A model generated the notes under the pieces. The model was not told the DNA's origin and searched no databases. It saw only the letters and a program-made list of their open reading frames with translations. 64,000 nucleotides of DNA, taken from positions 4,960,001 to 5,024,000 of the forward strand of contig NZ_CP036525.1 of the NCBI RefSeq assembly GCF_007741535.1, read 5' to 3'. Every line of letters begins with the position of its first letter. Positions within the stretch are counted from its first letter, which is position 1. The stretch comes from Rubripirellula lacrimiformis. GTDB taxonomy: Bacteria; Planctomycetota; Planctomycetia; Pirellulales; Pirellulaceae. The translations under genes and the position numbers were made by a program. Below, one piece after another: positions 1 to 64,000 of this stretch.

Positions 1-102
1 GGCATTGGCGACCTGCCGGCCCCGGCCGCCAATCACTGAGCCACAGGGCGTGACGCCGTCCCGAAGGCTAGGCAATGTCTTTATTCGCCGTCGCCATACC
101 GG

Positions 103-1506
103 CTAGATGTCCTGGATGATTCCAGTGCTGTCTGCGAAGGAATCGGTGGGGACGCCTAGGCGCTGTAGCATCGTTGCGTACAGGTTCGAAAGCGGCAGGT
201 CTTCGCCCTTTGCTTCGTCTTGCCACGGTTCGCCTTTCCCCATCCACGGACCGCCTTGGAAATTGAGGCCCGCGTGATTGAAGTATTGCCCCAGCTTGAA
301 TCCCATCTGTTTCCCACCCGCCAAAATGATCGGGTAGTTCCGCGATAGGTGAAACGCACTGGATGCGGAACCGAACAGCAGCAACGTATTGTCCAGCATG
401 TTTCCGGTTCCCCCGGGTTCCGGTGTTGCCTTCAACTTGGCGACGAAACGCCCGTATTCTTCGTTCAAAAATCGGCAATAGGTACCGAAATTCTTCCAAC
501 CATCGGGGTTCTTGGTTTCGTGGGAAAGTTGGTGGGCCAGGTTAAACCCGACCGCTCGCGCCAAGTGATCGCTTCGACCGACCCCGTTTTCGCGGCCGAT
601 CTGGTAGGTCGCTACCCGCGTTGAATCGGTCTTGAACGCTAGATAGATCAGATCGAACATCGTTTGCAGATATTCACGTGGCTCGTCGGTCGTCAGTTCC
701 AAATTCAACGGATCACCATCGACGCTTGGCAACGGTGCCCCCAACCAACGTTTTGCTTTCTCGACCTTGATCTCGGCTTGGCGAACGGAGTCCAAATATT
801 CGTCCAGACTACGTTGGTCGGCAGTCGAAAGTGATTTTCGCAGACGCTGTGCATCATCCTGCATTTCGTCCAATGCGCTGCGACTGAGTGCCAGACGGCG
901 CGCCGAGTCGACGTCGCTGTTGACGAACAGCTGGTCAAAGATCTGTTTGGGACGATGTTCGGCCGGTATCGGTCGTCCGTGATGATCAAACGAAATCGTG
1001 TGCGTCCCGCGTGCAGTCCCCGTTCCACCATCGGTCGACATCACCAGCGATGAAAAACGCGTCTGGTCGCCGACATGCTTGGCGTAAACTTGATCCAACG
1101 AAATCGTGTTCTCGTACTCTTTGTCTCCGCCACCGGTGAGAGCTGCGGTCAAGAACTGGTCGGCATTGTTGTGCCCGTGAACACTTCGCGACTTGGGATG
1201 CGAAAGTCCCGACAGCACGATCAGATCGTCTTTCACCGGATCCAACGGTTCCATGCACTTGGTCAGCGCAAACTCGCTGCCGTCGCCATGCGGAAACCAC
1301 GCCCAGTCCTTGTACGCAGGATCTTCGGGCAACGGCATCGGCACACCATCGGGAAAGTAGAAGCAGCCGAGCCGTTTTGGGTTGGCCTTTGGTTCGGTAC
1401 CCGCAACCACTCGGGCCGCCAGCGACCCAAACATCGGCAACGCAAGCGCAGTCCCACTGCCTCGCAGGAATCGGCGACGATCGATCGTGTTCATTTTTTG
1501 CGGCAT
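103..1506 (-). CDS. DUF1552 domain secreted protein
   Basis: Protein of 467 aa with a twin-arginine-like N-terminus (RRRFLRGSG near residue 10) and a hydrophobic stretch, so export by Tat is likely. The body matches the planctomycete DUF1552 family, recognised from the opening after the signal (PKRLGCFYFPDGVPMP) and the later LSGLSHPKSRSVHGHNNAD segment. The biochemical function of the family is unknown. It lies 57 bp downstream of the DUF1592-type cytochrome gene on the same strand, the usual pairing in this phylum, so the two probably form an operon. The first ATG has a TAGGAA sequence about 9 nt upstream; a second Met four codons in is the alternative start. Confidence 0.9.
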   Translation of the reverse strand: MPQKMNTIDRRRFLRGSGTALALPMFGSLAARVVAGTEPKANPKRLGCFYFPDGVPMPLPEDPAYKDWAWFPHGDGSEFALTKCMEPLDPVKDDLIVLSGLSHPKSRSVHGHNNADQFLTAALTGGGDKEYENTISLDQVYAKHVGDQTRFSSLVMSTDGGTGTARGTHTISFDHHGRPIPAEHRPKQIFDQLFVNSDVDSARRLALSRSALDEMQDDAQRLRKSLSTADQRSLDEYLDSVRQAEIKVEKAKRWLGAPLPSVDGDPLNLELTTDEPREYLQTMFDLIYLAFKTDSTRVATYQIGRENGVGRSDHLARAVGFNLAHQLSHETKNPDGWKNFGTYCRFLNEEYGRFVAKLKATPEPGGTGNMLDNTLLLFGSASSAFHLSRNYPIILAGGKQMGFKLGQYFNHAGLNFQGGPWMGKGEPWQDEAKGEDLPLSNLYATMLQRLGVPTDSFADSTGIIQDI

Positions 1507-1563
1507 GGCGTGGTTCCTAACAAGATTCGTTTGTGCGTCTTGATCGTGCGGTCGCTGATGTCG

Positions 1564-4359
1564 TTACATCGATTGGAACAGGTTGCTGTTGATGATCGCA
1601 TTGACCATCGTCTTCAAGCCATCACCGTCTCGTCGAACCTGAGCGGTGATCGCATCGATCTCGGCTCGGTCCGAAAATGCCAGGGGGCGGCCCAGCGCAT
1701 AGGTGGCCAACTTGGACACGGTGGCCCGCACGAACTGATCTTGGCGATTTTCCAACAGGAACCGTTTCAGGCCGTCCATGCCATCGATGGTTTCGTGATT
1801 GAACAGTTCACTTGACGCGTCGATCGGCTTGCCTTGGATCTCGTCACGCCATTTCCCCAGTGCGTCATAGTTTTCGAAGGCCACACCCCAGGGGTCAATT
1901 TTGACGTGGCAAGACATGCAGGCAGCGTGATTGCGGTGATCTTCGATTCGTTCCTTCAAAGTCATCTTCGCAATCTCTGGATCCGCTAGATCAATCTGCG
2001 GAACGGCCGGCGGTGGGGGCGGGGGAGGATCAGCCAGCACACTTTCAAGAAGCCAGATCGCCCGTTTCAGCGGGTGAGAGTCCGGATAGTCGGAATTCAT
2101 CGCCAATAGCCCAGCCTGTGTCAGCAACCCGCCACGGCGGAAGCCATCGTTGATCGGAACGCGTCGAAAATGATTGCCGTGCACATTCCGCAAACCGTAG
2201 TGCTGTGCCAAACGCTGGTTGACGATCGCGTAGTCGCAGTGCAGAAAATCCAAGACGCTGGCGTCCTGCTGCAGGACGTGACGGAACAGGGCGACCGGTT
2301 CGTGCAGCATCGCTTCTTTCAAGAGCGGATCAAACCCACGCACGTGCTGTTCGAAATTCTGGAAATCCAGCAGCTGCAAATCCAACCACTGATGCACGAA
2401 GTGTTCGCCAAACCGTGCACTACGTGGGTCGTCCAGCATGCGTCCAACCTGCCACTGCAGCACCGTCGGATTTGCCAGTTGTCCACTGTCCGCCAACGCC
2501 AATAGTTCGGGATCGGGAATGCTGCACCAAAGGAACATCGACAACCGGCTGGCCAGAGCGTGAGCACCGAGTCGCGATCGGTCGTCATCTTGGCGTTTGT
2601 CATCGACTTCCGCCGCCGCGGGATCGCCCGACGGGCTAGCGATGTACAGAAACTGAGGCGACGACAGCACGGTCGCTAAGACTTCGATGACGGCCTCTTC
2701 GAAACGATTGCACTGCGGACGCATCGTGTCGAAGAGATCCATCTTGCGGTCGACTTCATCGTCGGTGACCGGACGTCGCCAAGCGCGAGTCATGAATCGG
2801 GTGATCGTTTCGCGAGCGTAATTTTGCTCATCCGCCGCATCGTCGCTTTCAAAGAAGATTTTGCGATGCGATTCCGGCGGCCACTGGTCGTAGACGGGCG
2901 CGGCGACCTGCACATGATCGATCTGAATCTTGGATGCCGATGCCGACGTATTTCGAAATCGAACGTATTCCGATGGGCTTGGCGTTGATCCCATCGGCGA
3001 CGTTTTGCGGACAGAGTTGCGGGGATAGATCTCGCCAAGCGGCACGTCCCACTGAATGATCTGTGGTTCATCCGGTCCCGCCGTCACGGGCGTGTCTTTC
3101 TTTCCGACGGGCAAAAGCGCACGGCCTTCGTTGCTGGCTTGCCATCCAAACAACAATTGCAAATCCGGAATGTAATCGCTGTCGGTGTTCACTCGCGACG
3201 CTCGCACGGTGACCCGCATCGTGCCTTCATCGGGCAAATGGTTCCCCAGTTCAACGATCAGTCGACTGCTGCGACCGTTGGGAAGAACGGCGACACAATC
3301 GAAGTCGTCGGGGATCGCAGAGGGCTGGTCCGTCGGCTCGAACGCGAATCTGGCGCCGTGGTAGTCCCAATCGGCTTTCGCGGTCCGGTCACCGGTCAGG
3401 TCGCTGAAGTATGCGGCGCTGCGTGGTGGACGAAAGCCGTCCTGAAGCTTTTCCAATTCGGCCGCAAGTTTTTCGGGATCGTCCTTCAGTTCCTTTTTCA
3501 GCTTGTTGATCTGATTGTCTTGCTTGGTCCATTCACGTTGTGCGGCATCCTTCATCGCGACGTCCCAGTAGCGTGTGGGCGGCCGATCGCCAGTGACCGT
3601 TGCGCGGCGCAGTGCGTTGCGGGCGATCCGGTGATACGTTTCGAACTGTGACACCGATAGATGCAGCAGATCCGAACTGTTCTGGAATCCCTCGTCCGAA
3701 TGCGCCTCGGGTGGCAGATCGTCTGCGAATTCCCAAGGCAATCCGAGCAGGTCTTGTAGCGCGTAGTTGTACTCGTAACGCGTCATCCGCCGGAATCCGG
3801 AATGATCCCCCGAGCGCCGACGCACGATCGATGCGGTTTGCAATTCGGTCGATAACCATTCGGTCAGTTGCAGTCGATCGGCTTCACTTAAGTCCCCGTC
3901 ATCGGGCGGCGGCATTTCGCCCTTGGTGATCACAGCAAAAATCTCGGACCACCAATCGGTATCGGCCCCGTTCACCAGATCCGGATCGAGCGTATCGATC
4001 CGAATGTTCCCCTCGGTCGTATCGGGTCCGTGACAATCGATACAGTTCTGTTCCAACAGCGGCTTGATCGTAGATTCAAATCCCGACAAGTTCGCTTGCA
4101 GAGGCTGCGATTGTGCGGATCCCGTTGCTTGCCGACGATTCCCAGCTGAAAAGTCTTTGAATCGAGACCGTTCGAGTCCGGTGGATTTCAAATCAGCCAA
4201 AGTCGGCTGCTGGGCATCGACGGCAGCGATTTTCGTCACCACTTCCACCGCTGACTGCACGTTGGAATCCTTGGAATCCTCCGCAAATATCGGCACTGCG
4301 AAAACGGTAGCGCAGGGCAGCAGCAAGAATCGAACGGCTGTTCGCAGGATCAATCGCAT
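1564..4359 (-). CDS. DUF1592/DUF1588/DUF1585-type planctomycete cytochrome (PSD family)
   Basis: Secreted protein of about 931 aa. I start it at the ATG preceding MRLILRTAVRFLLLPC because this gives a clean signal peptide; the open frame extends 30 codons further upstream without signal character. A c-type heme motif (CIDCH) sits near residue 107 in a segment typical of planctomycete cytochrome c domains. The order DUF1587, DUF1595, DUF1592, DUF1588, DUF1585 is suggested by conserved stretches such as GFRRMTRYEYNYALQDLLGL and the C-terminal MSCHVKIDPWGVAFENYD, which holds a second CxxCH. These proteins are thought to be periplasmic and are co-encoded with DUF1552 proteins, as here. The substrate is unknown. 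Confidence 0.9.
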   Translation of the reverse strand: MRLILRTAVRFLLLPCATVFAVPIFAEDSKDSNVQSAVEVVTKIAAVDAQQPTLADLKSTGLERSRFKDFSAGNRRQATGSAQSQPLQANLSGFESTIKPLLEQNCIDCHGPDTTEGNIRIDTLDPDLVNGADTDWWSEIFAVITKGEMPPPDDGDLSEADRLQLTEWLSTELQTASIVRRRSGDHSGFRRMTRYEYNYALQDLLGLPWEFADDLPPEAHSDEGFQNSSDLLHLSVSQFETYHRIARNALRRATVTGDRPPTRYWDVAMKDAAQREWTKQDNQINKLKKELKDDPEKLAAELEKLQDGFRPPRSAAYFSDLTGDRTAKADWDYHGARFAFEPTDQPSAIPDDFDCVAVLPNGRSSRLIVELGNHLPDEGTMRVTVRASRVNTDSDYIPDLQLLFGWQASNEGRALLPVGKKDTPVTAGPDEPQIIQWDVPLGEIYPRNSVRKTSPMGSTPSPSEYVRFRNTSASASKIQIDHVQVAAPVYDQWPPESHRKIFFESDDAADEQNYARETITRFMTRAWRRPVTDDEVDRKMDLFDTMRPQCNRFEEAVIEVLATVLSSPQFLYIASPSGDPAAAEVDDKRQDDDRSRLGAHALASRLSMFLWCSIPDPELLALADSGQLANPTVLQWQVGRMLDDPRSARFGEHFVHQWLDLQLLDFQNFEQHVRGFDPLLKEAMLHEPVALFRHVLQQDASVLDFLHCDYAIVNQRLAQHYGLRNVHGNHFRRVPINDGFRRGGLLTQAGLLAMNSDYPDSHPLKRAIWLLESVLADPPPPPPPAVPQIDLADPEIAKMTLKERIEDHRNHAACMSCHVKIDPWGVAFENYDALGKWRDEIQGKPIDASSELFNHETIDGMDGLKRFLLENRQDQFVRATVSKLATYALGRPLAFSDRAEIDAITAQVRRDGDGLKTMVNAIINSNLFQSM

Positions 4360-4912
4360 GGGTGGGGACGACCAAAGGGTTGGGTCAATCGATATGCAGG
4401 CGGGATCCAGACGGCACACTCGCAATGCACTGAAACGAGGCTGATTCAATTTGCAAACACGCGTCTGGACAGCCCTATCTTAGCACAATTCCGGAATGAT
4501 CAAACAACCATTGTCCCGAGCCAAGACGGGAACGGATCCGCCGCCCCTCAACACCCCAACGATCCCCAACGATTGTTCCGCTAGCTGGCTTTTCGACGCC
4601 AAAATCACACGGATGTCGCGACATCGATTCCCCCCCCCCCCCGAGTCCCCGTGACACGGACGATTCCCCCCCCCTGCGACGACAAAGATTGCAAGCTTGG
4701 AAGCTTGTGACGACTCGCATCGGCCTCTCAGTGGCCCCCCCGGCTTGCCAAATAACCGATCCGTTGTCGCGTGCTGGAATCGGCAAGCCGCGCCTCTACG
4801 AACCGACCTGGTTGGCGAATGGAGAGGCCATCCGAGCACGCGGGGATTGGCTCCGCTAGACTTTTCTTCCCCTAAGGGATGTCTTTTTGAACTCGACTTC
4901 AGGTGCTTTCCA
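4360..4912. other. divergent intergenic region with two poly-C tracts
   Basis: Gap of 553 bp between the divergent DUF1592-type and sialate-esterase genes. It holds two cytosine runs, about 13 C at 4630-4642 and 9 C at 4666-4674, each preceded by CGATT. No convincing ORF with an RBS was seen. Promoters for both flanking genes must lie here but no clear -35/-10 pair was identified. Confidence 0.6.
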
Positions 4913-6517
4913 ATGCCTCGCTTCCTGCTTCTGGTCGCCTTCGCGACCGTGTTTTCGCCTGCGGCACAGGCCGAGCTTTCCGTGCCAAATTTTTTCAGTG
5001 ACCACATGGTGCTGCAGCGAGATCGACCTGCGGAGATCTGGGGAAAGGCGACGGCGGGATCGGAAGTGAATGTTCAATTCAAGGGCAACCGTTCCACAGT
5101 CGTGGCCGGACCGGATGGCCGTTGGCGAGTGGGCGTTGAAACCGGAAAGGCAGACGCGGCGGGCGCCGACCTGACGATCCAATCGGGCAGCCACCGCATC
5201 ACCATCCATGACGTGCTGGTCGGCGAGGTCTGGTTTGCATCCGGCCAATCCAACATGGTTTTCACAATGAATCGTGTTCCGGCATACGCCGACGTGATCG
5301 CCAAGTCCGACTACCCACAGATTCGGATGTTCAATGCACCGACCGTGACCGCTGTCACACCGCAAGAAGACATCGATGGCCAGTGGACTCTGTGCAGTCC
5401 CAAATCGATGCCTGGCTATTCCGCCGTTGCCTTCTTTTTCGCTCGCAAGCTGCACGAAGAACTTGGCATTCCGGTCGGAGTCATCAAATCGGCTTGGGGC
5501 GGGAAACCCGTCGAAACGTTCACCAGCCGTGCGGCGTTGGACTCACTGCCGGGAACGAAGGCGCTTGTCGATGCGATGGACAAAGCCGACGCGAACTATA
5601 ACGAAGCCAAGGCACAAGTTGCCTACCGATCGCGATTGGACCAGTGGGAAGCTGATGCCAGAGAACAACGCAAGCTTCCCGCCGATCAACGCAAGAAGCT
5701 AGCCCGGAAGCCGACGAAGCCAAAGCGACCGCTTGATACCGAAGGCAAACCGGGCGTGCTGTTCAATTCGATGATCAACCCGTTTGCCGGATACACGATT
5801 CGTGGCGCGATCTGGTACCAGGGCGAGGGCAACGCAAAGCCGGGCGCAGTCCCGTACGACCAGACTTTGCCGTTGATGATCCGCGATTGGCGAACGCGTT
5901 GGAACGATGACTTTTCGTTCTACTTCGTCCAGCTTGCAAACTACCGTCAACCGTCAACGATGCCCGGTACACCGGACCACTGGGCACTGCTGCAGGACCG
6001 CATGCGCTTGGTGCTGGACACGACACCCAAAACCGGCATGGCAATCATCAACGATGTCGGCGACGCCAAAGACATCCACCCGAAGAACAAGCATGATCCC
6101 GGCGAACGTCTGGCGCTATGGGCGCTGGCAAAGGACTATGGACAAGAACTGGTCTACAGTGGACCACTGTTCCAATCCAGCAGCTTGCAGGGCGCATCCG
6201 TTCGCGTCACCTTCGACCAGGCTGGCGACGGACTCAAGTCGCGAGACGGCGAAACGCTGAAACGATTTGAAATCGCCGGAAAGGACCGCATCTGGCACTG
6301 GGCTGATGCCAAAATCGACGGACCTAGCAGCGTCGTGGTCACCAGCGACGCGGTCCCCAATCCTGTTGCCGTGCGGTACGCGTGGGCTGCCAATCCGAAG
6401 GGAGCCAATCTGGTCAACAGTGCAGGACTACCAGCCTCGGTATTCAGGACCGACGACTGGGACGATTTCGGTTCCGAGTCGGAAGCCAAATCCAAACGCT
6501 TACAACGTCAGCAGTAG
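4913..6517 (+). CDS. sialate O-acetylesterase-like SGNH hydrolase
   Basis: Secreted protein of 534 aa. The chosen ATG gives a signal peptide ending near AQA (residue 20); an upstream extension in frame is not signal-like. The domain begins with the family-typical LSVPNFFSDHMVLQRD and contains the nucleophile block GEVWFASGQSNM (Ser at about residue 113) and the partner block DIHPKNKH (near residue 386) expected to supply the catalytic Asp/His. Family members remove acetyl groups from sialic acids or plant-type polysaccharides. In planctomycetes they often sit near sulfatases and probably help degrade decorated algal glycans. It is a single gene, convergent with nrfA. The exact substrate cannot be inferred. 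Confidence 0.88.
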   Translation: MPRFLLLVAFATVFSPAAQAELSVPNFFSDHMVLQRDRPAEIWGKATAGSEVNVQFKGNRSTVVAGPDGRWRVGVETGKADAAGADLTIQSGSHRITIHDVLVGEVWFASGQSNMVFTMNRVPAYADVIAKSDYPQIRMFNAPTVTAVTPQEDIDGQWTLCSPKSMPGYSAVAFFFARKLHEELGIPVGVIKSAWGGKPVETFTSRAALDSLPGTKALVDAMDKADANYNEAKAQVAYRSRLDQWEADAREQRKLPADQRKKLARKPTKPKRPLDTEGKPGVLFNSMINPFAGYTIRGAIWYQGEGNAKPGAVPYDQTLPLMIRDWRTRWNDDFSFYFVQLANYRQPSTMPGTPDHWALLQDRMRLVLDTTPKTGMAIINDVGDAKDIHPKNKHDPGERLALWALAKDYGQELVYSGPLFQSSSLQGASVRVTFDQAGDGLKSRDGETLKRFEIAGKDRIWHWADAKIDGPSSVVVTSDAVPNPVAVRYAWAANPKGANLVNSAGLPASVFRTDDWDDFGSESEAKSKRLQRQQ

Positions 6518-6685
6518 GTCCAACGAGCCCGGGGAATCCCACCGCAGCCAAGCCGTCTGATCCAGGCGGCTCTGCGATGGTTTCAAAACCGGCCGCGAAA
6601 GCACGGTGGTCGATGAAGCCACGTGCTGAACGGGCCAGACGCTTGCACAGGGCACCGCGTCAGCCTCAACGTCATGCCGCTGCGA

Positions 6686-8254
6686 TCATTCTGCGGCAGC
6701 CACTTCGGCGTCCGATGGTTTTGGATCGGCACCTAGCTTGTAACACAGAGCGATCGCTTGGCGAGCGTAGTCGACCGATTCGGCGAGCACACGAGCAGCT
6801 TCTTGACGAGCGTGGAATCCCTTGCTGTTTTCGCTCGCGATGAAGTCAAGTCGCCACATCGCTTTACGTTGCAGGTCGCGGATCGGCTTCAACTGTTCTT
6901 CCGTCGCCCCGGCCTCTTGCGCCGCCATGATGGCATCGAACATTTCAGTGACCGCCACCGCCGCTCGATCGATCAAGGCTCTCGTGCGATCTTGGATCAG
7001 ATCGACGCGGTCCTTGATTTCCTGTTCGGGGATATGGTGGCACGTCTGGCACGCTTTATTGATGTTCAACATCGGGCTGCGAACCCAGTGGCTGCTAACC
7101 TTGGTCGCACCGACCTTTTCGTACGGCATGTGACAGTCACTGCAACTGACGCCCGACCGAGCGTGGATACCCTGGCTCCATAGTTCGAATTCCGGGTGCT
7201 GTGCCTTGTAGACCTTCGTGCCGGTTTCTTTGTGGACATAGTCATAGAACTGACCGCCATCTTCACCATCGGCCGTGGCGGGGAACTCCGTTTCGTTCCA
7301 TTCTTTTTCTAGGTCCTCGACCTTCAAACCGTTTGCCCAGGGGAAGGTCAACGTCATCTTGTTGGCACAGTAGTACTCGACATGGCACTGGCCGCAAACG
7401 AACGAACGAAGTTCTTGACGCGTGGCATCGGTGTTCGGATCGTAGTTTCCTTTGGATCCCGCGTCTCGCCATTTCTGGATACTGGGCAAATGCGGCACTG
7501 GATCATCGCTCTTGGCCAGCTTGTCGATGCCTAAGATGAACCCTGGCCGCGTGACGCGAATCGCCATGGTTTCGGGATCGTGGCAATCGATACAGGACAC
7601 TGGGTGAGCATTGCCCAAGTGGGGATCACCTTCGGAAGCAGCGAAAACTCCGTCGGGAGTCTTCAACAACTCGGCTTGGACTTCCTCGTACTTCTTCTGA
7701 CTGACAGCTTTGAATCCGGCCATCACCGCTTCCTGGTTGAACGATTCAGCCAAGACCGATTCGGTGGCTTCTTCGCCCATCGATTCCAGACCAATGCGTC
7801 GATAGGTAGGGATGATCGAAGCGTGGCAATGCAGACAGGCACCGGATTGCTGGACTTCGGTGACTCGCTTGGTCACCTCTTGATCGGCCAACATGTGGGC
7901 GTGACCACGCGCCTCGCGATATTCGATGCTGAACGCGTAACCGGCGAACAGCCGTTTCAACCAAGGGTGTTCTTTCAATTTGTTTGGCGGCAACGCGTGA
8001 TTCCCACCGTAATCGGTGTAATCGTCCTCGACCGTCTTCAGATAGTCCTCGTACTGCTGCGGGAAATTCAGTCCCCAAGGCTTCGGATCGGTGCTGATCT
8101 CGGTAACCTCGACCACCTTGATGAACGGCGCGCGAGCTTCCTGTTTGCGTTCAAAAATGTTGACCAAGAGCGCCACGACACCGACGGTGACCGCTGCGAC
8201 CAATCCGGTCAGTAACGCAAGCCAGCCGAAACTACGTTGATCGTTAGAAGTCAT
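6686..8254 (-). CDS. nrfA: ammonia-forming cytochrome c nitrite reductase
   Basis: Pentaheme periplasmic enzyme of 522 aa that reduces nitrite to ammonium with six electrons. Start chosen at the ATG giving an N-terminal membrane anchor/signal (about residues 12-33). Five heme motifs are present: CLHCH (140-144), CIDCH (221-225), CGQCH (287-291), CSDCH (371-375) and CQTCH (402-406). Active-site features of NrfA are visible: YREARGH around 112-118 (Arg), the Tyr in CGQCHVEYY, and QHPEFE around 352-357 (His). The first heme has CxxCH rather than the classical CxxCK, so the active-site heme would be His-ligated unless another residue substitutes. It follows nrfH by 53 bp in an nrfHA operon. Confidence 0.96.
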   Translation of the reverse strand: MTSNDQRSFGWLALLTGLVAAVTVGVVALLVNIFERKQEARAPFIKVVEVTEISTDPKPWGLNFPQQYEDYLKTVEDDYTDYGGNHALPPNKLKEHPWLKRLFAGYAFSIEYREARGHAHMLADQEVTKRVTEVQQSGACLHCHASIIPTYRRIGLESMGEEATESVLAESFNQEAVMAGFKAVSQKKYEEVQAELLKTPDGVFAASEGDPHLGNAHPVSCIDCHDPETMAIRVTRPGFILGIDKLAKSDDPVPHLPSIQKWRDAGSKGNYDPNTDATRQELRSFVCGQCHVEYYCANKMTLTFPWANGLKVEDLEKEWNETEFPATADGEDGGQFYDYVHKETGTKVYKAQHPEFELWSQGIHARSGVSCSDCHMPYEKVGATKVSSHWVRSPMLNINKACQTCHHIPEQEIKDRVDLIQDRTRALIDRAAVAVTEMFDAIMAAQEAGATEEQLKPIRDLQRKAMWRLDFIASENSKGFHARQEAARVLAESVDYARQAIALCYKLGADPKPSDAEVAAAE

Positions 8255-8307
8255 GTAGAAAGTTCTGAAGAAAGTGTTTTGAAAAGGTAGATTGTCGCCG
8301 CGTGTTT

Positions 8308-8796
8308 TTACCAACCAGCGTGACCGACGTTACTGTGGCAATGCACGCAGGATTGCATGTCACCGCCATCGACCGCCGGCAACAGCGGATGCACGAAATC
8401 TTGATGACAAGAGACGCAAGTGCTTTGCGTGACCCGCTTGTTGCGAGGTTTGATTTGGATTGGATCCTTGAATCCGCCCGTCGTGAATGCCAACGAGTGG
8501 AAGAATCCGTTGTCGGCCTTGGTTACCCATTTGCCAACAAAATCATGTGGCAGATGGCAGTCATTGCAGACCGCAACGTTGTGATGGCTGCTCTGTTGCC
8601 ACGAATCCAGATGACTTTGCATCACATGGCAGTTGACGCAAGTCTGCGGATTGTTGCTCAGATAGCTTGCGCCACGCCCGTATCCGAACGTGAACACGCC
8701 AAGCCCAGAGAAGATGCCCAGACTGGTCACGAATAGAATCGCACCTTTGCCAAAGCGGCGTTTGGTTGGCTTGCTTTGGGGGACATCATCCGGCAT
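8308..8796 (-). CDS. nrfH: cytochrome c nitrite reductase small subunit (NapC/NirT family)
   Basis: Membrane-anchored tetraheme quinol dehydrogenase of 162 aa that passes electrons from menaquinol to NrfA. A single N-terminal TM segment spans about residues 17-38. Heme motifs are CVNCH (53-57, followed by the VM seen at the NrfH heme-1 site), CNDCH (77-81), CVSCH (127-131) and CVHCH (150-154). The start ATG is preceded by AGGAC at suitable spacing. It is first in the nrfHA operon and is divergent from a Crp/Fnr regulator. An FNR-type box lies 82 bp upstream. Confidence 0.95.
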   Translation of the reverse strand: MPDDVPQSKPTKRRFGKGAILFVTSLGIFSGLGVFTFGYGRGASYLSNNPQTCVNCHVMQSHLDSWQQSSHHNVAVCNDCHLPHDFVGKWVTKADNGFFHSLAFTTGGFKDPIQIKPRNKRVTQSTCVSCHQDFVHPLLPAVDGGDMQSCVHCHSNVGHAGW

Positions 8797-8849
8797 TCAT
8801 GCGTCCTGCTACTGCGATCGTGGATGCGATAAGATTGAATAGACTGAAT

Positions 8850-8891
8850 AGCGTACAAAGTTATCCCATCGCGTGCCTTGACCTAAATCAA
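8850..8891 (-). promoter_or_regulatory. predicted FNR-dependent class II promoter of nrfHA
   Basis: The 14-bp near-palindrome TTGACCTAAATCAA occupies 8878-8891 and fits the FNR/DNR consensus TTGAT-N4-ATCAA with one change. Read toward nrfH, a box centred at -41.5 would put the start of transcription at 8843 and the -10 at 8855-8850, where the sequence is TACGCT (TAnnnT). This is the geometry of a class II FNR activation site. The same box lies 16 bp upstream of the divergent crp/fnr ATG, where binding would more likely repress. The box is seen; promoter activity is inferred. Confidence 0.65.
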
Positions 8892-8906
8892 GACTACCCA
8901 AAAAAC

Positions 8907-9638
8907 ATGCCGATTCTGCCAAGTTCCCTGCCGCGAAACCACGACTCGCCCAACGAGAGCGTGATTTCAAGATGCCAGTTCCTCTCCGGACTTGGCCAAG
9001 ACCAAATCAAAAAGCTGGCCGCGATGTCGGTGCCGCGAAACTATGCAGCCGGCGAATCAATCTTCCGCCAAGGCGACGCATGTCCGGGATTGTTCGTGGT
9101 GGACCAAGGACTGGTACGCGTGTTTCGCAGCGGAGCGGGCGGCGGACAGCACGTGCTTCATCTGTGCGGTCCCGGACAAACGTTTGCCGAAGTTGCTGTG
9201 TTTGCAGACTTTGACTTACCCGCCAACGCGATCGCAGTGCAACCGACGCAGTGCTTGTTGATCCCCACCGATGAACTGCAGAACGAATTAGCGGCCAACC
9301 ATCAACTTTGCCGGGATATGCTAGGCAGCATGGCGTTCTGGACACGACACTTCGTTCAGTTGCTAGACGACATCGTGCTGCGCGATGCAACCGAACGGGT
9401 GGCCAGGTTCCTGTGCGATGCCCCGTGTGATTCAAAGGGCCACCTGAAGCTGCCGGGTTCCAAGAAAGACGTCGCCAACCACTTGAATATCGCCAGCGAA
9501 ACGTTCTCGCGAGTGCTCCGACGACTTTGCGAAAGCGAGGTCCTGGAAAATCGCGCCGGCCAGGACATCCGAGTCATCAACGCAGCCCAGTTATCCCAGC
9601 TTGCCGTACAAGCCCCGAAGACACAGCCGATCCAGTAG
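8907..9638 (+). CDS. Crp/Fnr-family transcriptional regulator (DNR/NnrR-like)
   Basis: Protein of 243 aa: an N-terminal cyclic-nucleotide-like beta-barrel (about residues 20-130), a dimerisation helix, and a C-terminal winged HTH (about 160-225). The recognition helix reads ASETFSRVLRRL, with E198, S201 and R202 matching the E-x-x-S-R pattern that contacts TTGA half-sites in FNR. The N-terminal cysteine cluster of oxygen-sensing FNR is missing (isolated Cys only), so an oxygen-labile 4Fe-4S cluster is unlikely; a heme/NO-sensing DNR- or NnrR-like role is possible. The start was chosen at the ATG after the FNR-type box; the frame stays open upstream into the nrfH region. Its place between nrf and nap suggests it controls nitrate/nitrite respiration. 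Confidence 0.9.
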   Translation: MPILPSSLPRNHDSPNESVISRCQFLSGLGQDQIKKLAAMSVPRNYAAGESIFRQGDACPGLFVVDQGLVRVFRSGAGGGQHVLHLCGPGQTFAEVAVFADFDLPANAIAVQPTQCLLIPTDELQNELAANHQLCRDMLGSMAFWTRHFVQLLDDIVLRDATERVARFLCDAPCDSKGHLKLPGSKKDVANHLNIASETFSRVLRRLCESEVLENRAGQDIRVINAAQLSQLAVQAPKTQPIQ

Positions 9639-9739
9639 CGGTCGCCTTCCGCACCCCGCGATGGTCTCCACCAAGCGTTTGCCAACAATTGCGACGTTTG
9701 CTGACAACTACGGGACAACCTAGCGATGCAACCACGGCC

Positions 9740-10096
9740 CTACGACGATGAGTCAAGGATCGCAGTGATGTTTTCCAGCGGTCGTCCGATCGCCGCCTTT
9801 TGATCGTGGATCACAATCGGCCGCTCGATCAATTTTGGGTTTTCGGCCAAGATGGCCAGCCACTGCTGATCCGACAGATCTCGGTCAGCCAAACCCAGCT
9901 CTTTGAACAGTTTCTCGCCGCGACGTGCCAATTGCTCGGGCTTCATCCCCAGCATTTTGACAATTCGCCCCAGCTCTTTCTCGCTAGGCGGTGTCTCCAA
10001 ATACTTGACAACTTCGAACGGAATCCCGCGTTCTTCGAGCAACTGCACAGCTTGACGGGATTTCGAACAACGCGGATTGTGATAAATCGATGTCAT
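9740..10096 (-). CDS. ArsC-family thioredoxin-fold protein (arsenate reductase-like)
   Basis: Protein of 118 aa matching the glutaredoxin-coupled ArsC/YffB fold. The N-terminal catalytic motif NPRCSKSR (Cys10) and the later RPIVIHDQKAAIGRP block are both present, and the length is normal for the family. It may reduce arsenate using glutathione/glutaredoxin, but ArsC-like proteins are also annotated without tested activity. No arsB, acr3 or arsR gene is nearby. It lies 89 bp downstream of the last nap-operon gene on the same strand, so it may be co-transcribed with nap, which would be an unusual context. Confidence 0.85.
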   Translation of the reverse strand: MTSIYHNPRCSKSRQAVQLLEERGIPFEVVKYLETPPSEKELGRIVKMLGMKPEQLARRGEKLFKELGLADRDLSDQQWLAILAENPKLIERPIVIHDQKAAIGRPLENITAILDSSS

Positions 10097-10185
10097 GGTT
10101 TCGCTAGATCGGTTCGGTCAGTTCAAAAACGGGAGGCAACACTGCAATCCATTGGTCGGTTGATCTTGCGAAGCGATCGCAGCGC

Positions 10186-10515
10186 TCAATCCACCATTCC
10201 GCTAGGCACGCGGTTACGAATGATCTTGGTTGTGGGATCACCGGGCATGATCGTATCGCACCACAGTTCATTTTCGAACCGATAACGCACTTGGATCGCT
10301 TGGGCTGTTCCGGCCGCGAAAGCTTCGGCCGCGTCGGCCAGTGCAACCGTCGCGTCGCTGTGGGATGATTTCAATTGCACATGCTGCACGTCGGCACCGG
10401 CAGACAGATCGGCAAACAACTGCATCACCTGGTCTTTCGCCCATTCGGCTTGCAATATCTCTGGCAGGGGATCGTTGTTCGCCAGATCTTCCAATTTCAG
10501 ATAATTCGAAGTCAT
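10186..10515 (-). CDS. nap-operon small protein of unknown function (109 aa)
   Basis: ORF of 109 aa whose ATG overlaps the stop of the upstream ferredoxin gene in an ATGA arrangement, the same coupling used by napD-A-B. This strongly argues that it is translated. No signal peptide, TM segment, CxxC pair or heme motif is visible. The sequence is acidic at the N-terminus (LKLEDLANNDPLPEILQAEWAKDQ), has an Ala-rich helix in the middle, and ends in a strand-rich part with RYRFENELWCDTIMPGDPT. I do not recognise the family. The position suggests an accessory or chaperone role in nitrate reductase assembly, but that is inference only. Confidence 0.75.
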   Translation of the reverse strand: MTSNYLKLEDLANNDPLPEILQAEWAKDQVMQLFADLSAGADVQHVQLKSSHSDATVALADAAEAFAAGTAQAIQVRYRFENELWCDTIMPGDPTTKIIRNRVPSGMVD

Positions 10516-11315
10516 GCGTTGGGGATTCCAGGGCGAGAAAAAGCGGGCATCAGCAGGATTGCGTTTTCCGGTGCGGGACACACATATCGGCACACCCCGC
10601 ATCCAGTGCAAACATCTTCGTTGACACTTGGTTTGCCATCGGAAACGGTGATCGCACGCTCCACCGGACAGCGTTCGCTACATACGGTACAGGTCGTGGA
10701 ATGATACGCAAGACACAGATGCGGCGTGACGCGAGCGGTGCCCATGATCGGCGGAATGTTGTCGATCAACACCCCTGCGTCGCAGGACGCGATGCACGGA
10801 AAATCCTGGCACATCATGCATGCCGACGAATCGGCATCGATGATGGGTGTCCCCGCAACGATCCCTAGGCGATCGGGCGCTTTGACGATCGCATCGTAGG
10901 GACACGCTTCGATACAGTCTCCGCATTTTGTGCATCCCGCCAAGAATGCATACTCATCAATCGATCCTGGTGGACGATGCACGGGGATGGTCCGCGCCAC
11001 CGGCGTGCGTCCCAGGTTGGTCACCGGAACGGGGTCAATATTGATGCCAGCGATGCTGCGAGGCTTTCCGAGCGGAGGCGTCTGCGGCTCGGGTGTTGGC
11101 AAACGTGTGACGAGCGGCGCAAATTGCGACGCGGGAATCAGCTTCCAAAGGCGACCTTGCAACAACGCCCGTCGACTTCGCGAAGTCGGTGCAGGTTTCA
11201 GCAGAAACGAAAACGCACGGGCAGGCAGACGCCATACCGCGGCCAACACGCGTCGCAACCAAGACGACACGGGTGGCGACACCGACGGACGTTGCTGGCC
11301 GTCGGACGGATTCAT
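10512..11315 (-). CDS. NapG/NapF-like four-cluster ferredoxin
   Basis: Protein of 267 aa with four cysteine clusters: C128/131/134/138, C166/169/174/178, C209/212/216 with C201 as a possible fourth ligand, and C236/239/242/246. This fits the MauM/NapG/NapF group of polyferredoxins. The first ~125 residues are basic and Pro-rich with no obvious Tat signal, so it is either cytoplasmic (NapF-like) or exported by another route. The start overlaps the napB stop (ATGA). In classical systems NapG works with membrane protein NapH in quinol oxidation; no NapH is present here, so its partner is unknown. Confidence 0.85.
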   Translation of the reverse strand: MNPSDGQQRPSVSPPVSSWLRRVLAAVWRLPARAFSFLLKPAPTSRSRRALLQGRLWKLIPASQFAPLVTRLPTPEPQTPPLGKPRSIAGINIDPVPVTNLGRTPVARTIPVHRPPGSIDEYAFLAGCTKCGDCIEACPYDAIVKAPDRLGIVAGTPIIDADSSACMMCQDFPCIASCDAGVLIDNIPPIMGTARVTPHLCLAYHSTTCTVCSERCPVERAITVSDGKPSVNEDVCTGCGVCRYVCPAPENAILLMPAFSRPGIPNA

Positions 11316-12106
11316 TTCGAGACCACGTCCAGCGGTGGCAGCATCGGCACCCAATCGCTCGCTGGCATCTGGTCCAATTCCGCCGACGGAGCATGGCACT
11401 GGGTGCAATTGGTTCGCCATGGGTGCGTCGATTCCATGCCCTTCCAACCGTTTGGACCACCGTGACAGGCACTGCAGTTTTCACGCATCCAACGCGAATG
11501 CGGAATCGTTGGCGGCGCTCCTTGGAACGCCCGCTGACCCTGCTTGGGTGCCGGCAACCCGACGAAGCTAGTGTCAACGTCGGCGTCCAAATTCTGAAAC
11601 GGTGCCGGCGCCATCGCCCCATGACATTGGACACAATTCCCCAAGAACGGGTGTGACATCACACTCGCTTTTTTGCCATCGATCCTGCCCCCGTTACCGT
11701 GGCACGCGTAACAGGCCGCGTCGTTTGTGTTTTCAACCGGGTGCGGAATGATCGGCGGAGCACCATTGAACGCTCGCCTGGATGCGCGCAATTGCCCGGA
11801 CGCTTCTTTTTCCGCAGGGCTCAATTTGATCTTGGTGTACAGGTCGTACTGCGAGGACGGCAAGGATTGCGGGGTCGATTGCCAAGCCTTTGTCGGCCCC
11901 ATCGCCGAACCGGAGACCTCGCTGTACGAAACCGCCGGGATCAACTTCGGATTCGCATCAACTGTTTTTTGATCGAACTTCGCCACCATCGATGTTTCAT
12001 CCAGTCCGCCCGGTTGTGGCACGCCATCCATCACGCCGACCAGAAATCCGATGACCGCTAGCGCGATCACGCCAGCGAAGAAGATCGGTGCTAGCCGGCC
12101 GATCAT
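11312..12106 (-). CDS. napB: tetraheme NapB-like nitrate reductase electron-transfer subunit
   Basis: Periplasmic cytochrome c of 264 aa with an N-terminal signal/anchor (about residues 5-26). It has four heme motifs, CYACH (132-136), CVQCH (158-162), CSACH (211-215) and CTQCH (234-238), whereas classical NapB has two. The two halves repeat one pattern: RAF-x-GAPP-x-IPH, then CxACHG, then HP...NC-x-QCH (about 111-165 and 192-240). This looks like an internal duplication of the diheme NapB domain. The start was chosen at the ATG overlapping the napA stop. It would relay electrons to NapA. Confidence 0.88.
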   Translation of the reverse strand: MIGRLAPIFFAGVIALAVIGFLVGVMDGVPQPGGLDETSMVAKFDQKTVDANPKLIPAVSYSEVSGSAMGPTKAWQSTPQSLPSSQYDLYTKIKLSPAEKEASGQLRASRRAFNGAPPIIPHPVENTNDAACYACHGNGGRIDGKKASVMSHPFLGNCVQCHGAMAPAPFQNLDADVDTSFVGLPAPKQGQRAFQGAPPTIPHSRWMRENCSACHGGPNGWKGMESTHPWRTNCTQCHAPSAELDQMPASDWVPMLPPLDVVSK

Positions 12107-14589
12107 GAGGGCACCTCGGCAGTCGTTGCGGGCGATTCCTTCACCGCAGCCTTTTCCGCCGGTGATTGCGATTGCGTGGTCTTTTTCACCACCCGCACCG
12201 CGCACTTCTTGTAGTCCGGCTGTTTCGAGAACGGATCGTGAGCTTCCAGCGTGCAGTTATTGATCAGTTTGGTTTCGTCAAAGAACGGCACGAAGACTGT
12301 CCCGCGTGGTGGACGACCACGTCCATCGATCCAAACCGGCAAATCGCAGGTTCCTCGCCGCGACTCGATCGTAACGACTTCTCCCTGCCGGATATTCGCC
12401 GCTTTGGCGTCCGCCATGTTCATTTCGACATATGCTGTCGGCATCGCTCGATTCAACGGTGCGACGCGGCGTGTCATCGTGCCGGTATGCCAGTGTTCCA
12501 GCACCCGTCCGGTGCACAACCACATCGGATATTGATCGTCCGGCATTTCCGGTGGTGGTTGATAGTCGTGGAACCAGATCTGCGCTCGACCATCATCACT
12601 GGATGAGTGATAGAACTCGAATTCCTGGCCTTCTTTGACAAAGGGATCGTCGAACGCCGAGAACCGAAACCGGGTTTCTCGCCATGATCCATCCTCTTGC
12701 TCCACGACCGGCCAACGCAACCCACGGGCTTTGACGTATTCATCGTACGGGGCCAGATTCTTGTGCTTCATCCGCGTGAACTGGCGGTATTCTTCGAACA
12801 GATGCTTGTCGACGTTCGTGTCGTAATAGTGATCGAAATCCCAGACCGGAATTTCTTTGCCATCATCGTCCTTGATCGCAAAGATAAAGTCACCGTCTTT
12901 ATCCTTCATCCCCTCGTGGCCCATTTCGAACAGCTTGTGAGCGATTGCGATCGTCATCCAGCAGTCATCACGGGCTTGACCGGGCGGGTCGACCATTTTG
13001 AACCATTGCTGCGTCCGGCGTTCGCTGTTGCCAAACATACCGTTCTTTTCCACCCACAATGCAGCGGGCAGGATCAAGTCGGCAAGCAGTGTGGTCGCCG
13101 TCGGATACACCTCGCTAACGATCAGGAACTTGTCGTCGAGATCTTTCTTGTCGTTGAACAGCGCGTTCAGGTTCGGCAGCGTCTGGCCCGGATTGGTGAC
13201 CTGCACAAGCATCGTCGTGATGTCCCCGCCCTCGGATGTCGGCCTGGTGAACTGATCGAACATCTTCACCGTGTGATAGCCGGGCACTTCACTGATGCTG
13301 CCTTCGCGAACGTTCCAATATTCTTCGCTTTGCTGGCGGTGTTCCGGTTTGGCGACCACGCGACCGCCGGGCAAGGCGTGTGCAAGGGTGCCGACTTCGC
13401 GAACCGTGCCGCATGCGGACGGTTGCCCTGTCAAACTGGTCGGCGCATCACCGGGACGCCCAAAGTGACCAGACAACAAGTGCACACCGTGGACCAGCGA
13501 ATTGATCGCAGTGCCCATCGTGTGCTGGTTCATGCCCATGCACCACAGCGACGTGATCCGAATGTCGTGGTTTCCGAACAGATCGGCAAGCATCCGAATT
13601 TTGTCGGCGGGCACACCGGAAAGTTCTTCGACCAATTCGGGCGTGTACTTGGCGATGGATTTGCGAAAGTCATCTTCGCTGATCGCTTCGCCCTGCAGAG
13701 TCGGGTTTTCTGCCTCGGCACCGCGGAAATTGCAGTGTTTTCCCACGAATGATTTGTCGTAGTTGTCGTTTTCGATCAACAGATGCATGATGCCCAATGC
13801 GATCGCAACATCACCGTGCGGCTTCATTTCCAAATAGTCGCTGGCCGCGTCCGTGGTCCGAGTTCGGCGCGTGCCGATGTCGATGATGCGAACCTGTTGG
13901 CCACGGGAACGACGATCGGTGACACGCGAGAACAACACCGGGTGCATTTCCGCAGGATTATTGCCCCACGTAATCAGCACGTCGCATTCGTCCAAATCTT
14001 GATAACAACCGGCCGGTTCGTCGACACCGTAGGTCGCGATGAACCCCGTCACGGCTGACGCCATGCACAACCGAGCGTTGGGGTCGATGTGGTTATTGCC
14101 GAGCCCGCCCTTCATGAATTTCTGTGCTGCGTAGCCTTCGGGAATCGTCCATTGGCCACTGCCATAGAACGCGAAGGTATCGGGCGAATCGAAGATCCGC
14201 TTGGCAATCGTTTCGATCGCTTCGTCCCAACTGATCTCGGTCAGTTCGCCGTCTTTGCGAAGCAGCGGTTTGGTAAGACGGTCACTGCCGTAAAGAATCC
14301 CACCGACATGATAGCCTTTGACGCACAACAACCCTTTGTTGACGTCGGCAGCCTTGTCACCGGCGATCGCGACCACACGTCCGTCTTCGACACCGACCTG
14401 CACATGACACCCAGTCCCACAGAATCGACAGGGCGCCTTGTTCCAGTTCAAACCATCGCCACCGGGCAAATCACCAACGGCTTGGTCGGCGTGAACGACC
14501 GGCAACGAAGTGTCGCCGGCGACCATCGAACCGGCAGCAGCCAACGCGGCCGACTTCAAGAAACTGCGACGCTTGGTATCCATCATCAT
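12103..14589 (-). CDS. napA: periplasmic nitrate reductase catalytic subunit
   Basis: Molybdoprotein of 828 aa in the NapA/FdhF family that reduces nitrate to nitrite in the periplasm. It begins with a Tat-type signal (KRRSFLKSA). One 4Fe-4S cluster is bound by C54, C57, C61 and C89. A Cys at about 175 in NARLCMASAVTGF is the expected molybdenum ligand of NapA-type enzymes, separating it from Asp-ligated NarG. Molybdopterin-binding blocks (WGNNPAEMHP, GMNQHTMGT, TGRVLEHWHTGTMTRR) follow in the right order. It sits between napD and napB with ATGA overlaps on both sides, indicating tight translational coupling. Confidence 0.96.
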   Translation of the reverse strand: MMMDTKRRSFLKSAALAAAGSMVAGDTSLPVVHADQAVGDLPGGDGLNWNKAPCRFCGTGCHVQVGVEDGRVVAIAGDKAADVNKGLLCVKGYHVGGILYGSDRLTKPLLRKDGELTEISWDEAIETIAKRIFDSPDTFAFYGSGQWTIPEGYAAQKFMKGGLGNNHIDPNARLCMASAVTGFIATYGVDEPAGCYQDLDECDVLITWGNNPAEMHPVLFSRVTDRRSRGQQVRIIDIGTRRTRTTDAASDYLEMKPHGDVAIALGIMHLLIENDNYDKSFVGKHCNFRGAEAENPTLQGEAISEDDFRKSIAKYTPELVEELSGVPADKIRMLADLFGNHDIRITSLWCMGMNQHTMGTAINSLVHGVHLLSGHFGRPGDAPTSLTGQPSACGTVREVGTLAHALPGGRVVAKPEHRQQSEEYWNVREGSISEVPGYHTVKMFDQFTRPTSEGGDITTMLVQVTNPGQTLPNLNALFNDKKDLDDKFLIVSEVYPTATTLLADLILPAALWVEKNGMFGNSERRTQQWFKMVDPPGQARDDCWMTIAIAHKLFEMGHEGMKDKDGDFIFAIKDDDGKEIPVWDFDHYYDTNVDKHLFEEYRQFTRMKHKNLAPYDEYVKARGLRWPVVEQEDGSWRETRFRFSAFDDPFVKEGQEFEFYHSSSDDGRAQIWFHDYQPPPEMPDDQYPMWLCTGRVLEHWHTGTMTRRVAPLNRAMPTAYVEMNMADAKAANIRQGEVVTIESRRGTCDLPVWIDGRGRPPRGTVFVPFFDETKLINNCTLEAHDPFSKQPDYKKCAVRVVKKTTQSQSPAEKAAVKESPATTAEVPS

Positions 14590-14942
14590 TCATTCCTGAT
14601 TGATTCGTTCGTTCCGCATTCGCCTTCCTCATCAAACGCAATCATAGCGACCGCCAAATCGATCACGCCCGGCAATTCCTGAATCGCGTTCCAAATCTCG
14701 GCGTCACGATCTCTGTTATCCGAGTCGACAACGATCGCCAGTTTGCTGCCGCCAGCAACACCGACCTCGATTTCGGGAATTTCCCGCAGCCGGTCGATCG
14801 TAGCGTTATGATCACTGGTCGGCGACCGGAACGTAACAACGAGTCCGCTGATTGGCACCGCGATCGCCTTTGAAAAGTGGTCCGGAAGTCGGCGAAGTGA
14901 GGTTTCGCCAACATGCACGCCAGTGTATACATTAGAACTCAT
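14586..14942 (-). CDS. napD: NapD-like chaperone for NapA
   Basis: Protein of 118 aa, somewhat longer than typical NapD. The core (PISGLVVTFRSP... and IWNAIQELPGVIDLAVAMIAFDEE) fits the ferredoxin-like NapD fold that binds the NapA twin-arginine signal in the cytoplasm. The chosen ATG is preceded by AGAGAGG about 9 nt upstream; the frame stays open further upstream into the divergent gene. Its stop overlaps the napA start. It is the first gene of napDAB and only 30 bp separate its start from the divergent cytochrome gene, so promoters must overlap coding sequence. Confidence 0.82.
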   Translation of the reverse strand: MSSNVYTGVHVGETSLRRLPDHFSKAIAVPISGLVVTFRSPTSDHNATIDRLREIPEIEVGVAGGSKLAIVVDSDNRDRDAEIWNAIQELPGVIDLAVAMIAFDEEGECGTNESIRNE

Positions 14943-14972
14943 CGGTGGAACCTCTCTTTGGGACAGAAATTC

Positions 14973-15713
14973 ATGCCGCGAATCGCTAACTTGCTCTTTG
15001 CCGGCGTGGCGTGTTTGGCGGTCGCGATGTTCTTTGTCGCGTTCAACCAAATGGCGATGCAGGACACCGCCTACACCCACCATGCCAACTTGGATGATCC
15101 GGCGGCGGACGATTCACGTCACGTGGCGGACCAGAAGACATCGCATGCAGATGAATCGGAATCGTCCGGCGATCTAGAAGTGTCGGCCGTGAAGTTTCCG
15201 GTCACGATTCGCAAGCCCAGCGGGCCACCGCGGATCGAATTGGCTGGCATGGACCCCCAAGGTCGATCGGCAACGGTGGCTTGCTCGACATGCCATGCCA
15301 ACCGCAAACCAAACATCGAAAACGTTTCGGCCGCGACGCTGGATGAATTCCATCGCGGCATGACGTTCAAGCATGGCACGATCACCTGTTATGCATGCCA
15401 CAATCCAGACGGGTCCGATTCGCTGCGGATGGCCGATGGAACTTCGCTTGAATACCAGGACGTGATGACCTTGTGTTCGCAGTGCCACGGCCCGCAAGCG
15501 ACCGCATTCGCGCATGGTGCACACGGCGGAATGAACGGTCACTGGGATCTAACGCGTGGACCGCAGACAAAAAACAATTGCATCGACTGCCACGATCCGC
15601 ACGCCCCCAACTATCCCAAAATGATCGTCGGTTTCAAACCGAAAGATCGTTTCAATGCACCGGCGGATTCCGATCACGACCACCAAGGAGCGGACGTCCA
15701 TGACAGCCACTGA
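14973..15713 (+). CDS. tetraheme cytochrome c linked to nap
   Basis: Exported or membrane-anchored protein of 246 aa with an N-terminal hydrophobic segment (about residues 6-25) and four heme motifs: CSTCH (104-108), CYACH (139-143), CSQCH (168-172) and CIDCH (203-207). His-rich tail (DSDHDHQGADVHDSH). It heads a three-gene set with an Fe-S protein and an NrfD-like membrane protein, like multiheme subunits of CISM-type quinol dehydrogenases. Its place divergent from napDAB suggests it carries electrons between the NrfD module and NapB. The exact subfamily is not assigned. Confidence 0.88.
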   Translation: MPRIANLLFAGVACLAVAMFFVAFNQMAMQDTAYTHHANLDDPAADDSRHVADQKTSHADESESSGDLEVSAVKFPVTIRKPSGPPRIELAGMDPQGRSATVACSTCHANRKPNIENVSAATLDEFHRGMTFKHGTITCYACHNPDGSDSLRMADGTSLEYQDVMTLCSQCHGPQATAFAHGAHGGMNGHWDLTRGPQTKNNCIDCHDPHAPNYPKMIVGFKPKDRFNAPADSDHDHQGADVHDSH

Positions 15714-16659
15714 AAACGGATCGCCCAAGCAGCCCAGCACGGATCGATCGCTGCCGGTCATTGAAAACTTCACGCGCCGCGCTGCCGTCAAAGGTGCGTT
15801 CGCAACATTGGGTGCGGGAGCCTTTGTCGCCGCGATCTCGCCGCTGCGACAAGCCGCCGAAAACTCGTCGGCCGCTGAGTTCATGCAGACCCATTACACC
15901 GAACTGTCACCGGACCAGAAGGGTGACGTGATCGCCCGACTGGAAGCCGAAACCAAAGAGAAGTACGGCGCGGACGTGACGATCGCGGATGATCGGCCCA
16001 TCCCCGGAACCAAATTCGTCTACGCGATCAACCTTAGTGTTTGTAACGGCAACGGAAAGTGCGTCGAAGCCTGTCACAAAGAAAACAATCACGACCGCGA
16101 TACAAACCAATCCTATATCCGCGTCCTGGAAATGCCCAAGGGCACGATGGATATGGAAAAGGGATCGACAACGTACTCCGGCACTGTCCCCAAGGACGAC
16201 AAGTTCTACCTGCCCGTGCAGTGCCAACAATGCGACGAACCGCCGTGCGTCGACGTTTGCCCAGTCAAGGCGACGTGGAAAGAAGAGGACGGCATCGTGG
16301 TGGTCGATTACAACTGGTGCATCGGTTGCCGGTACTGCGAAGCGGCATGCCCCTACCACGCACGCCGGTTCAACTGGAAAAAGCCGGAAGTACCAGCCAA
16401 AGAAATCAATCCCGACCAAAGCTACCTCAGCAATCGAGTCCGTCCGGTCGGCGTGGTCGAAAAGTGCACCTATTGTTTGCACCGCACACGGCGCGGAAAA
16501 CTGCCAGCCTGCTTGGAAGCATGCCCGACGGGAGCACGCGTGTTCGGCAACATCCTTGATCCGGAATCGAACATTCGATGGATCCTGGAAAACAAACGCG
16601 TCTATATCTTAAAAGAAGAACTGGGCACCAAACCTGCCTTCTTTTATTACTTCGATTGA
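15700..16659 (+). CDS. exported 4Fe-4S ferredoxin subunit of an NrfD-type complex
   Basis: Protein of 319 aa with a Tat-like signal (TRRAAVKGAFATLGAGAF) and a C-terminal two-thirds rich in cysteine motifs: CNGNGKCVEACH, CQQCDEPPCVDVCP, CIGCRYCEAACP and CTYCLHRTRRGKLPACLEACP. This is the four-cluster pattern of DmsB/PsrB/TtrB/HmcB-type subunits that pair with NrfD/PsrC proteins. The start overlaps the end of the cytochrome gene by 14 bp, with AAGGAG 10 nt upstream. The NrfD-family gene follows 80 bp later. It should wire electrons between the NrfD quinol site and the tetraheme cytochrome on the periplasmic side. Confidence 0.92.
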   Translation: MTATENGSPKQPSTDRSLPVIENFTRRAAVKGAFATLGAGAFVAAISPLRQAAENSSAAEFMQTHYTELSPDQKGDVIARLEAETKEKYGADVTIADDRPIPGTKFVYAINLSVCNGNGKCVEACHKENNHDRDTNQSYIRVLEMPKGTMDMEKGSTTYSGTVPKDDKFYLPVQCQQCDEPPCVDVCPVKATWKEEDGIVVVDYNWCIGCRYCEAACPYHARRFNWKKPEVPAKEINPDQSYLSNRVRPVGVVEKCTYCLHRTRRGKLPACLEACPTGARVFGNILDPESNIRWILENKRVYILKEELGTKPAFFYYFD

Positions 16660-16666
16660 GCCTTCG

Positions 16667-16680
16667 TTGACGTGGATCAA
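16667..16680 (+). promoter_or_regulatory. FNR/DNR-type box upstream of the NrfD-like gene
   Basis: TTGACGTGGATCAA matches TTGAC/T-N4-ATCAA with both half-sites intact and shares its half-sites with the nrfHA box. It lies 60 bp before the NrfD-like ATG and only 8 bp after the Fe-S gene stop. No good -10 stands at the class II distance; CAGACT at 16719-16724 is a weak candidate. The gene may therefore have its own anaerobic promoter inside the operon. Confidence 0.55.
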
Positions 16681-16739
16681 GCGATTGGCTTGCCAGCCCA
16701 CGACGGCGACCCTTCTGGCAGACTACCCCACCAGGAACC

Positions 16740-17978
16740 ATGAGCAGCATTCCCGCGAAAGAGTCACACACCACGAGCTATCCGAAATTCATCGGTCGTT
16801 CGTTGTGGTTGGCCACCGAAGGTTCCTTTGCATTCTATGCCTGGATGACGATGCTGACCGCATTGTTCTTGGTCGGTGCCAATGCGTGGGCCAACCAGGT
16901 CGCCGGCGGCATGATCGGCACCAACATGACGGACCAAGTCAGTTGGGGTCTGTACATCGCCAACTTTACTTTCATGGTCGGGTTGGCGGCCGGTGGCGTG
17001 ATGATGGTGATCCCGGCGTACCTGTATCACGACCGCAAAATGCACGACGTCGTGATCATTGGCGAATTGCTTGCCATCGCCGCCATTGTCATGTGTCTGA
17101 TGTTCGTCGTCGCAGACCTGGGTCGCCCCGACCGGTTCTGGCACATGATTCCGGTCATTGGAAAGTTCAACTTCCCGATCTCCATGCTGACCTGGGACGT
17201 GATCGTCCTGAATGTATATCTGCTGTTGAATCTGCACGTCTGCGGTTACTTGCTTTACATGCGTTATCTCGGTCGCAAACCCAACCCAACTTGGTACATC
17301 CCCGTCGTGATGCTGTCGATCGTGTGGGCGATTTCGATCCACACGGTCACCGCGTTCCTGTACTGTGGACTGGGCGGGCGACCGTTCTGGAACACCGCAC
17401 TGCTGGCACCACGATTTCTAGCGTCCGCTTTCGTCTCGGGCCCCGCCTTCATCATCGTTTCGCTGATCTTGATCAAAAAACTGACTGGAATCGGCGGATT
17501 GGATGGACCGATTGCGACGTTGACTAAGATCATCCGTGTGACGATCCTGATCAACCTGTTGATGGTCGCATCGGAACTGTTCACCGAGTTCTATACCGGT
17601 GGTTCGCATGTTAGCGCGGCGAAGTATCTGTTCTTTGGCTTGCACGGCAAGACCGCGTTGGTGCCATGGACGTGGACAGCGATCGGGCTGAACGTCACCG
17701 CGGCGCTGCTATTCCTGTGGCCGGGAACACTGCGTTTCCGCTGGCGTCCATTATTGGTGGCGGCTTGCTGCATGGCGTTTGTCGGCGCCTGGATCGAAAA
17801 GGGCATGGGCCTGATCATTCCCGGCTTCGTACCAAGCACGCTGCACGAGATCGTCGAATACGTGCCTAGCCAACTGGAATGGAAAGTCACCGTCGGCATC
17901 TGGGCCTTTGGATTGATGGTGTTCACCATCGCCATCAAGACCGCATTGCCGACGCTGAAACATCCCGCCGAGCACTAA
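16740..17978 (+). CDS. NrfD/PsrC-family membrane quinol-oxidoreductase subunit
   Basis: Polytopic membrane protein of 412 aa with many hydrophobic segments throughout, typical of NrfD/PsrC/HmcC proteins. Conserved family features include FMVGLAAGG near the second segment and FVVADLGRPDRFWHM. It probably oxidises or reduces menaquinone and exchanges electrons with the Fe-S subunit encoded just upstream. In this window it replaces the missing NapC/NapH as the likely quinol input to nitrate reductase (inference). The last codons (GAG CAC TAA) are part of a 14-bp tandem repeat running into the downstream gap. Confidence 0.93.
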   Translation: MSSIPAKESHTTSYPKFIGRSLWLATEGSFAFYAWMTMLTALFLVGANAWANQVAGGMIGTNMTDQVSWGLYIANFTFMVGLAAGGVMMVIPAYLYHDRKMHDVVIIGELLAIAAIVMCLMFVVADLGRPDRFWHMIPVIGKFNFPISMLTWDVIVLNVYLLLNLHVCGYLLYMRYLGRKPNPTWYIPVVMLSIVWAISIHTVTAFLYCGLGGRPFWNTALLAPRFLASAFVSGPAFIIVSLILIKKLTGIGGLDGPIATLTKIIRVTILINLLMVASELFTEFYTGGSHVSAAKYLFFGLHGKTALVPWTWTAIGLNVTAALLFLWPGTLRFRWRPLLVAACCMAFVGAWIEKGMGLIIPGFVPSTLHEIVEYVPSQLEWKVTVGIWAFGLMVFTIAIKTALPTLKHPAEH

Positions 17979-18025
17979 ACAACGAGCACTAAACAACGAG
18001 CACTAAACAACGAGCACTAAACAAC
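17970..18025 (+). repeat. four perfect 14-bp tandem repeats overlapping a stop codon
   Basis: GAGCACTAAACAAC is repeated four times head-to-tail, beginning inside the last codons of the NrfD-like gene so that every copy carries the Glu-His-stop sequence. The copies are identical, indicating recent slippage or expansion. A fifth partial copy (GAGC) follows. Confidence 0.95.
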
Positions 18026-18032
18026 GAGCGAT

Positions 18033-18138
18033 CGATCAATCAGTGTCGCGATGCAAGTCATCTCGCCCCCGCCGCGCAGCGGTTTGCGGGGGGAGAGAGT
18101 AGAGCGAGGGGGAAGAAAGAAACGACACGGATTGATCG
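18033..18138. repeat. nested inverted repeat, possible terminator or MITE-like element
   Basis: Outer arms CGATCAATCAGTGTCG (18033-18048) and CGACACGGATTGATCG (18123-18138) pair at 15 of 16 positions. Within them a GC stem formed by TCTCGCCCCCGC (18061-18072) and GCGGGGGGAGA (18086-18096) forms a second hairpin. The structure lies between two convergent genes, where it could act as a bidirectional terminator. No transposase is present. Confidence 0.7.
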
Positions 18139-18189
18139 CTGGTTGCTAAACGGGATGTGATTTTCGCAACAGCGTGACGCTTTCGGCGA

Positions 18190-18501
18190 TCAGTTCGCTT
18201 TGGTGACCAACACGACCGAATCCTCGGTCGCCATCAGGCTGTGCAATTCGCCCGGTGGCAGGAACAGCATCGTCCCCGGAGTCATCCGTAGGGTTTCGCC
18301 CATCGTCGTGAATTCAACGGCCCCCGCGACGCACTGCACGGTGATCTCTTTGGCCGCTTTGTGCTCGGCAATCGACTTGCCGGCCGACAGGACCAGTCGC
18401 ATGACGTTCATCGGCCCGGTCTTGATCAGTAGCTTTGGCTTGGGATCGTCGCCGCTGCCAACATCGTTCAGGTCAATCAGCTTTCCAGGTAGTTGGTCCA
18501 T
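18190..18501 (-). CDS. small cupin-domain protein
   Basis: Single-domain cupin of 103 aa. Cupin motif 1 is represented by SAGKSIAEHKAAKEITVQCVAGAVEF and motif 2 by PGTMLFLPPGELHSLMA. The first motif has only one His, so metal binding may be incomplete. No signal peptide is visible; function and substrate are unknown. It stands alone, convergent with the NrfD-like gene and divergent from a sulfatase. Confidence 0.8.
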   Translation of the reverse strand: MDQLPGKLIDLNDVGSGDDPKPKLLIKTGPMNVMRLVLSAGKSIAEHKAAKEITVQCVAGAVEFTTMGETLRMTPGTMLFLPPGELHSLMATEDSVVLVTKAN

Positions 18502-18751
18502 CTCTGGTTTCCGTTCGTAGGTATGGTTTTCGAAAAATCGTTAAGCGACGCTTGCCATCCTACACCCGCACGTGCAGATTAGGAAGCCAAGCAGTGATCC
18601 GTTCGCCAAGGATGCGGGGTCACCAAGGTGATCGCCAGAAACTACGATGAAGCAGCCTCGGATGACTGCTGGCACCGGGCTGCTATCCGATTCGGGCCGT
18701 CCGCCCCGGGGTTGGCACGACACCTATCGATCCACCGACGAAGACACTTTC

Positions 18752-20284
18752 ATGATGAAGTCACGAATCATCCGCCTCGTTTTCTGCCTCGCTAGTTTTG
18801 CGTTCTCCGCATCCACTCAAGCGAGCAATCCACCGAATGTGATCTTGATTTTTGCCGACGACCTGGGCCCTGGGATGCTGGGGTGCTATGGCCAACAAGT
18901 CGTGTCGACTCCGAACATCGATCAATTGGCCGCCGATGGCATGCGGTTCGACAACTACTATGGTGCAGTCTTCTGTGCCCCCGCACGATGGACGTTGTTG
19001 TCGGGAATGCACGACGGACGCAAGGGCGGCTGGAACCACACTTCGGCGGGACTGCCGATCCAGCGGGATTCGGGCAAAATATCCGAACAGGAATATCAGC
19101 GTCGATTGGCGACTCTGAAATCCAAAGCCCACCCCATCGCGTCCGACGAAGTGTTCCTAGGACAGGTCGCGCAGTCGGCCGGTTACCGAACCGCACAGTT
19201 TGGCAAATTGGACCGAGGCTTTTTAACTTGGCATGAACGGGTCAAACGTTTTGGGTGGGATTTCCACGAAGGCTACTATGACCACGCCCGCTGCCATGGA
19301 TTTTATCCGCCCTATCTATGGCGCAATGGCCAGCGGTTCGAATTGCCAGGCAACCACTTGGCGGACTGTGGCAAAACCAGCGAGAAGGGTGACGAGCCGG
19401 TTGGCTATGGTGGCGAAACCTATTCGCAAAACGTATTTTTGCAAGGCATTCTGAAGTTCATTCGCGAAAACAAGGACCAGCCATTCTTTCTGTATCACCC
19501 CACGCAACTGCCGCACGGACCCGTTGCGATTCCTGAACTGCACGCGGACTTTGCCAATCATCCGACCATGAGTCTTGCCGAAAAGAAGTACGCATCGATG
19601 GTCAAGATGCTGGACGACCATGTGGGGTTGATCATGAACGAATTGAAGAAACAATCGATCGACGAGAAGACGATCGTCGTGTTCTGTTCGGACAATGGGC
19701 ACGAACTGTATTACGGTCCCAAGCCGGCCTATCACGCCCAAAAACTTGCTAACGGGCAGAGTGCCAATTTGGACGACAAAAAGTGGCGAACATCCGAATG
19801 CGGTGACATTTTTGATGGGGCAGGCGGTCGGGCCGGCTTGAAGCGATCCGGGTATCAGGGTGGGATGCAATGTCCGATGATCGTCCGTTGGCCTGGAAAG
19901 ATCTCGGCCGGATCTGTCACGGACCTTCTGAGTTCGCATTACGATTTCATGGCGACTTTGGCGGACATCGGAAACGTGCCCTCGCCGCCCGGCAAAGACG
20001 GCATCTCGTACTTGCCAACACTGTTGGGACAGCCTCAGACCCAAACCCATGACTATGTGATCGTCAACAATCACAACCATCGCATGGGGTCGAGCGCCGT
20101 GATCGCTGGTGACGGATTCAAACTAGTCGAAATCAATCGCGCCAAAGACCAGTTCCAGCTTTACAACATCGAAACCGACAACGAGGAAAGGCACAACTTG
20201 GCCGATCAGCTTCCGGAAAAAGTTGCATCGTTGAAAGAGATCCTGGTTCGTGAAATCGATTCCGACCGCCCCGATCTCAACTAG
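18752..20284 (+). CDS. sulfatase (type I, formylglycine dependent)
   Basis: Secreted sulfatase of about 510 aa. The ATG at 18752 (or the next codon, also ATG) gives a signal peptide ending near TQA-SN. The N-terminal metal site (NVILIFADDLGPG) and the formylglycine motif CAPAR (Cys75) are present, along with FGKLDR and a C-terminal DNEERHNLAD block typical of alkaline-phosphatase-superfamily sulfatases. The fourth motif residue is Ala rather than Ser, which is tolerated in the C-x-P-x-R consensus. It probably removes sulfate from a polysaccharide. Maturation needs a separate formylglycine-generating enzyme, not seen here. Confidence 0.93.
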   Translation: MMKSRIIRLVFCLASFAFSASTQASNPPNVILIFADDLGPGMLGCYGQQVVSTPNIDQLAADGMRFDNYYGAVFCAPARWTLLSGMHDGRKGGWNHTSAGLPIQRDSGKISEQEYQRRLATLKSKAHPIASDEVFLGQVAQSAGYRTAQFGKLDRGFLTWHERVKRFGWDFHEGYYDHARCHGFYPPYLWRNGQRFELPGNHLADCGKTSEKGDEPVGYGGETYSQNVFLQGILKFIRENKDQPFFLYHPTQLPHGPVAIPELHADFANHPTMSLAEKKYASMVKMLDDHVGLIMNELKKQSIDEKTIVVFCSDNGHELYYGPKPAYHAQKLANGQSANLDDKKWRTSECGDIFDGAGGRAGLKRSGYQGGMQCPMIVRWPGKISAGSVTDLLSSHYDFMATLADIGNVPSPPGKDGISYLPTLLGQPQTQTHDYVIVNNHNHRMGSSAVIAGDGFKLVEINRAKDQFQLYNIETDNEERHNLADQLPEKVASLKEILVREIDSDRPDLN

Positions 20285-20388
20285 CGCTGAACCGATACGA
20301 CGACGCAGCTTGGATTGCGATGCGATCGATCGCCGGGATGCCAATCGTTCCGTTGCCGACCACTGCAGCGTGCAACGCGGGTCACCGA

Positions 20389-23208
20389 TCACTGGTTTCG
20401 CATCGAAACATCGTCCAGATAGAACGAGGAATCGTCGGTTGCCGACGATATGAATCCAACCCACCGGGTGTCTGTCCAACCCGGGTCACAGGTCAGACCG
20501 GACACCTCTTGAGATTGTCCGTTGGGCAAACCGAACGTGACACGCCACTGACTGTCGGGCCGTCCCTGGATCGCTTCCATGGTGACGTCGAGCCACGTAT
20601 CGGCGGGAAGGTCCAACAGTTTACGTCCTCGGCTATGCACCGCTTGACCGCTGAACTGCAGGCTAGGTCCGGTTCGATACGGGGCGGAACGATCACGCCA
20701 TTGGCACGCCACATTGGATGTCGGGTCTAACCGGATCCGAAACGACATGTGCGAACGGCCTGTGGTGTACTTGGGATCCCAGTAGAAGTGCGGGTTGTAA
20801 GCTGCCTTCATGTTGGGATCGTCTTGAACCTGCAGACATCGTCCGGGGCCATCCGGGTTGTCCGACATACGGATCAGGTTGTCTTTCCCCTCCAGACTCT
20901 TGGTCGACATCCCCAGCATCGACACCGGGTGATCGTCTTCGAAATCGTTGTCGAACTGGAAGCGTGGCGATGGTGGCACGAGAAATGGTTCACGAAAGGA
21001 GGTGGATTTTGCCAAGTCCTGCCAATCCGCAGATCCCTGCACGCCCGCCAAACCGATATCGAAGGGGACAAAACCAATTCTTTTGGCGGGCGAATCGGGT
21101 GCCAATCGAAAGTCGTGATTCAGCGGATCAACGAACATCGGATCCGCGATGATGGAACCTTCGTCATTTCCATCGGCCTGCCATTGCTGCCAAGTTTTGC
21201 CCGCAAAATCGAACGGCTGGCCACCGACACGCCAGTACAGATTGTTTCGCATCCGCACCTTGGATCCCTGCGTCCATCCCGAGTATCCCAGCAGATGGCC
21301 TCGGTCCCAGTACACCAGATTGCGCTTGAACGTGAACGAACGATGAGGCTCGGCACGGGTCACTGCGATCTGCCCTTCTTCGCTGAAGGCAAAAATATTG
21401 TTGCAAGCGATGTTCTCGCGTCCGTAGTGCTGGTGAAACCCTCCGTCGCGAACGTTGTAAACCAGATTGTTTTCGAACCGAATGTGCGAACTGCCCTCGT
21501 CCGGATAAAGCCCCCACCCGCCGTAGCGGGTCGCATAGATATCGTGGATCACATTGTGGCTAACGATGGTGCCTTCGGACGGACCTAGCGTATAGACGCC
21601 GCCCATGTCGCTCAGGATCCGGTACCCCACGTGATGCAGATGGTTGTACTGGATCCGGTTTCGCTTGGCACCGCTTTCGGCATAGCCCCATCGCCATCCC
21701 ACCGACACCGCGGTGTAGAAAAAATCGGCGACGTCACAGTGGGTGATCTGATTGTCACCGCTATGGCCGATCCAAACGCCGACGGCGTGCGGGGCGACGC
21801 GACCACCGCTGTGAAGGATGCAATTGTCAATCGTGATCCCGCCGGTACGTACATCGTCGGGAACCAAACCGGTCTCGCCGATTCGTACCGCCGATACGCC
21901 TATGTCAAACACTCGGCTTCGTTCGACTCGGCAATCTCGGCACGCTTTGCGGAACCAAAAACCGGTTCCACCGACATGTTCGACAGCAACGTCCACAAAC
22001 TGAATGTCTTCGGCGGCATCCACCTGGACGGCGGTCGAGTCGATGTTCATCGCCGCTTGATTGGATCGGATGCCTCGGTCGGGAGTCCGAAAGGAAGTGT
22101 GCCGAAGTTTCAACCCTTCGAAGTGAAGGTGTTTGACTCGAGTGACCGAATCCCGGATGTCGCCTTGAATGTCGATCAACCGTGGAATCGTCGCCGCAAC
22201 GACTTCGGCGCTTGTCATGTCCTCATCGTCTCGGGGCCGATAGTACAACCAACCGTCGTGATCCAAAAACCACTCGCCTTGGGAATCGAGAGCCGCGCGT
22301 AGGTTTTCAAAGTAGTACAAACAATCACGCGTCATCGGATTGTGCGGCTTCATGATTTCGCCGCGAGTGGTGAACAGGTTGCGTTGGGGGTCCGCGGTCA
22401 CAATCGGTTCGCGCGTCGTTTCCCATTTGTGGAACACAAACAATTCAGCGTGTTTCAGCGATTCGGGGTCGACACCATCCAATGCCCTCAGGTCCCCGTC
22501 GCTTGTTGCATAGGTATGTCGGAAGACCCATTTTTCATCCGGCTGTGGCGATTCGCTCGACCCTAACAAAACATAAAACTGTCCCTCATCGGGATCTCTA
22601 GCGCGTACCGCACGCCGACCGTTGACCCAAAGTTGTTCGATCTGCCAATCTTGCGCGTCGCCGTCGACTTGCCGACCGCCTGGGTCCGCATGGGGAAGTC
22701 GGGTCTTCCACAGCCCAGGATCCTCGACGACCTTTTCCCAGTCGGTGACGTCACGCCCACCGGATAGCACGACCTCGCCACCCGGAACCCCGCGATAAAG
22801 AACAGGCAGATCACGCGACGCTCCTGAATCCGCCGGTTGGAACGTCAACGGACGACGAAGTCTGTACCGGCCTGGATGGATATGAACCGTGATCGCTTGG
22901 TCTGGATTCGAAACGCGGGCAGCACGCGCGGCAACTTGGGCGCGATGAACCGACGCGAACGGTTGTTGCACCGTTCCCGGATGATCGTCGGATCCGTCCG
23001 TCGCGACGTGGTAGTCGATGGTTGCCCTTTGGTTGGCGGTATCGGCGTCGGTGGGAACGGCGTTGGTGGGAATGGCGTCGGTGAAAGCTGGGCCGGCCGG
23101 AAAGGGGGCGGCTAAACACGAACCCGTCAGACATGCATGTCCAAGCAAGCAAGCGATCGCCAGTCTGGTTGCGACAAGTGTGGTTGCAATTTGCGTACGC
23201 TGAGCCAT
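20389..23208 (-). CDS. secreted right-handed beta-helix protein with C-terminal beta-sandwich
   Basis: Protein of 939 aa with an N-terminal signal region followed by a short Thr/Pro/Asp-rich repeat (TDAIPTNAVPTDADT). The pattern YHVATDGSDDHPGTVQQPFASVHRA and the following VHIHPGRYRLRRPLTF is the usual opening of planctomycete right-handed parallel beta-helix proteins. The middle is rich in short N/H/G turns (NNLVYN, HNVIHDI, NHLHHVGY) expected of helix rungs. The last ~180 residues resemble a LamG/concanavalin-like fold. Such proteins are often polysaccharide lyases or glycoside hydrolases; the catalytic class is not assignable here. Flanked by sulfatase and hydrolase genes. Confidence 0.85.
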   Translation of the reverse strand: MAQRTQIATTLVATRLAIACLLGHACLTGSCLAAPFPAGPAFTDAIPTNAVPTDADTANQRATIDYHVATDGSDDHPGTVQQPFASVHRAQVAARAARVSNPDQAITVHIHPGRYRLRRPLTFQPADSGASRDLPVLYRGVPGGEVVLSGGRDVTDWEKVVEDPGLWKTRLPHADPGGRQVDGDAQDWQIEQLWVNGRRAVRARDPDEGQFYVLLGSSESPQPDEKWVFRHTYATSDGDLRALDGVDPESLKHAELFVFHKWETTREPIVTADPQRNLFTTRGEIMKPHNPMTRDCLYYFENLRAALDSQGEWFLDHDGWLYYRPRDDEDMTSAEVVAATIPRLIDIQGDIRDSVTRVKHLHFEGLKLRHTSFRTPDRGIRSNQAAMNIDSTAVQVDAAEDIQFVDVAVEHVGGTGFWFRKACRDCRVERSRVFDIGVSAVRIGETGLVPDDVRTGGITIDNCILHSGGRVAPHAVGVWIGHSGDNQITHCDVADFFYTAVSVGWRWGYAESGAKRNRIQYNHLHHVGYRILSDMGGVYTLGPSEGTIVSHNVIHDIYATRYGGWGLYPDEGSSHIRFENNLVYNVRDGGFHQHYGRENIACNNIFAFSEEGQIAVTRAEPHRSFTFKRNLVYWDRGHLLGYSGWTQGSKVRMRNNLYWRVGGQPFDFAGKTWQQWQADGNDEGSIIADPMFVDPLNHDFRLAPDSPAKRIGFVPFDIGLAGVQGSADWQDLAKSTSFREPFLVPPSPRFQFDNDFEDDHPVSMLGMSTKSLEGKDNLIRMSDNPDGPGRCLQVQDDPNMKAAYNPHFYWDPKYTTGRSHMSFRIRLDPTSNVACQWRDRSAPYRTGPSLQFSGQAVHSRGRKLLDLPADTWLDVTMEAIQGRPDSQWRVTFGLPNGQSQEVSGLTCDPGWTDTRWVGFISSATDDSSFYLDDVSMRNQ

Positions 23209-23255
23209 GGTGGGATGATTCGATGGGTGGGATGATTCGATGGGTGGGATGAACG
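23209..23255. repeat. 17-bp tandem repeat upstream of the beta-helix gene
   Basis: GGTGGGATGATTCGATG occurs at 23209-23225 and 23226-23242, with a partial third copy to about 23252. It abuts the start codon of the minus-strand beta-helix gene, so it occupies the 5' leader and ribosome-binding region of that transcript. Confidence 0.9.
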
Positions 23256-23375
23256 GCTGCGCCGCAGCGACGACGGACCGCTAGCGATGGCATCCAACAT
23301 GGTAACATGGGGGTGACTTTTAGAAACGCGTTCCATCATCCGAGTGACCAGTCACCGACGGCCCCAACCGATCCA

Positions 23376-24554
23376 ATGAACCTTTCCTTTTTGAATCGCA
23401 CTTTGCCTCTGGCAATCACCTTGATCGTTTTGCCGCAGGCGTTTGCGCAAGACCTGGAAACGTCGAACCTTGCACCTGCCGACGCACCGCAATCTGCGCT
23501 GTGGCAAAAGATCCAGCCCAATTTTTCGCCACCACCACAGTGGGCGGGCAAGTTCGGTGACTACCCATCACCGCTTCGGTTCGCAGACGGCACGCAGGTC
23601 AAGACACCCGCGGACTGGAAACGCCGGCGCGCCGAGATCGCATCGCAGTGGGAAACGCTGCTGGGGAAATGGCCCCCTCTGATCACAAAACCACAGGTCG
23701 AGATTCTGGACACCCAGCGGCGCGATGGTTTGACCCAACATCGCATCCGTTTTGCATGGACACCCGACCAGCATACGACGGGCTATCTGCTGATTCCCGA
23801 CGGTGATCATCCACGCCCCGCGGTGCTGACGGTCTTCTACGAACCCGAGACGGCGATCGGCCAGGGAAAACCGAACCGTGACTTTGCTATTCAACTTGCC
23901 AAACGCGGTTTCGTCACCTTGTCGATCGGGACAAGCGAAGCATCGGCGACGAAAACTTATTCGCTTTACTATCCCAGCATCGAAGACGCCAACGTGGCTC
24001 CGCTTTCGATGTTGGCCTATGCGGCCGCCAACGCTTGGTACGTATTGGCCGACCGACCGGAAGTCGATTCGAACCGTATTGGGATCGTGGGACACTCGTT
24101 TGGTGGCAAGTGGGCAATGTTTGGATCCTGTCTGTTCGACAAGTTCGCATGTGCGGCGTGGTCAGATCCTGGAATCGTGTTCGACGAATCTCGAGAAAGC
24201 GTCAACTATTGGGAACCGTGGTACCTGGGGTACCATCCTAAACCGTGGCGAAAACGCGGCTTGATCACCGATTCGAATCCTGCACGCGGGCTCTACCCCC
24301 GGTTGACCGCGGAAGGCCACGATTTGCATGAACTGCATGCGTTGATGGCACCACGGCCGTTCTTGGTGTCCGGTGGATCCGAGGATCCGCCCAAACGCTG
24401 GGAACCGCTGAACCACAGCATCGAAGTCAATCGAGTTCTGGGGTACCAAGACCGCGTTGGCATGACCAATCGCCCAGACCATTCTCCCAACGATGAATCC
24501 AACGAAACGATCTATTCGTTCTTTGAACATGTCTTGAAACCCACCCCAAACTAG
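23376..24554 (+). CDS. secreted alpha/beta hydrolase (acetyl xylan esterase/dienelactone hydrolase-like)
   Basis: Protein of 392 aa. The ATG before NLSFLNRTLPLAITL gives a signal peptide ending at AFA; the frame is open 23 codons further upstream. The nucleophile elbow GHSFGG places Ser at about 241, inside RIGIVGHSFGGKWAMF. The C-terminal RPDHSPNDES may supply the catalytic His. Family members are esterases or peptidases; in this glycan-degradation neighbourhood an esterase acting on polysaccharide side groups is plausible. Confidence 0.85.
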   Translation: MNLSFLNRTLPLAITLIVLPQAFAQDLETSNLAPADAPQSALWQKIQPNFSPPPQWAGKFGDYPSPLRFADGTQVKTPADWKRRRAEIASQWETLLGKWPPLITKPQVEILDTQRRDGLTQHRIRFAWTPDQHTTGYLLIPDGDHPRPAVLTVFYEPETAIGQGKPNRDFAIQLAKRGFVTLSIGTSEASATKTYSLYYPSIEDANVAPLSMLAYAAANAWYVLADRPEVDSNRIGIVGHSFGGKWAMFGSCLFDKFACAAWSDPGIVFDESRESVNYWEPWYLGYHPKPWRKRGLITDSNPARGLYPRLTAEGHDLHELHALMAPRPFLVSGGSEDPPKRWEPLNHSIEVNRVLGYQDRVGMTNRPDHSPNDESNETIYSFFEHVLKPTPN

Positions 24555-24582
24555 ACCTCTGCGGAAACATTGCAAAAACAGC

Positions 24583-24879
24583 ATGGACACAGTGCAAACG
24601 ATCATTCCAGGACTGACATTAAGTCCTGCAGGACAAGCGACGATTGATCCGCCCCTGCACCAGCCTCTGTTTGATCTGGCTCTCGCTCTGGAAGCTCCTA
24701 CCGGACTGCCGGTGGACATCCAACATGTAGTGGCGGCACTGGTGATGGCGCGTCAAAAGGGCGACATCGACAAGGATCTGCGGCTAACCGGCAATGACGC
24801 GATTCTTGTGACTCAGCTGGCTCCGTACGTCCAATCGCTTTTCGATCAACATGGCGGCATCTTGGGCGAAGACGAATGA
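24583..24879 (+). CDS. conserved-looking small protein, unknown (98 aa)
   Basis: ORF of 98 aa 28 bp after the hydrolase stop, without signal peptide or Cys motif. Amphipathic segments (LHQPLFDLALALEA, IQHVVAALVMARQKG, AILVTQLAPYVQSLFDQHGG) suggest a compact helical protein. Composition is protein-like and both ends are tidy, so I take it as real. I do not recognise a family. It probably belongs to the same transcript as its neighbours. Confidence 0.6.
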   Translation: MDTVQTIIPGLTLSPAGQATIDPPLHQPLFDLALALEAPTGLPVDIQHVVAALVMARQKGDIDKDLRLTGNDAILVTQLAPYVQSLFDQHGGILGEDE

Positions 24880-25004
24880 ACCTTCGTACCCGATTCCAAT
24901 TGGCCGACCACAACATGACCGACGATACCGGCGATGGACTCCATTGCCCAACACTTGCAGACAATCAAAGCTCCATTCAACCTTCCGCAAACAGACGACA
25001 CAAC

Positions 25005-25817
25005 ATGCGATACCTCCCCACTGCATTGATCCTGGTAGCCGCTTCGATTGCCTGGCTAACTTTCGACGATCCGGTCCACGCTGATGAACCGGTCCAAATA
25101 AAAGTACTGTGCTACAACATTCATCACGCCGAAGGTGTGGATTCGAAGTTGGATTTGCAACGTATCGCGAAGGTCATCCAGTCCGTCGCCCCCGACATCG
25201 TGGCTCTGCAAGAAGTTGATCGAAACGCTACTCGATCCCAATCGGTTGACCAGCCGGCAGAATTGGCACGCTTGTGCAAAATGGAAGTTGTGTTTGGTGC
25301 GAACATTCCGCTGCAGGGCGGCCACTACGGCAATGCGATTCTGTCCCGACATCCGATCATGGAACAGCGAAACCATTTGCTTCCCAATTTGGAAAATGGC
25401 GAGCAACGTGGCGTGTTGGTGGCCGAAATCCAAATGCCGTCCATTCCTCAAACGCTGGTCATGTTTGCGACCCACCTCGACCACCGACGCGCTGATCACG
25501 AGCGGGTTGCATCCGCCCAAATGATCAACGAACTAGCGACGAAGTACAAAAACCAGCCTGCGATTCTGGCCGGTGACATGAACGACGTGATCGACAGCGC
25601 CACCTTGAACACGTTGGAAAAACGATGGACGCGAACCAATCCGAAACCGTTGCCGACGATTCCTGTGACAGATCCGACCAGACAGATCGACTTTGTCCTG
25701 GTTTCAGCACAGGACCGCTGGAAGGTCGTTGATGTGACCGTGCTTTCCGAGGCCGTTGCATCGGATCACCGCCCGATCCTGGCCACACTGGAACTGTCGC
25801 CCGCCACCAACCCGTGA
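25005..25817 (+). CDS. secreted endonuclease/exonuclease/phosphatase-family hydrolase
   Basis: Protein of about 270 aa. I choose the ATG at the start of MRYLPTALILVAASIAWL because it gives a clear signal peptide. An earlier in-frame ATG at 24876 overlaps the preceding stop (ATGA) but would add 43 hydrophilic residues before the signal. EEP-fold motifs are in order: KVLCYNIHH, VALQEVDR, ATHLDHR, ILAGDMND and SDHRPI. These bind a divalent metal and cut phosphodiester or phosphomonoester bonds. The substrate is unknown; an extracytoplasmic phosphodiesterase role is plausible. Confidence 0.88.
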   Translation: MRYLPTALILVAASIAWLTFDDPVHADEPVQIKVLCYNIHHAEGVDSKLDLQRIAKVIQSVAPDIVALQEVDRNATRSQSVDQPAELARLCKMEVVFGANIPLQGGHYGNAILSRHPIMEQRNHLLPNLENGEQRGVLVAEIQMPSIPQTLVMFATHLDHRRADHERVASAQMINELATKYKNQPAILAGDMNDVIDSATLNTLEKRWTRTNPKPLPTIPVTDPTRQIDFVLVSAQDRWKVVDVTVLSEAVASDHRPILATLELSPATNP

Positions 25818-25857
25818 TCAAAGCAACCACCGGAACGATTCCGCGTCAGGCTGCCGT

Positions 25858-26930
25858 ATAGCCGCGTGGTGTCGCATGGACGCACGGTGCGATGTCATTG
25901 TCGTTTAACCGCGAGCCCAGCGGGCCGCGCGTTGCTACATATGGACGCACGGGGCGATGCCGCTGTCGTTTAACCGCGTGCCCAACGGGCCGCGCGTTGT
26001 CGCACATGGACGCACGGTGCGTCGCCGTCGTCGTTTAGCCGCGTGCCCAGCGGACCGCGCGTTGCTGCACATGGACGCGCGGGGCGTTGCCGTCGTCGTT
26101 TAACCGCGTGCCCAACGGGCCGCGCGTTGCTGCACATGGACGCGCGGGGCGTCGCCCACGCGGTGAAACGATTCGCACCCGCGGGGCGTCGCTGCTGTCG
26201 TTTAACCGCGTGCCCACCGGGCCGCGCGTTGCTACATACGGGCGCGCGAGGCGATGCCGCTGTCGTTTAACCGCGTGCCCAGCGGGCCGCGCGTTGCTGC
26301 ATATGGACGCGCGGGGCGATGCCCACGCGGTTAAACGATTCGCACCCGCGGTGCGCTGTCATTGTCGTTTAACCGCGTGCCCAGCGGGCCGCGCGTTGCT
26401 GCACATGGACGCGCGGGGCGATGCCCACGCGGTGAAACGATTGGCACCCGTGATGCGCTGTCATTGTCGTTTAGCCGCGTGCCCAACGGGCCGCGCGTTG
26501 CTACACATGGACGCGCGGGGCGATGCCCACGCGGTGAAACGATGCGCCTCGATATGCGGTCCAGTTCACACGGTCGTTTGACCGCGTGCCCATCGGGCCG
26601 CGCGTACTGGTGGGTGGACGCGCGGGGCGATGCCCACGCGGTTAAACAATTCGCATGCGTGATGCGCTGTCATTGTCGTCTAACCGCGTGCCCAACGGGC
26701 CGCGCGTTGCTGCATATGGACGCACGGGGCGATGCCCACGCGGTGAAACGATTGGCACCGGTGATGCGCTGTCATTGTCGTTTAACCGCGTGCCCAGCGG
26801 GCCGCGCGTTGCTGCACATGGACGCGCGGGGCGATGCCCACGCGGTGAAACGATTCGCACCCGCGGTGCGTCGCCGTTGTCGTTTTGGCGCGTGTTGCTG
26901 CACACCGGCTAACGGGCGACTCCATCGGGA
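25858..26930. repeat. cloverleaf-forming tandem repeat array (65/102-bp units)
   Basis: Eleven clear units start with GTTTAACCGCGT or a near variant at 25903, 25968, 26033, 26098, 26200, 26265, 26367, 26469, 26576, 26678 and 26780. A degenerate unit precedes them (from about 25858) and another follows (26882). Spacings are 65, 65, 65, 102, 65, 102, 102, 107, 102, 102 and 102 bp. A full 72-bp unit such as 26265-26336 contains outer arms GTTTAACCGCGT/ACGCGGTTAAAC enclosing three hairpins: GCCC-AGC-GGGC, GCGCGT-N12-ACGCGC and GGGC-GAT-GCCC. The linker adds a fourth, CGCACC-CGC-GGTGCG. Short units lack the 3' outer arm and linker. It lies between two convergent genes and shows no protein-coding character. 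Confidence 0.95.
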
Positions 26931-26937
26931 CGAAGCA

Positions 26938-28527
26938 TTATCGAAGCCAATCGGGAAGCGAATCGTTATCTTCCCACTCTTGGATTCGCTTGTCCAACGA
27001 ATCACCTTTCCAATGGTCGGTACCGGCGGGCAACGCACCGGATTTTGGGATCCATTTTTTGTGATCTTCGACAACCGACGCATACTTTGGGTCCGCCGCC
27101 AGATTCGTATGTTCGCCGGGATCGGTCCGATGGTCGTAAAGTTCTTCGGTATCATCCCGATACCGGATGTAACGCCAATCGTCGCTTCGAACAGCGTAGT
27201 TTCCGTAGTACCAACTACTTAGAACCGGATGCCCGCGATCAACCGTCGGATTCAACATCAACGGAACCAGACTCTTTCCATCCAGCTTGGGTGCTGCTGG
27301 CAGGCCACAAAGATCGACCAGTGTCGGATACAGATCAAGCAAACTGACCACCTGGTCGCAGGCGCCGTCCGAAGCAGAAACGCCGGGGGCTTTGATGAAT
27401 AATGGAACTCGGGTGGATTCTTCCCACAGAGCTTGTTTCCGCCAGTGATTCTTTTCGCCAAGGTGTTGACCGTGATCCGACCACAGGACGACAACGGTAT
27501 TGTCGGCGTACTTGCTGTCGGCCAAGGCATCCAGAACTTTGCCGGCCTGAGCGTCCACAAAAGACACGCAAGCCAGATAACCGTAAACCATTTCACGCCA
27601 ATAGCTGTCGCTTAGATGGACGACGGCGTAGTGATCGCCGGTTCGGATTCGGCCGTGAGCAATCGCTTTTCCCATCATCGGGATGTCAGCCATCTCGTCC
27701 GCAGGGACCTCTGGGATCTTGATCTGGTCCAGATCGTAAAGGTCAAAGTACTCCTTCGGTGCCGTGTACGGGACATGCGGTCGCACGAATCCGACGGCCA
27801 AAAAGAACGGCTTGTCGTGATCTTGGTTCAGCTGATCAACGGCCCAGTCCGCGATGTTCTCGTCAAACATTTTTCCGCCGGGGATGTCCTCGCGCTGAAG
27901 CGAACCGTAGCACAGCGAGTTTCCGTCGGCGAACTTTTTTCCGTATCGATCGATGATCTGACTGCCGTCTCTGGGGAACGGGTAAAACATTTTTCCACCG
28001 TACCCCTCCCCACGTGCCAATAACTTCTTCGGCACCTTATAGCCTGGGGCGGTCGTGTCCCAGAAGTCTGGCGTGCGCTCTTTATAGTCCGACACGCCCT
28101 GATGAAAGACCTTCCCTGCGGCCAACGTTTTGTAGCCGCTATCGCGAAAATGCTGCGGCAACATTTTGTGGTCGCCCATCACCTGATCGTACGTCTTCCG
28201 CATGGTGCTCGTCGAACTGTACCAACCCGATGTACTCGGATGCAGACCGCTCAGTACCGAGTTGCGCGACGCCGTGCACACCGCTTGCGAACAATGGGCA
28301 TTTCGAAACAGCATCCCCTGCCGAAACAGCTTGTCCATATTGGGGGTCTTCGCCTGGGCGTTGCCCCCCATGCCAGATTCCCAATCGTTCAAATCGTCGA
28401 TCGAGATAAACAGCACATTTGGCTTTGCAGCAGTCTGATTCCCGGTCGTTTCCTCTTGTGCCATGGCAACATGAAACGCAGACGACGCCAGAATCAGGAT
28501 GCTTGATACGACTACACGCAAGGTCAT
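26938..28527 (-). CDS. sulfatase, iduronate-2-sulfatase-like
   Basis: Secreted sulfatase of 529 aa with a signal peptide ending at AMAQ. Motifs are NVLFISIDDLNDW (metal site), formylglycine motif CTASR (Cys84, C-x-A-x-R form), GKVFHQG, and a C-terminal RYIRYRDDTEELYDHRTDPGEHTNLA. The SIDDLNDW and KVFHQG features are typical of the iduronate-2-sulfatase-like subgroup common in planctomycetes. It probably desulfates a marine glycan. The gene ends 8 bp from the repeat array and is divergent from a second sulfatase. Confidence 0.93.
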   Translation of the reverse strand: MTLRVVVSSILILASSAFHVAMAQEETTGNQTAAKPNVLFISIDDLNDWESGMGGNAQAKTPNMDKLFRQGMLFRNAHCSQAVCTASRNSVLSGLHPSTSGWYSSTSTMRKTYDQVMGDHKMLPQHFRDSGYKTLAAGKVFHQGVSDYKERTPDFWDTTAPGYKVPKKLLARGEGYGGKMFYPFPRDGSQIIDRYGKKFADGNSLCYGSLQREDIPGGKMFDENIADWAVDQLNQDHDKPFFLAVGFVRPHVPYTAPKEYFDLYDLDQIKIPEVPADEMADIPMMGKAIAHGRIRTGDHYAVVHLSDSYWREMVYGYLACVSFVDAQAGKVLDALADSKYADNTVVVLWSDHGQHLGEKNHWRKQALWEESTRVPLFIKAPGVSASDGACDQVVSLLDLYPTLVDLCGLPAAPKLDGKSLVPLMLNPTVDRGHPVLSSWYYGNYAVRSDDWRYIRYRDDTEELYDHRTDPGEHTNLAADPKYASVVEDHKKWIPKSGALPAGTDHWKGDSLDKRIQEWEDNDSLPDWLR

Positions 28528-28805
28528 GGCGAATCCAACGTAGGAATTGAAAAGGGGCCGTGATCTGACGCCCTAAAATGATGATCGAGAACGATGCCGC
28601 TAGACGGTGATGGGGAACGGCCCCGATGCCATCGGGCCTAGACCCCACCGCCCTAGGCTGGAAATATCAGTTCACAGGAATCTCGCTAGTGTAGTCGACC
28701 GGTTAGAATCGGATCGTTGCAAGATTCGTTCGCGTTTGGTTGCCCGAAATCGGCAGGTTCCATGCCGGCCCGGGGCGAACGCCCTTCCAAAGGACTCCAT
28801 CATCA

Positions 28806-30392
28806 ATGATGATCGCTCGCCATTCCCGCATCTGCGGCCTGTTTTTCATTGTCGCAGCCGTTGCGTGTTCAGCTGGCTTGGCGGCACCACCGACCGGCCA
28901 AGATCGTCCGAACGTCGTGGTCATTTTGGCGGATGACTTGGGGTATGGCGATCTGCAGTGTTACAACCCACAGTCGCGAATCCCGACGCCCAATCTGAAT
29001 CGATTGGCAGCACAGGGGATGCGATTTAGCGACGCCCACAGCCCGTGTACCGTCTGCACGCCAACGCGATACAGTTTGATGACTGGCCAGATGGCGTTTC
29101 GTGTCCCCAATGGCGGGCGAGTGTTTTCAGGCGCAGGCGGCCCATCCCTGATCACTGCCGATCGACTGACGCTTCCTGAAATGTTGCAGCAGGTCGGCTA
29201 TGCCACTGCATGCTTTGGCAAATGGCACATCGGTTTGACATTTTACGATGAAGACGGGAGTCCGATTCACAAAGGAGACCTCGATTCGGTTCGCCGGATC
29301 GATTACACCCGAGCGATTGATGGCGGCCCCCTCGACTGTGGGTTCGACCAATTCTTTGGAACCGCATGTTGCCCAACCACGGACTGGTTGTACGCGTACA
29401 TCGACGGAAATCGAATTCCTCAACCGCCTACGAAACAGCTAGACAAATCAACCTTACCGCAGCATCCCTATTCCAACGACAACCGCCGTGGCATGGTGGC
29501 ACCGGACTTCGACCTAGAGAACGTCGACATGGTGTTCCTAGAAAAGAGTCAGCAGTTTCTAAAGGATCATGTCGCGAAGTCGCCCGACCAGCCTTTCTTT
29601 CTGCTGCATTCCACTCAGGCGGCGCACCTTCCATCCTTCCCCGGCGAATCATTCAAAGGGAAAACGGACTCCGGTCCTCACGGCGATTTCATCTTCGAGC
29701 TTGACCATGTCGTTGGGGAGCTGATGAAGACGTTAGAATCACTGAACATTGCCGACAACACGCTGGTGATTTTCACCAGCGACAATGGCCCGGAAGTGCC
29801 CACCATTTTCCACATGCGTCACGACCATGGGCATGACGGTGCCCGCCCTTGGCGGGGAGTCAAGCGAGACAACTGGGAAGGCGGCCATCGGGTCCCCTTC
29901 ATCGCTCGCTGGCCCGGACAAATCCAGGCCAACACGGTTTCCGAGGAAGTGACATCGCTGACCGACGTGATGGCCACCGTGGCCGAAGTTGTCGATGTTG
30001 ATTTGCCAGACGATGCGGCCGAAGACAGCCTCAGTCTGCTGCCCACCATGCTGGGTGCTGACCGCGACCAACCGCTTCACGACTACATCCTTCAACAGGG
30101 ATTCGGCGGACGCAAGTATTTGGCCATCCGCCGTGGCCCGTGGAAATATCTGGCTCACAAAGGATCGGGCGGAAACAACTACGAGACGCACGCGATGTTG
30201 AAGGAGTACTTTTTGCCTGATACGGCTCCGGATGCACCTGGGCAGTTGTACAACCTGGACACCGATCCCGGCGAAACACAGAACTTGGCTGACAAGCATC
30301 CAAAGATCGCAGCAGAAATGAATGCGCTTCTGCAGAAGTCCATCGCTGATGGACGAAGCGTCCCGAAGCCGCTGAAGAGAGCGTCCAAATGA
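28806..30392 (+). CDS. arylsulfatase-type sulfatase
   Basis: Secreted sulfatase of 528 aa. The tandem ATGs at 28806/28809 give a signal peptide ending near GLAAPP; the upstream in-frame extension is not signal-like. Metal-site motif NVVVILADDLGYGDLQ, formylglycine motif CTPTR (Cys84), FGKWHIG, FTSDNGPE and YNLDTDPGETQNLAD are all in the expected order. It is a separate transcript from the divergent iduronate-type sulfatase. A perfect 8-bp stem hairpin follows 26 bp after the stop. Confidence 0.94.
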   Translation: MMIARHSRICGLFFIVAAVACSAGLAAPPTGQDRPNVVVILADDLGYGDLQCYNPQSRIPTPNLNRLAAQGMRFSDAHSPCTVCTPTRYSLMTGQMAFRVPNGGRVFSGAGGPSLITADRLTLPEMLQQVGYATACFGKWHIGLTFYDEDGSPIHKGDLDSVRRIDYTRAIDGGPLDCGFDQFFGTACCPTTDWLYAYIDGNRIPQPPTKQLDKSTLPQHPYSNDNRRGMVAPDFDLENVDMVFLEKSQQFLKDHVAKSPDQPFFLLHSTQAAHLPSFPGESFKGKTDSGPHGDFIFELDHVVGELMKTLESLNIADNTLVIFTSDNGPEVPTIFHMRHDHGHDGARPWRGVKRDNWEGGHRVPFIARWPGQIQANTVSEEVTSLTDVMATVAEVVDVDLPDDAAEDSLSLLPTMLGADRDQPLHDYILQQGFGGRKYLAIRRGPWKYLAHKGSGGNNYETHAMLKEYFLPDTAPDAPGQLYNLDTDPGETQNLADKHPKIAAEMNALLQKSIADGRSVPKPLKRASK

Positions 30393-30417
30393 GCCGCGGA
30401 GCGGCGGCAGATAGATG

Positions 30418-30437
30418 CCGTGGGGCTTGCCCCACGG
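30418..30437 (+). terminator. hairpin after sulfatase gene
   Basis: CCGTGGGG-CTTG-CCCCACGG is a perfect 8-bp stem with a 4-nt loop, followed by only three T residues. It is well placed 26 bp beyond the sulfatase stop; the short U-tract makes intrinsic termination uncertain. Confidence 0.5.
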
Positions 30438-30653
30438 TTTGCGATGACGGACGCAATCTTGATGTTTTCGGCCGCACCGAGAACATCTTTGCGGGATGCC
30501 AAATCCGGTGGCCAGCGGCCACCGGTACGACGCTTTCGCCTCTCCGAGACTACCGTAAGCTGAAAACTCACTGAAGCTGGTACTACCAGCGGTCGCCTGG
30601 GTCGAACTTGCGATCCGTTCGTTGAGGTCCGACGAGTGCGGATTCGGATGTGC

Positions 30654-32021
30654 TTACAAAGACCATCCTGCACGAGGCTCGCGACGGATCAGGGGGTCGG
30701 CTTCGGGGCAACCGGTGCACTTCATATTGGCAGCGTCCCAGTGGATTTTTTGGCCGACTCGATAGGCGACGTTCCCTAGGTGATTCGCCTCGGTCAACGG
30801 TCCGGCGTAGGAGAACGGGCTGCCGGTCTGGCCTTCGCCAAGGCAGGCGGATACCCATTCCTGGTGATGCCCTGGGGAATCTGGGACGAATGGTTCGGGA
30901 CGTTGGAAATCGACGAATTGATCCTCTGGCAGCAGCAGGTGTTTGTTGTAGTCCGACAACAGCATGCCTTTGTCGCCAACGAACAGAACCCCGCTGTCCC
31001 ATTGAGGAATTTCACCTTGCGTCCACACATCGGGCTTGTACGATCCCTGATACCAAGCCAATTCCACCGGTGGCTTTCCACCGCGTGCGCCGTATTGGTA
31101 GACCGATTTCATGGACGCTGGTGCGATCTCGGGATGCGGTGGAATCCCAAACGACTCGACCGTCTGCGGTGCATCCAGTTCCAATGCCCAATAGGGCAGA
31201 TCGTTCCAGTGGCTGCCCAGGTCCGACATGGTCCCGTTGGCAAAATCCCACCATCGGTACCAATTGGGCCCGGGGAAATAGACGCGGTGGAAAGGACGCT
31301 CCGGCGCCGGTCCCAACCACAGGTCCCAATTCATGTGTTCCGGTGGCGTCATCACGTCGGTCGGGCGTGCATCGACAAACAAACGGTCTTTGTTCGCCTC
31401 GGCTTCCGCCTCGCTTTGCAATCCCCACGCACGTGATACCCACACGTGGGCTTCCCGCACGTCACCGATCGCTCCCGATTGAATCAGTTCAACCACGCGG
31501 TGATAGTTGTCGGTGGCATGGATCTGGGTTCCCATCTGAGTCACGACACCAGCTTCCTTGGCCGCTTCGGTGATTCGCCGGGTTTCGTAAACATTGTACG
31601 CGAGCGGCTTTTCGCAATAGACATGTTTGCCAAGTTGCAGGGCTGGCATCGTGGCGTATGCGTGCGTGTGCTCGGTCGTGCTGACCACGACCGCATCGAC
31701 TTGATCGCCGATCGCGTCGTACATTTTGCGGAAATCTTGGAACACGAGGGCCCCCGCATGCGCTTGGGCAGCGCCTTCGGCAAACCGAGTGTCGACATCA
31801 CAAACCGCAAACACATCGACCAGACCTGTGGCGGTGATCGACCGAAGGTTCGATCCACCTCGGCCGCCCACACCGATGAACGCAACTTTCATGCGGTCAT
31901 TGGCGGCCGCGCGGGCGATTTGTGGCGACACGAACGAAGCCGCAGCAAGGCAACCGGTGCCCGCCACGAACCGACGACGACTGATCTTCGCGGCGGACTG
32001 TGAGGACGGTGGGAAAGGCAT
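30654..32021 (-). CDS. Gfo/Idh/MocA-family oxidoreductase with Tat signal
   Basis: Protein of 455 aa from the ATG beginning [12 protein letters not shown]; the frame continues upstream. A Tat-like signal ([10 protein letters not shown]) precedes a Rossmann NAD(P) site ([13 protein letters not shown]). The hallmark EKP motif is in [16 protein letters not shown], and later residues fit the Gfo/Idh/MocA C-terminal domain. Exported members with Tat signals are common in planctomycetes and probably oxidise or reduce sugar derivatives, using a cofactor loaded before export. No operon partner is present. Confidence 0.9.
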
Positions 32022-32130
32022 TATCGAATTCCAAAAAGGCGGGAAGGGATCGGAGGGATTGCCATTGTAAACGCAAACCGACACCGATTGCATCTCGTCG
32101 ATGCATCCGGAAACTACAGCGGCAAAGCGA

Positions 32131-33426
32131 TTACGATCGTGGCTCGTCGAATGGAACCCGGATCTCGAACCGTGCGCCGCCCAGCGGACTTTCGCTGACC
32201 GTCACCTCGCCCTGCATCCGGCGGCAGATGCGACGCACCAAGGCTAGCCCCAACCCCATCCCGGCAGGCGATTTCCCGTACTGCGAATCCCCGCCCAGGC
32301 GTCGAAAAGGTTCGAAAATCAACTCTCGATCACATTGGGCAATCCCACTGCCATCATCGTCCACGGTGATGCGAAGCAACCGATCGTCGGCACTTGCGTC
32401 AACCAGCACTTGCGACTTGGAATATTTTCCCGCATTGCTGATCAGATTTCCGATCGCCCGCGACAGCCCTGCACGGTAGGTCACGATTTGGATCAGCGGC
32501 GCCGCATCGAGTCCCCGAAACGAAATCGCAGAATGCAGCGGCGAGTGGGCCGCTATCGATTCGGAAACCAAGTCGTTGATACAAACATTTTCTAGCTTGC
32601 TGCTTTCGTTGCCCTCGTCCTGCCTTGTGTAATCCAACAATTCCCCGACCAGCAAATCCAGATGATCCGTCGCGTCATCGATGGCATCCAGCCGTTCCTG
32701 ACGTTTCGGTTCGTCTTCGGCCGATCGCACAAGTTCCGTGGCGAACTTGATCCTAGCCAGCGGTGTGCGAAGATCGTGTGAAACGGCCTGCAGCAGTTCC
32801 TTCTGAGATTGCAGCAGGCGTTCAACGCGATCGGCCATGTTGTTGAACGCAGCCACGATCGGCAAACCGCGATCCTGTTTGTCTTCGCTGATGCGTACCG
32901 ACAGATCGCCTTTCGCGATCGCCAGCGCGGCGTGTTCTACCGTCCTTAATTGGTTGGCGATCGGCCGCATCAGAATCGCGATCGAAACCGCTACCAACAG
33001 AAAAACACTGCCTAGCCCCAGCAGAATGTCTCGTTGCGAGGGACCGACAAACTTTGGCAGTGGGCCGAGTTCGACAAGCAAGTCCGTATCGGGGATTGCC
33101 GCGTTGACTCTGCCACGAAACAAAACAGCCTGACCATCCTGGATCCGCAGCGCCGTCGCCGCTGACATTTGCCGATCGGCGCGTTTGACGATATTGACCG
33201 GATACGCAAACCGAGTCTGGATCTCTGCGAGCGTGGATTGCATATTGTCTGGTCCGCCAGCGGACAGCTGGTCGCGGGCCAGCAACGCGCCGCCGGCCAA
33301 CGCCTCTTCCACCACGCCCATGTTGGCCGCTTCAGTCGTCCCCTGGAACACATACGCCTGGATGACCCAAGCGACCACAAGAATCAGGATGACGCCCAGA
33401 TAGAATCGAAAGAACAACCGAGTCAT
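32131..33426 (-). CDS. sensor histidine kinase (RstB/BaeS-like)
   Basis: Membrane kinase of 431 aa: TM1 about 9-27, periplasmic sensor about 28-130, TM2 about 133-153, HAMP linker about 154-205, and dimerisation/phosphoacceptor domain with H217 in VSHDLRTPL. The N box ([11 protein letters not shown]) and glycine boxes ([15 protein letters not shown]) of the ATPase domain follow. Its start overlaps the response-regulator stop (ATGA), so the pair is translationally coupled. The divergent efflux operon is the probable target; the signal is unknown. Confidence 0.93.
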
Positions 33427-34124
33427 GTTGACTTTGCCATCAGATATCCCACGCCGCGAATGGATTTGATTCGCGTCGGTTGACCCGAATCGTCATTCAA
33501 TTTGCGCCGCAACCGAGACACACGAAGATCGATCGATCGGTCCATGCCGTCGTATGGCAATTCAAGCAGATCCACATAGATCTCTTTGCGATCGACCACC
33601 GTTCCAGCACGTTTGGCAAGGTAGACCAACAGATCGAATTCTGCCGTTGTTAGTTCGATATCCTGGCCCGCGATCGCGACACACCGACTAGCGACATCGA
33701 TCCGCAAATCATCGACCAAGATGGCTTTCTCACTGACCGGATTCTCTGGCTTGTCACCACGCCGCAGATGCAGTTTCAATCGTGCCAGCAATGCACGGGG
33801 GCGGACCGGTTTGGACATGAAATCGTCGGCGCCGACTTCCAGGGCAATCACCTCGTCGATCTCTTCGCCGCGAGCGGTCAGGACAATGATGGGACCGCTG
33901 TACTTGGGCCGAACGCTGCGGCAGACGCTAAACCCGTCGGTCCCCGGCAGTCCAATGTCCAGCACGACGGCGTCAAAGGAATCCCGCTGGATTCGCTCAA
34001 TCGCTGTGTTGCCGTCTCGTTCGATGGCAACTTCGAACCGATGTTCGACTAAGAACTCTTGCACCATCGACGCCAGCGGTACGTCGTCTTCGACCAGCAA
34101 AATTCGATGCTTCACGGAACTCAT
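33423..34124 (-). CDS. OmpR-family response regulator
   Basis: Protein of 233 aa with an N-terminal receiver domain (acidic pair at E12/D13/D14, phospho-acceptor D56 in VVLDIGLPG, conserved K in FMSKPVRP) and a C-terminal winged-helix DNA-binding domain (ELTTAEFDLLVYLAKRAG to IKSIRGVGYLM). It is first in a two-gene operon with the coupled kinase and lies 215 bp from the divergent efflux operon, which it likely regulates. Confidence 0.94.
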   Translation of the reverse strand: MSSVKHRILLVEDDVPLASMVQEFLVEHRFEVAIERDGNTAIERIQRDSFDAVVLDIGLPGTDGFSVCRSVRPKYSGPIIVLTARGEEIDEVIALEVGADDFMSKPVRPRALLARLKLHLRRGDKPENPVSEKAILVDDLRIDVASRCVAIAGQDIELTTAEFDLLVYLAKRAGTVVDRKEIYVDLLELPYDGMDRSIDLRVSRLRRKLNDDSGQPTRIKSIRGVGYLMAKST

Positions 34125-34339
34125 CAGGACCTGGATACTTGGATTCTGCGATGGGGCGACACGAGAGATTCCACGATTGTATCGAAAAGAACCGCCAAAA
34201 CGGGTGGGACTACAGGCCGATACAATACGCTCTGATACACCACTGCTACAGTAAATTGGATGGCGTCTAGCTATATTGTGGGTATCGATCCATTCACCCG
34301 ACGATGCCGAGACGACTGTTTCAGGCGATCTAGGTCAGG

Positions 34340-35623
34340 GTGACGCCCCGCAATCGGACGAAAGTCATCGTTAGGTTCCTGATCATTCTGGTCATCATTG
34401 GTGCGGCGGGCGCGGCTGCCTACCGACCGGTGATGAAGTATTTGGCCGAACGAAATAAGGTCACCTGGGAAACCGCAGAGCTTGAAACTGGCGACATCAC
34501 ACGCTACGTCAACTCTACCGGCACGATCCAACCGGTTCTTTCGGTGTCGATCGGGTCATTTGTCTCGGGCCCGATCGTCGAATTGAATGTCGACTTCAAC
34601 GACGAAGTGCAAAAGGGTGACATCCTGGCCCGCGTCGACCCCCGTCTTTTCAAAGCAAACGTCGACCGCGACGAAGCCACCTTGGCGACACGCGAAGCGG
34701 ATCTGGAACGCGTCGAAGCACAGCTGCAACAATCGCTGAACAACTACATGCGAGGGAAACGGCTGCGGGCGACGAACAAAGATTTCATGTCCGACCGCGA
34801 AATGGATGCGTTGACGTTCGAGGTCAAGTCGCTGCAGGCGCAGCGTAAACTTTCCAAAGCATCGATCCTGCAAGCCACCGCATCGCTCGAAACATCCCGT
34901 GCCAACCTGAACTACTGCGAGGTAACGGCGCCGGTCGACGGCGTGGTGATCGACCGAAAGATCAACCCCGGACAGACGCTGGCGGCTCAGTTCCAAACAC
35001 CCGAACTGTTCATTATCGCGCCGGATCTGCGAGAAAAGGTTCACGTATTTGCGTCCGTCGACGAAGCCGACATCGGTCTGATTCAAGTCGCCAAAAAGGC
35101 CGATCGAAAAGTCACCTTTACCGTCGATGCACATCCCGACGAAGTCTTTGATGGGACGATCGAACAGATCCGCGTCAGCAGCGTTTCGACGTCCAACGTT
35201 GTCACTTATCCAGTGGTCATCGCTGCCAGCAATTCGGAACTGAAACTGTTACCCGGGATGACCGCCAGCATATCGTTCGAAGTCGATTCGACCGAAAACG
35301 TGCCGAAGATCCCCAATGCGGCGCTGCGTTTTTTCCCCGAGGACGTGAAGTTGGTGCGGAAACAGGATCAACACCTGATCGACGGATCGAATTGGAAATC
35401 AAAGCCCAAGTCCGAAGCCGAAGAACAAGAGAACGCAAACCAAACGGCCACCGAAAAAGCAGAGTCCCAGCGAAAGAAAAATCACCGTCACCTTTGGATG
35501 ATCGATGGCGATCTGTTGAAGGCAGTCGAAGTGACCACCGGGCTGACAGAGAATCGGTTTACCGAAATGGTCGACGGGGATCTCGAAGTCGGTGCCAAGT
35601 TGGTCACCGGACGAAAGGGCTGA
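34340..35623 (+). CDS. MacA/HlyD-type periplasmic adaptor protein
   Basis: Membrane-fusion protein of 427 aa, start GTG at 34340. A single N-terminal TM segment (about 7-27) precedes a lipoyl-type domain half (STGTIQPVLSVSIGSFVSGPI), a long coiled hairpin (about 105-190), the second lipoyl half (NYCEVTAPVDGVVIDRKINPGQTLA), a beta-barrel and a membrane-proximal domain. A charged Lys/Glu-rich insertion (about 353-378) is near the C-terminus. It is followed by the ABC permease 6 bp later, with ATPase and TolC genes beyond, so it is the adaptor of a tripartite efflux pump. Confidence 0.93.
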   Translation: MTPRNRTKVIVRFLIILVIIGAAGAAAYRPVMKYLAERNKVTWETAELETGDITRYVNSTGTIQPVLSVSIGSFVSGPIVELNVDFNDEVQKGDILARVDPRLFKANVDRDEATLATREADLERVEAQLQQSLNNYMRGKRLRATNKDFMSDREMDALTFEVKSLQAQRKLSKASILQATASLETSRANLNYCEVTAPVDGVVIDRKINPGQTLAAQFQTPELFIIAPDLREKVHVFASVDEADIGLIQVAKKADRKVTFTVDAHPDEVFDGTIEQIRVSSVSTSNVVTYPVVIAASNSELKLLPGMTASISFEVDSTENVPKIPNAALRFFPEDVKLVRKQDQHLIDGSNWKSKPKSEAEEQENANQTATEKAESQRKKNHRHLWMIDGDLLKAVEVTTGLTENRFTEMVDGDLEVGAKLVTGRKG

Positions 35624-35629
35624 CGCGGA

Positions 35630-36871
35630 ATGTCGTTTCTGGATACGGTTCGTATCGCACTGCGTGCGTTGCTAAAGAACAAGATGCGAGCGGTTTTGAC
35701 CATCATCGGTGTCGTGATCGGGATCGCGGCCGTGACAACCATCGTGTCGATCGGACAGGGTGCTAGCCAGTTGGTCAGCGGCGAGTTCGAAGCGTTGGGG
35801 ACCAACGTGGTCTTGGTGCTGCCCGGACAAACCCGTCGCGGCGGTGTTCGCCAATCGGGCGCTCCGACATTGACGGCCGAAGACTCGGATTCCATCGGCA
35901 CCGAATGCCCGGCGGTCTTGGCGTCATCACCGATCGTTGGCACGTCAGGCCAGATCATTTACGGCAACGAGAACTGGAACCCCAAAGAGATGCAGGGCGT
36001 TGGATCCGACTATCTGATCGTCCGCAACTGGGATCTCGACGCGGGTGGTTTCTTTTCCGACGGCGACATCCATTCCAATGCCAAGGTATGTGTGATCGGA
36101 CAGACGTTGATTCCAAAGCTGTTTCGCACCGTCAATCCGCTGGATGAAACCATTCGAATCAACAATGTGCCGTTTCGAGTGATCGGAATTTTGGCCAAGA
36201 AGGGTGCAAACATGGTTGGCGATGACCAGGATGACATCGTCCTGATGCCGCATACAACAGTCCGAAAACGGATCAACGGATCGCCGCAAGACACGGTGCA
36301 CGCCATCATGGTTTCGGCCCGCAGCACCGACCAGATGGGGATCGCAACCAAACAAATTGAATCGCTGATGTACGAACGCCATCAGGTTGGCCCCCAAGAC
36401 GAGGCGGACTTCAGCGTTCAAGACACGACCGAAATTGCTGCCACCTTAGGGATCATCACCGGCACGTTGACGTTGATGTTATCGGCAATCGCCGGTATCT
36501 CGCTGTTGGTCGGCGGCGTAGGCATTATGAATATCATGCTAGTTTCGGTCACCGAACGGACTCGAGAAATCGGGATTCGGATGGCGATCGGTGCACGGGG
36601 CAAGGATATCTTGCGACAGTTTTTGATCGAATCGGTCGTCCTGTCCTGCATTGGCGGTGCGATCGGTCTGGCACTGGGGACAGCGACATCGATGGCGGCC
36701 ACTGTCCTGATCAACGCCTACAAGCCGGGCACCGAGTGGCCGATGGTGGTTTCCATTCCGGCGGCCTTCGTCGCGATGGGTTTCGCGGCCGCGGTGGGTG
36801 TGTTCTTTGGCTATTACCCAGCCCGGCGAGCAAGCAAGCTGGACCCAATCGACGCGCTGAGGTACGAGTAG
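35630..36871 (+). CDS. MacB-like ABC transporter permease
   Basis: Permease of 413 aa with the MacB/FtsX arrangement: TM1 about 20-42, a large periplasmic domain (about 43-265), then three C-terminal TM segments (about 270-300, 327-357 and 368-394). The conserved segment NIMLVSVTERTREIGIRMAIGA links TM2 and TM3. It lacks its own ATPase domain, which is encoded by the next gene with no gap. It probably drives mechanotransmission-type export of a substrate from the periplasm. Confidence 0.94.
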   Translation: MSFLDTVRIALRALLKNKMRAVLTIIGVVIGIAAVTTIVSIGQGASQLVSGEFEALGTNVVLVLPGQTRRGGVRQSGAPTLTAEDSDSIGTECPAVLASSPIVGTSGQIIYGNENWNPKEMQGVGSDYLIVRNWDLDAGGFFSDGDIHSNAKVCVIGQTLIPKLFRTVNPLDETIRINNVPFRVIGILAKKGANMVGDDQDDIVLMPHTTVRKRINGSPQDTVHAIMVSARSTDQMGIATKQIESLMYERHQVGPQDEADFSVQDTTEIAATLGIITGTLTLMLSAIAGISLLVGGVGIMNIMLVSVTERTREIGIRMAIGARGKDILRQFLIESVVLSCIGGAIGLALGTATSMAATVLINAYKPGTEWPMVVSIPAAFVAMGFAAAVGVFFGYYPARRASKLDPIDALRYE

Positions 36872-37606
36872 ATGGCGTTGATCGAACTGAAAGACGTTCG
36901 CCGCGTCTACGATCTTGGCGAAGTGCAGGTACACGCCCTTCGTACTGTCACGCGGAACGTCGAACTTGGCGAATACATCGCGTTGATCGGTGCATCGGGC
37001 AGCGGCAAGTCCACGCTGATGAACACGCTTGGCTGTCTGGATCGTCCGACCCACGGCAGCTACCTGCTAGACGGCCAAGAAGTGGTCACGATGAACCGCG
37101 ACCAAAGGGCAAAAATCCGCAACAAACAACTGGGGTTTGTGTTCCAAAGTTTCAATCTGTTGAACCGCACGTCGGCGCTCGAAAACGTCGAACTTCCGTT
37201 GCTGTACGGAGCGAAGATTCCTGCCCGCGAACGTCGCGACCGCGCGATGGAGATGCTGGGCAAGGTGGGACTAGCCGATCGGTACCATCACCATCCGAGT
37301 CAACTATCGGGCGGCCAACAGCAACGCGTCGCGATCGCCCGAGCTCTTGTGAATCGACCGTCGATCCTGATGGGGGACGAACCAACCGGCAACCTCGATT
37401 CGAAGACCAGCCGCGAAGTGATCGAGCTGTTCCGTGAACTCAACAACGAACAGAAGATCACCGTCATCTTGGTCACTCACGACCAGAACGTCGCCCGGAA
37501 TGCCAAACGAACGATCGTCCTGCGCGACGGCGAAGTTGTCGAAGACACCGAAGATTTCTCGATCGCCAAAGCCGCTCTGGAATTCGATCCCGAGCTCGGC
37601 CCGTAG
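36872..37606 (+). CDS. MacB/LolD-type ABC transporter ATP-binding protein
   Basis: ATPase of 244 aa with Walker A GASGSGKST (about 40-48), a Q-loop segment FVFQSFNLL, signature LSGGQQQR, Walker B ILMGDEPTGNLD and an H-loop in LVTHDQNVA. The ATG directly follows the stop codon of the permease gene. It powers the adjacent MacB-like permease at the inner membrane. Its stop codon lies at the edge of a large inverted repeat. Confidence 0.96.
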   Translation: MALIELKDVRRVYDLGEVQVHALRTVTRNVELGEYIALIGASGSGKSTLMNTLGCLDRPTHGSYLLDGQEVVTMNRDQRAKIRNKQLGFVFQSFNLLNRTSALENVELPLLYGAKIPARERRDRAMEMLGKVGLADRYHHHPSQLSGGQQQRVAIARALVNRPSILMGDEPTGNLDSKTSREVIELFRELNNEQKITVILVTHDQNVARNAKRTIVLRDGEVVEDTEDFSIAKAALEFDPELGP

Positions 37607-37662
37607 TGGAATTCGCCAGAAATCCCTTTGGTTAGTGAAGAGGGAACTCTGGCGAATTTCAC
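37606..37662. repeat. large inverted repeat downstream of ABC ATPase
   Basis: Arms GTGGAATTCGCCAGA (37606-37620) and TCTGGCGAATTTCAC (37648-37662) pair at 14 of 15 positions. The loop adds a shorter TCCCT/AGGGA pairing. It could attenuate transcription between the ABC genes and the TolC-like gene, or be a MITE-like dispersed element. Confidence 0.8.
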
Positions 37663-37800
37663 GACGATCGGCTTGCGGATAATCGGTTCAGGCTGCGTAT
37701 TCCTACCTTTTGTATCCATTGCACTCAGCCTCCGTTCTGGTCGTAACGGCAGATGTCCATCATCTGGTGAATCCGGACTGACCGTCCGAATCCTAAAGCT

Positions 37801-39801
37801 ATGGATACGTCATCAGATAGAAACGTTCTTCGCTACTGCTTGATCACGCTGGTCTTTGCAGCGCCACTGATATCCCGTGCCGAAGAACCGTGCCAACCGA
37901 TTCTACCCGAGCAGCGATGTCTGGACGTTCGAAGTCCCGGACAAATGTGTCAAGTGGCGGTTCCCTTGACCCGGCGTCCGGCAACCGTCAACGATCCCCA
38001 ATTCGACGCTCCCGTTCGACATCTGACATTGAACGATGCGATCAACATTGCCTTGGCCAACAGCGAAGTCGTGCGAGTCCTGGGCGGCGTCACCGCATCG
38101 ACCAGCGGACGCACGATCTACGACACCGCCATCATCAACACGACAATCGACCAACAGCGAGCCGCGTTCGATCCGAACCTGCAGCTGAACAATTCGTGGA
38201 ATCAAACCGAAACCCCGACCGCCGCTTTCGACCCGCTGGACCCGACCAATGCGATCATCAACGGGACACAAAACGAAGGTTACGGACTGGACTTTGGGTT
38301 GTCCAAACGCAACCTGCTGGGCGGCACCACGAACCTAGGCGTCAATAGCAACCGCAGCCGCATCACGCCTGGATTCCTGCCCCTGAATCCCGCGGACCGT
38401 ACCGCGACCGACCTAAGTTATACGCAACCGATCTTAGCCGGCGCCGGCAAGGCAGCCAATCAAGTCCCGATCGTGCTGGCGAGGATCGAAACCGAACGAT
38501 CCTACTTCCAATACAAGGCTGCCGTTCAGCAGTCCGTCCAAGGCGTGATCGAAGCGTACTGGTCGCTTGTGTTTGCGAAAACCGACCTGTGGGCAAGAAA
38601 CCAGCAAGTCGAACAAGCCACGTTTGCTAACAACCGCACGATCGCTCGCGTCGCCGCGGGCGACGCAAGTTCCGGCGACTTGGCTCAAACCCAACTGGCG
38701 CTCGAAAACTTTCGCGCAAGCCTATTGGCGTCGCAAGCCAACGTGCTGCAACGACAGGCCGCTCTGCTGAACATCCTGGGTCTCCCTCCCTACGAAGCGC
38801 AGCGAACGGTGCCGGTCACGCCGATGACCGAGGACTTGATCGCCGTTGATTGGGCGTCGATCAATGAACTTGCGCAGCGTGAACGCCCCGACATCATCGA
38901 ACTGAAGCTTATCCTAGAAGCCGACCAACAACGTTTCTTGCTTGCGGACAATCAAGCCCGGCCTCAGCTAAACGGCGTCGCGCTGTACCGCTGGAACGGG
39001 CTCGAAGGGATCGCACCGGCGGGCAACCGAGTTCGCAGTGGCTCGGGAGACTTCGAAGATTGGTCACTCGGCATCAACTTTTCAATACCGTTGGGATTGC
39101 GTGCCGAGCGGGCTTCCCTGCGTCAACGCCGACTGATCATTCAACGTGATCGCGCGAACTTGGACCAGGGACTGCACAACATGCAGCATCTATTGGCGCT
39201 AAGTCTCCGCAATCTGGAACAGTTCTATGCTCAATACGAACGGTTCCAAGCCGTCCGCGTCGCCGCTCGTAAAAACCTAGAACAACAACTAGCACAGTAT
39301 GACGAAGGCATTGTTCAGTTTATCGTCGTCCTGCAAGCGATCGTCGATTGGGGCAATAGCGTCAGCGCCGAAGCCCAGTCGTTGTCTCAGTACAACACGG
39401 AACTGGCCAGACTAGAACTGCAGACCGGTACGATTCTGCAAGAGCACAACATCGTCTTTTTCGAAGAACGGTTCCGTTCGATTGGACCAATCGGCCGACT
39501 AGGAAGCGAGGAATGCTATCCGCGCAGCCAAAGACCATCGGCGAACGTTGATCGCTATAAAGGCGGTTCCCAACCATCCGAAGATTTCTTTGACCTGGAA
39601 GATCCCGTCAACCGAAAGTCAGCGTCCGAATCGGATCAGTCATCGCCCGTGGAAGTTGACATGGACACCGACGTCGAGTTCCAAAAGATCGATGCAAACC
39701 AGGATGGAGAGATGACCGATGAAGAGATCGACAAGATGCTTGAAAAGAAGAATGCGATGCGAACCTTTTCTGACTTTTTGAAATCCAGGCTGCGTCGATA
39801 A
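37801..39801 (+). CDS. TolC-family outer-membrane efflux protein with C-terminal EF-hand
   Basis: Secreted protein of 666 aa. The signal is followed by a Cys-containing N-terminal stretch and then the TolC/OEP core with two repeats: LTLNDAINIALANSEVVR, long alpha-hairpins, and ERPDIIELKLILEADQQRF. After the core, the last ~100 residues are polar and contain DANQDGEMTDEE (residues 631-642), which fits a canonical EF-hand Ca-binding loop. It is the fourth gene of the efflux set, separated from the ATPase by 194 bp that include an inverted repeat. Confidence 0.92.
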   Translation: MDTSSDRNVLRYCLITLVFAAPLISRAEEPCQPILPEQRCLDVRSPGQMCQVAVPLTRRPATVNDPQFDAPVRHLTLNDAINIALANSEVVRVLGGVTASTSGRTIYDTAIINTTIDQQRAAFDPNLQLNNSWNQTETPTAAFDPLDPTNAIINGTQNEGYGLDFGLSKRNLLGGTTNLGVNSNRSRITPGFLPLNPADRTATDLSYTQPILAGAGKAANQVPIVLARIETERSYFQYKAAVQQSVQGVIEAYWSLVFAKTDLWARNQQVEQATFANNRTIARVAAGDASSGDLAQTQLALENFRASLLASQANVLQRQAALLNILGLPPYEAQRTVPVTPMTEDLIAVDWASINELAQRERPDIIELKLILEADQQRFLLADNQARPQLNGVALYRWNGLEGIAPAGNRVRSGSGDFEDWSLGINFSIPLGLRAERASLRQRRLIIQRDRANLDQGLHNMQHLLALSLRNLEQFYAQYERFQAVRVAARKNLEQQLAQYDEGIVQFIVVLQAIVDWGNSVSAEAQSLSQYNTELARLELQTGTILQEHNIVFFEERFRSIGPIGRLGSEECYPRSQRPSANVDRYKGGSQPSEDFFDLEDPVNRKSASESDQSSPVEVDMDTDVEFQKIDANQDGEMTDEEIDKMLEKKNAMRTFSDFLKSRLRR

Positions 39802-40020
39802 CCGATTCCTAAACCGGCGGCATCGTTATTCGTAGACGTGGACTGTCCAAAGCGATGCTTCCCCCATGCCGGCAGGGTAGAATGCCGATCCAGACGCCAC
39901 CTGGATCGCGGTGGTGGGCGGCGAATCGATCGAAATCGCCGCCGTCGCCCTGAACCGCCCCTGTCGGTCTGCAATCGCTCCCCCCCCACTCGTTATTGTC
40001 ATTTCGAAAGAGGTACTGCC

Positions 40021-40746
40021 ATGTTCCCAAAGAACCATTTGTTGGGTCGCCGAGAAATTTTGCAGGGCGGCGTTGCTGTTGGCACGGCCGCCTTTACGAC
40101 CGCGGGCGTGTTCGCCGACATGATCCAAACGCCCCCGCAGACCGAGGGCCCGTTCTACCCCAACCGGATGCCCCTGGATACCGACAACGATCTGTTGGTG
40201 ATCAACGATTCGATCACTCCCGGCGTAGGCGAGATCACGCATCTGTCGGGGCGAGTTCTGGATAGGAAGGGCAACCCAATCCGGAATGCGTTTGTCGAAA
40301 TCTGGCAGGTCGACAACAACGCGGTTTACATCCATACCGACGATCGGACCAACCGCGACAACCAGGACACGAACTTCCAAGGCTACGGCCGTTTCTTAAC
40401 GGATTCGAAAGGCCAGTACTATTTCCGCACCATCAAACCCGTTCCCTATCCTGGACGAACGCCGCACATCCACTTCGGAATCAGCAAGAACGCAAAACGC
40501 ATCCTGACGACACAGCTGTACGTGAAAGACCACCCGGCGAACGCCAAGGATGGGATTCTGAATCGGATCGACAAGACGGCCAGAGAGACCGTCCTGGGCG
40601 ATTTCAATCCAATCCCGGGATCCAAGTTCGGCGAACTAGCGGTGAACTTCGATATCGTGTTAGGCATCACCGCCCAAGAAGCCGAAGACGGCACCATGCA
40701 TGGGATGGGCAAATCGGATCGACAAGGCGGTCGCCGCCGCGGCTAG
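40021..40746 (+). CDS. intradiol ring-cleavage dioxygenase-like protein
   Basis: Protein of 241 aa with a Tat-like signal (GRREILQGGVAVGTAAF). The core TEGPFYP, LSGRVLDRKGNPIRNAFVEIWQVD and PYPGRTPHIHFGI matches the protocatechuate 3,4-dioxygenase fold. Likely non-heme Fe(III) ligands are Tyr103, Tyr143, His149 and His151, by alignment to the PCD pattern. Export and a shortened loop before HIH differ from the classical cytoplasmic enzymes, so the aromatic substrate is uncertain. The start is the ATG after GAGGTACTGCC; the frame is open 61 codons upstream. Confidence 0.88.
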   Translation: MFPKNHLLGRREILQGGVAVGTAAFTTAGVFADMIQTPPQTEGPFYPNRMPLDTDNDLLVINDSITPGVGEITHLSGRVLDRKGNPIRNAFVEIWQVDNNAVYIHTDDRTNRDNQDTNFQGYGRFLTDSKGQYYFRTIKPVPYPGRTPHIHFGISKNAKRILTTQLYVKDHPANAKDGILNRIDKTARETVLGDFNPIPGSKFGELAVNFDIVLGITAQEAEDGTMHGMGKSDRQGGRRRG

Positions 40747-40927
40747 ACATCGTTCCGTTTGAACGTTAGCCGTCTGGGCGCACGCGGCCAAAACGCAGCG
40801 ATGTGGTAAATTCCGTAGCGCAAGTCGCCAAGACTTTCGGTGGTCCAACGTCCACCGAACGAAACTCTTGACGAGTTCGGCTACGAAAGAAACACCCAGG
40901 ACGTGGGGGGATGAACGATTGGCGGCA

Positions 40928-41677
40928 TCAAGACAGGCTTTCCTGCATATCGGCTTCGACGACGTTCTTTGCGAAACTCTCGTACGCTGCCCCGATCTGT
41001 TCCGCCATCGGGTCGGGCCATGCATGGAATTCGCCCGCCGCAAGGGCGTCGAAGATCGACTGTGCCACCAAGGACGGCGAGGCGGCGCTGTCGCCGAAAC
41101 CAGCTTCCTGTCCCATGTCGGTTTGAATCGGACCTGGGTGGACGCTGACGACCGCGGTCCCATTAGCCTTTAGTGAATCACGGAGCCCCTGGGTGATCGA
41201 ATAGCTGGCGGCCTTCGATGCACAGTAGGTTGCCATTTCAGCGAACGTTTTGACTGATGCAACGCTGTTGAGTTGGACCAATGCACCGCCGCCGTTGGCT
41301 GCCAAGACCGGTGCGAACGCTTGGGCGACTCGCATCAGTCCGTAAACATTGGCGTTCATTTCGAACTGCAGCGACTCGATCGCATCGGCGTCGACTGCCG
41401 CACTCTGTTTTAGCACTCCCGCATTGTTGACCACGACGTCCACGTCGCTTGCCTGCTGCGCTGCGGCGGTAATCGATGATGGGTCATCCAGATCGATTCG
41501 AACCGGCACGACCCGATCGCCATGCTCGGCAACCAATGGCTGGGCGGATTCCAATTTGCGTACCGCCGCGTAAACCTTCACGGCACCGCGACTGAGTGCT
41601 TCTTCCAGGATCACCTTCCCGATGCCACGGTTAGCGCCGGTCACCAAAACGGTCTTGTTCTTCACGTCAAATTTCAT
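40928..41677 (-). CDS. short-chain dehydrogenase/reductase
   Basis: Classical SDR of 249 aa with cofactor motif TGANRGIG, an NNAG motif (VVNNAGVL) and catalytic Tyr151/Lys155 in YCASKAASY. It uses NAD(P)H to interconvert an alcohol and a carbonyl. It lies 106 bp after the AhpD-like gene on the same strand; the pair may form a small oxidative-metabolism unit. The substrate is unknown. Confidence 0.93.
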   Translation of the reverse strand: MKFDVKNKTVLVTGANRGIGKVILEEALSRGAVKVYAAVRKLESAQPLVAEHGDRVVPVRIDLDDPSSITAAAQQASDVDVVVNNAGVLKQSAAVDADAIESLQFEMNANVYGLMRVAQAFAPVLAANGGGALVQLNSVASVKTFAEMATYCASKAASYSITQGLRDSLKANGTAVVSVHPGPIQTDMGQEAGFGDSAASPSLVAQSIFDALAAGEFHAWPDPMAEQIGAAYESFAKNVVEADMQESLS

Positions 41678-41783
41678 CGGTTTGTTTCTTGCTGAATGGA
41701 ATAGATACGAGTGGCTTGTCGAACCAGCGTTTGCGATTGGTCGTCAAGCAAAGTCATGGAAATCTTGGTCAGGTGTGGTCGTG

Positions 41784-42350
41784 TCAGTTGGCAGCCGAAT
41801 CGTCCGCGCTCCAAACGTTCTTTGCGAACATCGGATCGACCGGCGTATCGGCGACGTGATTGGTGTAGTTCGACAAGACCTTGTAAGCGGTCCCCAAAAC
41901 GACCTCGAAAACAGTTCGCTTGGTGTATCCGGCCGCAATCAGTTCATCGATGTCACTGTCCTGCATCCAACCGCGATTGAGGTTGACCTTTTCTGCGAAA
42001 ATTCGCAGGGCTTCCAGCTTTGCGTCTGCAATCGGTGTGCCATCCCGCAGAGAGGTAATCACATCCGGCGGTACCTTAGCGCCCTGCATGATCGTCGTAT
42101 GGGCGGCCATGCAGTACGTGCACCCATTCAAGCGATTGTTCGTCATCGCGATAATCTGCTGCTCGGTCGGACTCAAATCCGTGTGTTCGCTAAAGATGTT
42201 GGTGATCGTTTGGTAGGCTTCCAATAGAGCAGGCGACTCGGCCATCACGGCATACAAATTCGGCACGACACCATATTTCTTCAGCCCCTTCTCTAACAAA
42301 GGCTTGCTGTCGCCGCTGGATTCGACGGTATGTACTTTGAAATCAGCCAT
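41784..42350 (-). CDS. AhpD/carboxymuconolactone decarboxylase-family protein
   Basis: Protein of 188 aa. The ATG opening MADFKVHTVES is chosen; the longer frame upstream is not protein-like. It has the family motif NNRLNGCTYCMAAH, whose CxxC plus His is the redox-active site of AhpD-like alkylhydroperoxidases. The overall length and helical pattern fit. It probably reduces peroxides; carboxymuconolactone decarboxylase activity is less likely given the CxxC. Confidence 0.92.
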   Translation of the reverse strand: MADFKVHTVESSGDSKPLLEKGLKKYGVVPNLYAVMAESPALLEAYQTITNIFSEHTDLSPTEQQIIAMTNNRLNGCTYCMAAHTTIMQGAKVPPDVITSLRDGTPIADAKLEALRIFAEKVNLNRGWMQDSDIDELIAAGYTKRTVFEVVLGTAYKVLSNYTNHVADTPVDPMFAKNVWSADDSAAN

Positions 42351-42610
42351 CTTGATTGCTCCTAATTGTGTGTACCGTTCGGTCCAAACTGGATCGAAAG
42401 GGACGTGCCGCTGGATCGTGTTTCCGCTGTGCACGCGGTCGCGTGCATGTTGCTTAGCCCGTTGAATGGCCATCGAAAGGCTTGATCCGCCAATCCCAAA
42501 CTTTCGCTCGGATAGTTTCACCGTCTGTTTAGGCCGCACATTTTCGCCGCACGATGTCGCGGCCTGTGGATCCGCTTTGATGTTTGATCTGTGTCGGATC
42601 GCCAAAACAT

Positions 42611-43879
42611 TCAGTCGATGTCGACAGGTTCGCCGCGGCGGTAGCGGCCCGGTGGCATCCCCATCGCCCGGCGAAAAGCAACGCTGAGGTATTCTTCGTT
42701 TTGGTAGCCCGAACGTTCTGCGATCTGCGCGATCGTCAAATCTGATTCATTCAACAACTGGCACACACGCGCGATTCGCCGACGGGTGATCTCTTGGTGC
42801 AGAGTTCGGCCGACAGTGTTTTGGAATCTGGATTCCAGGGAACGACGCGAAATCGAGACCACCTTCAAGACGTCACGAACGTTGACCCCTTCGCTGTAAT
42901 GGTCGCGAATGAACCGCATGGCGATCGCAACATCTGGGTCGTCGATCGCCAGGACATCGGTCGATTGCCGGGAAACGACTCCAAGCGGCTCGATTAAATT
43001 ACAAAGCTTCGTCCTCTTTTCGCCGTTCATTAGCGAGTCAAGACATTTGGCGGCCATGTATCCAGTGCGATTGGCGGCCGGGACGACACTGGACAGCGGC
43101 GGCGTACAAATTTCGCACAGGACTTCGTCGTTGTCGACGCCGACCAACGCGACGTCTTCGGGGACACGGATGCCCTGTTCGCGGCAAACATCCAGGATTT
43201 CCTGGGCCTTGATGTCATAGCAAGCCAGCACACCGACGGGCCGTGGCAACGACTTGATCCAGTGGGTCAATTGCTCTCGTTCGGAAAGTGCGGACTGTTG
43301 CCCTTTCGCGCCGCGTTTCGGTTGGAAAACATTACACTCGAACCCGCCTGCCGCCACGTATTTGGCAAACCCATCGCGGCGAAGTTGCGACCAACGGAAA
43401 CGCGGTTCGTCACAGTAGGCAAAGTTCCTCAGCCCACGCTCCTGCAGATGATAAAACGCCAAACGCCCGACTCCGACCTCGTTGATTTCGAAGTACGGGA
43501 TCTCTGGGATGTGCCGCGCCGCGCTGACATCGACCACCGGCAAATCCAGCCGTTGGATGGCCGCAGCGACGGCGTCGTTTTCGATCCGCGCGATGATCCC
43601 GTCCCCCTTCCACCGCTTCAACCACTCGGGCGGCCCCGAATCACGGCCAAGCTCGGGCAGGTAGATCGACCACAGTTCGTTTTCGTGCATGTACGACGCG
43701 ATCCCCTTCAACAGACCTCGCGCGTAGGCGTTGGACGTTTCGATCAGCAACGCGACCGACCTGGATCGTTCCGTCGCGGCCGCTTGGTCTCCGGACCGAT
43801 CGACCGACGATTTCCCGGTGCTTCGCTGACCCTGCATTTTTGCAGAGACCGGCGTTTTCAAATCCGAATCGGGATCCAT
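42611..43879 (-). CDS. XylR-type AraC-family transcriptional regulator
   Basis: Protein of about 422 aa from MDPDSDLKTPV (upstream Met and an internal Met are alternatives). A periplasmic-binding-protein-like sensory domain occupies about 50-300 (ALLIETSNAYARGLLKGIASY, VDNDEVLCEICTPPLSSV) and an AraC HTH domain the last ~110 residues (two helix-turn-helix motifs ending SGYQNEEYLSVAFRRAMGMPPGRYRR). XylR-family proteins sense a sugar and activate catabolic genes. It is divergent from the giant ThuA fusion gene, a candidate target. Confidence 0.92.
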   Translation of the reverse strand: MDPDSDLKTPVSAKMQGQRSTGKSSVDRSGDQAAATERSRSVALLIETSNAYARGLLKGIASYMHENELWSIYLPELGRDSGPPEWLKRWKGDGIIARIENDAVAAAIQRLDLPVVDVSAARHIPEIPYFEINEVGVGRLAFYHLQERGLRNFAYCDEPRFRWSQLRRDGFAKYVAAGGFECNVFQPKRGAKGQQSALSEREQLTHWIKSLPRPVGVLACYDIKAQEILDVCREQGIRVPEDVALVGVDNDEVLCEICTPPLSSVVPAANRTGYMAAKCLDSLMNGEKRTKLCNLIEPLGVVSRQSTDVLAIDDPDVAIAMRFIRDHYSEGVNVRDVLKVVSISRRSLESRFQNTVGRTLHQEITRRRIARVCQLLNESDLTIAQIAERSGYQNEEYLSVAFRRAMGMPPGRYRRGEPVDID

Positions 43880-44307
43880 GGATGATTTCACAGTTCTAAG
43901 GCACCCAAACTGGAGCAATCGGAGACAGAAAAAAGGCGTCACTGCCCCGGAGCGTAAAATAAAACAAGTTACCTGCGCATTTTTGCATTCAACACAGGAT
44001 TAGCGTCGCTATAATCGCCACAAAGATTCCCGGTACGGAGCTGGGACCATCCAGCGTCAGGAATCGAGCGGTAAGTTGCAGCTTGCGATTCTCGCACCCC
44101 GACAGGGGGCGGGGAAGTCGCAAGCACGGTGGGAAGACGCTTTTGGCGGCTTTCATCGAACCGAAACACCCACGTGGGTTGAATTTGCGGTTGGAAATTG
44201 CCTGCTTCGTCGCCCCATGATCTTCCAAGTCGGGCTTTTCAAGTCGGGGATCCCTGATCCGGCTCAGCGATGCCCCGCCTTTCCCTTTTCTTAAACCAGC
44301 CTTCATT
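43880..44307. promoter_or_regulatory. divergent regulatory gap between XylR and the ThuA fusion
   Basis: 428 bp, likely holding both promoters. Visible structures are a TGC-N8-GCA dyad (TGCGCATTTTTGCA, 43974-43987) and a hairpin with stem CTTGCGA/TCGCAAG (44082-44088 and 44118-44124). Either could be an operator; no -35/-10 pair stands out. Confidence 0.4.
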
Positions 44308-47300
44308 ATGCCTGATCAACGAATCGCAATGTCACTTGGATCAACACACCGGGGCAGATCCGTTTTTCTTGCCTCGCTATTTCCGTTGGCAGTGCTTTTG
44401 ACCGCGTTCATGGCGACGGGCGCGTTCACGTCGACAGCCTCGGCTGCCGACGTCGACGTTCTGTTCCTTGGCGATTCCGGCCATCACCAACCACGCCCCC
44501 GATTCGACGAACTGGCGCCGATGATGCAGCAGCGTGGGATCCAGATGACCTACACCGACGATGTTGCCGACCTGAACGCCGAAACCTTGTCCAAGTATGA
44601 CACGTTGGTGCTATACGCCAACATCGACGAAGTTTCCAAGGATCGCTCTGATGCGTTGCTGGCGTATGTCAACCAGGGCGGCGGATTCGTACCGCTGCAC
44701 TGCGCTAGCTACTGTTTCCGCAACCAACCCGAGATGGTTGCGCTGATGGGGGCTCAATTCAAGAGTCACGACACGGGCGTCTTTCAATCCGAAGTGGTTG
44801 GCGGTGAACATCCGGTGACGGCAGGTTATGGCGGGTTCCAAAGCTGGGACGAAACCTACGTCCATCACTTGCATAACGACAAGAACCGCACCGTCCTGGA
44901 ATACCGCGCCGATGCCAACGGACGCGAACCATGGACGTGGGTAAGAAACCAGGGCGATGGCCGCGTGTTCTATACCGCATGGGGACACGACAGCCGAACT
45001 TGGACGCACCCAGGATTTTTGAACCTTGTCGAACGAGGCATTCGCTGGGCTGCGGGCAAAGATCCACAGACTGCGGGACAATACCTAGCGTCGACACAGG
45101 TCATCGCACCCGAGATGACGCAGATGGCGGCTGACCGGGCGGATTTCGAATACGTGGACGTGGGCCGTGAAATCCCGAATTACACGCCATCGAACAAGTG
45201 GGGAACTCAGGGCGAACCGCTCAACATGATGCAAAAGCCACTGTCGCCTGCCGAGTCGATGAAGCACTTGGTGGTCCCCAAGGGTTTCCACGTCGAACTG
45301 TTCGCGTCGGAGCCCGATCTTGGCGGCAAACCGATTGCCATGGCATGGGACGAACGAGGCCGGCTATGGGTCGCTGAAACCTACGACTATCCCAACGAAC
45401 TGCAGCCCACCGGCAAGGGTCGCGACCGAATTCGCATCTGCGAAGACACCGACGGCGACGGAAAGGCAGACAAGTTTTCGGTCTTTGCCGAACAACTCAG
45501 TATCCCGACCGGAATCACGTTCACTTCCGCCGGTGTCGTCGTGCAAAACGGCGTCGAAACACTGCTGTTGACGGACACCGATGGAGACGACCGCGCGGAC
45601 CAGCGAAAGGTGTTGGTCGCCAACTGGACATTGGGCGATACCCACGGCGGGGTCAGCAATTTCCAATATGGATTGGACAACTGGATCTGGGCGATGCAGG
45701 GTTACAACCAGTCGGCGCCAGTGGCCGACGGCGAAAAGCAACAGTCGTTCCGCAATGGATTTTTCCGCATGCGTCCAGACGGATCCCAAGTGGAATTCAT
45801 CCGTTCGACCAACAACAACACCTGGGGAATCGGACTCAGCGAAGAGGGCCTTGTCTTCGGATCCACCGCCAATGGCAACCCCAGCATCTACATGCCGATC
45901 GCCAACCGATATTACGAACGTGTGCGTGGTTGGACGCCTTCGCTGACATTGTCATCGATAGCCGACACCAACGATTTCCAACCGATCACCGACAAGGTTC
46001 GCCAAGTTGACCACCACGGGGGATACACCGCAGCCGCCGGCCATGCGTTGTACACCGCGCGCGAATACCCGCAACAGTATTGGAACCGAATCGCATTTGT
46101 GTGCGGTCCCACCGGTCACCTAGTCGGTTCGTTCGTGCTGAATAACCGCGGGTCCGACTTTTCATCCACCAGCCCCTTCAATTTGCTGGCCAGCGACGAC
46201 GAATGGACCGCCCCTATCATGGCAGAGGTCGGCCCCGACGGTCAGGTTTGGGTCGTGGATTGGTACAACTACATCGTGCAACACAACCCGACGCCGGAAG
46301 GTTTCCAGACTGGCAAGGGTGCCGCATACGAAACCAAACTTCGTGACAAAAAGTATGGCCGCATCTACCGATTGGTGGTCGACGATTCGAACGTGCCGGC
46401 GATTCCCAACCTAGCCGATGCCACCCCCGAACAATGGGTCGCCCAGCTAGCCAATCCCACACAGATTGTCCGCAAACACGCACAACGTCTTTTGGTCCAG
46501 CGCGGCAACACGGATGTTGCTGCGGCACTCACCGAATTGATCGCGGATCGATCCACCGATGCAATCGGGTTGAACGTGGGTGCGATCCACGCCTTGTGGA
46601 CCATGCACGGCCTTGGATTGCTTGACGGCACGCACCCCGATGCAACCGCGACAGTGGTGTCTGCGCTGTCGCACCCATCGGCGGGAGTGCGGCGAAACGC
46701 ACTGCAGGTCCTGCCCAAGTCGGCGGCATCCATCGATGCATTGCTGGCTGCGGGCATTTTGCGAGATCGTGTCGCACTGGTTCAATTGGCGGGACTGTTA
46801 GCCATTTCGGATTTGCCGTCCGCAGATCAACCCAATGGCGATTCGGTGTCCAGCCAACGTGCAGCAGCCGAACTGGTGCACCTGCTAGGCCAGCGAGTCG
46901 TGATGGCAGATCGCTGGCTTCCCGATGGATTGACCAGTGCCGCTGCGGTCCACAGCGCCGCGTTCCTAGGTGCGTTGACGCAGGCCGGTGAATTGCCATC
47001 GGATTCGTACCAGATCATTCAACGCGTGGCAGAACATCATGGCCGGGGCGACCATGCCTCGGATGCCGCAGTCCGATTAGCCGGCCTGCGTGACGCCGAC
47101 GCCAAGGTCTTTGACGCGGTGATCGCCGGGTTGGCCGCAGGACTAAAATCCGACACCAATGTCGACCTGGACACAGCGACCGAAAAGACGTTGATGGACA
47201 TGTTGGCTAAGGTCAATCCAGTGTCACGAGGAACGTTGGTGAAATTGGCGACCGCTTGGGGCAGCAAGAACTTCACCAAGTATCAACAACAGATTGTCGA

Positions 47301-48765
47301 CGACCTGCTAGATCAAGTCACCGACGAAGACGGAACCGATGATTCGCGAATCGACGCTGCTAAACAGGCGATCGCGTTCTTGCCTGACGACGAAGATCTT
47401 TCGTTGACCCTGTTGGAAGAAGTCAATCCACGAACGCCGCCCGCGGTCGCAGCCGGAATCATGACCGCGTTGGGGGAAAGTCGCTGGGACGGTATCGGCG
47501 CCGCGATCGCCGAATCGATCCCGCAGATGACTCCGACACTGAAACAGATTGCGTTGCTGCAACTTCTGCGTCGGCCATCGTCCACGATGGCGATGTTGGA
47601 AGCCTGCGAAGCCGGTGAACTTTCGCTTTCGGATCTAGCGTTGGATCAAAAGCAATCGCTTGCCAATCACCCCAACGCGCGGGTCAAAAAGCTGGCCAAC
47701 CGATTGCTGGCCCAAGGTGGATCGTTGCCAAATGCCGATCGTCAAAGAGTCGTGCAGCAGTACCTGGATTCAACCAAACTGAAAGGCGACGTCGCCAAGG
47801 GAACGATCGTGTTCAAGGAACACTGCTCGAAGTGCCATGTCCACGGCGATGTAGGCACCCAGGTTGGCCCAAATTTGACCGGGATGGCGGTCCACCCGAA
47901 AGCCGAATTGCTGACACATATCCTGGACCCCAGCCGCAGTGTCGAGGGTAATTTCCGGTCCTATACCGTGCTGACGCTCGATGGAGTGGTGCTCAATGGC
48001 ATGCTGGCTTCGGAATCCAAAACGTCGATCGAATTGTTCGACACCGAAGGCAAGAAACGTTCGGTCCTTCGCGAAGATATCGATCAATTTGTGATGAGCA
48101 CCAAATCGGTGATGCCCGAAGGATTTGAAAACGCCATCAAGCTTGATGCGATGACGGACCTGTTGGAGTTCCTGACTCAGAAAAGCCAGTTTGTTCCGAT
48201 CAGTCTGGACAAGTATGCGACCGCGATCAGCACGAAATCACTGTTCACTGGCAACCCGGCGGACGTGATGGTATTCGACGATTGGCAGCCCAAGACGTTT
48301 GCGGGCGTGCCGTTCGTTTTGACAGATCCCATGGGACAGTCCAAAGCCAACATCATCTCGCTGTACGGCCCCCGCGGACCCGTGTCCAAAACCATGCCGC
48401 GTTCGGTGACGCTGCCTTGCAACACGCCGGTCGCGGCCATCCACTTGTTGGGTGGCGTCGGCGGATGGAATTCCCCGTTCGGGACCAAGGGCAGCGAATC
48501 GATGATCGTACGTTTGAAGTTCGGCAATGGAACAAGCGAGGACCACCCGCTGCTAAACGGTGTGCACATGGCGGACTACATTCGCCGCGTGGACGTGCCG
48601 GACAGTGAGTTCGCATTCGCGCTGCGAAATCACCAGGTGCGGTACCTGAAGGTGACGCCCCAGAGCCATGAAACGGTCGAAACCATTGAACTGTTAAAGG
48701 GCACCGATGACACCGCGCCGTTGGTGATGGCCGTGACGATCGAAACCCTTTCGGCGGGGCACTAG
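44308..48765 (+). CDS. giant secreted ThuA / PVC-type dehydrogenase / HEAT / cytochrome c fusion
   Basis: Protein of 1485 aa with an N-terminal signal (about 20-47). Domains in order: ThuA-like (about 48-250, VDVLFLGDSGHHQPRPRFD to YTAWGHDSRTW); a PVC-type membrane-bound dehydrogenase/beta-propeller region (about 310-690, PKGFHVELFASEPDLG); HEAT-like helical repeats (about 700-1150); a cytochrome c domain with CSKCH at 1173-1177; and a beta-rich C-terminal domain (about 1300-1485). Acidic DTDGDGKADKF-type loops suggest Ca binding. It probably oxidises a sugar or related substrate and hands electrons to its heme. An alternative start is the Met at residue 8. Confidence 0.92.
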   Translation: MPDQRIAMSLGSTHRGRSVFLASLFPLAVLLTAFMATGAFTSTASAADVDVLFLGDSGHHQPRPRFDELAPMMQQRGIQMTYTDDVADLNAETLSKYDTLVLYANIDEVSKDRSDALLAYVNQGGGFVPLHCASYCFRNQPEMVALMGAQFKSHDTGVFQSEVVGGEHPVTAGYGGFQSWDETYVHHLHNDKNRTVLEYRADANGREPWTWVRNQGDGRVFYTAWGHDSRTWTHPGFLNLVERGIRWAAGKDPQTAGQYLASTQVIAPEMTQMAADRADFEYVDVGREIPNYTPSNKWGTQGEPLNMMQKPLSPAESMKHLVVPKGFHVELFASEPDLGGKPIAMAWDERGRLWVAETYDYPNELQPTGKGRDRIRICEDTDGDGKADKFSVFAEQLSIPTGITFTSAGVVVQNGVETLLLTDTDGDDRADQRKVLVANWTLGDTHGGVSNFQYGLDNWIWAMQGYNQSAPVADGEKQQSFRNGFFRMRPDGSQVEFIRSTNNNTWGIGLSEEGLVFGSTANGNPSIYMPIANRYYERVRGWTPSLTLSSIADTNDFQPITDKVRQVDHHGGYTAAAGHALYTAREYPQQYWNRIAFVCGPTGHLVGSFVLNNRGSDFSSTSPFNLLASDDEWTAPIMAEVGPDGQVWVVDWYNYIVQHNPTPEGFQTGKGAAYETKLRDKKYGRIYRLVVDDSNVPAIPNLADATPEQWVAQLANPTQIVRKHAQRLLVQRGNTDVAAALTELIADRSTDAIGLNVGAIHALWTMHGLGLLDGTHPDATATVVSALSHPSAGVRRNALQVLPKSAASIDALLAAGILRDRVALVQLAGLLAISDLPSADQPNGDSVSSQRAAAELVHLLGQRVVMADRWLPDGLTSAAAVHSAAFLGALTQAGELPSDSYQIIQRVAEHHGRGDHASDAAVRLAGLRDADAKVFDAVIAGLAAGLKSDTNVDLDTATEKTLMDMLAKVNPVSRGTLVKLATAWGSKNFTKYQQQIVDDLLDQVTDEDGTDDSRIDAAKQAIAFLPDDEDLSLTLLEEVNPRTPPAVAAGIMTALGESRWDGIGAAIAESIPQMTPTLKQIALLQLLRRPSSTMAMLEACEAGELSLSDLALDQKQSLANHPNARVKKLANRLLAQGGSLPNADRQRVVQQYLDSTKLKGDVAKGTIVFKEHCSKCHVHGDVGTQVGPNLTGMAVHPKAELLTHILDPSRSVEGNFRSYTVLTLDGVVLNGMLASESKTSIELFDTEGKKRSVLREDIDQFVMSTKSVMPEGFENAIKLDAMTDLLEFLTQKSQFVPISLDKYATAISTKSLFTGNPADVMVFDDWQPKTFAGVPFVLTDPMGQSKANIISLYGPRGPVSKTMPRSVTLPCNTPVAAIHLLGGVGGWNSPFGTKGSESMIVRLKFGNGTSEDHPLLNGVHMADYIRRVDVPDSEFAFALRNHQVRYLKVTPQSHETVETIELLKGTDDTAPLVMAVTIETLSAGH

Positions 48766-49227
48766 CGTCCACGGCGAATCGCGTTGGTCCTGGAAGCCCA
48801 CAGCACTTCGATCGCGGTTCCAACCGAACCATCCCCACGGATCTAGCAGTCTGTGATTCGTGGCGATGGTCCGTGACGGTAATTGGGGGGTGACGAATTA
48901 TGGCGGCGAGCTGTAACAGCGAATTGTGACAGTGAATTGTGACAGCGGGGGCCACCTGATCGCATGGTCAGTATGGCGGAACCCGAGGCTCCAACCTAGT
49001 TGCATGAATCGATCCTGCTGATCACGCTAGCAGGAACGTTTAGGTTTCAATCCGCAGACATCGAATCGATTGTCAGCATCCGGTCCATCCGGCTTTTACC
49101 TCATCTCCCCTTTTTGATCCAACCGTCGCTGCGTTACGGTTTGCAGCACGCAGGTTTGCGTGTTGCGATCGACCGCTGCTACGATGGCCACCCCACTTCC
49201 CTCCTGATTTCCCCCGGATTTCACATC
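48766..49227. other. intergenic region with 13-bp tandem repeats
   Basis: 462 bp without a supported gene. AGCGAATTGTGAC/AGTGAATTGTGAC (48918-48943) form two near-perfect 13-bp repeats, preceded by a more degenerate third. They could mark an operator or be slippage. The promoter for the downstream DUF1080 gene should be in the right half. Confidence 0.5.
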
Positions 49228-49854
49228 ATGTTTCGAACACCTTTGTTTTTTGCAATCGCGGCCAGTCTGTTCACCGCGACTTTGACACCCTCCAACGCGA
49301 CGGCCGAAGACGGCAAGTGGGTGTCCCTGTTTGACGGAAAGACACTGGACGGCTGGAAAAAAGTCGGCAAGGACGAAAGCCACTGGGAAGTCAAAGACGG
49401 CGAAATGCGAAGTGGTGGCGAAATTTCGATGCTGACCTCGACGACGGGACCGTACAAAAACTTTCGTTACCGCGTTGAAATGAAGATCAACGACGGTGGC
49501 AATTCAGGGCTGTATTTCCGCACCACCGAGAACCCTGGATTCATGGACGGCTACGAGGCGCAGGTCGACAGCACCCACACCGACCCGATCCGCACCGGAT
49601 CGCTGTACGGTTTTTGCCATGTGTACAAGCAATTGGTAAAGCCAGACACGTGGTTCACCTACGACGTCGAAGTCCGTGACGACAATTGGCGTGGTCGCGA
49701 CATGACTCGCATCAAAATCACGATCGACGGCAACGAACTGTACGAATACATGGACTTTGAAAAGACGTACAAAGAGGGACACTTTGCGTTTCAACAACAT
49801 GACCCAGGCAGTCACGTTGCGATCCGCAAAGTCGAGGTCATGCAATTGCCGTAA
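49228..49854 (+). CDS. DUF1080 / 3-keto-disaccharide hydrolase-family protein
   Basis: Secreted protein of 208 aa with a signal peptide ending near ATAED. It matches the DUF1080 fold (GKWVSLFDGKTLDGWKKVGKDESHWEVKDGEM, GNSGLYFRTTEN, GYEAQVDSTH), now often annotated as 3-keto-disaccharide hydrolase, a concanavalin-like sandwich. It is followed after 25 bp by a serine-hydrolase gene in the same direction, forming a probable operon. In related bacteria these enzymes cleave 3-keto sugars made by oxidoreductases. Confidence 0.92.
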   Translation: MFRTPLFFAIAASLFTATLTPSNATAEDGKWVSLFDGKTLDGWKKVGKDESHWEVKDGEMRSGGEISMLTSTTGPYKNFRYRVEMKINDGGNSGLYFRTTENPGFMDGYEAQVDSTHTDPIRTGSLYGFCHVYKQLVKPDTWFTYDVEVRDDNWRGRDMTRIKITIDGNELYEYMDFEKTYKEGHFAFQQHDPGSHVAIRKVEVMQLP

Positions 49855-49879
49855 TACGCCCCTGCCGGAGAAAACAACG

Positions 49880-51256
49880 ATGGCCAACCTGCGATTTACG
49901 ATCACACGAGTCGCGTTCTTGGGGCTGATGATTGCCCCCGCCCAGGCTGGCGATCCCGTGCCCCCAAATGGCACGGCACAAGCCGCACAGACCGCTGGGC
50001 AAGCGGCAGGCGGTGATTCGGCCGCACCCACGAAATCAGAACCGAAACCACCCCGCAAAGTCGAAACCATGAAGCTTGCCATCGTCCAACCCGAGTCGAT
50101 GGGGATGTCTGCATCCGGGCTTAGCGAAATCACGGAAGTGATGGATCAGTCGGTTGCGGACGAAAAGATCGTTGGCGGCGTGGTCATGGTGGCCAGGAAA
50201 GGCCACGTGGTCTTTCACGAAGCCTACGGGATGCGCGACCGAGAATCCAAATCTCGGATGCAGCTTGATACGATTGTTCGCATCTATTCGATGACCAAAT
50301 CGATCACCACCGCGGCGGCGTTGATGCTGTGCGACGAGGGCAAACTGAGTCCCGACGATCTGGTTTCCAAGCACATCCCCGAAATGGCCCAACCGATGAT
50401 TGCGGGGCCCGATGGACTGATACCGGCAAAACGTCAACCGACGATCGCAGACCTGATGCTGCACACGCTGGGCGTTTCCTATGGGTCATCGGGCAATCAA
50501 TTGCACGACGATGCGTTCAAGCGTCTGGACTTGATCACCAACGACCAAACGATGGCCCAGTTCCAATCCAAACTTGGCGAACTGCCGCTGCTGTTTGAAC
50601 CTGGGTCGGACTGGCACTACGGCATATCGACCGACATTCTTGGTCGCGTTGTGGAGAACGTCTCGGGCATGCGATTGGACCAATTTTTCCAGACCCGAAT
50701 ATTTGATCCGTTGGGGATGGTCGATACTGGTTTCTATGTGCCGCCCGGAAAACTGGACCGTTTTGCAGCGACCTATCGACGGACCGCGGACGGGAAGTTG
50801 GAGGTCAGCGACGAACGCCGCGGCCGCAACTATCGCAAACCGGCCACGTTCTTTAGCGGTGGTGGTGGGCTGGTGTCGACCGCCAGCGACTACATGCGAT
50901 TCCTGCTGATGATCCAGGCAGGTGGCAGTTGGAATGGCGTCCGCTACCTGAAACCAGAAACCGTCGCATCGATGACAACCAACCTGCTTTCGGCGGACGC
51001 GGGCTGGGTCACCTTTGGTGATGAAGTGCGAACCGGCGTCGGCTTCGGGTACGGATTCAATGTTCGCCCATTCATCGACCAGTGGGATCCATCCGGACGA
51101 CCAGGCGAATACGGGTGGGGCGGCGCAGCCAGCACTCACTATTGGGTATCGCCAGAGGACGATTTGGCGGTCGTGACTTTGGAACAGGTGATGCCGTATC
51201 AATGGCACACCGAATTCCAACTCAAAAAACCGATCTACGATTCGATCACAGACTGA
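49880..51256 (+). CDS. beta-lactamase-fold serine hydrolase (EstB/AmpC-like)
   Basis: Secreted protein of about 458 aa with a signal peptide ending at AQA and an Ala/Pro-rich linker to about residue 60. The catalytic Ser/Lys motif is SMTK (S137, K140) in RIYSMTKSITTAAA. A second motif (WHYGIS) supplies the Tyr, and later WGGAAST fits the KTG-box position. Family members are esterases, peptidases or transglycosylases rather than true beta-lactamases. It is probably co-transcribed with the DUF1080 gene. Confidence 0.92.
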   Translation: MANLRFTITRVAFLGLMIAPAQAGDPVPPNGTAQAAQTAGQAAGGDSAAPTKSEPKPPRKVETMKLAIVQPESMGMSASGLSEITEVMDQSVADEKIVGGVVMVARKGHVVFHEAYGMRDRESKSRMQLDTIVRIYSMTKSITTAAALMLCDEGKLSPDDLVSKHIPEMAQPMIAGPDGLIPAKRQPTIADLMLHTLGVSYGSSGNQLHDDAFKRLDLITNDQTMAQFQSKLGELPLLFEPGSDWHYGISTDILGRVVENVSGMRLDQFFQTRIFDPLGMVDTGFYVPPGKLDRFAATYRRTADGKLEVSDERRGRNYRKPATFFSGGGGLVSTASDYMRFLLMIQAGGSWNGVRYLKPETVASMTTNLLSADAGWVTFGDEVRTGVGFGYGFNVRPFIDQWDPSGRPGEYGWGGAASTHYWVSPEDDLAVVTLEQVMPYQWHTEFQLKKPIYDSITD

Positions 51257-51591
51257 CGAAGTCCGCACCTTCAATCGCGAGACACGTGAATTTGCCCCGC
51301 CAATGTCGCCACGCATCGCCGGGGGGCAAACTTCGAATGCCTGCTGCGATAGGAAACATCTTCACTGGCCACGGGACCGATCCCCAACGGGGGCAGGCAC
51401 CGCCCCCAGTGGCGACTGCGATCGTATTGCTTGGCGTTCTGGCCGAGTTCGGCAACGGAATCGACATCGCAAGACAGAGAACCTGCGCTGGTCAAAATCA
51501 AGGTGCTGTTCATGCGTTTGGCTGATCCGGATGATGCAATTTCCAGTTAGAATGGCTCCATCCAGTTGCTGCCTTTGGAACTCCCGCCGCT
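51257..51591. other. intergenic region, no gene seen
   Basis: 335 bp between same-strand genes. Overlapping ORFs in other frames lack RBS and protein-like composition. I see no strong terminator or repeat; it probably holds the promoter of the DUF1549/DUF1553 gene. Confidence 0.5.
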
Positions 51592-54500
51592 ATGCCCGCC
51601 AGAACCTTTCTTGTCTCGCTGCTGATTGCTTGCGCTGTCCCATCACTTGCGGACGAATCGTCGACGATCACTTACAACGAAGACATCCGGCCAATCTTGG
51701 CTGAAAACTGCTTTGCCTGTCACGGCACGGACAGCGCAACTCGAGAAGCTGGATTGCGGCTGGACCAGCGTGAAAGCGCGGTCGATTCCGGTGCGATCAC
51801 CCCTGGTGAAGCTGACCAAAGTTCGATCATTCAGCGGATCCATTTGGACAGGGACGACGATGAATTGATGCCACCGGCGGACTCGCACAAAAAGCTAACC
51901 GCCGAACAAAAGCAAACGTTGACTCGTTGGATCAACGAAGGTGCCCAGTACCAACCGCATTGGTCGTTCATCCCGCCTGGGATGCCGTCGTTGCCGGATA
52001 CGGACGAGACGTCGTGGACGCAAAACCCGATCGACCGTTTCGTCATTTCGCGGATGAAGGACGCCGGATTCTCTCCAGCCCCCGAGGCCGACCGTCGCAC
52101 GCTGGCACGACGAGCCGCGTTGGACATCACTGGCCTGCCCCCGTCGCCGCAACAGTTGCAGTCCTTTCTGGACGATCAGGAACCCGGGGCCTATCAGCGC
52201 TATCTGGACGAATTGTTCCAGTCACCTGCCTGGGGCGAACAGCGGGGTCGATACTGGCTCGACTACGCTCGCTATGCCGATACGCACGGCATCCACTTTG
52301 ATAACTATCGCGAAATTTGGGCGTATCGCGATTGGGTCATCGACGCGTTCAACCAGAACATGCCCTTTGACCAATTCAGTATCGAACAGTTGGCGGGCGA
52401 CTTGTTACCCGAGCCGACGCTAGACCAACAGATCGCGACCGGCTTTCATCGCTGCAACATGACCACCAACGAAGGCGGCATCATCGATGAAGAGTACGCG
52501 GTGCTGTACGCTCGCGACCGTACCGACACGACGGCCGCCGTCTGGATGGGACTGACGGCTGGTTGTGCCGTGTGCCATGATCACAAGTTTGACCCGATCT
52601 CAGCGAAAGAGTTCTATTCGCTGTCGGCATTCTTCAACAACACGACTCAGAACGTCCGCGACGGCAATGTCGCCAACACGCCCCCGATTCTGACGGTTCC
52701 GATCCGGGCTGATCGTGACCGTTTTAACGAACTGCAGCAACAGATCCCAGAGACCGAAGCTGCGATCGCTGCGATGGTTGCCACTGCCAAGACGACGATC
52801 CACGAATCGCACCCCAGTCCAGCTGCGATCGGACGAACGTTTCCGGCGGCTGACCAACTGGCTTTCCATGCTCCACTATCCGAAGGGATCGGCAACACGA
52901 CCACGGTGTTGATCGACGGCCAGCTTGTTCCCATCACTGCCCAAGGCGACTTGAAGTGGTCCGCAGGCTTGACCGGCCTACATGCGATCGAAGCCGTCGC
53001 GGGCGTGAACCTGCCCGTTGAATCCGTCGGTGATTACGACACGCACGACGCATTCACAGCCGCCGCGTGGGTGATGCCCAATCAAGACGGAGTGGTAGGG
53101 GCGATCATGGGCAAACTGGATGGCCAGAACGGGCTGCAAGGTTGGGACCTATGGCTCAACGGCGGACGGCCCGCAGTGCACTTCATTCACCGCTGGCCCG
53201 AATTCGCGATCAAGGTGATTGCCGGTGACAAGTTACCGGTCGGTCAATGGAGCCATTTGGCGGTCACCAGTGATGGATCCGGCACCGCGGATGGCCTGCG
53301 TTTGTTCGTCAATGGAATCGAACAAGGCAAGCGAGAGGTCACGAATGACACGCTGGAAACCAAGACGATTCGAAGCGCGGTCGCACTGACCATCGGAAGC
53401 CGCGACAACAATTCGGTAGCGTTGGGCGTAGCGATCAATGACGCCCGATTGTACGACGCAACCTTGCGTCCCGAGGAACTTCGCGACATTGCCGATGGCA
53501 GCGCTGCGATGCTGGCAGCGTCCGTCCCCCACGCGATTCGCAGCGAATCGCAAACCGATGCATTGGTACGCTGGACCCTCGACCACAACAGTGGTCCGTA
53601 CCAGGCGGCCAACGAGCAATTAGTAGCTTTGAAATCCGAACAGGCATCGATCCTAGAACGAGCAACGATCGCACACGTGATGCACGAAAAGTCGACGCCG
53701 CCGATCGCCCACATCCTGACCCGTGGCGAATACGACCAACGGGCTGAACAGGTTTCCGCCGACGTCCCCGCGGTATTGCCTGACATGGGCGACCTGCCAC
53801 GCAATCGTTTGGGATTGGCCAAGTGGTTGTTTCGCGACGACCATCCGTTGACAGCCCGAGTGACCGTCAATCGGTTCTGGCAGGAAGTCTTCGGAACCGG
53901 TCTGGTTCGCACCAGCGCCGACTTTGGCGTGATGGGCGAAATGCCAAGCCATCCCGAATTGCTGGACTATTTGGCGATTGAATTCCGCAACAGCGGCTGG
54001 GACGTGCAAGCACTCTTTCGCATGATTCTGACCAGCGCCACCTATCGCCAGAGCGCCGTCCACAGCCAGCTGGCGATCGACACCGACCCACAAAACCGGT
54101 TGCTATCGCACGGACCTCGTTTCCGAATGCATGCCGAAATGGTTCGCGACTCGGCACTATGGGCCAGCGGACTGCTATCGGACACGATCGGCGGGCCGTC
54201 GGTGCGACCGTATCAACCGGATGGTGTGTGGGAGGCTGTCGCGATGCCGGAAAGCAACACGCGTGTCTATCGCCGTGACGAAGGCGAATCGCTTTATCGT
54301 CGCAGCATGTACACGTTCTGGAAACGGTCGGCCCCACCTGCGTCGATGGAAATCCTAGGAGCACCGAATCGCGAATCATGCACGATCCAGCGAGAACAGA
54401 CCAACACTCCGCTGCAAGCGTTGGTAACTTTGAACGACCCCCAATTTGTGGAAGCCGCTCGCGGGTTGGCGACTTTCATTTTGGCGGATCCAACGGCCAA

Positions 54501-54750
54501 AGACGCGGACCGTCTGCAGGTTGCGGCACAGCGATTGATGTCGCGCCCGCTGACCGATCAAGAGATCGCGATTCTGTTGACAAGTTTGGGGCGGCTACGC
54601 AGTTTCTACGAATCCAACGATAGCGACGCAGCCAAACTGCTGACGACTGGCCAGTTGCCGATCGACGAAACGATTCCAACGGCGGAATTGGCTGCTTGGA
54701 CGATGCTTTGTAACGAACTGATGAACTTGGACGAGGTGTTGTGCAAATGA
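51592..54750 (+). CDS. DUF1549/DUF1553 planctomycete cytochrome with LamG-like domain
   Basis: Secreted protein of 1052 aa. A planctomycete cytochrome c domain near the N-terminus carries CFACH (40-44), followed by DUF1549 (about 140-345, [34 protein letters not shown]...). A LamG/concanavalin-like insert (about 470-590, [20 protein letters not shown]) precedes DUF1553 (about 740-1000, [36 protein letters not shown]). The family is exported and is almost always paired with DUF1501, as here with an ATGA overlap. Its biochemical role is unknown, though polymer recognition by the LamG insert is plausible. Confidence 0.94.
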
Positions 54751-56219
54751 GCGATTCAAGAATACGAGACATGTTGGCACGGCGCCGTTTCCTGACCCAG
54801 ACCACCCAGGGGATCGGTTATGCAGCGTTGGGCAGTTTGTTGGGGCCCGATCGGTCGGCCTCGGCAATCGAGCAATCATCTGCCTTGCCACGGTTCGGCG
54901 GTGCAGCGGGTATCCCGCACTTTCCGCCCAAAGTCGAACGGGTCATCTACATGCACATGGTCGGTGGCCCCAGCCAGATGGACCTGTTTGACTACAAGCC
55001 ACAGATGGAGAAATGGTACGACAAGGATCTGCCGGAATCCGTCCGCGACGGCCAGCGGTTGACGACGATGACCAGCGGTCAGAATCGGTTTCCGATTGCC
55101 CCCAGCAAGTACAAGTTCCAACAGCACGGCGAATCCGGAATGTGGGTCAGCGAACTGCTGCCGCACACCGCCAAAATGGTGGACGAGATGGCCTTTGTCC
55201 GGTCCATGCATACCGAGGCGATCAATCACGAACCGGCGATTTCTTTCATTCAAACCGGCAACCAAGTCACCGGTCGCCCCTGTTTGGGATCATGGACGTC
55301 CTACGGTCTGGGCTCGCTGAACCAGAACCTGCCTACGTTTGTCGTGCTGGTTGCACAGCCCAGCAATCGCGAACAATTGCAGGCGATTTCGGGCCGACTG
55401 TGGGGCAGCGGTTATCTGCCTGGCAAACATGCCGGCGTGTCATTCCGCAGCCAAGGCGATCCGATCCTGTTCCTGAATAATCCCGACGGAGTGCCTGCGG
55501 AAATGCGGCGGGAAACGTTGGACACGATCTCGCGTCTGAATTCATTGCAACATCAAGCGATTCGCGATCCCGAAACGGCGACGCGAATCGAGCAATACGA
55601 AATGGCGTTCCGGATGCAGGCCAGTGTGCCGGATCTGGTGGATCTGTCGACCGAAACCAAGGAAACCATCGACCTGTACGGTGATGCAGCTTTGCAGCCT
55701 GGCACGTTCGCAAACTCGGCCCTGTTGGCGCGGCGGTTGACCGAAAACGGCGTCCGTTTTGTCCAGATCTACCACAACAATTGGGACAACCACTCCAATG
55801 TCGGCGGGCGTCTGCCCAGCCAGTGCAACGACGTGGACAAACCGTGCGCAGGTCTGATCCAGGATCTGAAGAACCGTGGACTGCTGGATTCGACACTGGT
55901 CATCTGGGGTGGCGAATTTGGACGCACCATCTATTCCCAGGGTAAACTTAGCCACGAAAACTACGGACGCGACCACCACCCCCGTTGCTTCACCATGTGG
56001 ATGGCAGGCGGCGGTGTCAAACCTGGAACCGTCTACGGTGAAACCGACGACTTCAGTTACAACATCGTCAAAGATCCCGTCCACATCCGTGACCTTCATG
56101 CCACGGTACTGCAGTTGATGGGGATCGATCACCAACGGTTCACCTACAAGTATCTGGGGTTGGACCAGAAACTAACTGGGGTGGAACCAGCACGCGTGAT
56201 CTCGGATCTGATCGCCTAG
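54747..56219 (+). CDS. DUF1501 secreted protein
   Basis: Protein of 490 aa with an N-terminal export signal ([23 protein letters not shown]) and the DUF1501 core ([58 protein letters not shown]). It has an alkaline-phosphatase-like fold in related annotations but no tested activity. The ATG overlaps the stop of the DUF1553 gene; an in-frame GTG 6 bp upstream is the alternative start. Confidence 0.94.
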
Positions 56220-56243
56220 CCGATTCACCGGCGATGCAATCAA

Positions 56244-57464
56244 CTAAACCGCCTTCAGCACATCGGCTAGGCGGCGGTACTGGTCCAGATCGTTGTAAGC
56301 ATGTGCCGAGATCCGCACGCAGGTTGGCCCGTCGGCGATTCGAATGACCGGCATCTCGATCCGATGGACGTGAAATAGATCGCGTCGAAATGCGTCCAGT
56401 TGATTGTCGTTCATGGCGTCCAGGGCGTGGACCGGAATGGTGGCCATGCTGCCGATCATCGATTCCGGCGCTGGTTCCGCGCTGCCCAACGTTTCCAGAA
56501 TCAATCGACGACCGGCCAGGGCGAGGGCACGGTTGTTTTCCATCACCGCGGGCATTCCGTTTGGATGCAGCTGATTCAAGAACTGCAATGCACCGGGTAG
56601 CGATAGCAGCGACGATGGGTCGTAGGTGCCTTGCCAGTTGAATTCCGACTGGAACCGCGAATCGCCCAATCCCCGCGTGTTCGCACCATGGCTGATCACC
56701 GTGGGATGGATGTCTGATTGACTTTCGGGGCAAACCATCAGGAAACCTGACGCTTTGGGCGCACACCACCATTTGTGGTGGTTGGCGGTATAGAAATCTG
56801 CCGAGATCGCGGCAAGGTCCACGGGCAGCAATCCCGGCGCGTGGGCACCATCCACCAACACCTTCGCACCGCGACGGTGGGCGAGGTCGACGATCTCGGC
56901 GATCGGCAGCACCAAGGCGGTCGAACTGGTCACGTGATCGACCAACACCAATTTCGTCCGTGATGTGATGGATGATTCGAACGCATCGATCACCTCCGTC
57001 GCCGCATGAATCGGAAACGGCAGTTCGGCAATCACCACCTCTGCCGACGATCGATCGGCCACGAATCGAGCGGCATTGTTGCAGGCGTTGTAGCCGTGAC
57101 TGGTGATCAGAATTTGGTCACCAGCGCGGAATGACATCGATCGAAGCACCGCATTCACACCGTCGGTCGCGCTGCGCACAAAAGCGATGTTGGACGATTC
57201 GGTGGCAACCTGATCCGCCACGACTGCCCGAACATGGTCCAAGCGAGGAATCAAACTGCGCTCGGGTCCCAAAAACTCGATCGGATCGCATTCCAGCTGC
57301 TGAATCCAATCGCGTTGTTGTTCCTGAACGCAGATCGGTGTGGCACCGAAAGACCCGTGATTCAAAAAATCGACGTCCGGGTTCAGTGACCAAAGTTCGC
57401 GCAGTGATGGACTGCTGGATACGTTCGGTGAGTCCGGATGGGTCGAATCAGATTGCGTTGCCAA
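56244..57464 (-). CDS. class V aminotransferase (isopenicillin-N epimerase-like)
   Basis: Cytoplasmic PLP enzyme of 406 aa. The PLP-binding Lys is K231 in NHHKWWCAPKASG and the preceding VDGAHAPGLLP supplies the cofactor Asp/His. The N-terminal LNHGSFGATP is typical of isopenicillin-N-epimerase/cysteine-desulfurase-like members of class V. A Cys nucleophile loop for desulfurase activity is not evident, so an aminotransferase or epimerase is more likely. It is convergent with the DUF1501 gene. Confidence 0.93.
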   Translation of the reverse strand: MATQSDSTHPDSPNVSSSPSLRELWSLNPDVDFLNHGSFGATPICVQEQQRDWIQQLECDPIEFLGPERSLIPRLDHVRAVVADQVATESSNIAFVRSATDGVNAVLRSMSFRAGDQILITSHGYNACNNAARFVADRSSAEVVIAELPFPIHAATEVIDAFESSITSRTKLVLVDHVTSSTALVLPIAEIVDLAHRRGAKVLVDGAHAPGLLPVDLAAISADFYTANHHKWWCAPKASGFLMVCPESQSDIHPTVISHGANTRGLGDSRFQSEFNWQGTYDPSSLLSLPGALQFLNQLHPNGMPAVMENNRALALAGRRLILETLGSAEPAPESMIGSMATIPVHALDAMNDNQLDAFRRDLFHVHRIEMPVIRIADGPTCVRISAHAYNDLDQYRRLADVLKAV

Positions 57465-57526
57465 ACGAAGCGGTCCTATTTTGACGGATGCGGTTGCCGC
57501 TAGCGTAACGGTGTCGTTGCTGCGGC

Positions 57527-57572
57527 GGTTCAGCGGTCACCAGTTCACCGGTTCAGCGGTCACCAGTTCAGC
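57527..57572. repeat. two tandem 23-bp repeats in an intergenic gap
   Basis: Units at 57527-57549 and 57550-57572 start GGTTCAGCGGTCACC and differ at one base near their ends. A further GGTT begins a third. They lie upstream of the aminotransferase start codon. Confidence 0.9.
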
Positions 57573-57648
57573 GGTTGCTTGTCACTACATCGATGGTTCC
57601 CGTGCAGGTTGCCCGGATAGACATTCGCTGAATGCTAATCGGTTTGGA

Positions 57649-59043
57649 CTACCGATTCAGTTGGTCCAAATCCAATCGATACAGGACTTGGTTGTAGTCG
57701 TGGCGAGGCGTACTGTCACTCGCTTGGGAGAATGTCGACGTATAAGTCCCTTCGAACAGCAAAATCGGGGAACCTGCGGGCGTAAATTCTGGATGCAACT
57801 GAGGGTTATAAAACGTGTAGTGGTCGTGAGTGACGACTTTGATCGCGTTGCCCCAAGGTCCCATGGGGCTGTCCGATTCGGCGTACCAGATTTCCCCTAG
57901 AAACGATGGGCCTCCGTATTTCTGAGTGAAGATCGTCACCCATCGTTGTTTGAATTCGTTCCATGCAATCGAACCTCGGTGAGGTGTGATCTTGGTTGGT
58001 ATTTCGGTTGCCCCATCTGTTTCGTCGCGATCTGCCGTTGTCACATGATCGGGCGTGGACAATGTTTGCCAACGATCGGGCGAGGACCAATCTTTCAAGG
58101 TCGGTCGACATTTCAGCGTTGGAAACGGGTCACCGAACAGCACCCAAGGTTGACCATCCTGATCGGTCCATGGCGTCGCATGCCCGCCGGGCATCGGCGG
58201 CGGAGTTGGCGTTTGTTCGCTTTTGCGCCAGATCACGCGATGCCGGTCAAATTGCTGGGTGTCGTCGTTCCAAAGGCACAGCCCTTTTTCATACTCGGCC
58301 AGTGGCGGCTTGATTTTCGAATACGTCGCCCCCAATCGGGTCCCACCGGTTTCATCTTTCAGCGTGACAAGGCCGAACAGCCATGTTGGCCCGTCGCCCG
58401 GCATTTCCGCGACGTTGTCAGGAACTCCGTCATCGTCGGTTCGATAGTCATAATGCAAGGCAATCGGTGGCTCGAATGAACCGAGCGGCTGTCGATCGGT
58501 CGTCGCACTTATCATATGGAACCGGCCCAATGGGTAGTTTGCCAACCGCGTGTCGCCCCAGGCCCAGAATAGTTTTCCACCGTAGGGCGATGTTTGCACG
58601 CTGTCGCATCCCAAAATTCGTTGCTCGGTCCAGTCCGAACGCAGACCAAGCTTCTGGGATTCGCCAAAGATACCCGCGCCGGTCAAACGCCCCAAACGTT
58701 GGGCAGGCAGCGACCGATTCACCTCGATCGTGATGCTGTGACCCGGCTGGGGTGTTGCCCGGACACCGCGATAGCCGAAACCGTCTGCGGGAACGGAATA
58801 TCCATGACCGCGAACATGAAACCACGTCTCGGTTCCCATCAACTCGGGCAAGTCCATAGCGATCAAGCCCGCGTTGTCCGAAACGAATTTGCAGTGATGA
58901 ACGGTCTCCAGTTCCACCATCGGGACAGGCCATTGATTCGACGCATCCACGATCTGGATTTGAAACGGCTGGATCGCCATCGCGGTCCCGGCAACGAGCA
59001 CCGCGAGCCACGAACCCAACCGTAGCGAAACACTTGTTGCCAT
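57649..59043 (-). CDS. secreted protein, probable beta-propeller carbohydrate-active enzyme-like
   Basis: Protein of 464 aa from the ATG giving the signal peptide MATSVSLRLGSWLAVLVAGT; a longer frame upstream is not signal-like. After an N-terminal beta-sandwich-like portion (about 25-140) come repeated strands with Trp/Gly (KLFWAWGDTRL, GPTWLFGLVTL, QPWVLFGDPFP, RWVTIFTQKYGG, EIWYAESDSPMGPW), a pattern seen in five-bladed propellers such as GH43/GH32 or DUF4185 proteins. I cannot assign catalytic residues, so function is open. Confidence 0.75.
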   Translation of the reverse strand: MATSVSLRLGSWLAVLVAGTAMAIQPFQIQIVDASNQWPVPMVELETVHHCKFVSDNAGLIAMDLPELMGTETWFHVRGHGYSVPADGFGYRGVRATPQPGHSITIEVNRSLPAQRLGRLTGAGIFGESQKLGLRSDWTEQRILGCDSVQTSPYGGKLFWAWGDTRLANYPLGRFHMISATTDRQPLGSFEPPIALHYDYRTDDDGVPDNVAEMPGDGPTWLFGLVTLKDETGGTRLGATYSKIKPPLAEYEKGLCLWNDDTQQFDRHRVIWRKSEQTPTPPPMPGGHATPWTDQDGQPWVLFGDPFPTLKCRPTLKDWSSPDRWQTLSTPDHVTTADRDETDGATEIPTKITPHRGSIAWNEFKQRWVTIFTQKYGGPSFLGEIWYAESDSPMGPWGNAIKVVTHDHYTFYNPQLHPEFTPAGSPILLFEGTYTSTFSQASDSTPRHDYNQVLYRLDLDQLNR

Positions 59044-59616
59044 CGGATTTTCCTGAACAATTGATCCACGAAATTTACGCTTGCGATGCACGATTCGCAA
59101 ATCCGTCGGGCAGCCCGTCGTGGGTGATTCCGCCACAGCATAAGCGACCGGATGCGTCACGGTGGCCAAGATGAACGGCACCCCAGAATCGGGTCGATCC
59201 ACGAAATGAGATCGCTCTATCCGGTGTGCGCCAAAATCACATTCCGGAGACGCCAACGTCTGGCAACAGCGATCGATTCGATGACAGACCGATCATTCCG
59301 TTGGCGGCTCCGGGTGCTGCGGACAAGCCAAACGACGACGAAAGGCCGCCGGTGTGCACCTGTATACACGGGATCGGATACATCCAGCGACCAGGATCGA
59401 AGGCCAAATGTATCCAGAGAATCATCGATCGACGGCGTTGGGAAGACAAATCAAGTGCCGGAACCGACGGAAACCGCGTCCCAAATGATGGTCGGGACAG
59501 CTAAGATCGTTTAAGGTTGAACCCTGCCTACGGCGCAGGATCTTGCCGGACCGACATCGACTCCGATAGGCTCTGCAACGCTTTACGCGACCGCAAAGAC
59601 ATTTTTCCTTTTCATC
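59044..59616. other. 573-bp divergent gap without a supported gene
   Basis: Between two divergent secreted-protein genes. Several ORFs of 60-120 codons occur on both strands but have no RBS and Arg/Ser-rich, shadow-like composition. No repeat or strong hairpin was seen. Promoters of both flanking genes must be here. Confidence 0.5.
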
Positions 59617-61044
59617 ATGAGAATCACCGTGAATCGCTCGCTCTTATCTTTCGCGATTGCATGCGCAATGGCAACCTACACGTTGGCACAGACGCCCAAG
59701 CTATCCGAACTGCTACAGCAGCTTCCATCGAAAGCGAATTCGATCGGATACGTGCACGTGCCCACGTTGATCCAACTGAGCGGAGACAGCACGATCGTCG
59801 GTGCGATGTCGGACAATGTCGACGAAGTCTGGTTTGCGTCCGATTTGAACATCGGAAACCTGAAACCTAAATGGGAAGCCGGTTACACGATCAGCCGTAA
59901 CCAAGCGACTGCGAACACGATCGCCAAAGCCGTCGATGGGTATGTGGACACCGTGGCAGCCCGTGACGTGGTGTTTGCGCCCTCGCAAACCTACCTGGTC
60001 CCGATGGAAAACAATCGAGTCGGATTCTTGCGTCCAGCCGATCGATCGCTGCTGGCTAGTTTCCTGAAAAAGGGTGCGCATCAAGCGGTGCCGGAATATC
60101 TGGCTCAGCAGTCCAAGCAACCCGAGCAATACCTTTCGTTCATGCTGGCTGTCGATCTGCAGGACGTCTTTTCACCGGTCGCACTTGCCAAGCGAGTCGG
60201 CGAACTGCGATCACTCAATTCATTGTCGACGGCGGATTCCGCTGACGTGTCGCGAATTTTGGCGTCGGCCCAAGGCGTTAGCCTGATCCTTGGTCGCAAG
60301 AGTCTTTCTGACTGCATCCTGTCTTTCGAATTTGGCCAATCGCCTGCCAAGCTGGAACCGGTCGCCAAAGAACTGTTCCATGAACTTTCCGAACAGAACG
60401 GCACCAGCATCCCAGAACTATTGGCATGCACGGTCAAGATGGAAGGCAACACGCTGAAGCTGCAAGGCGGATTGAAAGCCGAAACTCTTGGCTTGTTGCT
60501 CGGCATCTTCTCGGCCGGCGACCACGTCAGCGACATCACCCATTCCAAAGGTGACGATCAGGTTGCACTGACCAAAGACAAGGTCAGCAGCAGCAAGACC
60601 AAGGACTACTTTGATCATGTCAATCTTTACATCGACAGCATTCGACGCTACTCGGCACAGACCACCGGCGCGCGAGCACAGTGGAACAACATCAACGCAC
60701 GAAAGATCGATGCGATGAGCGTGCTAGGAGTCGACCCAGACATGATCCAGTACGGTTCGACCGTCGCCGCCATGATGCGGAACGACGCCTTGGCGATTCA
60801 ACAGATCAACATCAAGGCCGGTCAAACCAAGGCGTCGCAGTCGTTGAACCAAGGATTCCAGTACGACAGCTATGGCAACGTTGGCTATTACAACAGCTAC
60901 AACAATGTCAACCAACACCGGGCAACCGATGCACAGGCTAGAGGAAACGCGTACAGCAACTATCGCGAAATGTTGTCCGCGATCGACCAGTTGACCGCCG
61001 ATCTTCGCAAGACGATGACACAGAAGTACAACATGGACTTCTAA
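59617..61044 (+). CDS. secreted protein of unknown function (475 aa)
   Basis: Signal peptide ends near TLAQ, with the mature chain starting TPKLSELLQQLPSKANSIGYVHVPTLI. No recognised catalytic or binding motif. The middle has alternating strands and helices (FMLAVDLQDVFSPVALAKRVGEL, GVSLILGRKSLSDCILSFEFG). The C-terminal part has a short Tyr/Asn/Ser-rich stretch (about 414-432) ahead of a helical end. It is a single gene with a hairpin 59 bp beyond its stop. Probably an exported planctomycete-specific protein. Confidence 0.75.
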   Translation: MRITVNRSLLSFAIACAMATYTLAQTPKLSELLQQLPSKANSIGYVHVPTLIQLSGDSTIVGAMSDNVDEVWFASDLNIGNLKPKWEAGYTISRNQATANTIAKAVDGYVDTVAARDVVFAPSQTYLVPMENNRVGFLRPADRSLLASFLKKGAHQAVPEYLAQQSKQPEQYLSFMLAVDLQDVFSPVALAKRVGELRSLNSLSTADSADVSRILASAQGVSLILGRKSLSDCILSFEFGQSPAKLEPVAKELFHELSEQNGTSIPELLACTVKMEGNTLKLQGGLKAETLGLLLGIFSAGDHVSDITHSKGDDQVALTKDKVSSSKTKDYFDHVNLYIDSIRRYSAQTTGARAQWNNINARKIDAMSVLGVDPDMIQYGSTVAAMMRNDALAIQQINIKAGQTKASQSLNQGFQYDSYGNVGYYNSYNNVNQHRATDAQARGNAYSNYREMLSAIDQLTADLRKTMTQKYNMDF

Positions 61045-61102
61045 GCCACCGTTTGGCTTCGATCCGAAGTGGACGCTGAGAGGGGGGGCAGCCGATTGAC
61101 CG

Positions 61103-61126
61103 ACGTTCTGACAAACGTCAGAATGT
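61103..61126. terminator. hairpin between the unknown secreted gene and the COG0523 gene
   Basis: ACGTTCTGAC (61103-61112) and GTCAGAATGT (61117-61126) pair over 10 positions, including one G-T wobble, around an AAAC loop. It may terminate the upstream gene or be an operator for the metal-chaperone gene 155 bp downstream. No U-tract follows. Confidence 0.45.
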
Positions 61127-61281
61127 TCGCACTCCAACTTTGCTCCTGCCATTCGCACCGGTGAAGCCAATCCAAGTCTTTGGATTTCACACGGGTGTCG
61201 TCACCTTGCTTCGCCAACCAAGTCGCGGCGGGGCGATGTGAATGCTGGCCTCCAACGCCCTCCCTTTGCGGAAAGACACGA

Positions 61282-62382
61282 ATGCCGGCACCCATTGAAT
61301 TCATCATGATCGGCGGGTTTCTTGGCGCCGGTAAAACGACGCTAATCTCCAAGTTGGCCAAGTCGTACCAAGCGGCCGGCAAACATGTCTGTGTGGTCAC
61401 CAACGATCAAGCGGCCGGGTTGGTCGACACAGAGATGTTGAAGAGCCAGGGGTTGGAAGTCAACGAAGTTGCCGGATCGTGCTTCTGTTGCAATTTCAAC
61501 GGGCTGACCGACGCGATGCAAGAGTTCGAAACTCGTCGACGGCCCGACATCATTTTGGCCGAACCAGTCGGCAGTTGCACGGACTTGGTCGCGACCATCG
61601 CCGTACCATTGATGCAGCAGTTGGGCGAAGAATTCCTGCACCGGCCCTATGCCGTGGTGCTGAAGCCCAACCATGGCAACAAGATCCTGTCGGGGGTCGG
61701 TGGAGGTTTTTCGGAGAAGGCGGAGTACATCTTCCGCAAGCAATTGGAAGAGGCCGATATCGTTCTGATCAATCGAGTCGATGAACTGTCGGCAGATAAA
61801 CTGCAACAACTTAAAGACCACCTTGCGACCCAGTATCCGGGCAAGCAAGTGATCTGCATCTCGGCCAAGACAGGCCAGAACATGGACGCGTTGGTGCAGG
61901 CACTCCAGGCCCAATCGTTTCCACGCCAACAGATGATGGACGTTGACTACGACGTCTATGCCGATGGCGAGGCTGAACTGGGTTGGCTGAATGCGACCGC
62001 CGTCTTTCGCAGCACCGAAGGTATCCCGGCCGACGACATTGCGGTCGGCTTGGTCGATCACCTTCGCAGTAGCCTGCGCCAAATCAGCGCCGAACCCGGG
62101 CACTTGAAAGTCCTGGCCCGCGCCGGTGACGACATTGCGGTAGCCAATCTGATCGATAGCGATTCACCAACGGTGTTATCGCTATCGACCCAGACGACTT
62201 CGCCAGAGGTGGCAGCCATCATCAACGCGCGCGTGCGGATGGCTCCCGAAGTGTTAAGCGAACATGTCCAAGCTGCCATCCAAGCGATGGCAAAGTCCTA
62301 TCAAGCCACGACGGAAATCACGCAGATGGAAAGTTTTCGTCCTGGCCGTCCGGTGCCGACATACCGCAGCACGTCGTCCTAG
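61282..62382 (+). CDS. COG0523/CobW-type metal-chaperone GTPase
   Basis: Cytoplasmic GTPase of 366 aa. Walker A GGFLGAGKTT (11-20), a metal-binding CxCC site (GSCFCCN), an NRVD guanine-specificity motif and a C-terminal domain with helices are present. The internal GNKILSGVGGGFSEKAEY segment differs from standard CobW. COG0523 proteins insert Zn, Co or other metals into clients; the client is not deducible. The start is the ATG after GCGGAAAGACACGA; the frame is open 34 codons upstream. The stop overlaps the convergent DUF1080 stop by 4 bp. Confidence 0.92.
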   Translation: MPAPIEFIMIGGFLGAGKTTLISKLAKSYQAAGKHVCVVTNDQAAGLVDTEMLKSQGLEVNEVAGSCFCCNFNGLTDAMQEFETRRRPDIILAEPVGSCTDLVATIAVPLMQQLGEEFLHRPYAVVLKPNHGNKILSGVGGGFSEKAEYIFRKQLEEADIVLINRVDELSADKLQQLKDHLATQYPGKQVICISAKTGQNMDALVQALQAQSFPRQQMMDVDYDVYADGEAELGWLNATAVFRSTEGIPADDIAVGLVDHLRSSLRQISAEPGHLKVLARAGDDIAVANLIDSDSPTVLSLSTQTTSPEVAAIINARVRMAPEVLSEHVQAAIQAMAKSYQATTEITQMESFRPGRPVPTYRSTSS

Positions 62383-63437
62383 TTCTCGGATTCGCTGTTG
62401 CGATTAGCGGTGTGCGTGTCGCCGCCCATCGTTCGCGTGACACTTTCAATCGCGTCATCATCGCCTTCGTTGAACGTCAACGTCGTCGCGGTGTACCGGG
62501 CATTGAAGGTCAGTGGGCTGGTCGCGATCAATTCCAACTTCGCTCCACCGACTCGGACAAACAACGTTCGGTCTTCGCGGCTGACGTCGTATCCGTCGTA
62601 CTTGCCGACAAGGCGATCCAGTTCGGCCGGCGTCAGCTGGACGATTGATGTTTCGTAGGCGGTTGTCCGTGGGGTTCGCGGCGATTCATCCAACGGGCGG
62701 ATCCAGATATTGCGGTATCGGACCGGGTTGCCGTGATCCTGCAGCGACAGAGGCAACTTGTCCGAATGATGGTCAAAGGATCCCGGTTCTAGCCACGATG
62801 TTGGGCCAAACGGTTCGGTCGAATCTTGAACCAGAACACCGTTGTGCAGGACGGTGACCCGAGGCGACGAAACCAGTTCGCCGCTTGCGCCGAAACGTGG
62901 GCGACGGAAAATGATGTCGTAACTTTGCCATTGCCCGGGACCACGCGAAGCATTGACCAAGGGCGGGTACTGGCCATAGATCGATGCGGCACTGCCATCG
63001 GCGTAGGTCTTGTTTTCAAAGCTGTCCAGCACCTGCACCTCGTACTTGCCCATCAGGAACACACCACTGTTGCCACGCCCCTGGCTGTTTCCTTTGACAT
63101 CGGCCGGTGATGCCCATTCGATATGAAGTTGGCAATCGCCGTACGCTTGGCGTGTGAAGACGTAACCGCTGCCTGCGACCGATTCCATCACACCGTCTAC
63201 GATCACCCATTTCGACGGACCACCGTCACTGCTGCGCCACTGCGACAGGTCCGTGCCGTCAAACAGGACGGTAGCGTCACTGGGCGGAGTCACCTTCAGA
63301 TTGCCGTCGCCCGGGGTGATCACCTTCGGCAAGGGCCGATCGATGTCATGCTGACGCCATCCGTTGGGCAATTGAGCCACACCAAGGGAAGTCCAGGCAC
63401 AGAGGACCAAAACCGGGGAGAACAGGCGCCACGTCAT
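62379..63437 (-). CDS. secreted DUF1080 protein with C-terminal extra domain
   Basis: Protein of 352 aa with a signal peptide ending near GVAQ. The DUF1080/3-keto-disaccharide-hydrolase core (ATVLFDGTDLSQWRSSDGG, GNSGVFLMGKYEVQVLDSFENKTYADGSAASIYGQYPP, GNPVRYRNIWIRPL) fills about 50-255. A beta-rich domain of about 90 residues follows (AELDRLVGKYDGY...), resembling DUF3471-type C-terminal domains. Convergent with the COG0523 gene; function is likely glycoside processing. Confidence 0.92.
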   Translation of the reverse strand: MTWRLFSPVLVLCAWTSLGVAQLPNGWRQHDIDRPLPKVITPGDGNLKVTPPSDATVLFDGTDLSQWRSSDGGPSKWVIVDGVMESVAGSGYVFTRQAYGDCQLHIEWASPADVKGNSQGRGNSGVFLMGKYEVQVLDSFENKTYADGSAASIYGQYPPLVNASRGPGQWQSYDIIFRRPRFGASGELVSSPRVTVLHNGVLVQDSTEPFGPTSWLEPGSFDHHSDKLPLSLQDHGNPVRYRNIWIRPLDESPRTPRTTAYETSIVQLTPAELDRLVGKYDGYDVSREDRTLFVRVGGAKLELIATSPLTFNARYTATTLTFNEGDDDAIESVTRTMGGDTHTANRNSESEN

Positions 63438-64000
63438 AAAGTTGACTCAATCATCGGGAGGGGTAAATGGGGACCCGGCGGACGCCAAGTCGCGGGGCAC
63501 AATCATAGTCGATCCCATGCCGGGACAGGGACTTTGATCGCCAGACTTGACTGCCTCCTACAATGAAGGCTTCGCCAAACGAAACTCACACCGCGAGGCC
63601 CAGTCCCACCCCACACGAAGGTTAAGAATCGCCATTGTGGGGCACCGCAGACGTTGATTCCCCCGCCTGGCCCCAAGCTGACCCAAATGGTGGTTTGCAG
63701 CCGCCGATAGGAAGAATGCGGCTCAGTATTGGTGTGGTTCCTGTGAAATGGCGTACGAGCCCACCTCGCGGATCCGGAGAGTTCGAAGCGGATTTGCGAT
63801 CCCCACCAGATTGAGTGGATGCACTCAACAATAACCTTTTGATTTGATAATAATCGCCCGGGCACGCTGAAAACGACGGTTTACCGCAACGTTTCCTCAC
63901 CCGACCTCGGGGACGGCAGACCCAAATTCAGGAAACCGGCCCACAGCAGGATTGACCCGGGTAGGCCAAGTGCCACAGAGTCTGAACAGCGGCAGCAAAC
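63438..64000. other. window-end gap without a supported gene
   Basis: 563 bp. A perfect 7-bp dyad TTGAGTG-GATG-CACTCAA (63811-63828) is followed by an AT-rich stretch that may be a promoter for a gene beyond the window. ORFs in the gap have no RBS and unlikely composition. Confidence 0.45.

Follow-up and report, generated by a model that had tools for sequence, protein, structure and literature searches.

A tandem array of REP doublets in a planctomycete genome and the single-strand DNA transposase, encoded at another locus, that most probably spread them

Between the 3′ ends of two genes lies a row of closely similar repeats, and the question raised by this locus is what kind of element these repeats are and by what means they came to be there. 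The window, that is, the whole stretch of 64,000 nucleotides that was analysed, occupies positions 4960001–5024000 of the single contig of an 8.54 Mb genome (G000), which its gene content and the relatives of its RAYT (see below) place among the planctomycetes, close to Pirellula/Rhodopirellula. In window coordinates, the array with its degenerate remnants extends from 25860 to 26925 (+ strand; direct reading, TRF and script) and is bordered by an endonuclease/exonuclease/phosphatase-like gene (24876–25817, + strand) and a sulfatase gene (26938–28527, − strand), both named by eye and both with their 3′ ends towards the array. Eleven units of the GTTTAACC type start at 25903, 25968, 26033, 26098, 26200, 26265, 26367, 26469, 26576, 26678 and 26780, which corresponds to steps of 65, 65, 65, 102, 65, 102, 102, 107, 102 and 102 bp; a degenerate piece, recognized by eye, is found at either end (about 25860–25902 and 26878–26925). 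The first-pass annotation had described this layout (eleven units at 65-, 102- or 107-bp steps, degenerate ends, convergent neighbours), and reading and script returned the same positions. TRF gave periods of 65, 102, 167 and 311 bp, among others, for the array; the latter two indicate that multi-unit blocks were duplicated together. The motif GTTTAACCGCG, at no more than one mismatch, has 18 matches in the window, all 18 inside the array, while 100 shuffles yielded a mean of 1.29 and a maximum of 4, which places the array matches beyond chance. Elsewhere in the window, TRF reported a perfect 14-bp tandem repeat, CGAGCACTAAACAA (17969–18029, 4.4 copies), and a degenerate 13-bp one, CGAATTGTGACAG (48894–48947, 4.2 copies).

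Each complete unit is a 72-nt element made of two inverted REPs flanking a variable centre; each arm folds as a 7-nt tag of the GTTTAAC type followed by the hairpin CGCG-(T)-GCCC-NNN-GGGC-CGCG, and this design is that of a REP doublet (REPIN/BIME). Seven of the eleven units are such complete inverted pairs, all on the + strand: 26098–26169, 26265–26336, 26367–26438, 26469–26540, 26576–26647 (in which the central loop is replaced), 26678–26749 and 26780–26851. In the second of these, which carries the tags GTTTAAC/GTTAAAC on its two arms, the left REP occupies 26265–26294 and the inverted right REP 26307–26336. The other four units are 65 nt long, three of them adjoining (25903, 25968 and 26033, together 25903–26097, + strand), each with a left REP, a centre and a partial right REP, and the fourth at 26200–26264 (+ strand). 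The letters before the tag are TGTC, CGTC or GGTC in the window copies and ATC or CCG in other copies.

It had been proposed that full units close as a cloverleaf, that the copies differ mostly in loops and that this pattern reflects constraint on structure; these proposals held in part. The 65-nt units lack the right closing arm, so that the cloverleaf as drawn is impossible for all four of them; the seven 72-nt units can form it. Folding as single-stranded DNA puts a long imperfect hairpin lowest in energy (−28.8 kcal/mol), ahead of the cloverleaf (−27.2) and of a pair of separate REP hairpins (−17.4); a whole unit accordingly folds best as the long hairpin and not as REP hairpins, and the local 5′ hairpin is part of the best fold in only 60 of 225 units. 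Three single-strand DNA folds of two complete units gave z scores of −4.7 to −5.8. The cloverleaf is one among several folds of nearly equal energy, and as the sole fold it was rejected.

Variation was counted over a genome-wide set of 225 units, which includes one chance match of the regular expression (window 31075). The most variable positions are base 18 in the loop and base 5 in the tag, and the stem bases are mostly near-constant; the bias towards loops is therefore real, but variation affects the outer arm too, where the tags are mostly GTTTAAC, GTTTCAC or GTTTAGC. Base 26 of the right half varies as well (T in 131 and C in 92 units), yet remains able to pair with G. In G000 the left arm reads GCCC-NNN-GGGC and the right arm, on the other strand, GGGC-NNN-GCCC; the hairpin is kept in both, whereas Watson–Crick pairing across the arms is lost at positions 14, 15, 21 and 22 (present in 1, 4, 0 and 2 of the 225 units). 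Within the left halves, pair 10–25 is C-G in 187 units, T-A in 15, T-G in 6 and unpaired in 16; within the right halves, pair 11–24 is G-C in 209, T-A in 14 and unpaired in 2. The T-A double changes are confined to the loci L060 and L093, and to L063 and L068, which reduces them to about two events per pair. Such compensatory changes, taken from counts in place of a covariance model, support the hairpin within each half. The outer arms, on the other hand, are not linked: left and right tags are identical in 97 of the 225 units, and tag position 5 agrees across the arms in 126, against about 122 expected from base frequencies. The tags of the two arms thus vary independently, and an obligate cloverleaf is not supported. 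What is constrained is the hairpin inside each half, and the flip between GCCC and GGGC leaves it intact. While the paired REPs differ in G000, the element of its congener G021 is a near-perfect inverted repeat with the arm sequence GTTTAACCGCGTGGGCATCGCCCCGCGCGT; its 30-nt arms are equal within one base in 12 of 13 copies and exactly so in 4, the odd copy being an 84-nt span captured by the regular expression.

The repeats are by no means restricted to the window. The 16-mer GTTTAACCGCGTGCCC, at up to two mismatches, occurs 351 times in forward and 426 times in reverse orientation in G000, its reversed-pattern control 5 and 1 times. With a stricter pattern, exact half-sites number 522 in G000, 324 in G021, and 191 and 162 in G224 and G186, respectively, which represent another genus of the same family; three more genomes have one each and the remaining 289 of 296 have none, the reversed-pattern control being zero in all 296. 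The 86-bp unit was matched (E ≤ 0.001) in four of 40 relatives, two of these being weak single matches. Blocks of at least two half-sites, 38 in total although some are single arrays split by insertion sequences (IS), are spread over 29 G000 stretches (the window and 28 others), and 32 of the 38 contain at least five; the 29 stretches represent part of the G000 arrays, a further one near 264 kb having appeared in the search for exact half-sites. Arrays occur in both orientations and are scattered over G000; their periods, mostly 94 to 137 bp, differ from array to array, and the unit centres are 75% alike within loci and 27% between them (24 loci with at least three units). One block, at L089, contains 18 complete units.

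According to a simple ORF caller, the genes next to the 38 blocks are convergent in 21 cases, co-oriented in 14, several of which are arrays split by IS, and divergent in 3; background pairs of neighbouring ORFs in the same stretches are convergent in 41, co-oriented in 80 and divergent in 44. ORFs overlapping blocks were excluded by design, so that the orientation bias alone is informative on placement; a position where two genes converge would be in keeping with sites that are tolerated. Beside the homologues of the sulfatase gene in the congeners G011 and G001, which gave the sole long matches on the sulfatase side among 40 genomes, the array is absent; this comparison indicates lineage specificity of the array and nothing beyond, and the 40 genomes contained no empty-site partner for an insertion event.

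Two kinds of IS have entered the REPs. An IS1182-family element of 1576–1578 bp, scoring above the NF033551 cut-off, was matched 12 times in G000 (E ≤ 1e-30; loci L053, L064, L065, L067, L068, L093; L236–L247); all 12 lie within the 3-nt loop of a GCCC-NNN-GGGC REP, and 11 of them duplicate the loop triplet (3 bp). An IS4-family element of 1521 bp, with ends CTCTTTATCC..., is found at L060:1866–3386 and L090:10907–12427, the family assignment resting on the L090 copy; both copies are flanked by a 10-bp duplication, GGGCNNCGCC, which is most of the hairpin of the other REP half. Insertion specifically into REPs is described for IS1397, ISKpn1 and ISPpu9 in the accessible part of PMC1525189; unlike these, the element here is of the IS1182 family, with every copy in the loop of one REP subtype. 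The loop-specific insertions of the IS1182-family element amount to an independent probe of the REP hairpin.

The candidate enzyme is a REP-associated tyrosine transposase (RAYT). The first-pass annotation had seen no such enzyme here and had suggested a search for one elsewhere in the genome; as far as the window was examined this holds, but the genome does encode a RAYT, a protein of 204 aa whose gene (G000:C1:5222195–5222806; L066:3196–3810) lies about 235 kb from the window array, with REP blocks on both sides and, as judged by eye, apparent degenerate REPs directly before its start and after its stop. Its frame is intact and the catalytic residues are present. Pfam Y1_Tnp finds it weakly (match at 5222435, E 6.7e-4, score 21.6 and thus below the cut-off of 23), and against NF047646 it scores 46.1 bits (48.8 for L139), under the curated cut-off of 80. 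It is the sole match in G000 at E ≤ 1e-10, and such a match is present in 42 of the 296 genomes from this order. A scan of genome contigs gave 298 stretches encoding a relative; of the best 80 of these 298, 79 bear planctomycetal titles (R. baltica, R. maiorica, R. sallentina and N. pilleata among them) and one is a Vicinamibacteraceae MAG. Among 62 aligned relatives, NF047646 (REP_Tyr_transpos) matches all at E ≤ 0.001, IS200 matches 48, and Pfam Y1_Tnp 54 at E ≤ 0.01. Against the PDB, the RAYT profile finds ISDra2 TnpA (E 7e-4) and E. coli TnpArep (4er8, E 0.0099), while the single G000 sequence gave no convincing match to either. The AlphaFold model of the R. maiorica relative, which is 51% identical to the G000 protein (pLDDT 83.6), is matched by Foldseek to ISDra2 TnpA, IS200 TnpA and the E. 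coli RAYT–REP complex 4er8 at E values of 1e-5 to 9e-5, and also to IS608 TnpA; relative to 4er8, the TM score is 0.47 by query and the rmsd 3.2. The R. maiorica model, standing in for the G000 protein, thus has the HUH-Y1 fold (Foldseek to 2xma, 2f4f and 4er8).

The motif YVxxNP (Y---NP) is present in 26 of 26 rows of alignment A1 and, with YI counted, in 61 of 62 rows of A2; PxHxH is present in all 26 A1 rows and in 58 of the 62 A2 rows. A tryptophan 21 residues before the tyrosine, the spacing of W94 and Y115 in E. coli, is found in 22 of 26 A1 rows and 56 of 61 A2 rows and is mostly followed by alanine; class 2 subclasses that have typical REPs possess a WQ motif, of which the W is kept here and the Q occurs in just one of 26 A1 rows. 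YVxxNP being a class 2 signature and W-A resembling the W[TA] of class 3, the family looks intermediate between TnpA_Y1 classes 2 and 3 in its sequence motifs. Other Y1 genes of G000 (L080, L082, L084, L086) and those of G021 (L079, L081, L083, L085) are not evident partners, since no window-type half-site lies within about 1.5 kb of them.

Gene and repeat are linked well beyond G000. Flanks of 200 nt on both sides were available for 71 of the best 80 (of 298) RAYT loci, and an exact inverted repeat of at least 12 nt joins the flanks at 57 of these 71, as compared with 1 of 58 windows shifted by 1 kb and 17 of 207 pairs in which flanks were exchanged among loci; with at least 16 nt, the figures are 44 of 71, 0 of 58 and 3 of 207. 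The tag GTTTARC occurs within 300 nt on both sides at 56 of 71 RAYT loci (displaced windows: 0 of 57) and on at least one side at 58 (displaced: 1 of 71), leaving 13 of 71 where it is missing within 300 nt; counted in either orientation, there are 238 copies of it in the 42.6 kb of RAYT flank and a single one in the 38.4 kb covered by displaced windows. The suggestion of a substrate for a single-strand-specific transposase is thereby strongly supported, as an HUH-Y1 gene lies between the same repeats in G000 and most of its relatives are flanked by inverted elements of that kind.

Tag and enzyme have also descended together. Hairpin stems vary among RAYT clades while the tag is constant, and on a quick RAYT tree (34 of 79 inner branches open; 19 of 85 rows with neither tag) the tag type, AAC or AGC, changes twice over 66 labelled rows, against 17 to 27 times in 200 shuffles. 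The RAYTs of G000, of G224 and of a Fuerstiella MAG form one group (SH-aLRT 97), and in all three, stems of the CGCGTG type adjoin the RAYT gene. For another stem type, a RAYT is found in 10 of 16 genomes with at least ten copies and in 32 of the 280 others (Fisher p 5e-6; tallied by hand, with the threshold chosen after the counts were known); it was undetected in the remaining six of the 16. Two of the four genomes rich in the REP type of the window, G021 with 324 and G186 with 162 half-sites, have no RAYT of the family at E ≤ 1e-10; fragmented assembly or loss after the spread may account for REP-rich genomes of this sort. The hundreds of half-sites in G021 and G186 would accordingly be either orphan REPs or the mark of an assembly gap.

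From this linkage and joint descent, both read from sequence, we infer that the REPs of G000 are mobilized by this RAYT. The array is very probably a tandem REPIN (BIME-like) cluster of a planctomycetal REP–RAYT system, in which the REPINs were spread by the RAYT and the arrays arose by local duplication. In such a system the RAYT would bind the single-stranded REP hairpin, would read the tag 5′ of the hairpin as a guide, and would cut and rejoin single-stranded DNA, allowing REPINs to reach further intergenic positions. Single REPINs would then have grown into arrays, each with a period of its own, through a second process that acts locally and duplicates them in tandem by slippage or unequal exchange. 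Both the guide role of the tag and this mode of array growth are put forward as the probable rather than the observed part of the scheme.

The alternative that survives best, unlikely as we consider it, is that the arrays are a passive satellite, old REPINs that are now amplified by local tandem duplication alone and on which the RAYT is inactive. Period and centre sequence are indeed specific to each array, and no RAYT is detected in two of the four genomes rich in this REP type; nevertheless, the reading frame in G000 is intact with its catalytic residues, tag and RAYT lineage are still matched, and local duplication accounts for the growth of arrays but not for dispersal to dozens of sites. 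A good deal less probable is a structured RNA or a transcription terminator/attenuator, with the fold selected in the RNA. The stability of the folds and the 21 of 38 blocks that stand between convergent 3′ ends would suit it. Against it, Rfam 15 has no match (E up to 1 for the window stretch, gathering threshold for L066), arrays run in both orientations, left and right tags change without regard to each other, and the outer arms are the transposase-linked tag; the RNA role that had been suggested thus found no support, although by analogy with what is described for other REPs a secondary role at mRNA 3′ ends is possible. Least credible of all is the remaining suggestion, a recombination site, here of the integron attC type: integron integrases exceed the TIGR02249 cut-off at two G000 loci and at one locus of G021, and the GTTTAAC tag fits the R-box consensus of attC, RYYYAAC, but the search for integrases combined with a half-site scan around them led to its rejection, window-type half-sites being absent from the surroundings of both G000 integrases (19 kb in L103, 15 kb in L105) and numbering one in the 9 kb around that of G021 (L104), while the arrays are scattered over the genome in both orientations with periods near 100 bp, in which a gene cassette would not fit, and the tag is linked to another enzyme, the RAYT. 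The integrase matches themselves are located at G000:C1:2970738–2971676 (L103), G000:C1:192198–193013 (L105) and G021:C57:74713–75660 (L104); in addition, the same integrase-like fragment, with 138.6 bits each, is present at G000:C1:195435, 1921020 and 4313612, which suggests a repeated mobile element.

The REP–RAYT reading has to be seen against the systems already described. Of the sources cited here, PMC8266576 is Corneloup et al. (2021) and PMC2817692 Nunvar et al. (2010). The elements here resemble the REPINs and BIMEs of E. coli and Pseudomonas, which are inverted REP pairs with a variable linker, mostly intergenic and in hundreds of copies, as far as the accessible text of PMC3116915 and PMC8266576 goes. 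BIMEs are often tandem (PMC8266576), and for P. fluorescens SBW25 the accessible accounts give 16 ordered REPIN clusters, the largest of four REPINs (PMC3116915, PMC8266576). Unlike these, G000 has a block of 18 complete units and at least five half-sites in 32 of 38 blocks, and its tag is GTTTAAC instead of GTAG/GTGG. Most REPs have been sorted into the GTAG and CGTC superfamilies, in a treatment (Di Nocera et al. 2013, PMC3733652) that mentions Planctomycetes and also describes, under the name “TIRYT”, RAYTs with inverted repeats of other kinds at their flanks. The GTAG or GTGG which, in the accessible part of that paper, stands 5′ of the hairpin in the former superfamily is replaced here mostly by GTTTAAC, GTTTCAC or GTTTAGC; the latter, described there with a CGTC end and no dedicated transposase known, differs from the present REPs, which have TGTC/CGTC/GGTC, ATC or CCG and a linked transposase.

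On the side of the enzyme, the likeness to RAYT/TnpA_REP of class 2 (Quentin et al. 2018, PMC6006769) comprises the HUH-Y1 core, Y---NP, the low copy number and the position of the gene between inverted REPs. Unlike class 2 as presented in the accessible text, the family is mostly planctomycetal, stays below curated cut-offs and has the tag GTTTARC, and the W is mostly followed by A (Q in 1 of 26 rows), whereas the subclasses described there have WQ or W[YH]. Class 3, reported from Planctomycetes, Acidobacteria and Proteobacteria in the same source, is similar in being planctomycetal, in the atypical many-copy hairpins that flank the gene and in W[TA], which is seen in many rows; it differs by YV[VI][AENY]EQ (Y----Q) and the foot CnGA, as opposed to YVxxNP and GTTTARC here. 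Planctomycetes are not mentioned in the accessible part of PMC2817692, and the openly readable literature that was searched, supplements aside, yielded no report of GTTTARC-tagged REPs or of a RAYT branch of this kind. The REP/RAYT kind is thus known; the novelty lies in the tag, in the branch to which the enzyme belongs and in the scale that the arrays reach.

A wider reading, for and against which the scales seem to us evenly balanced, is that planctomycetes hold a RAYT branch of their own between TnpA_Y1 classes 2 and 3, which would read the 7-nt GTTTARC instead of the 4-nt GTAG, with guide and enzyme having changed together (the AAC and AGC branches); the REPs would form a third tagged superfamily beside GTAG and CGTC, and the REPINs of this lineage would have been amplified into dozens of satellite-like arrays. 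In the accessible text of PMC8266576, TnpA_REP cuts single-stranded REPs and the GTAG tag matters for cutting, the choice of tag and cut site having been tested in a few proteobacterial examples. Among bacterial transposases, those of REP–RAYT systems are unusual in that they seem domesticated and are maintained at low copy number together with a dispersed repeat family; a planctomycetal branch in which a different tag and its enzyme change in step would be a natural experiment on the guide code.
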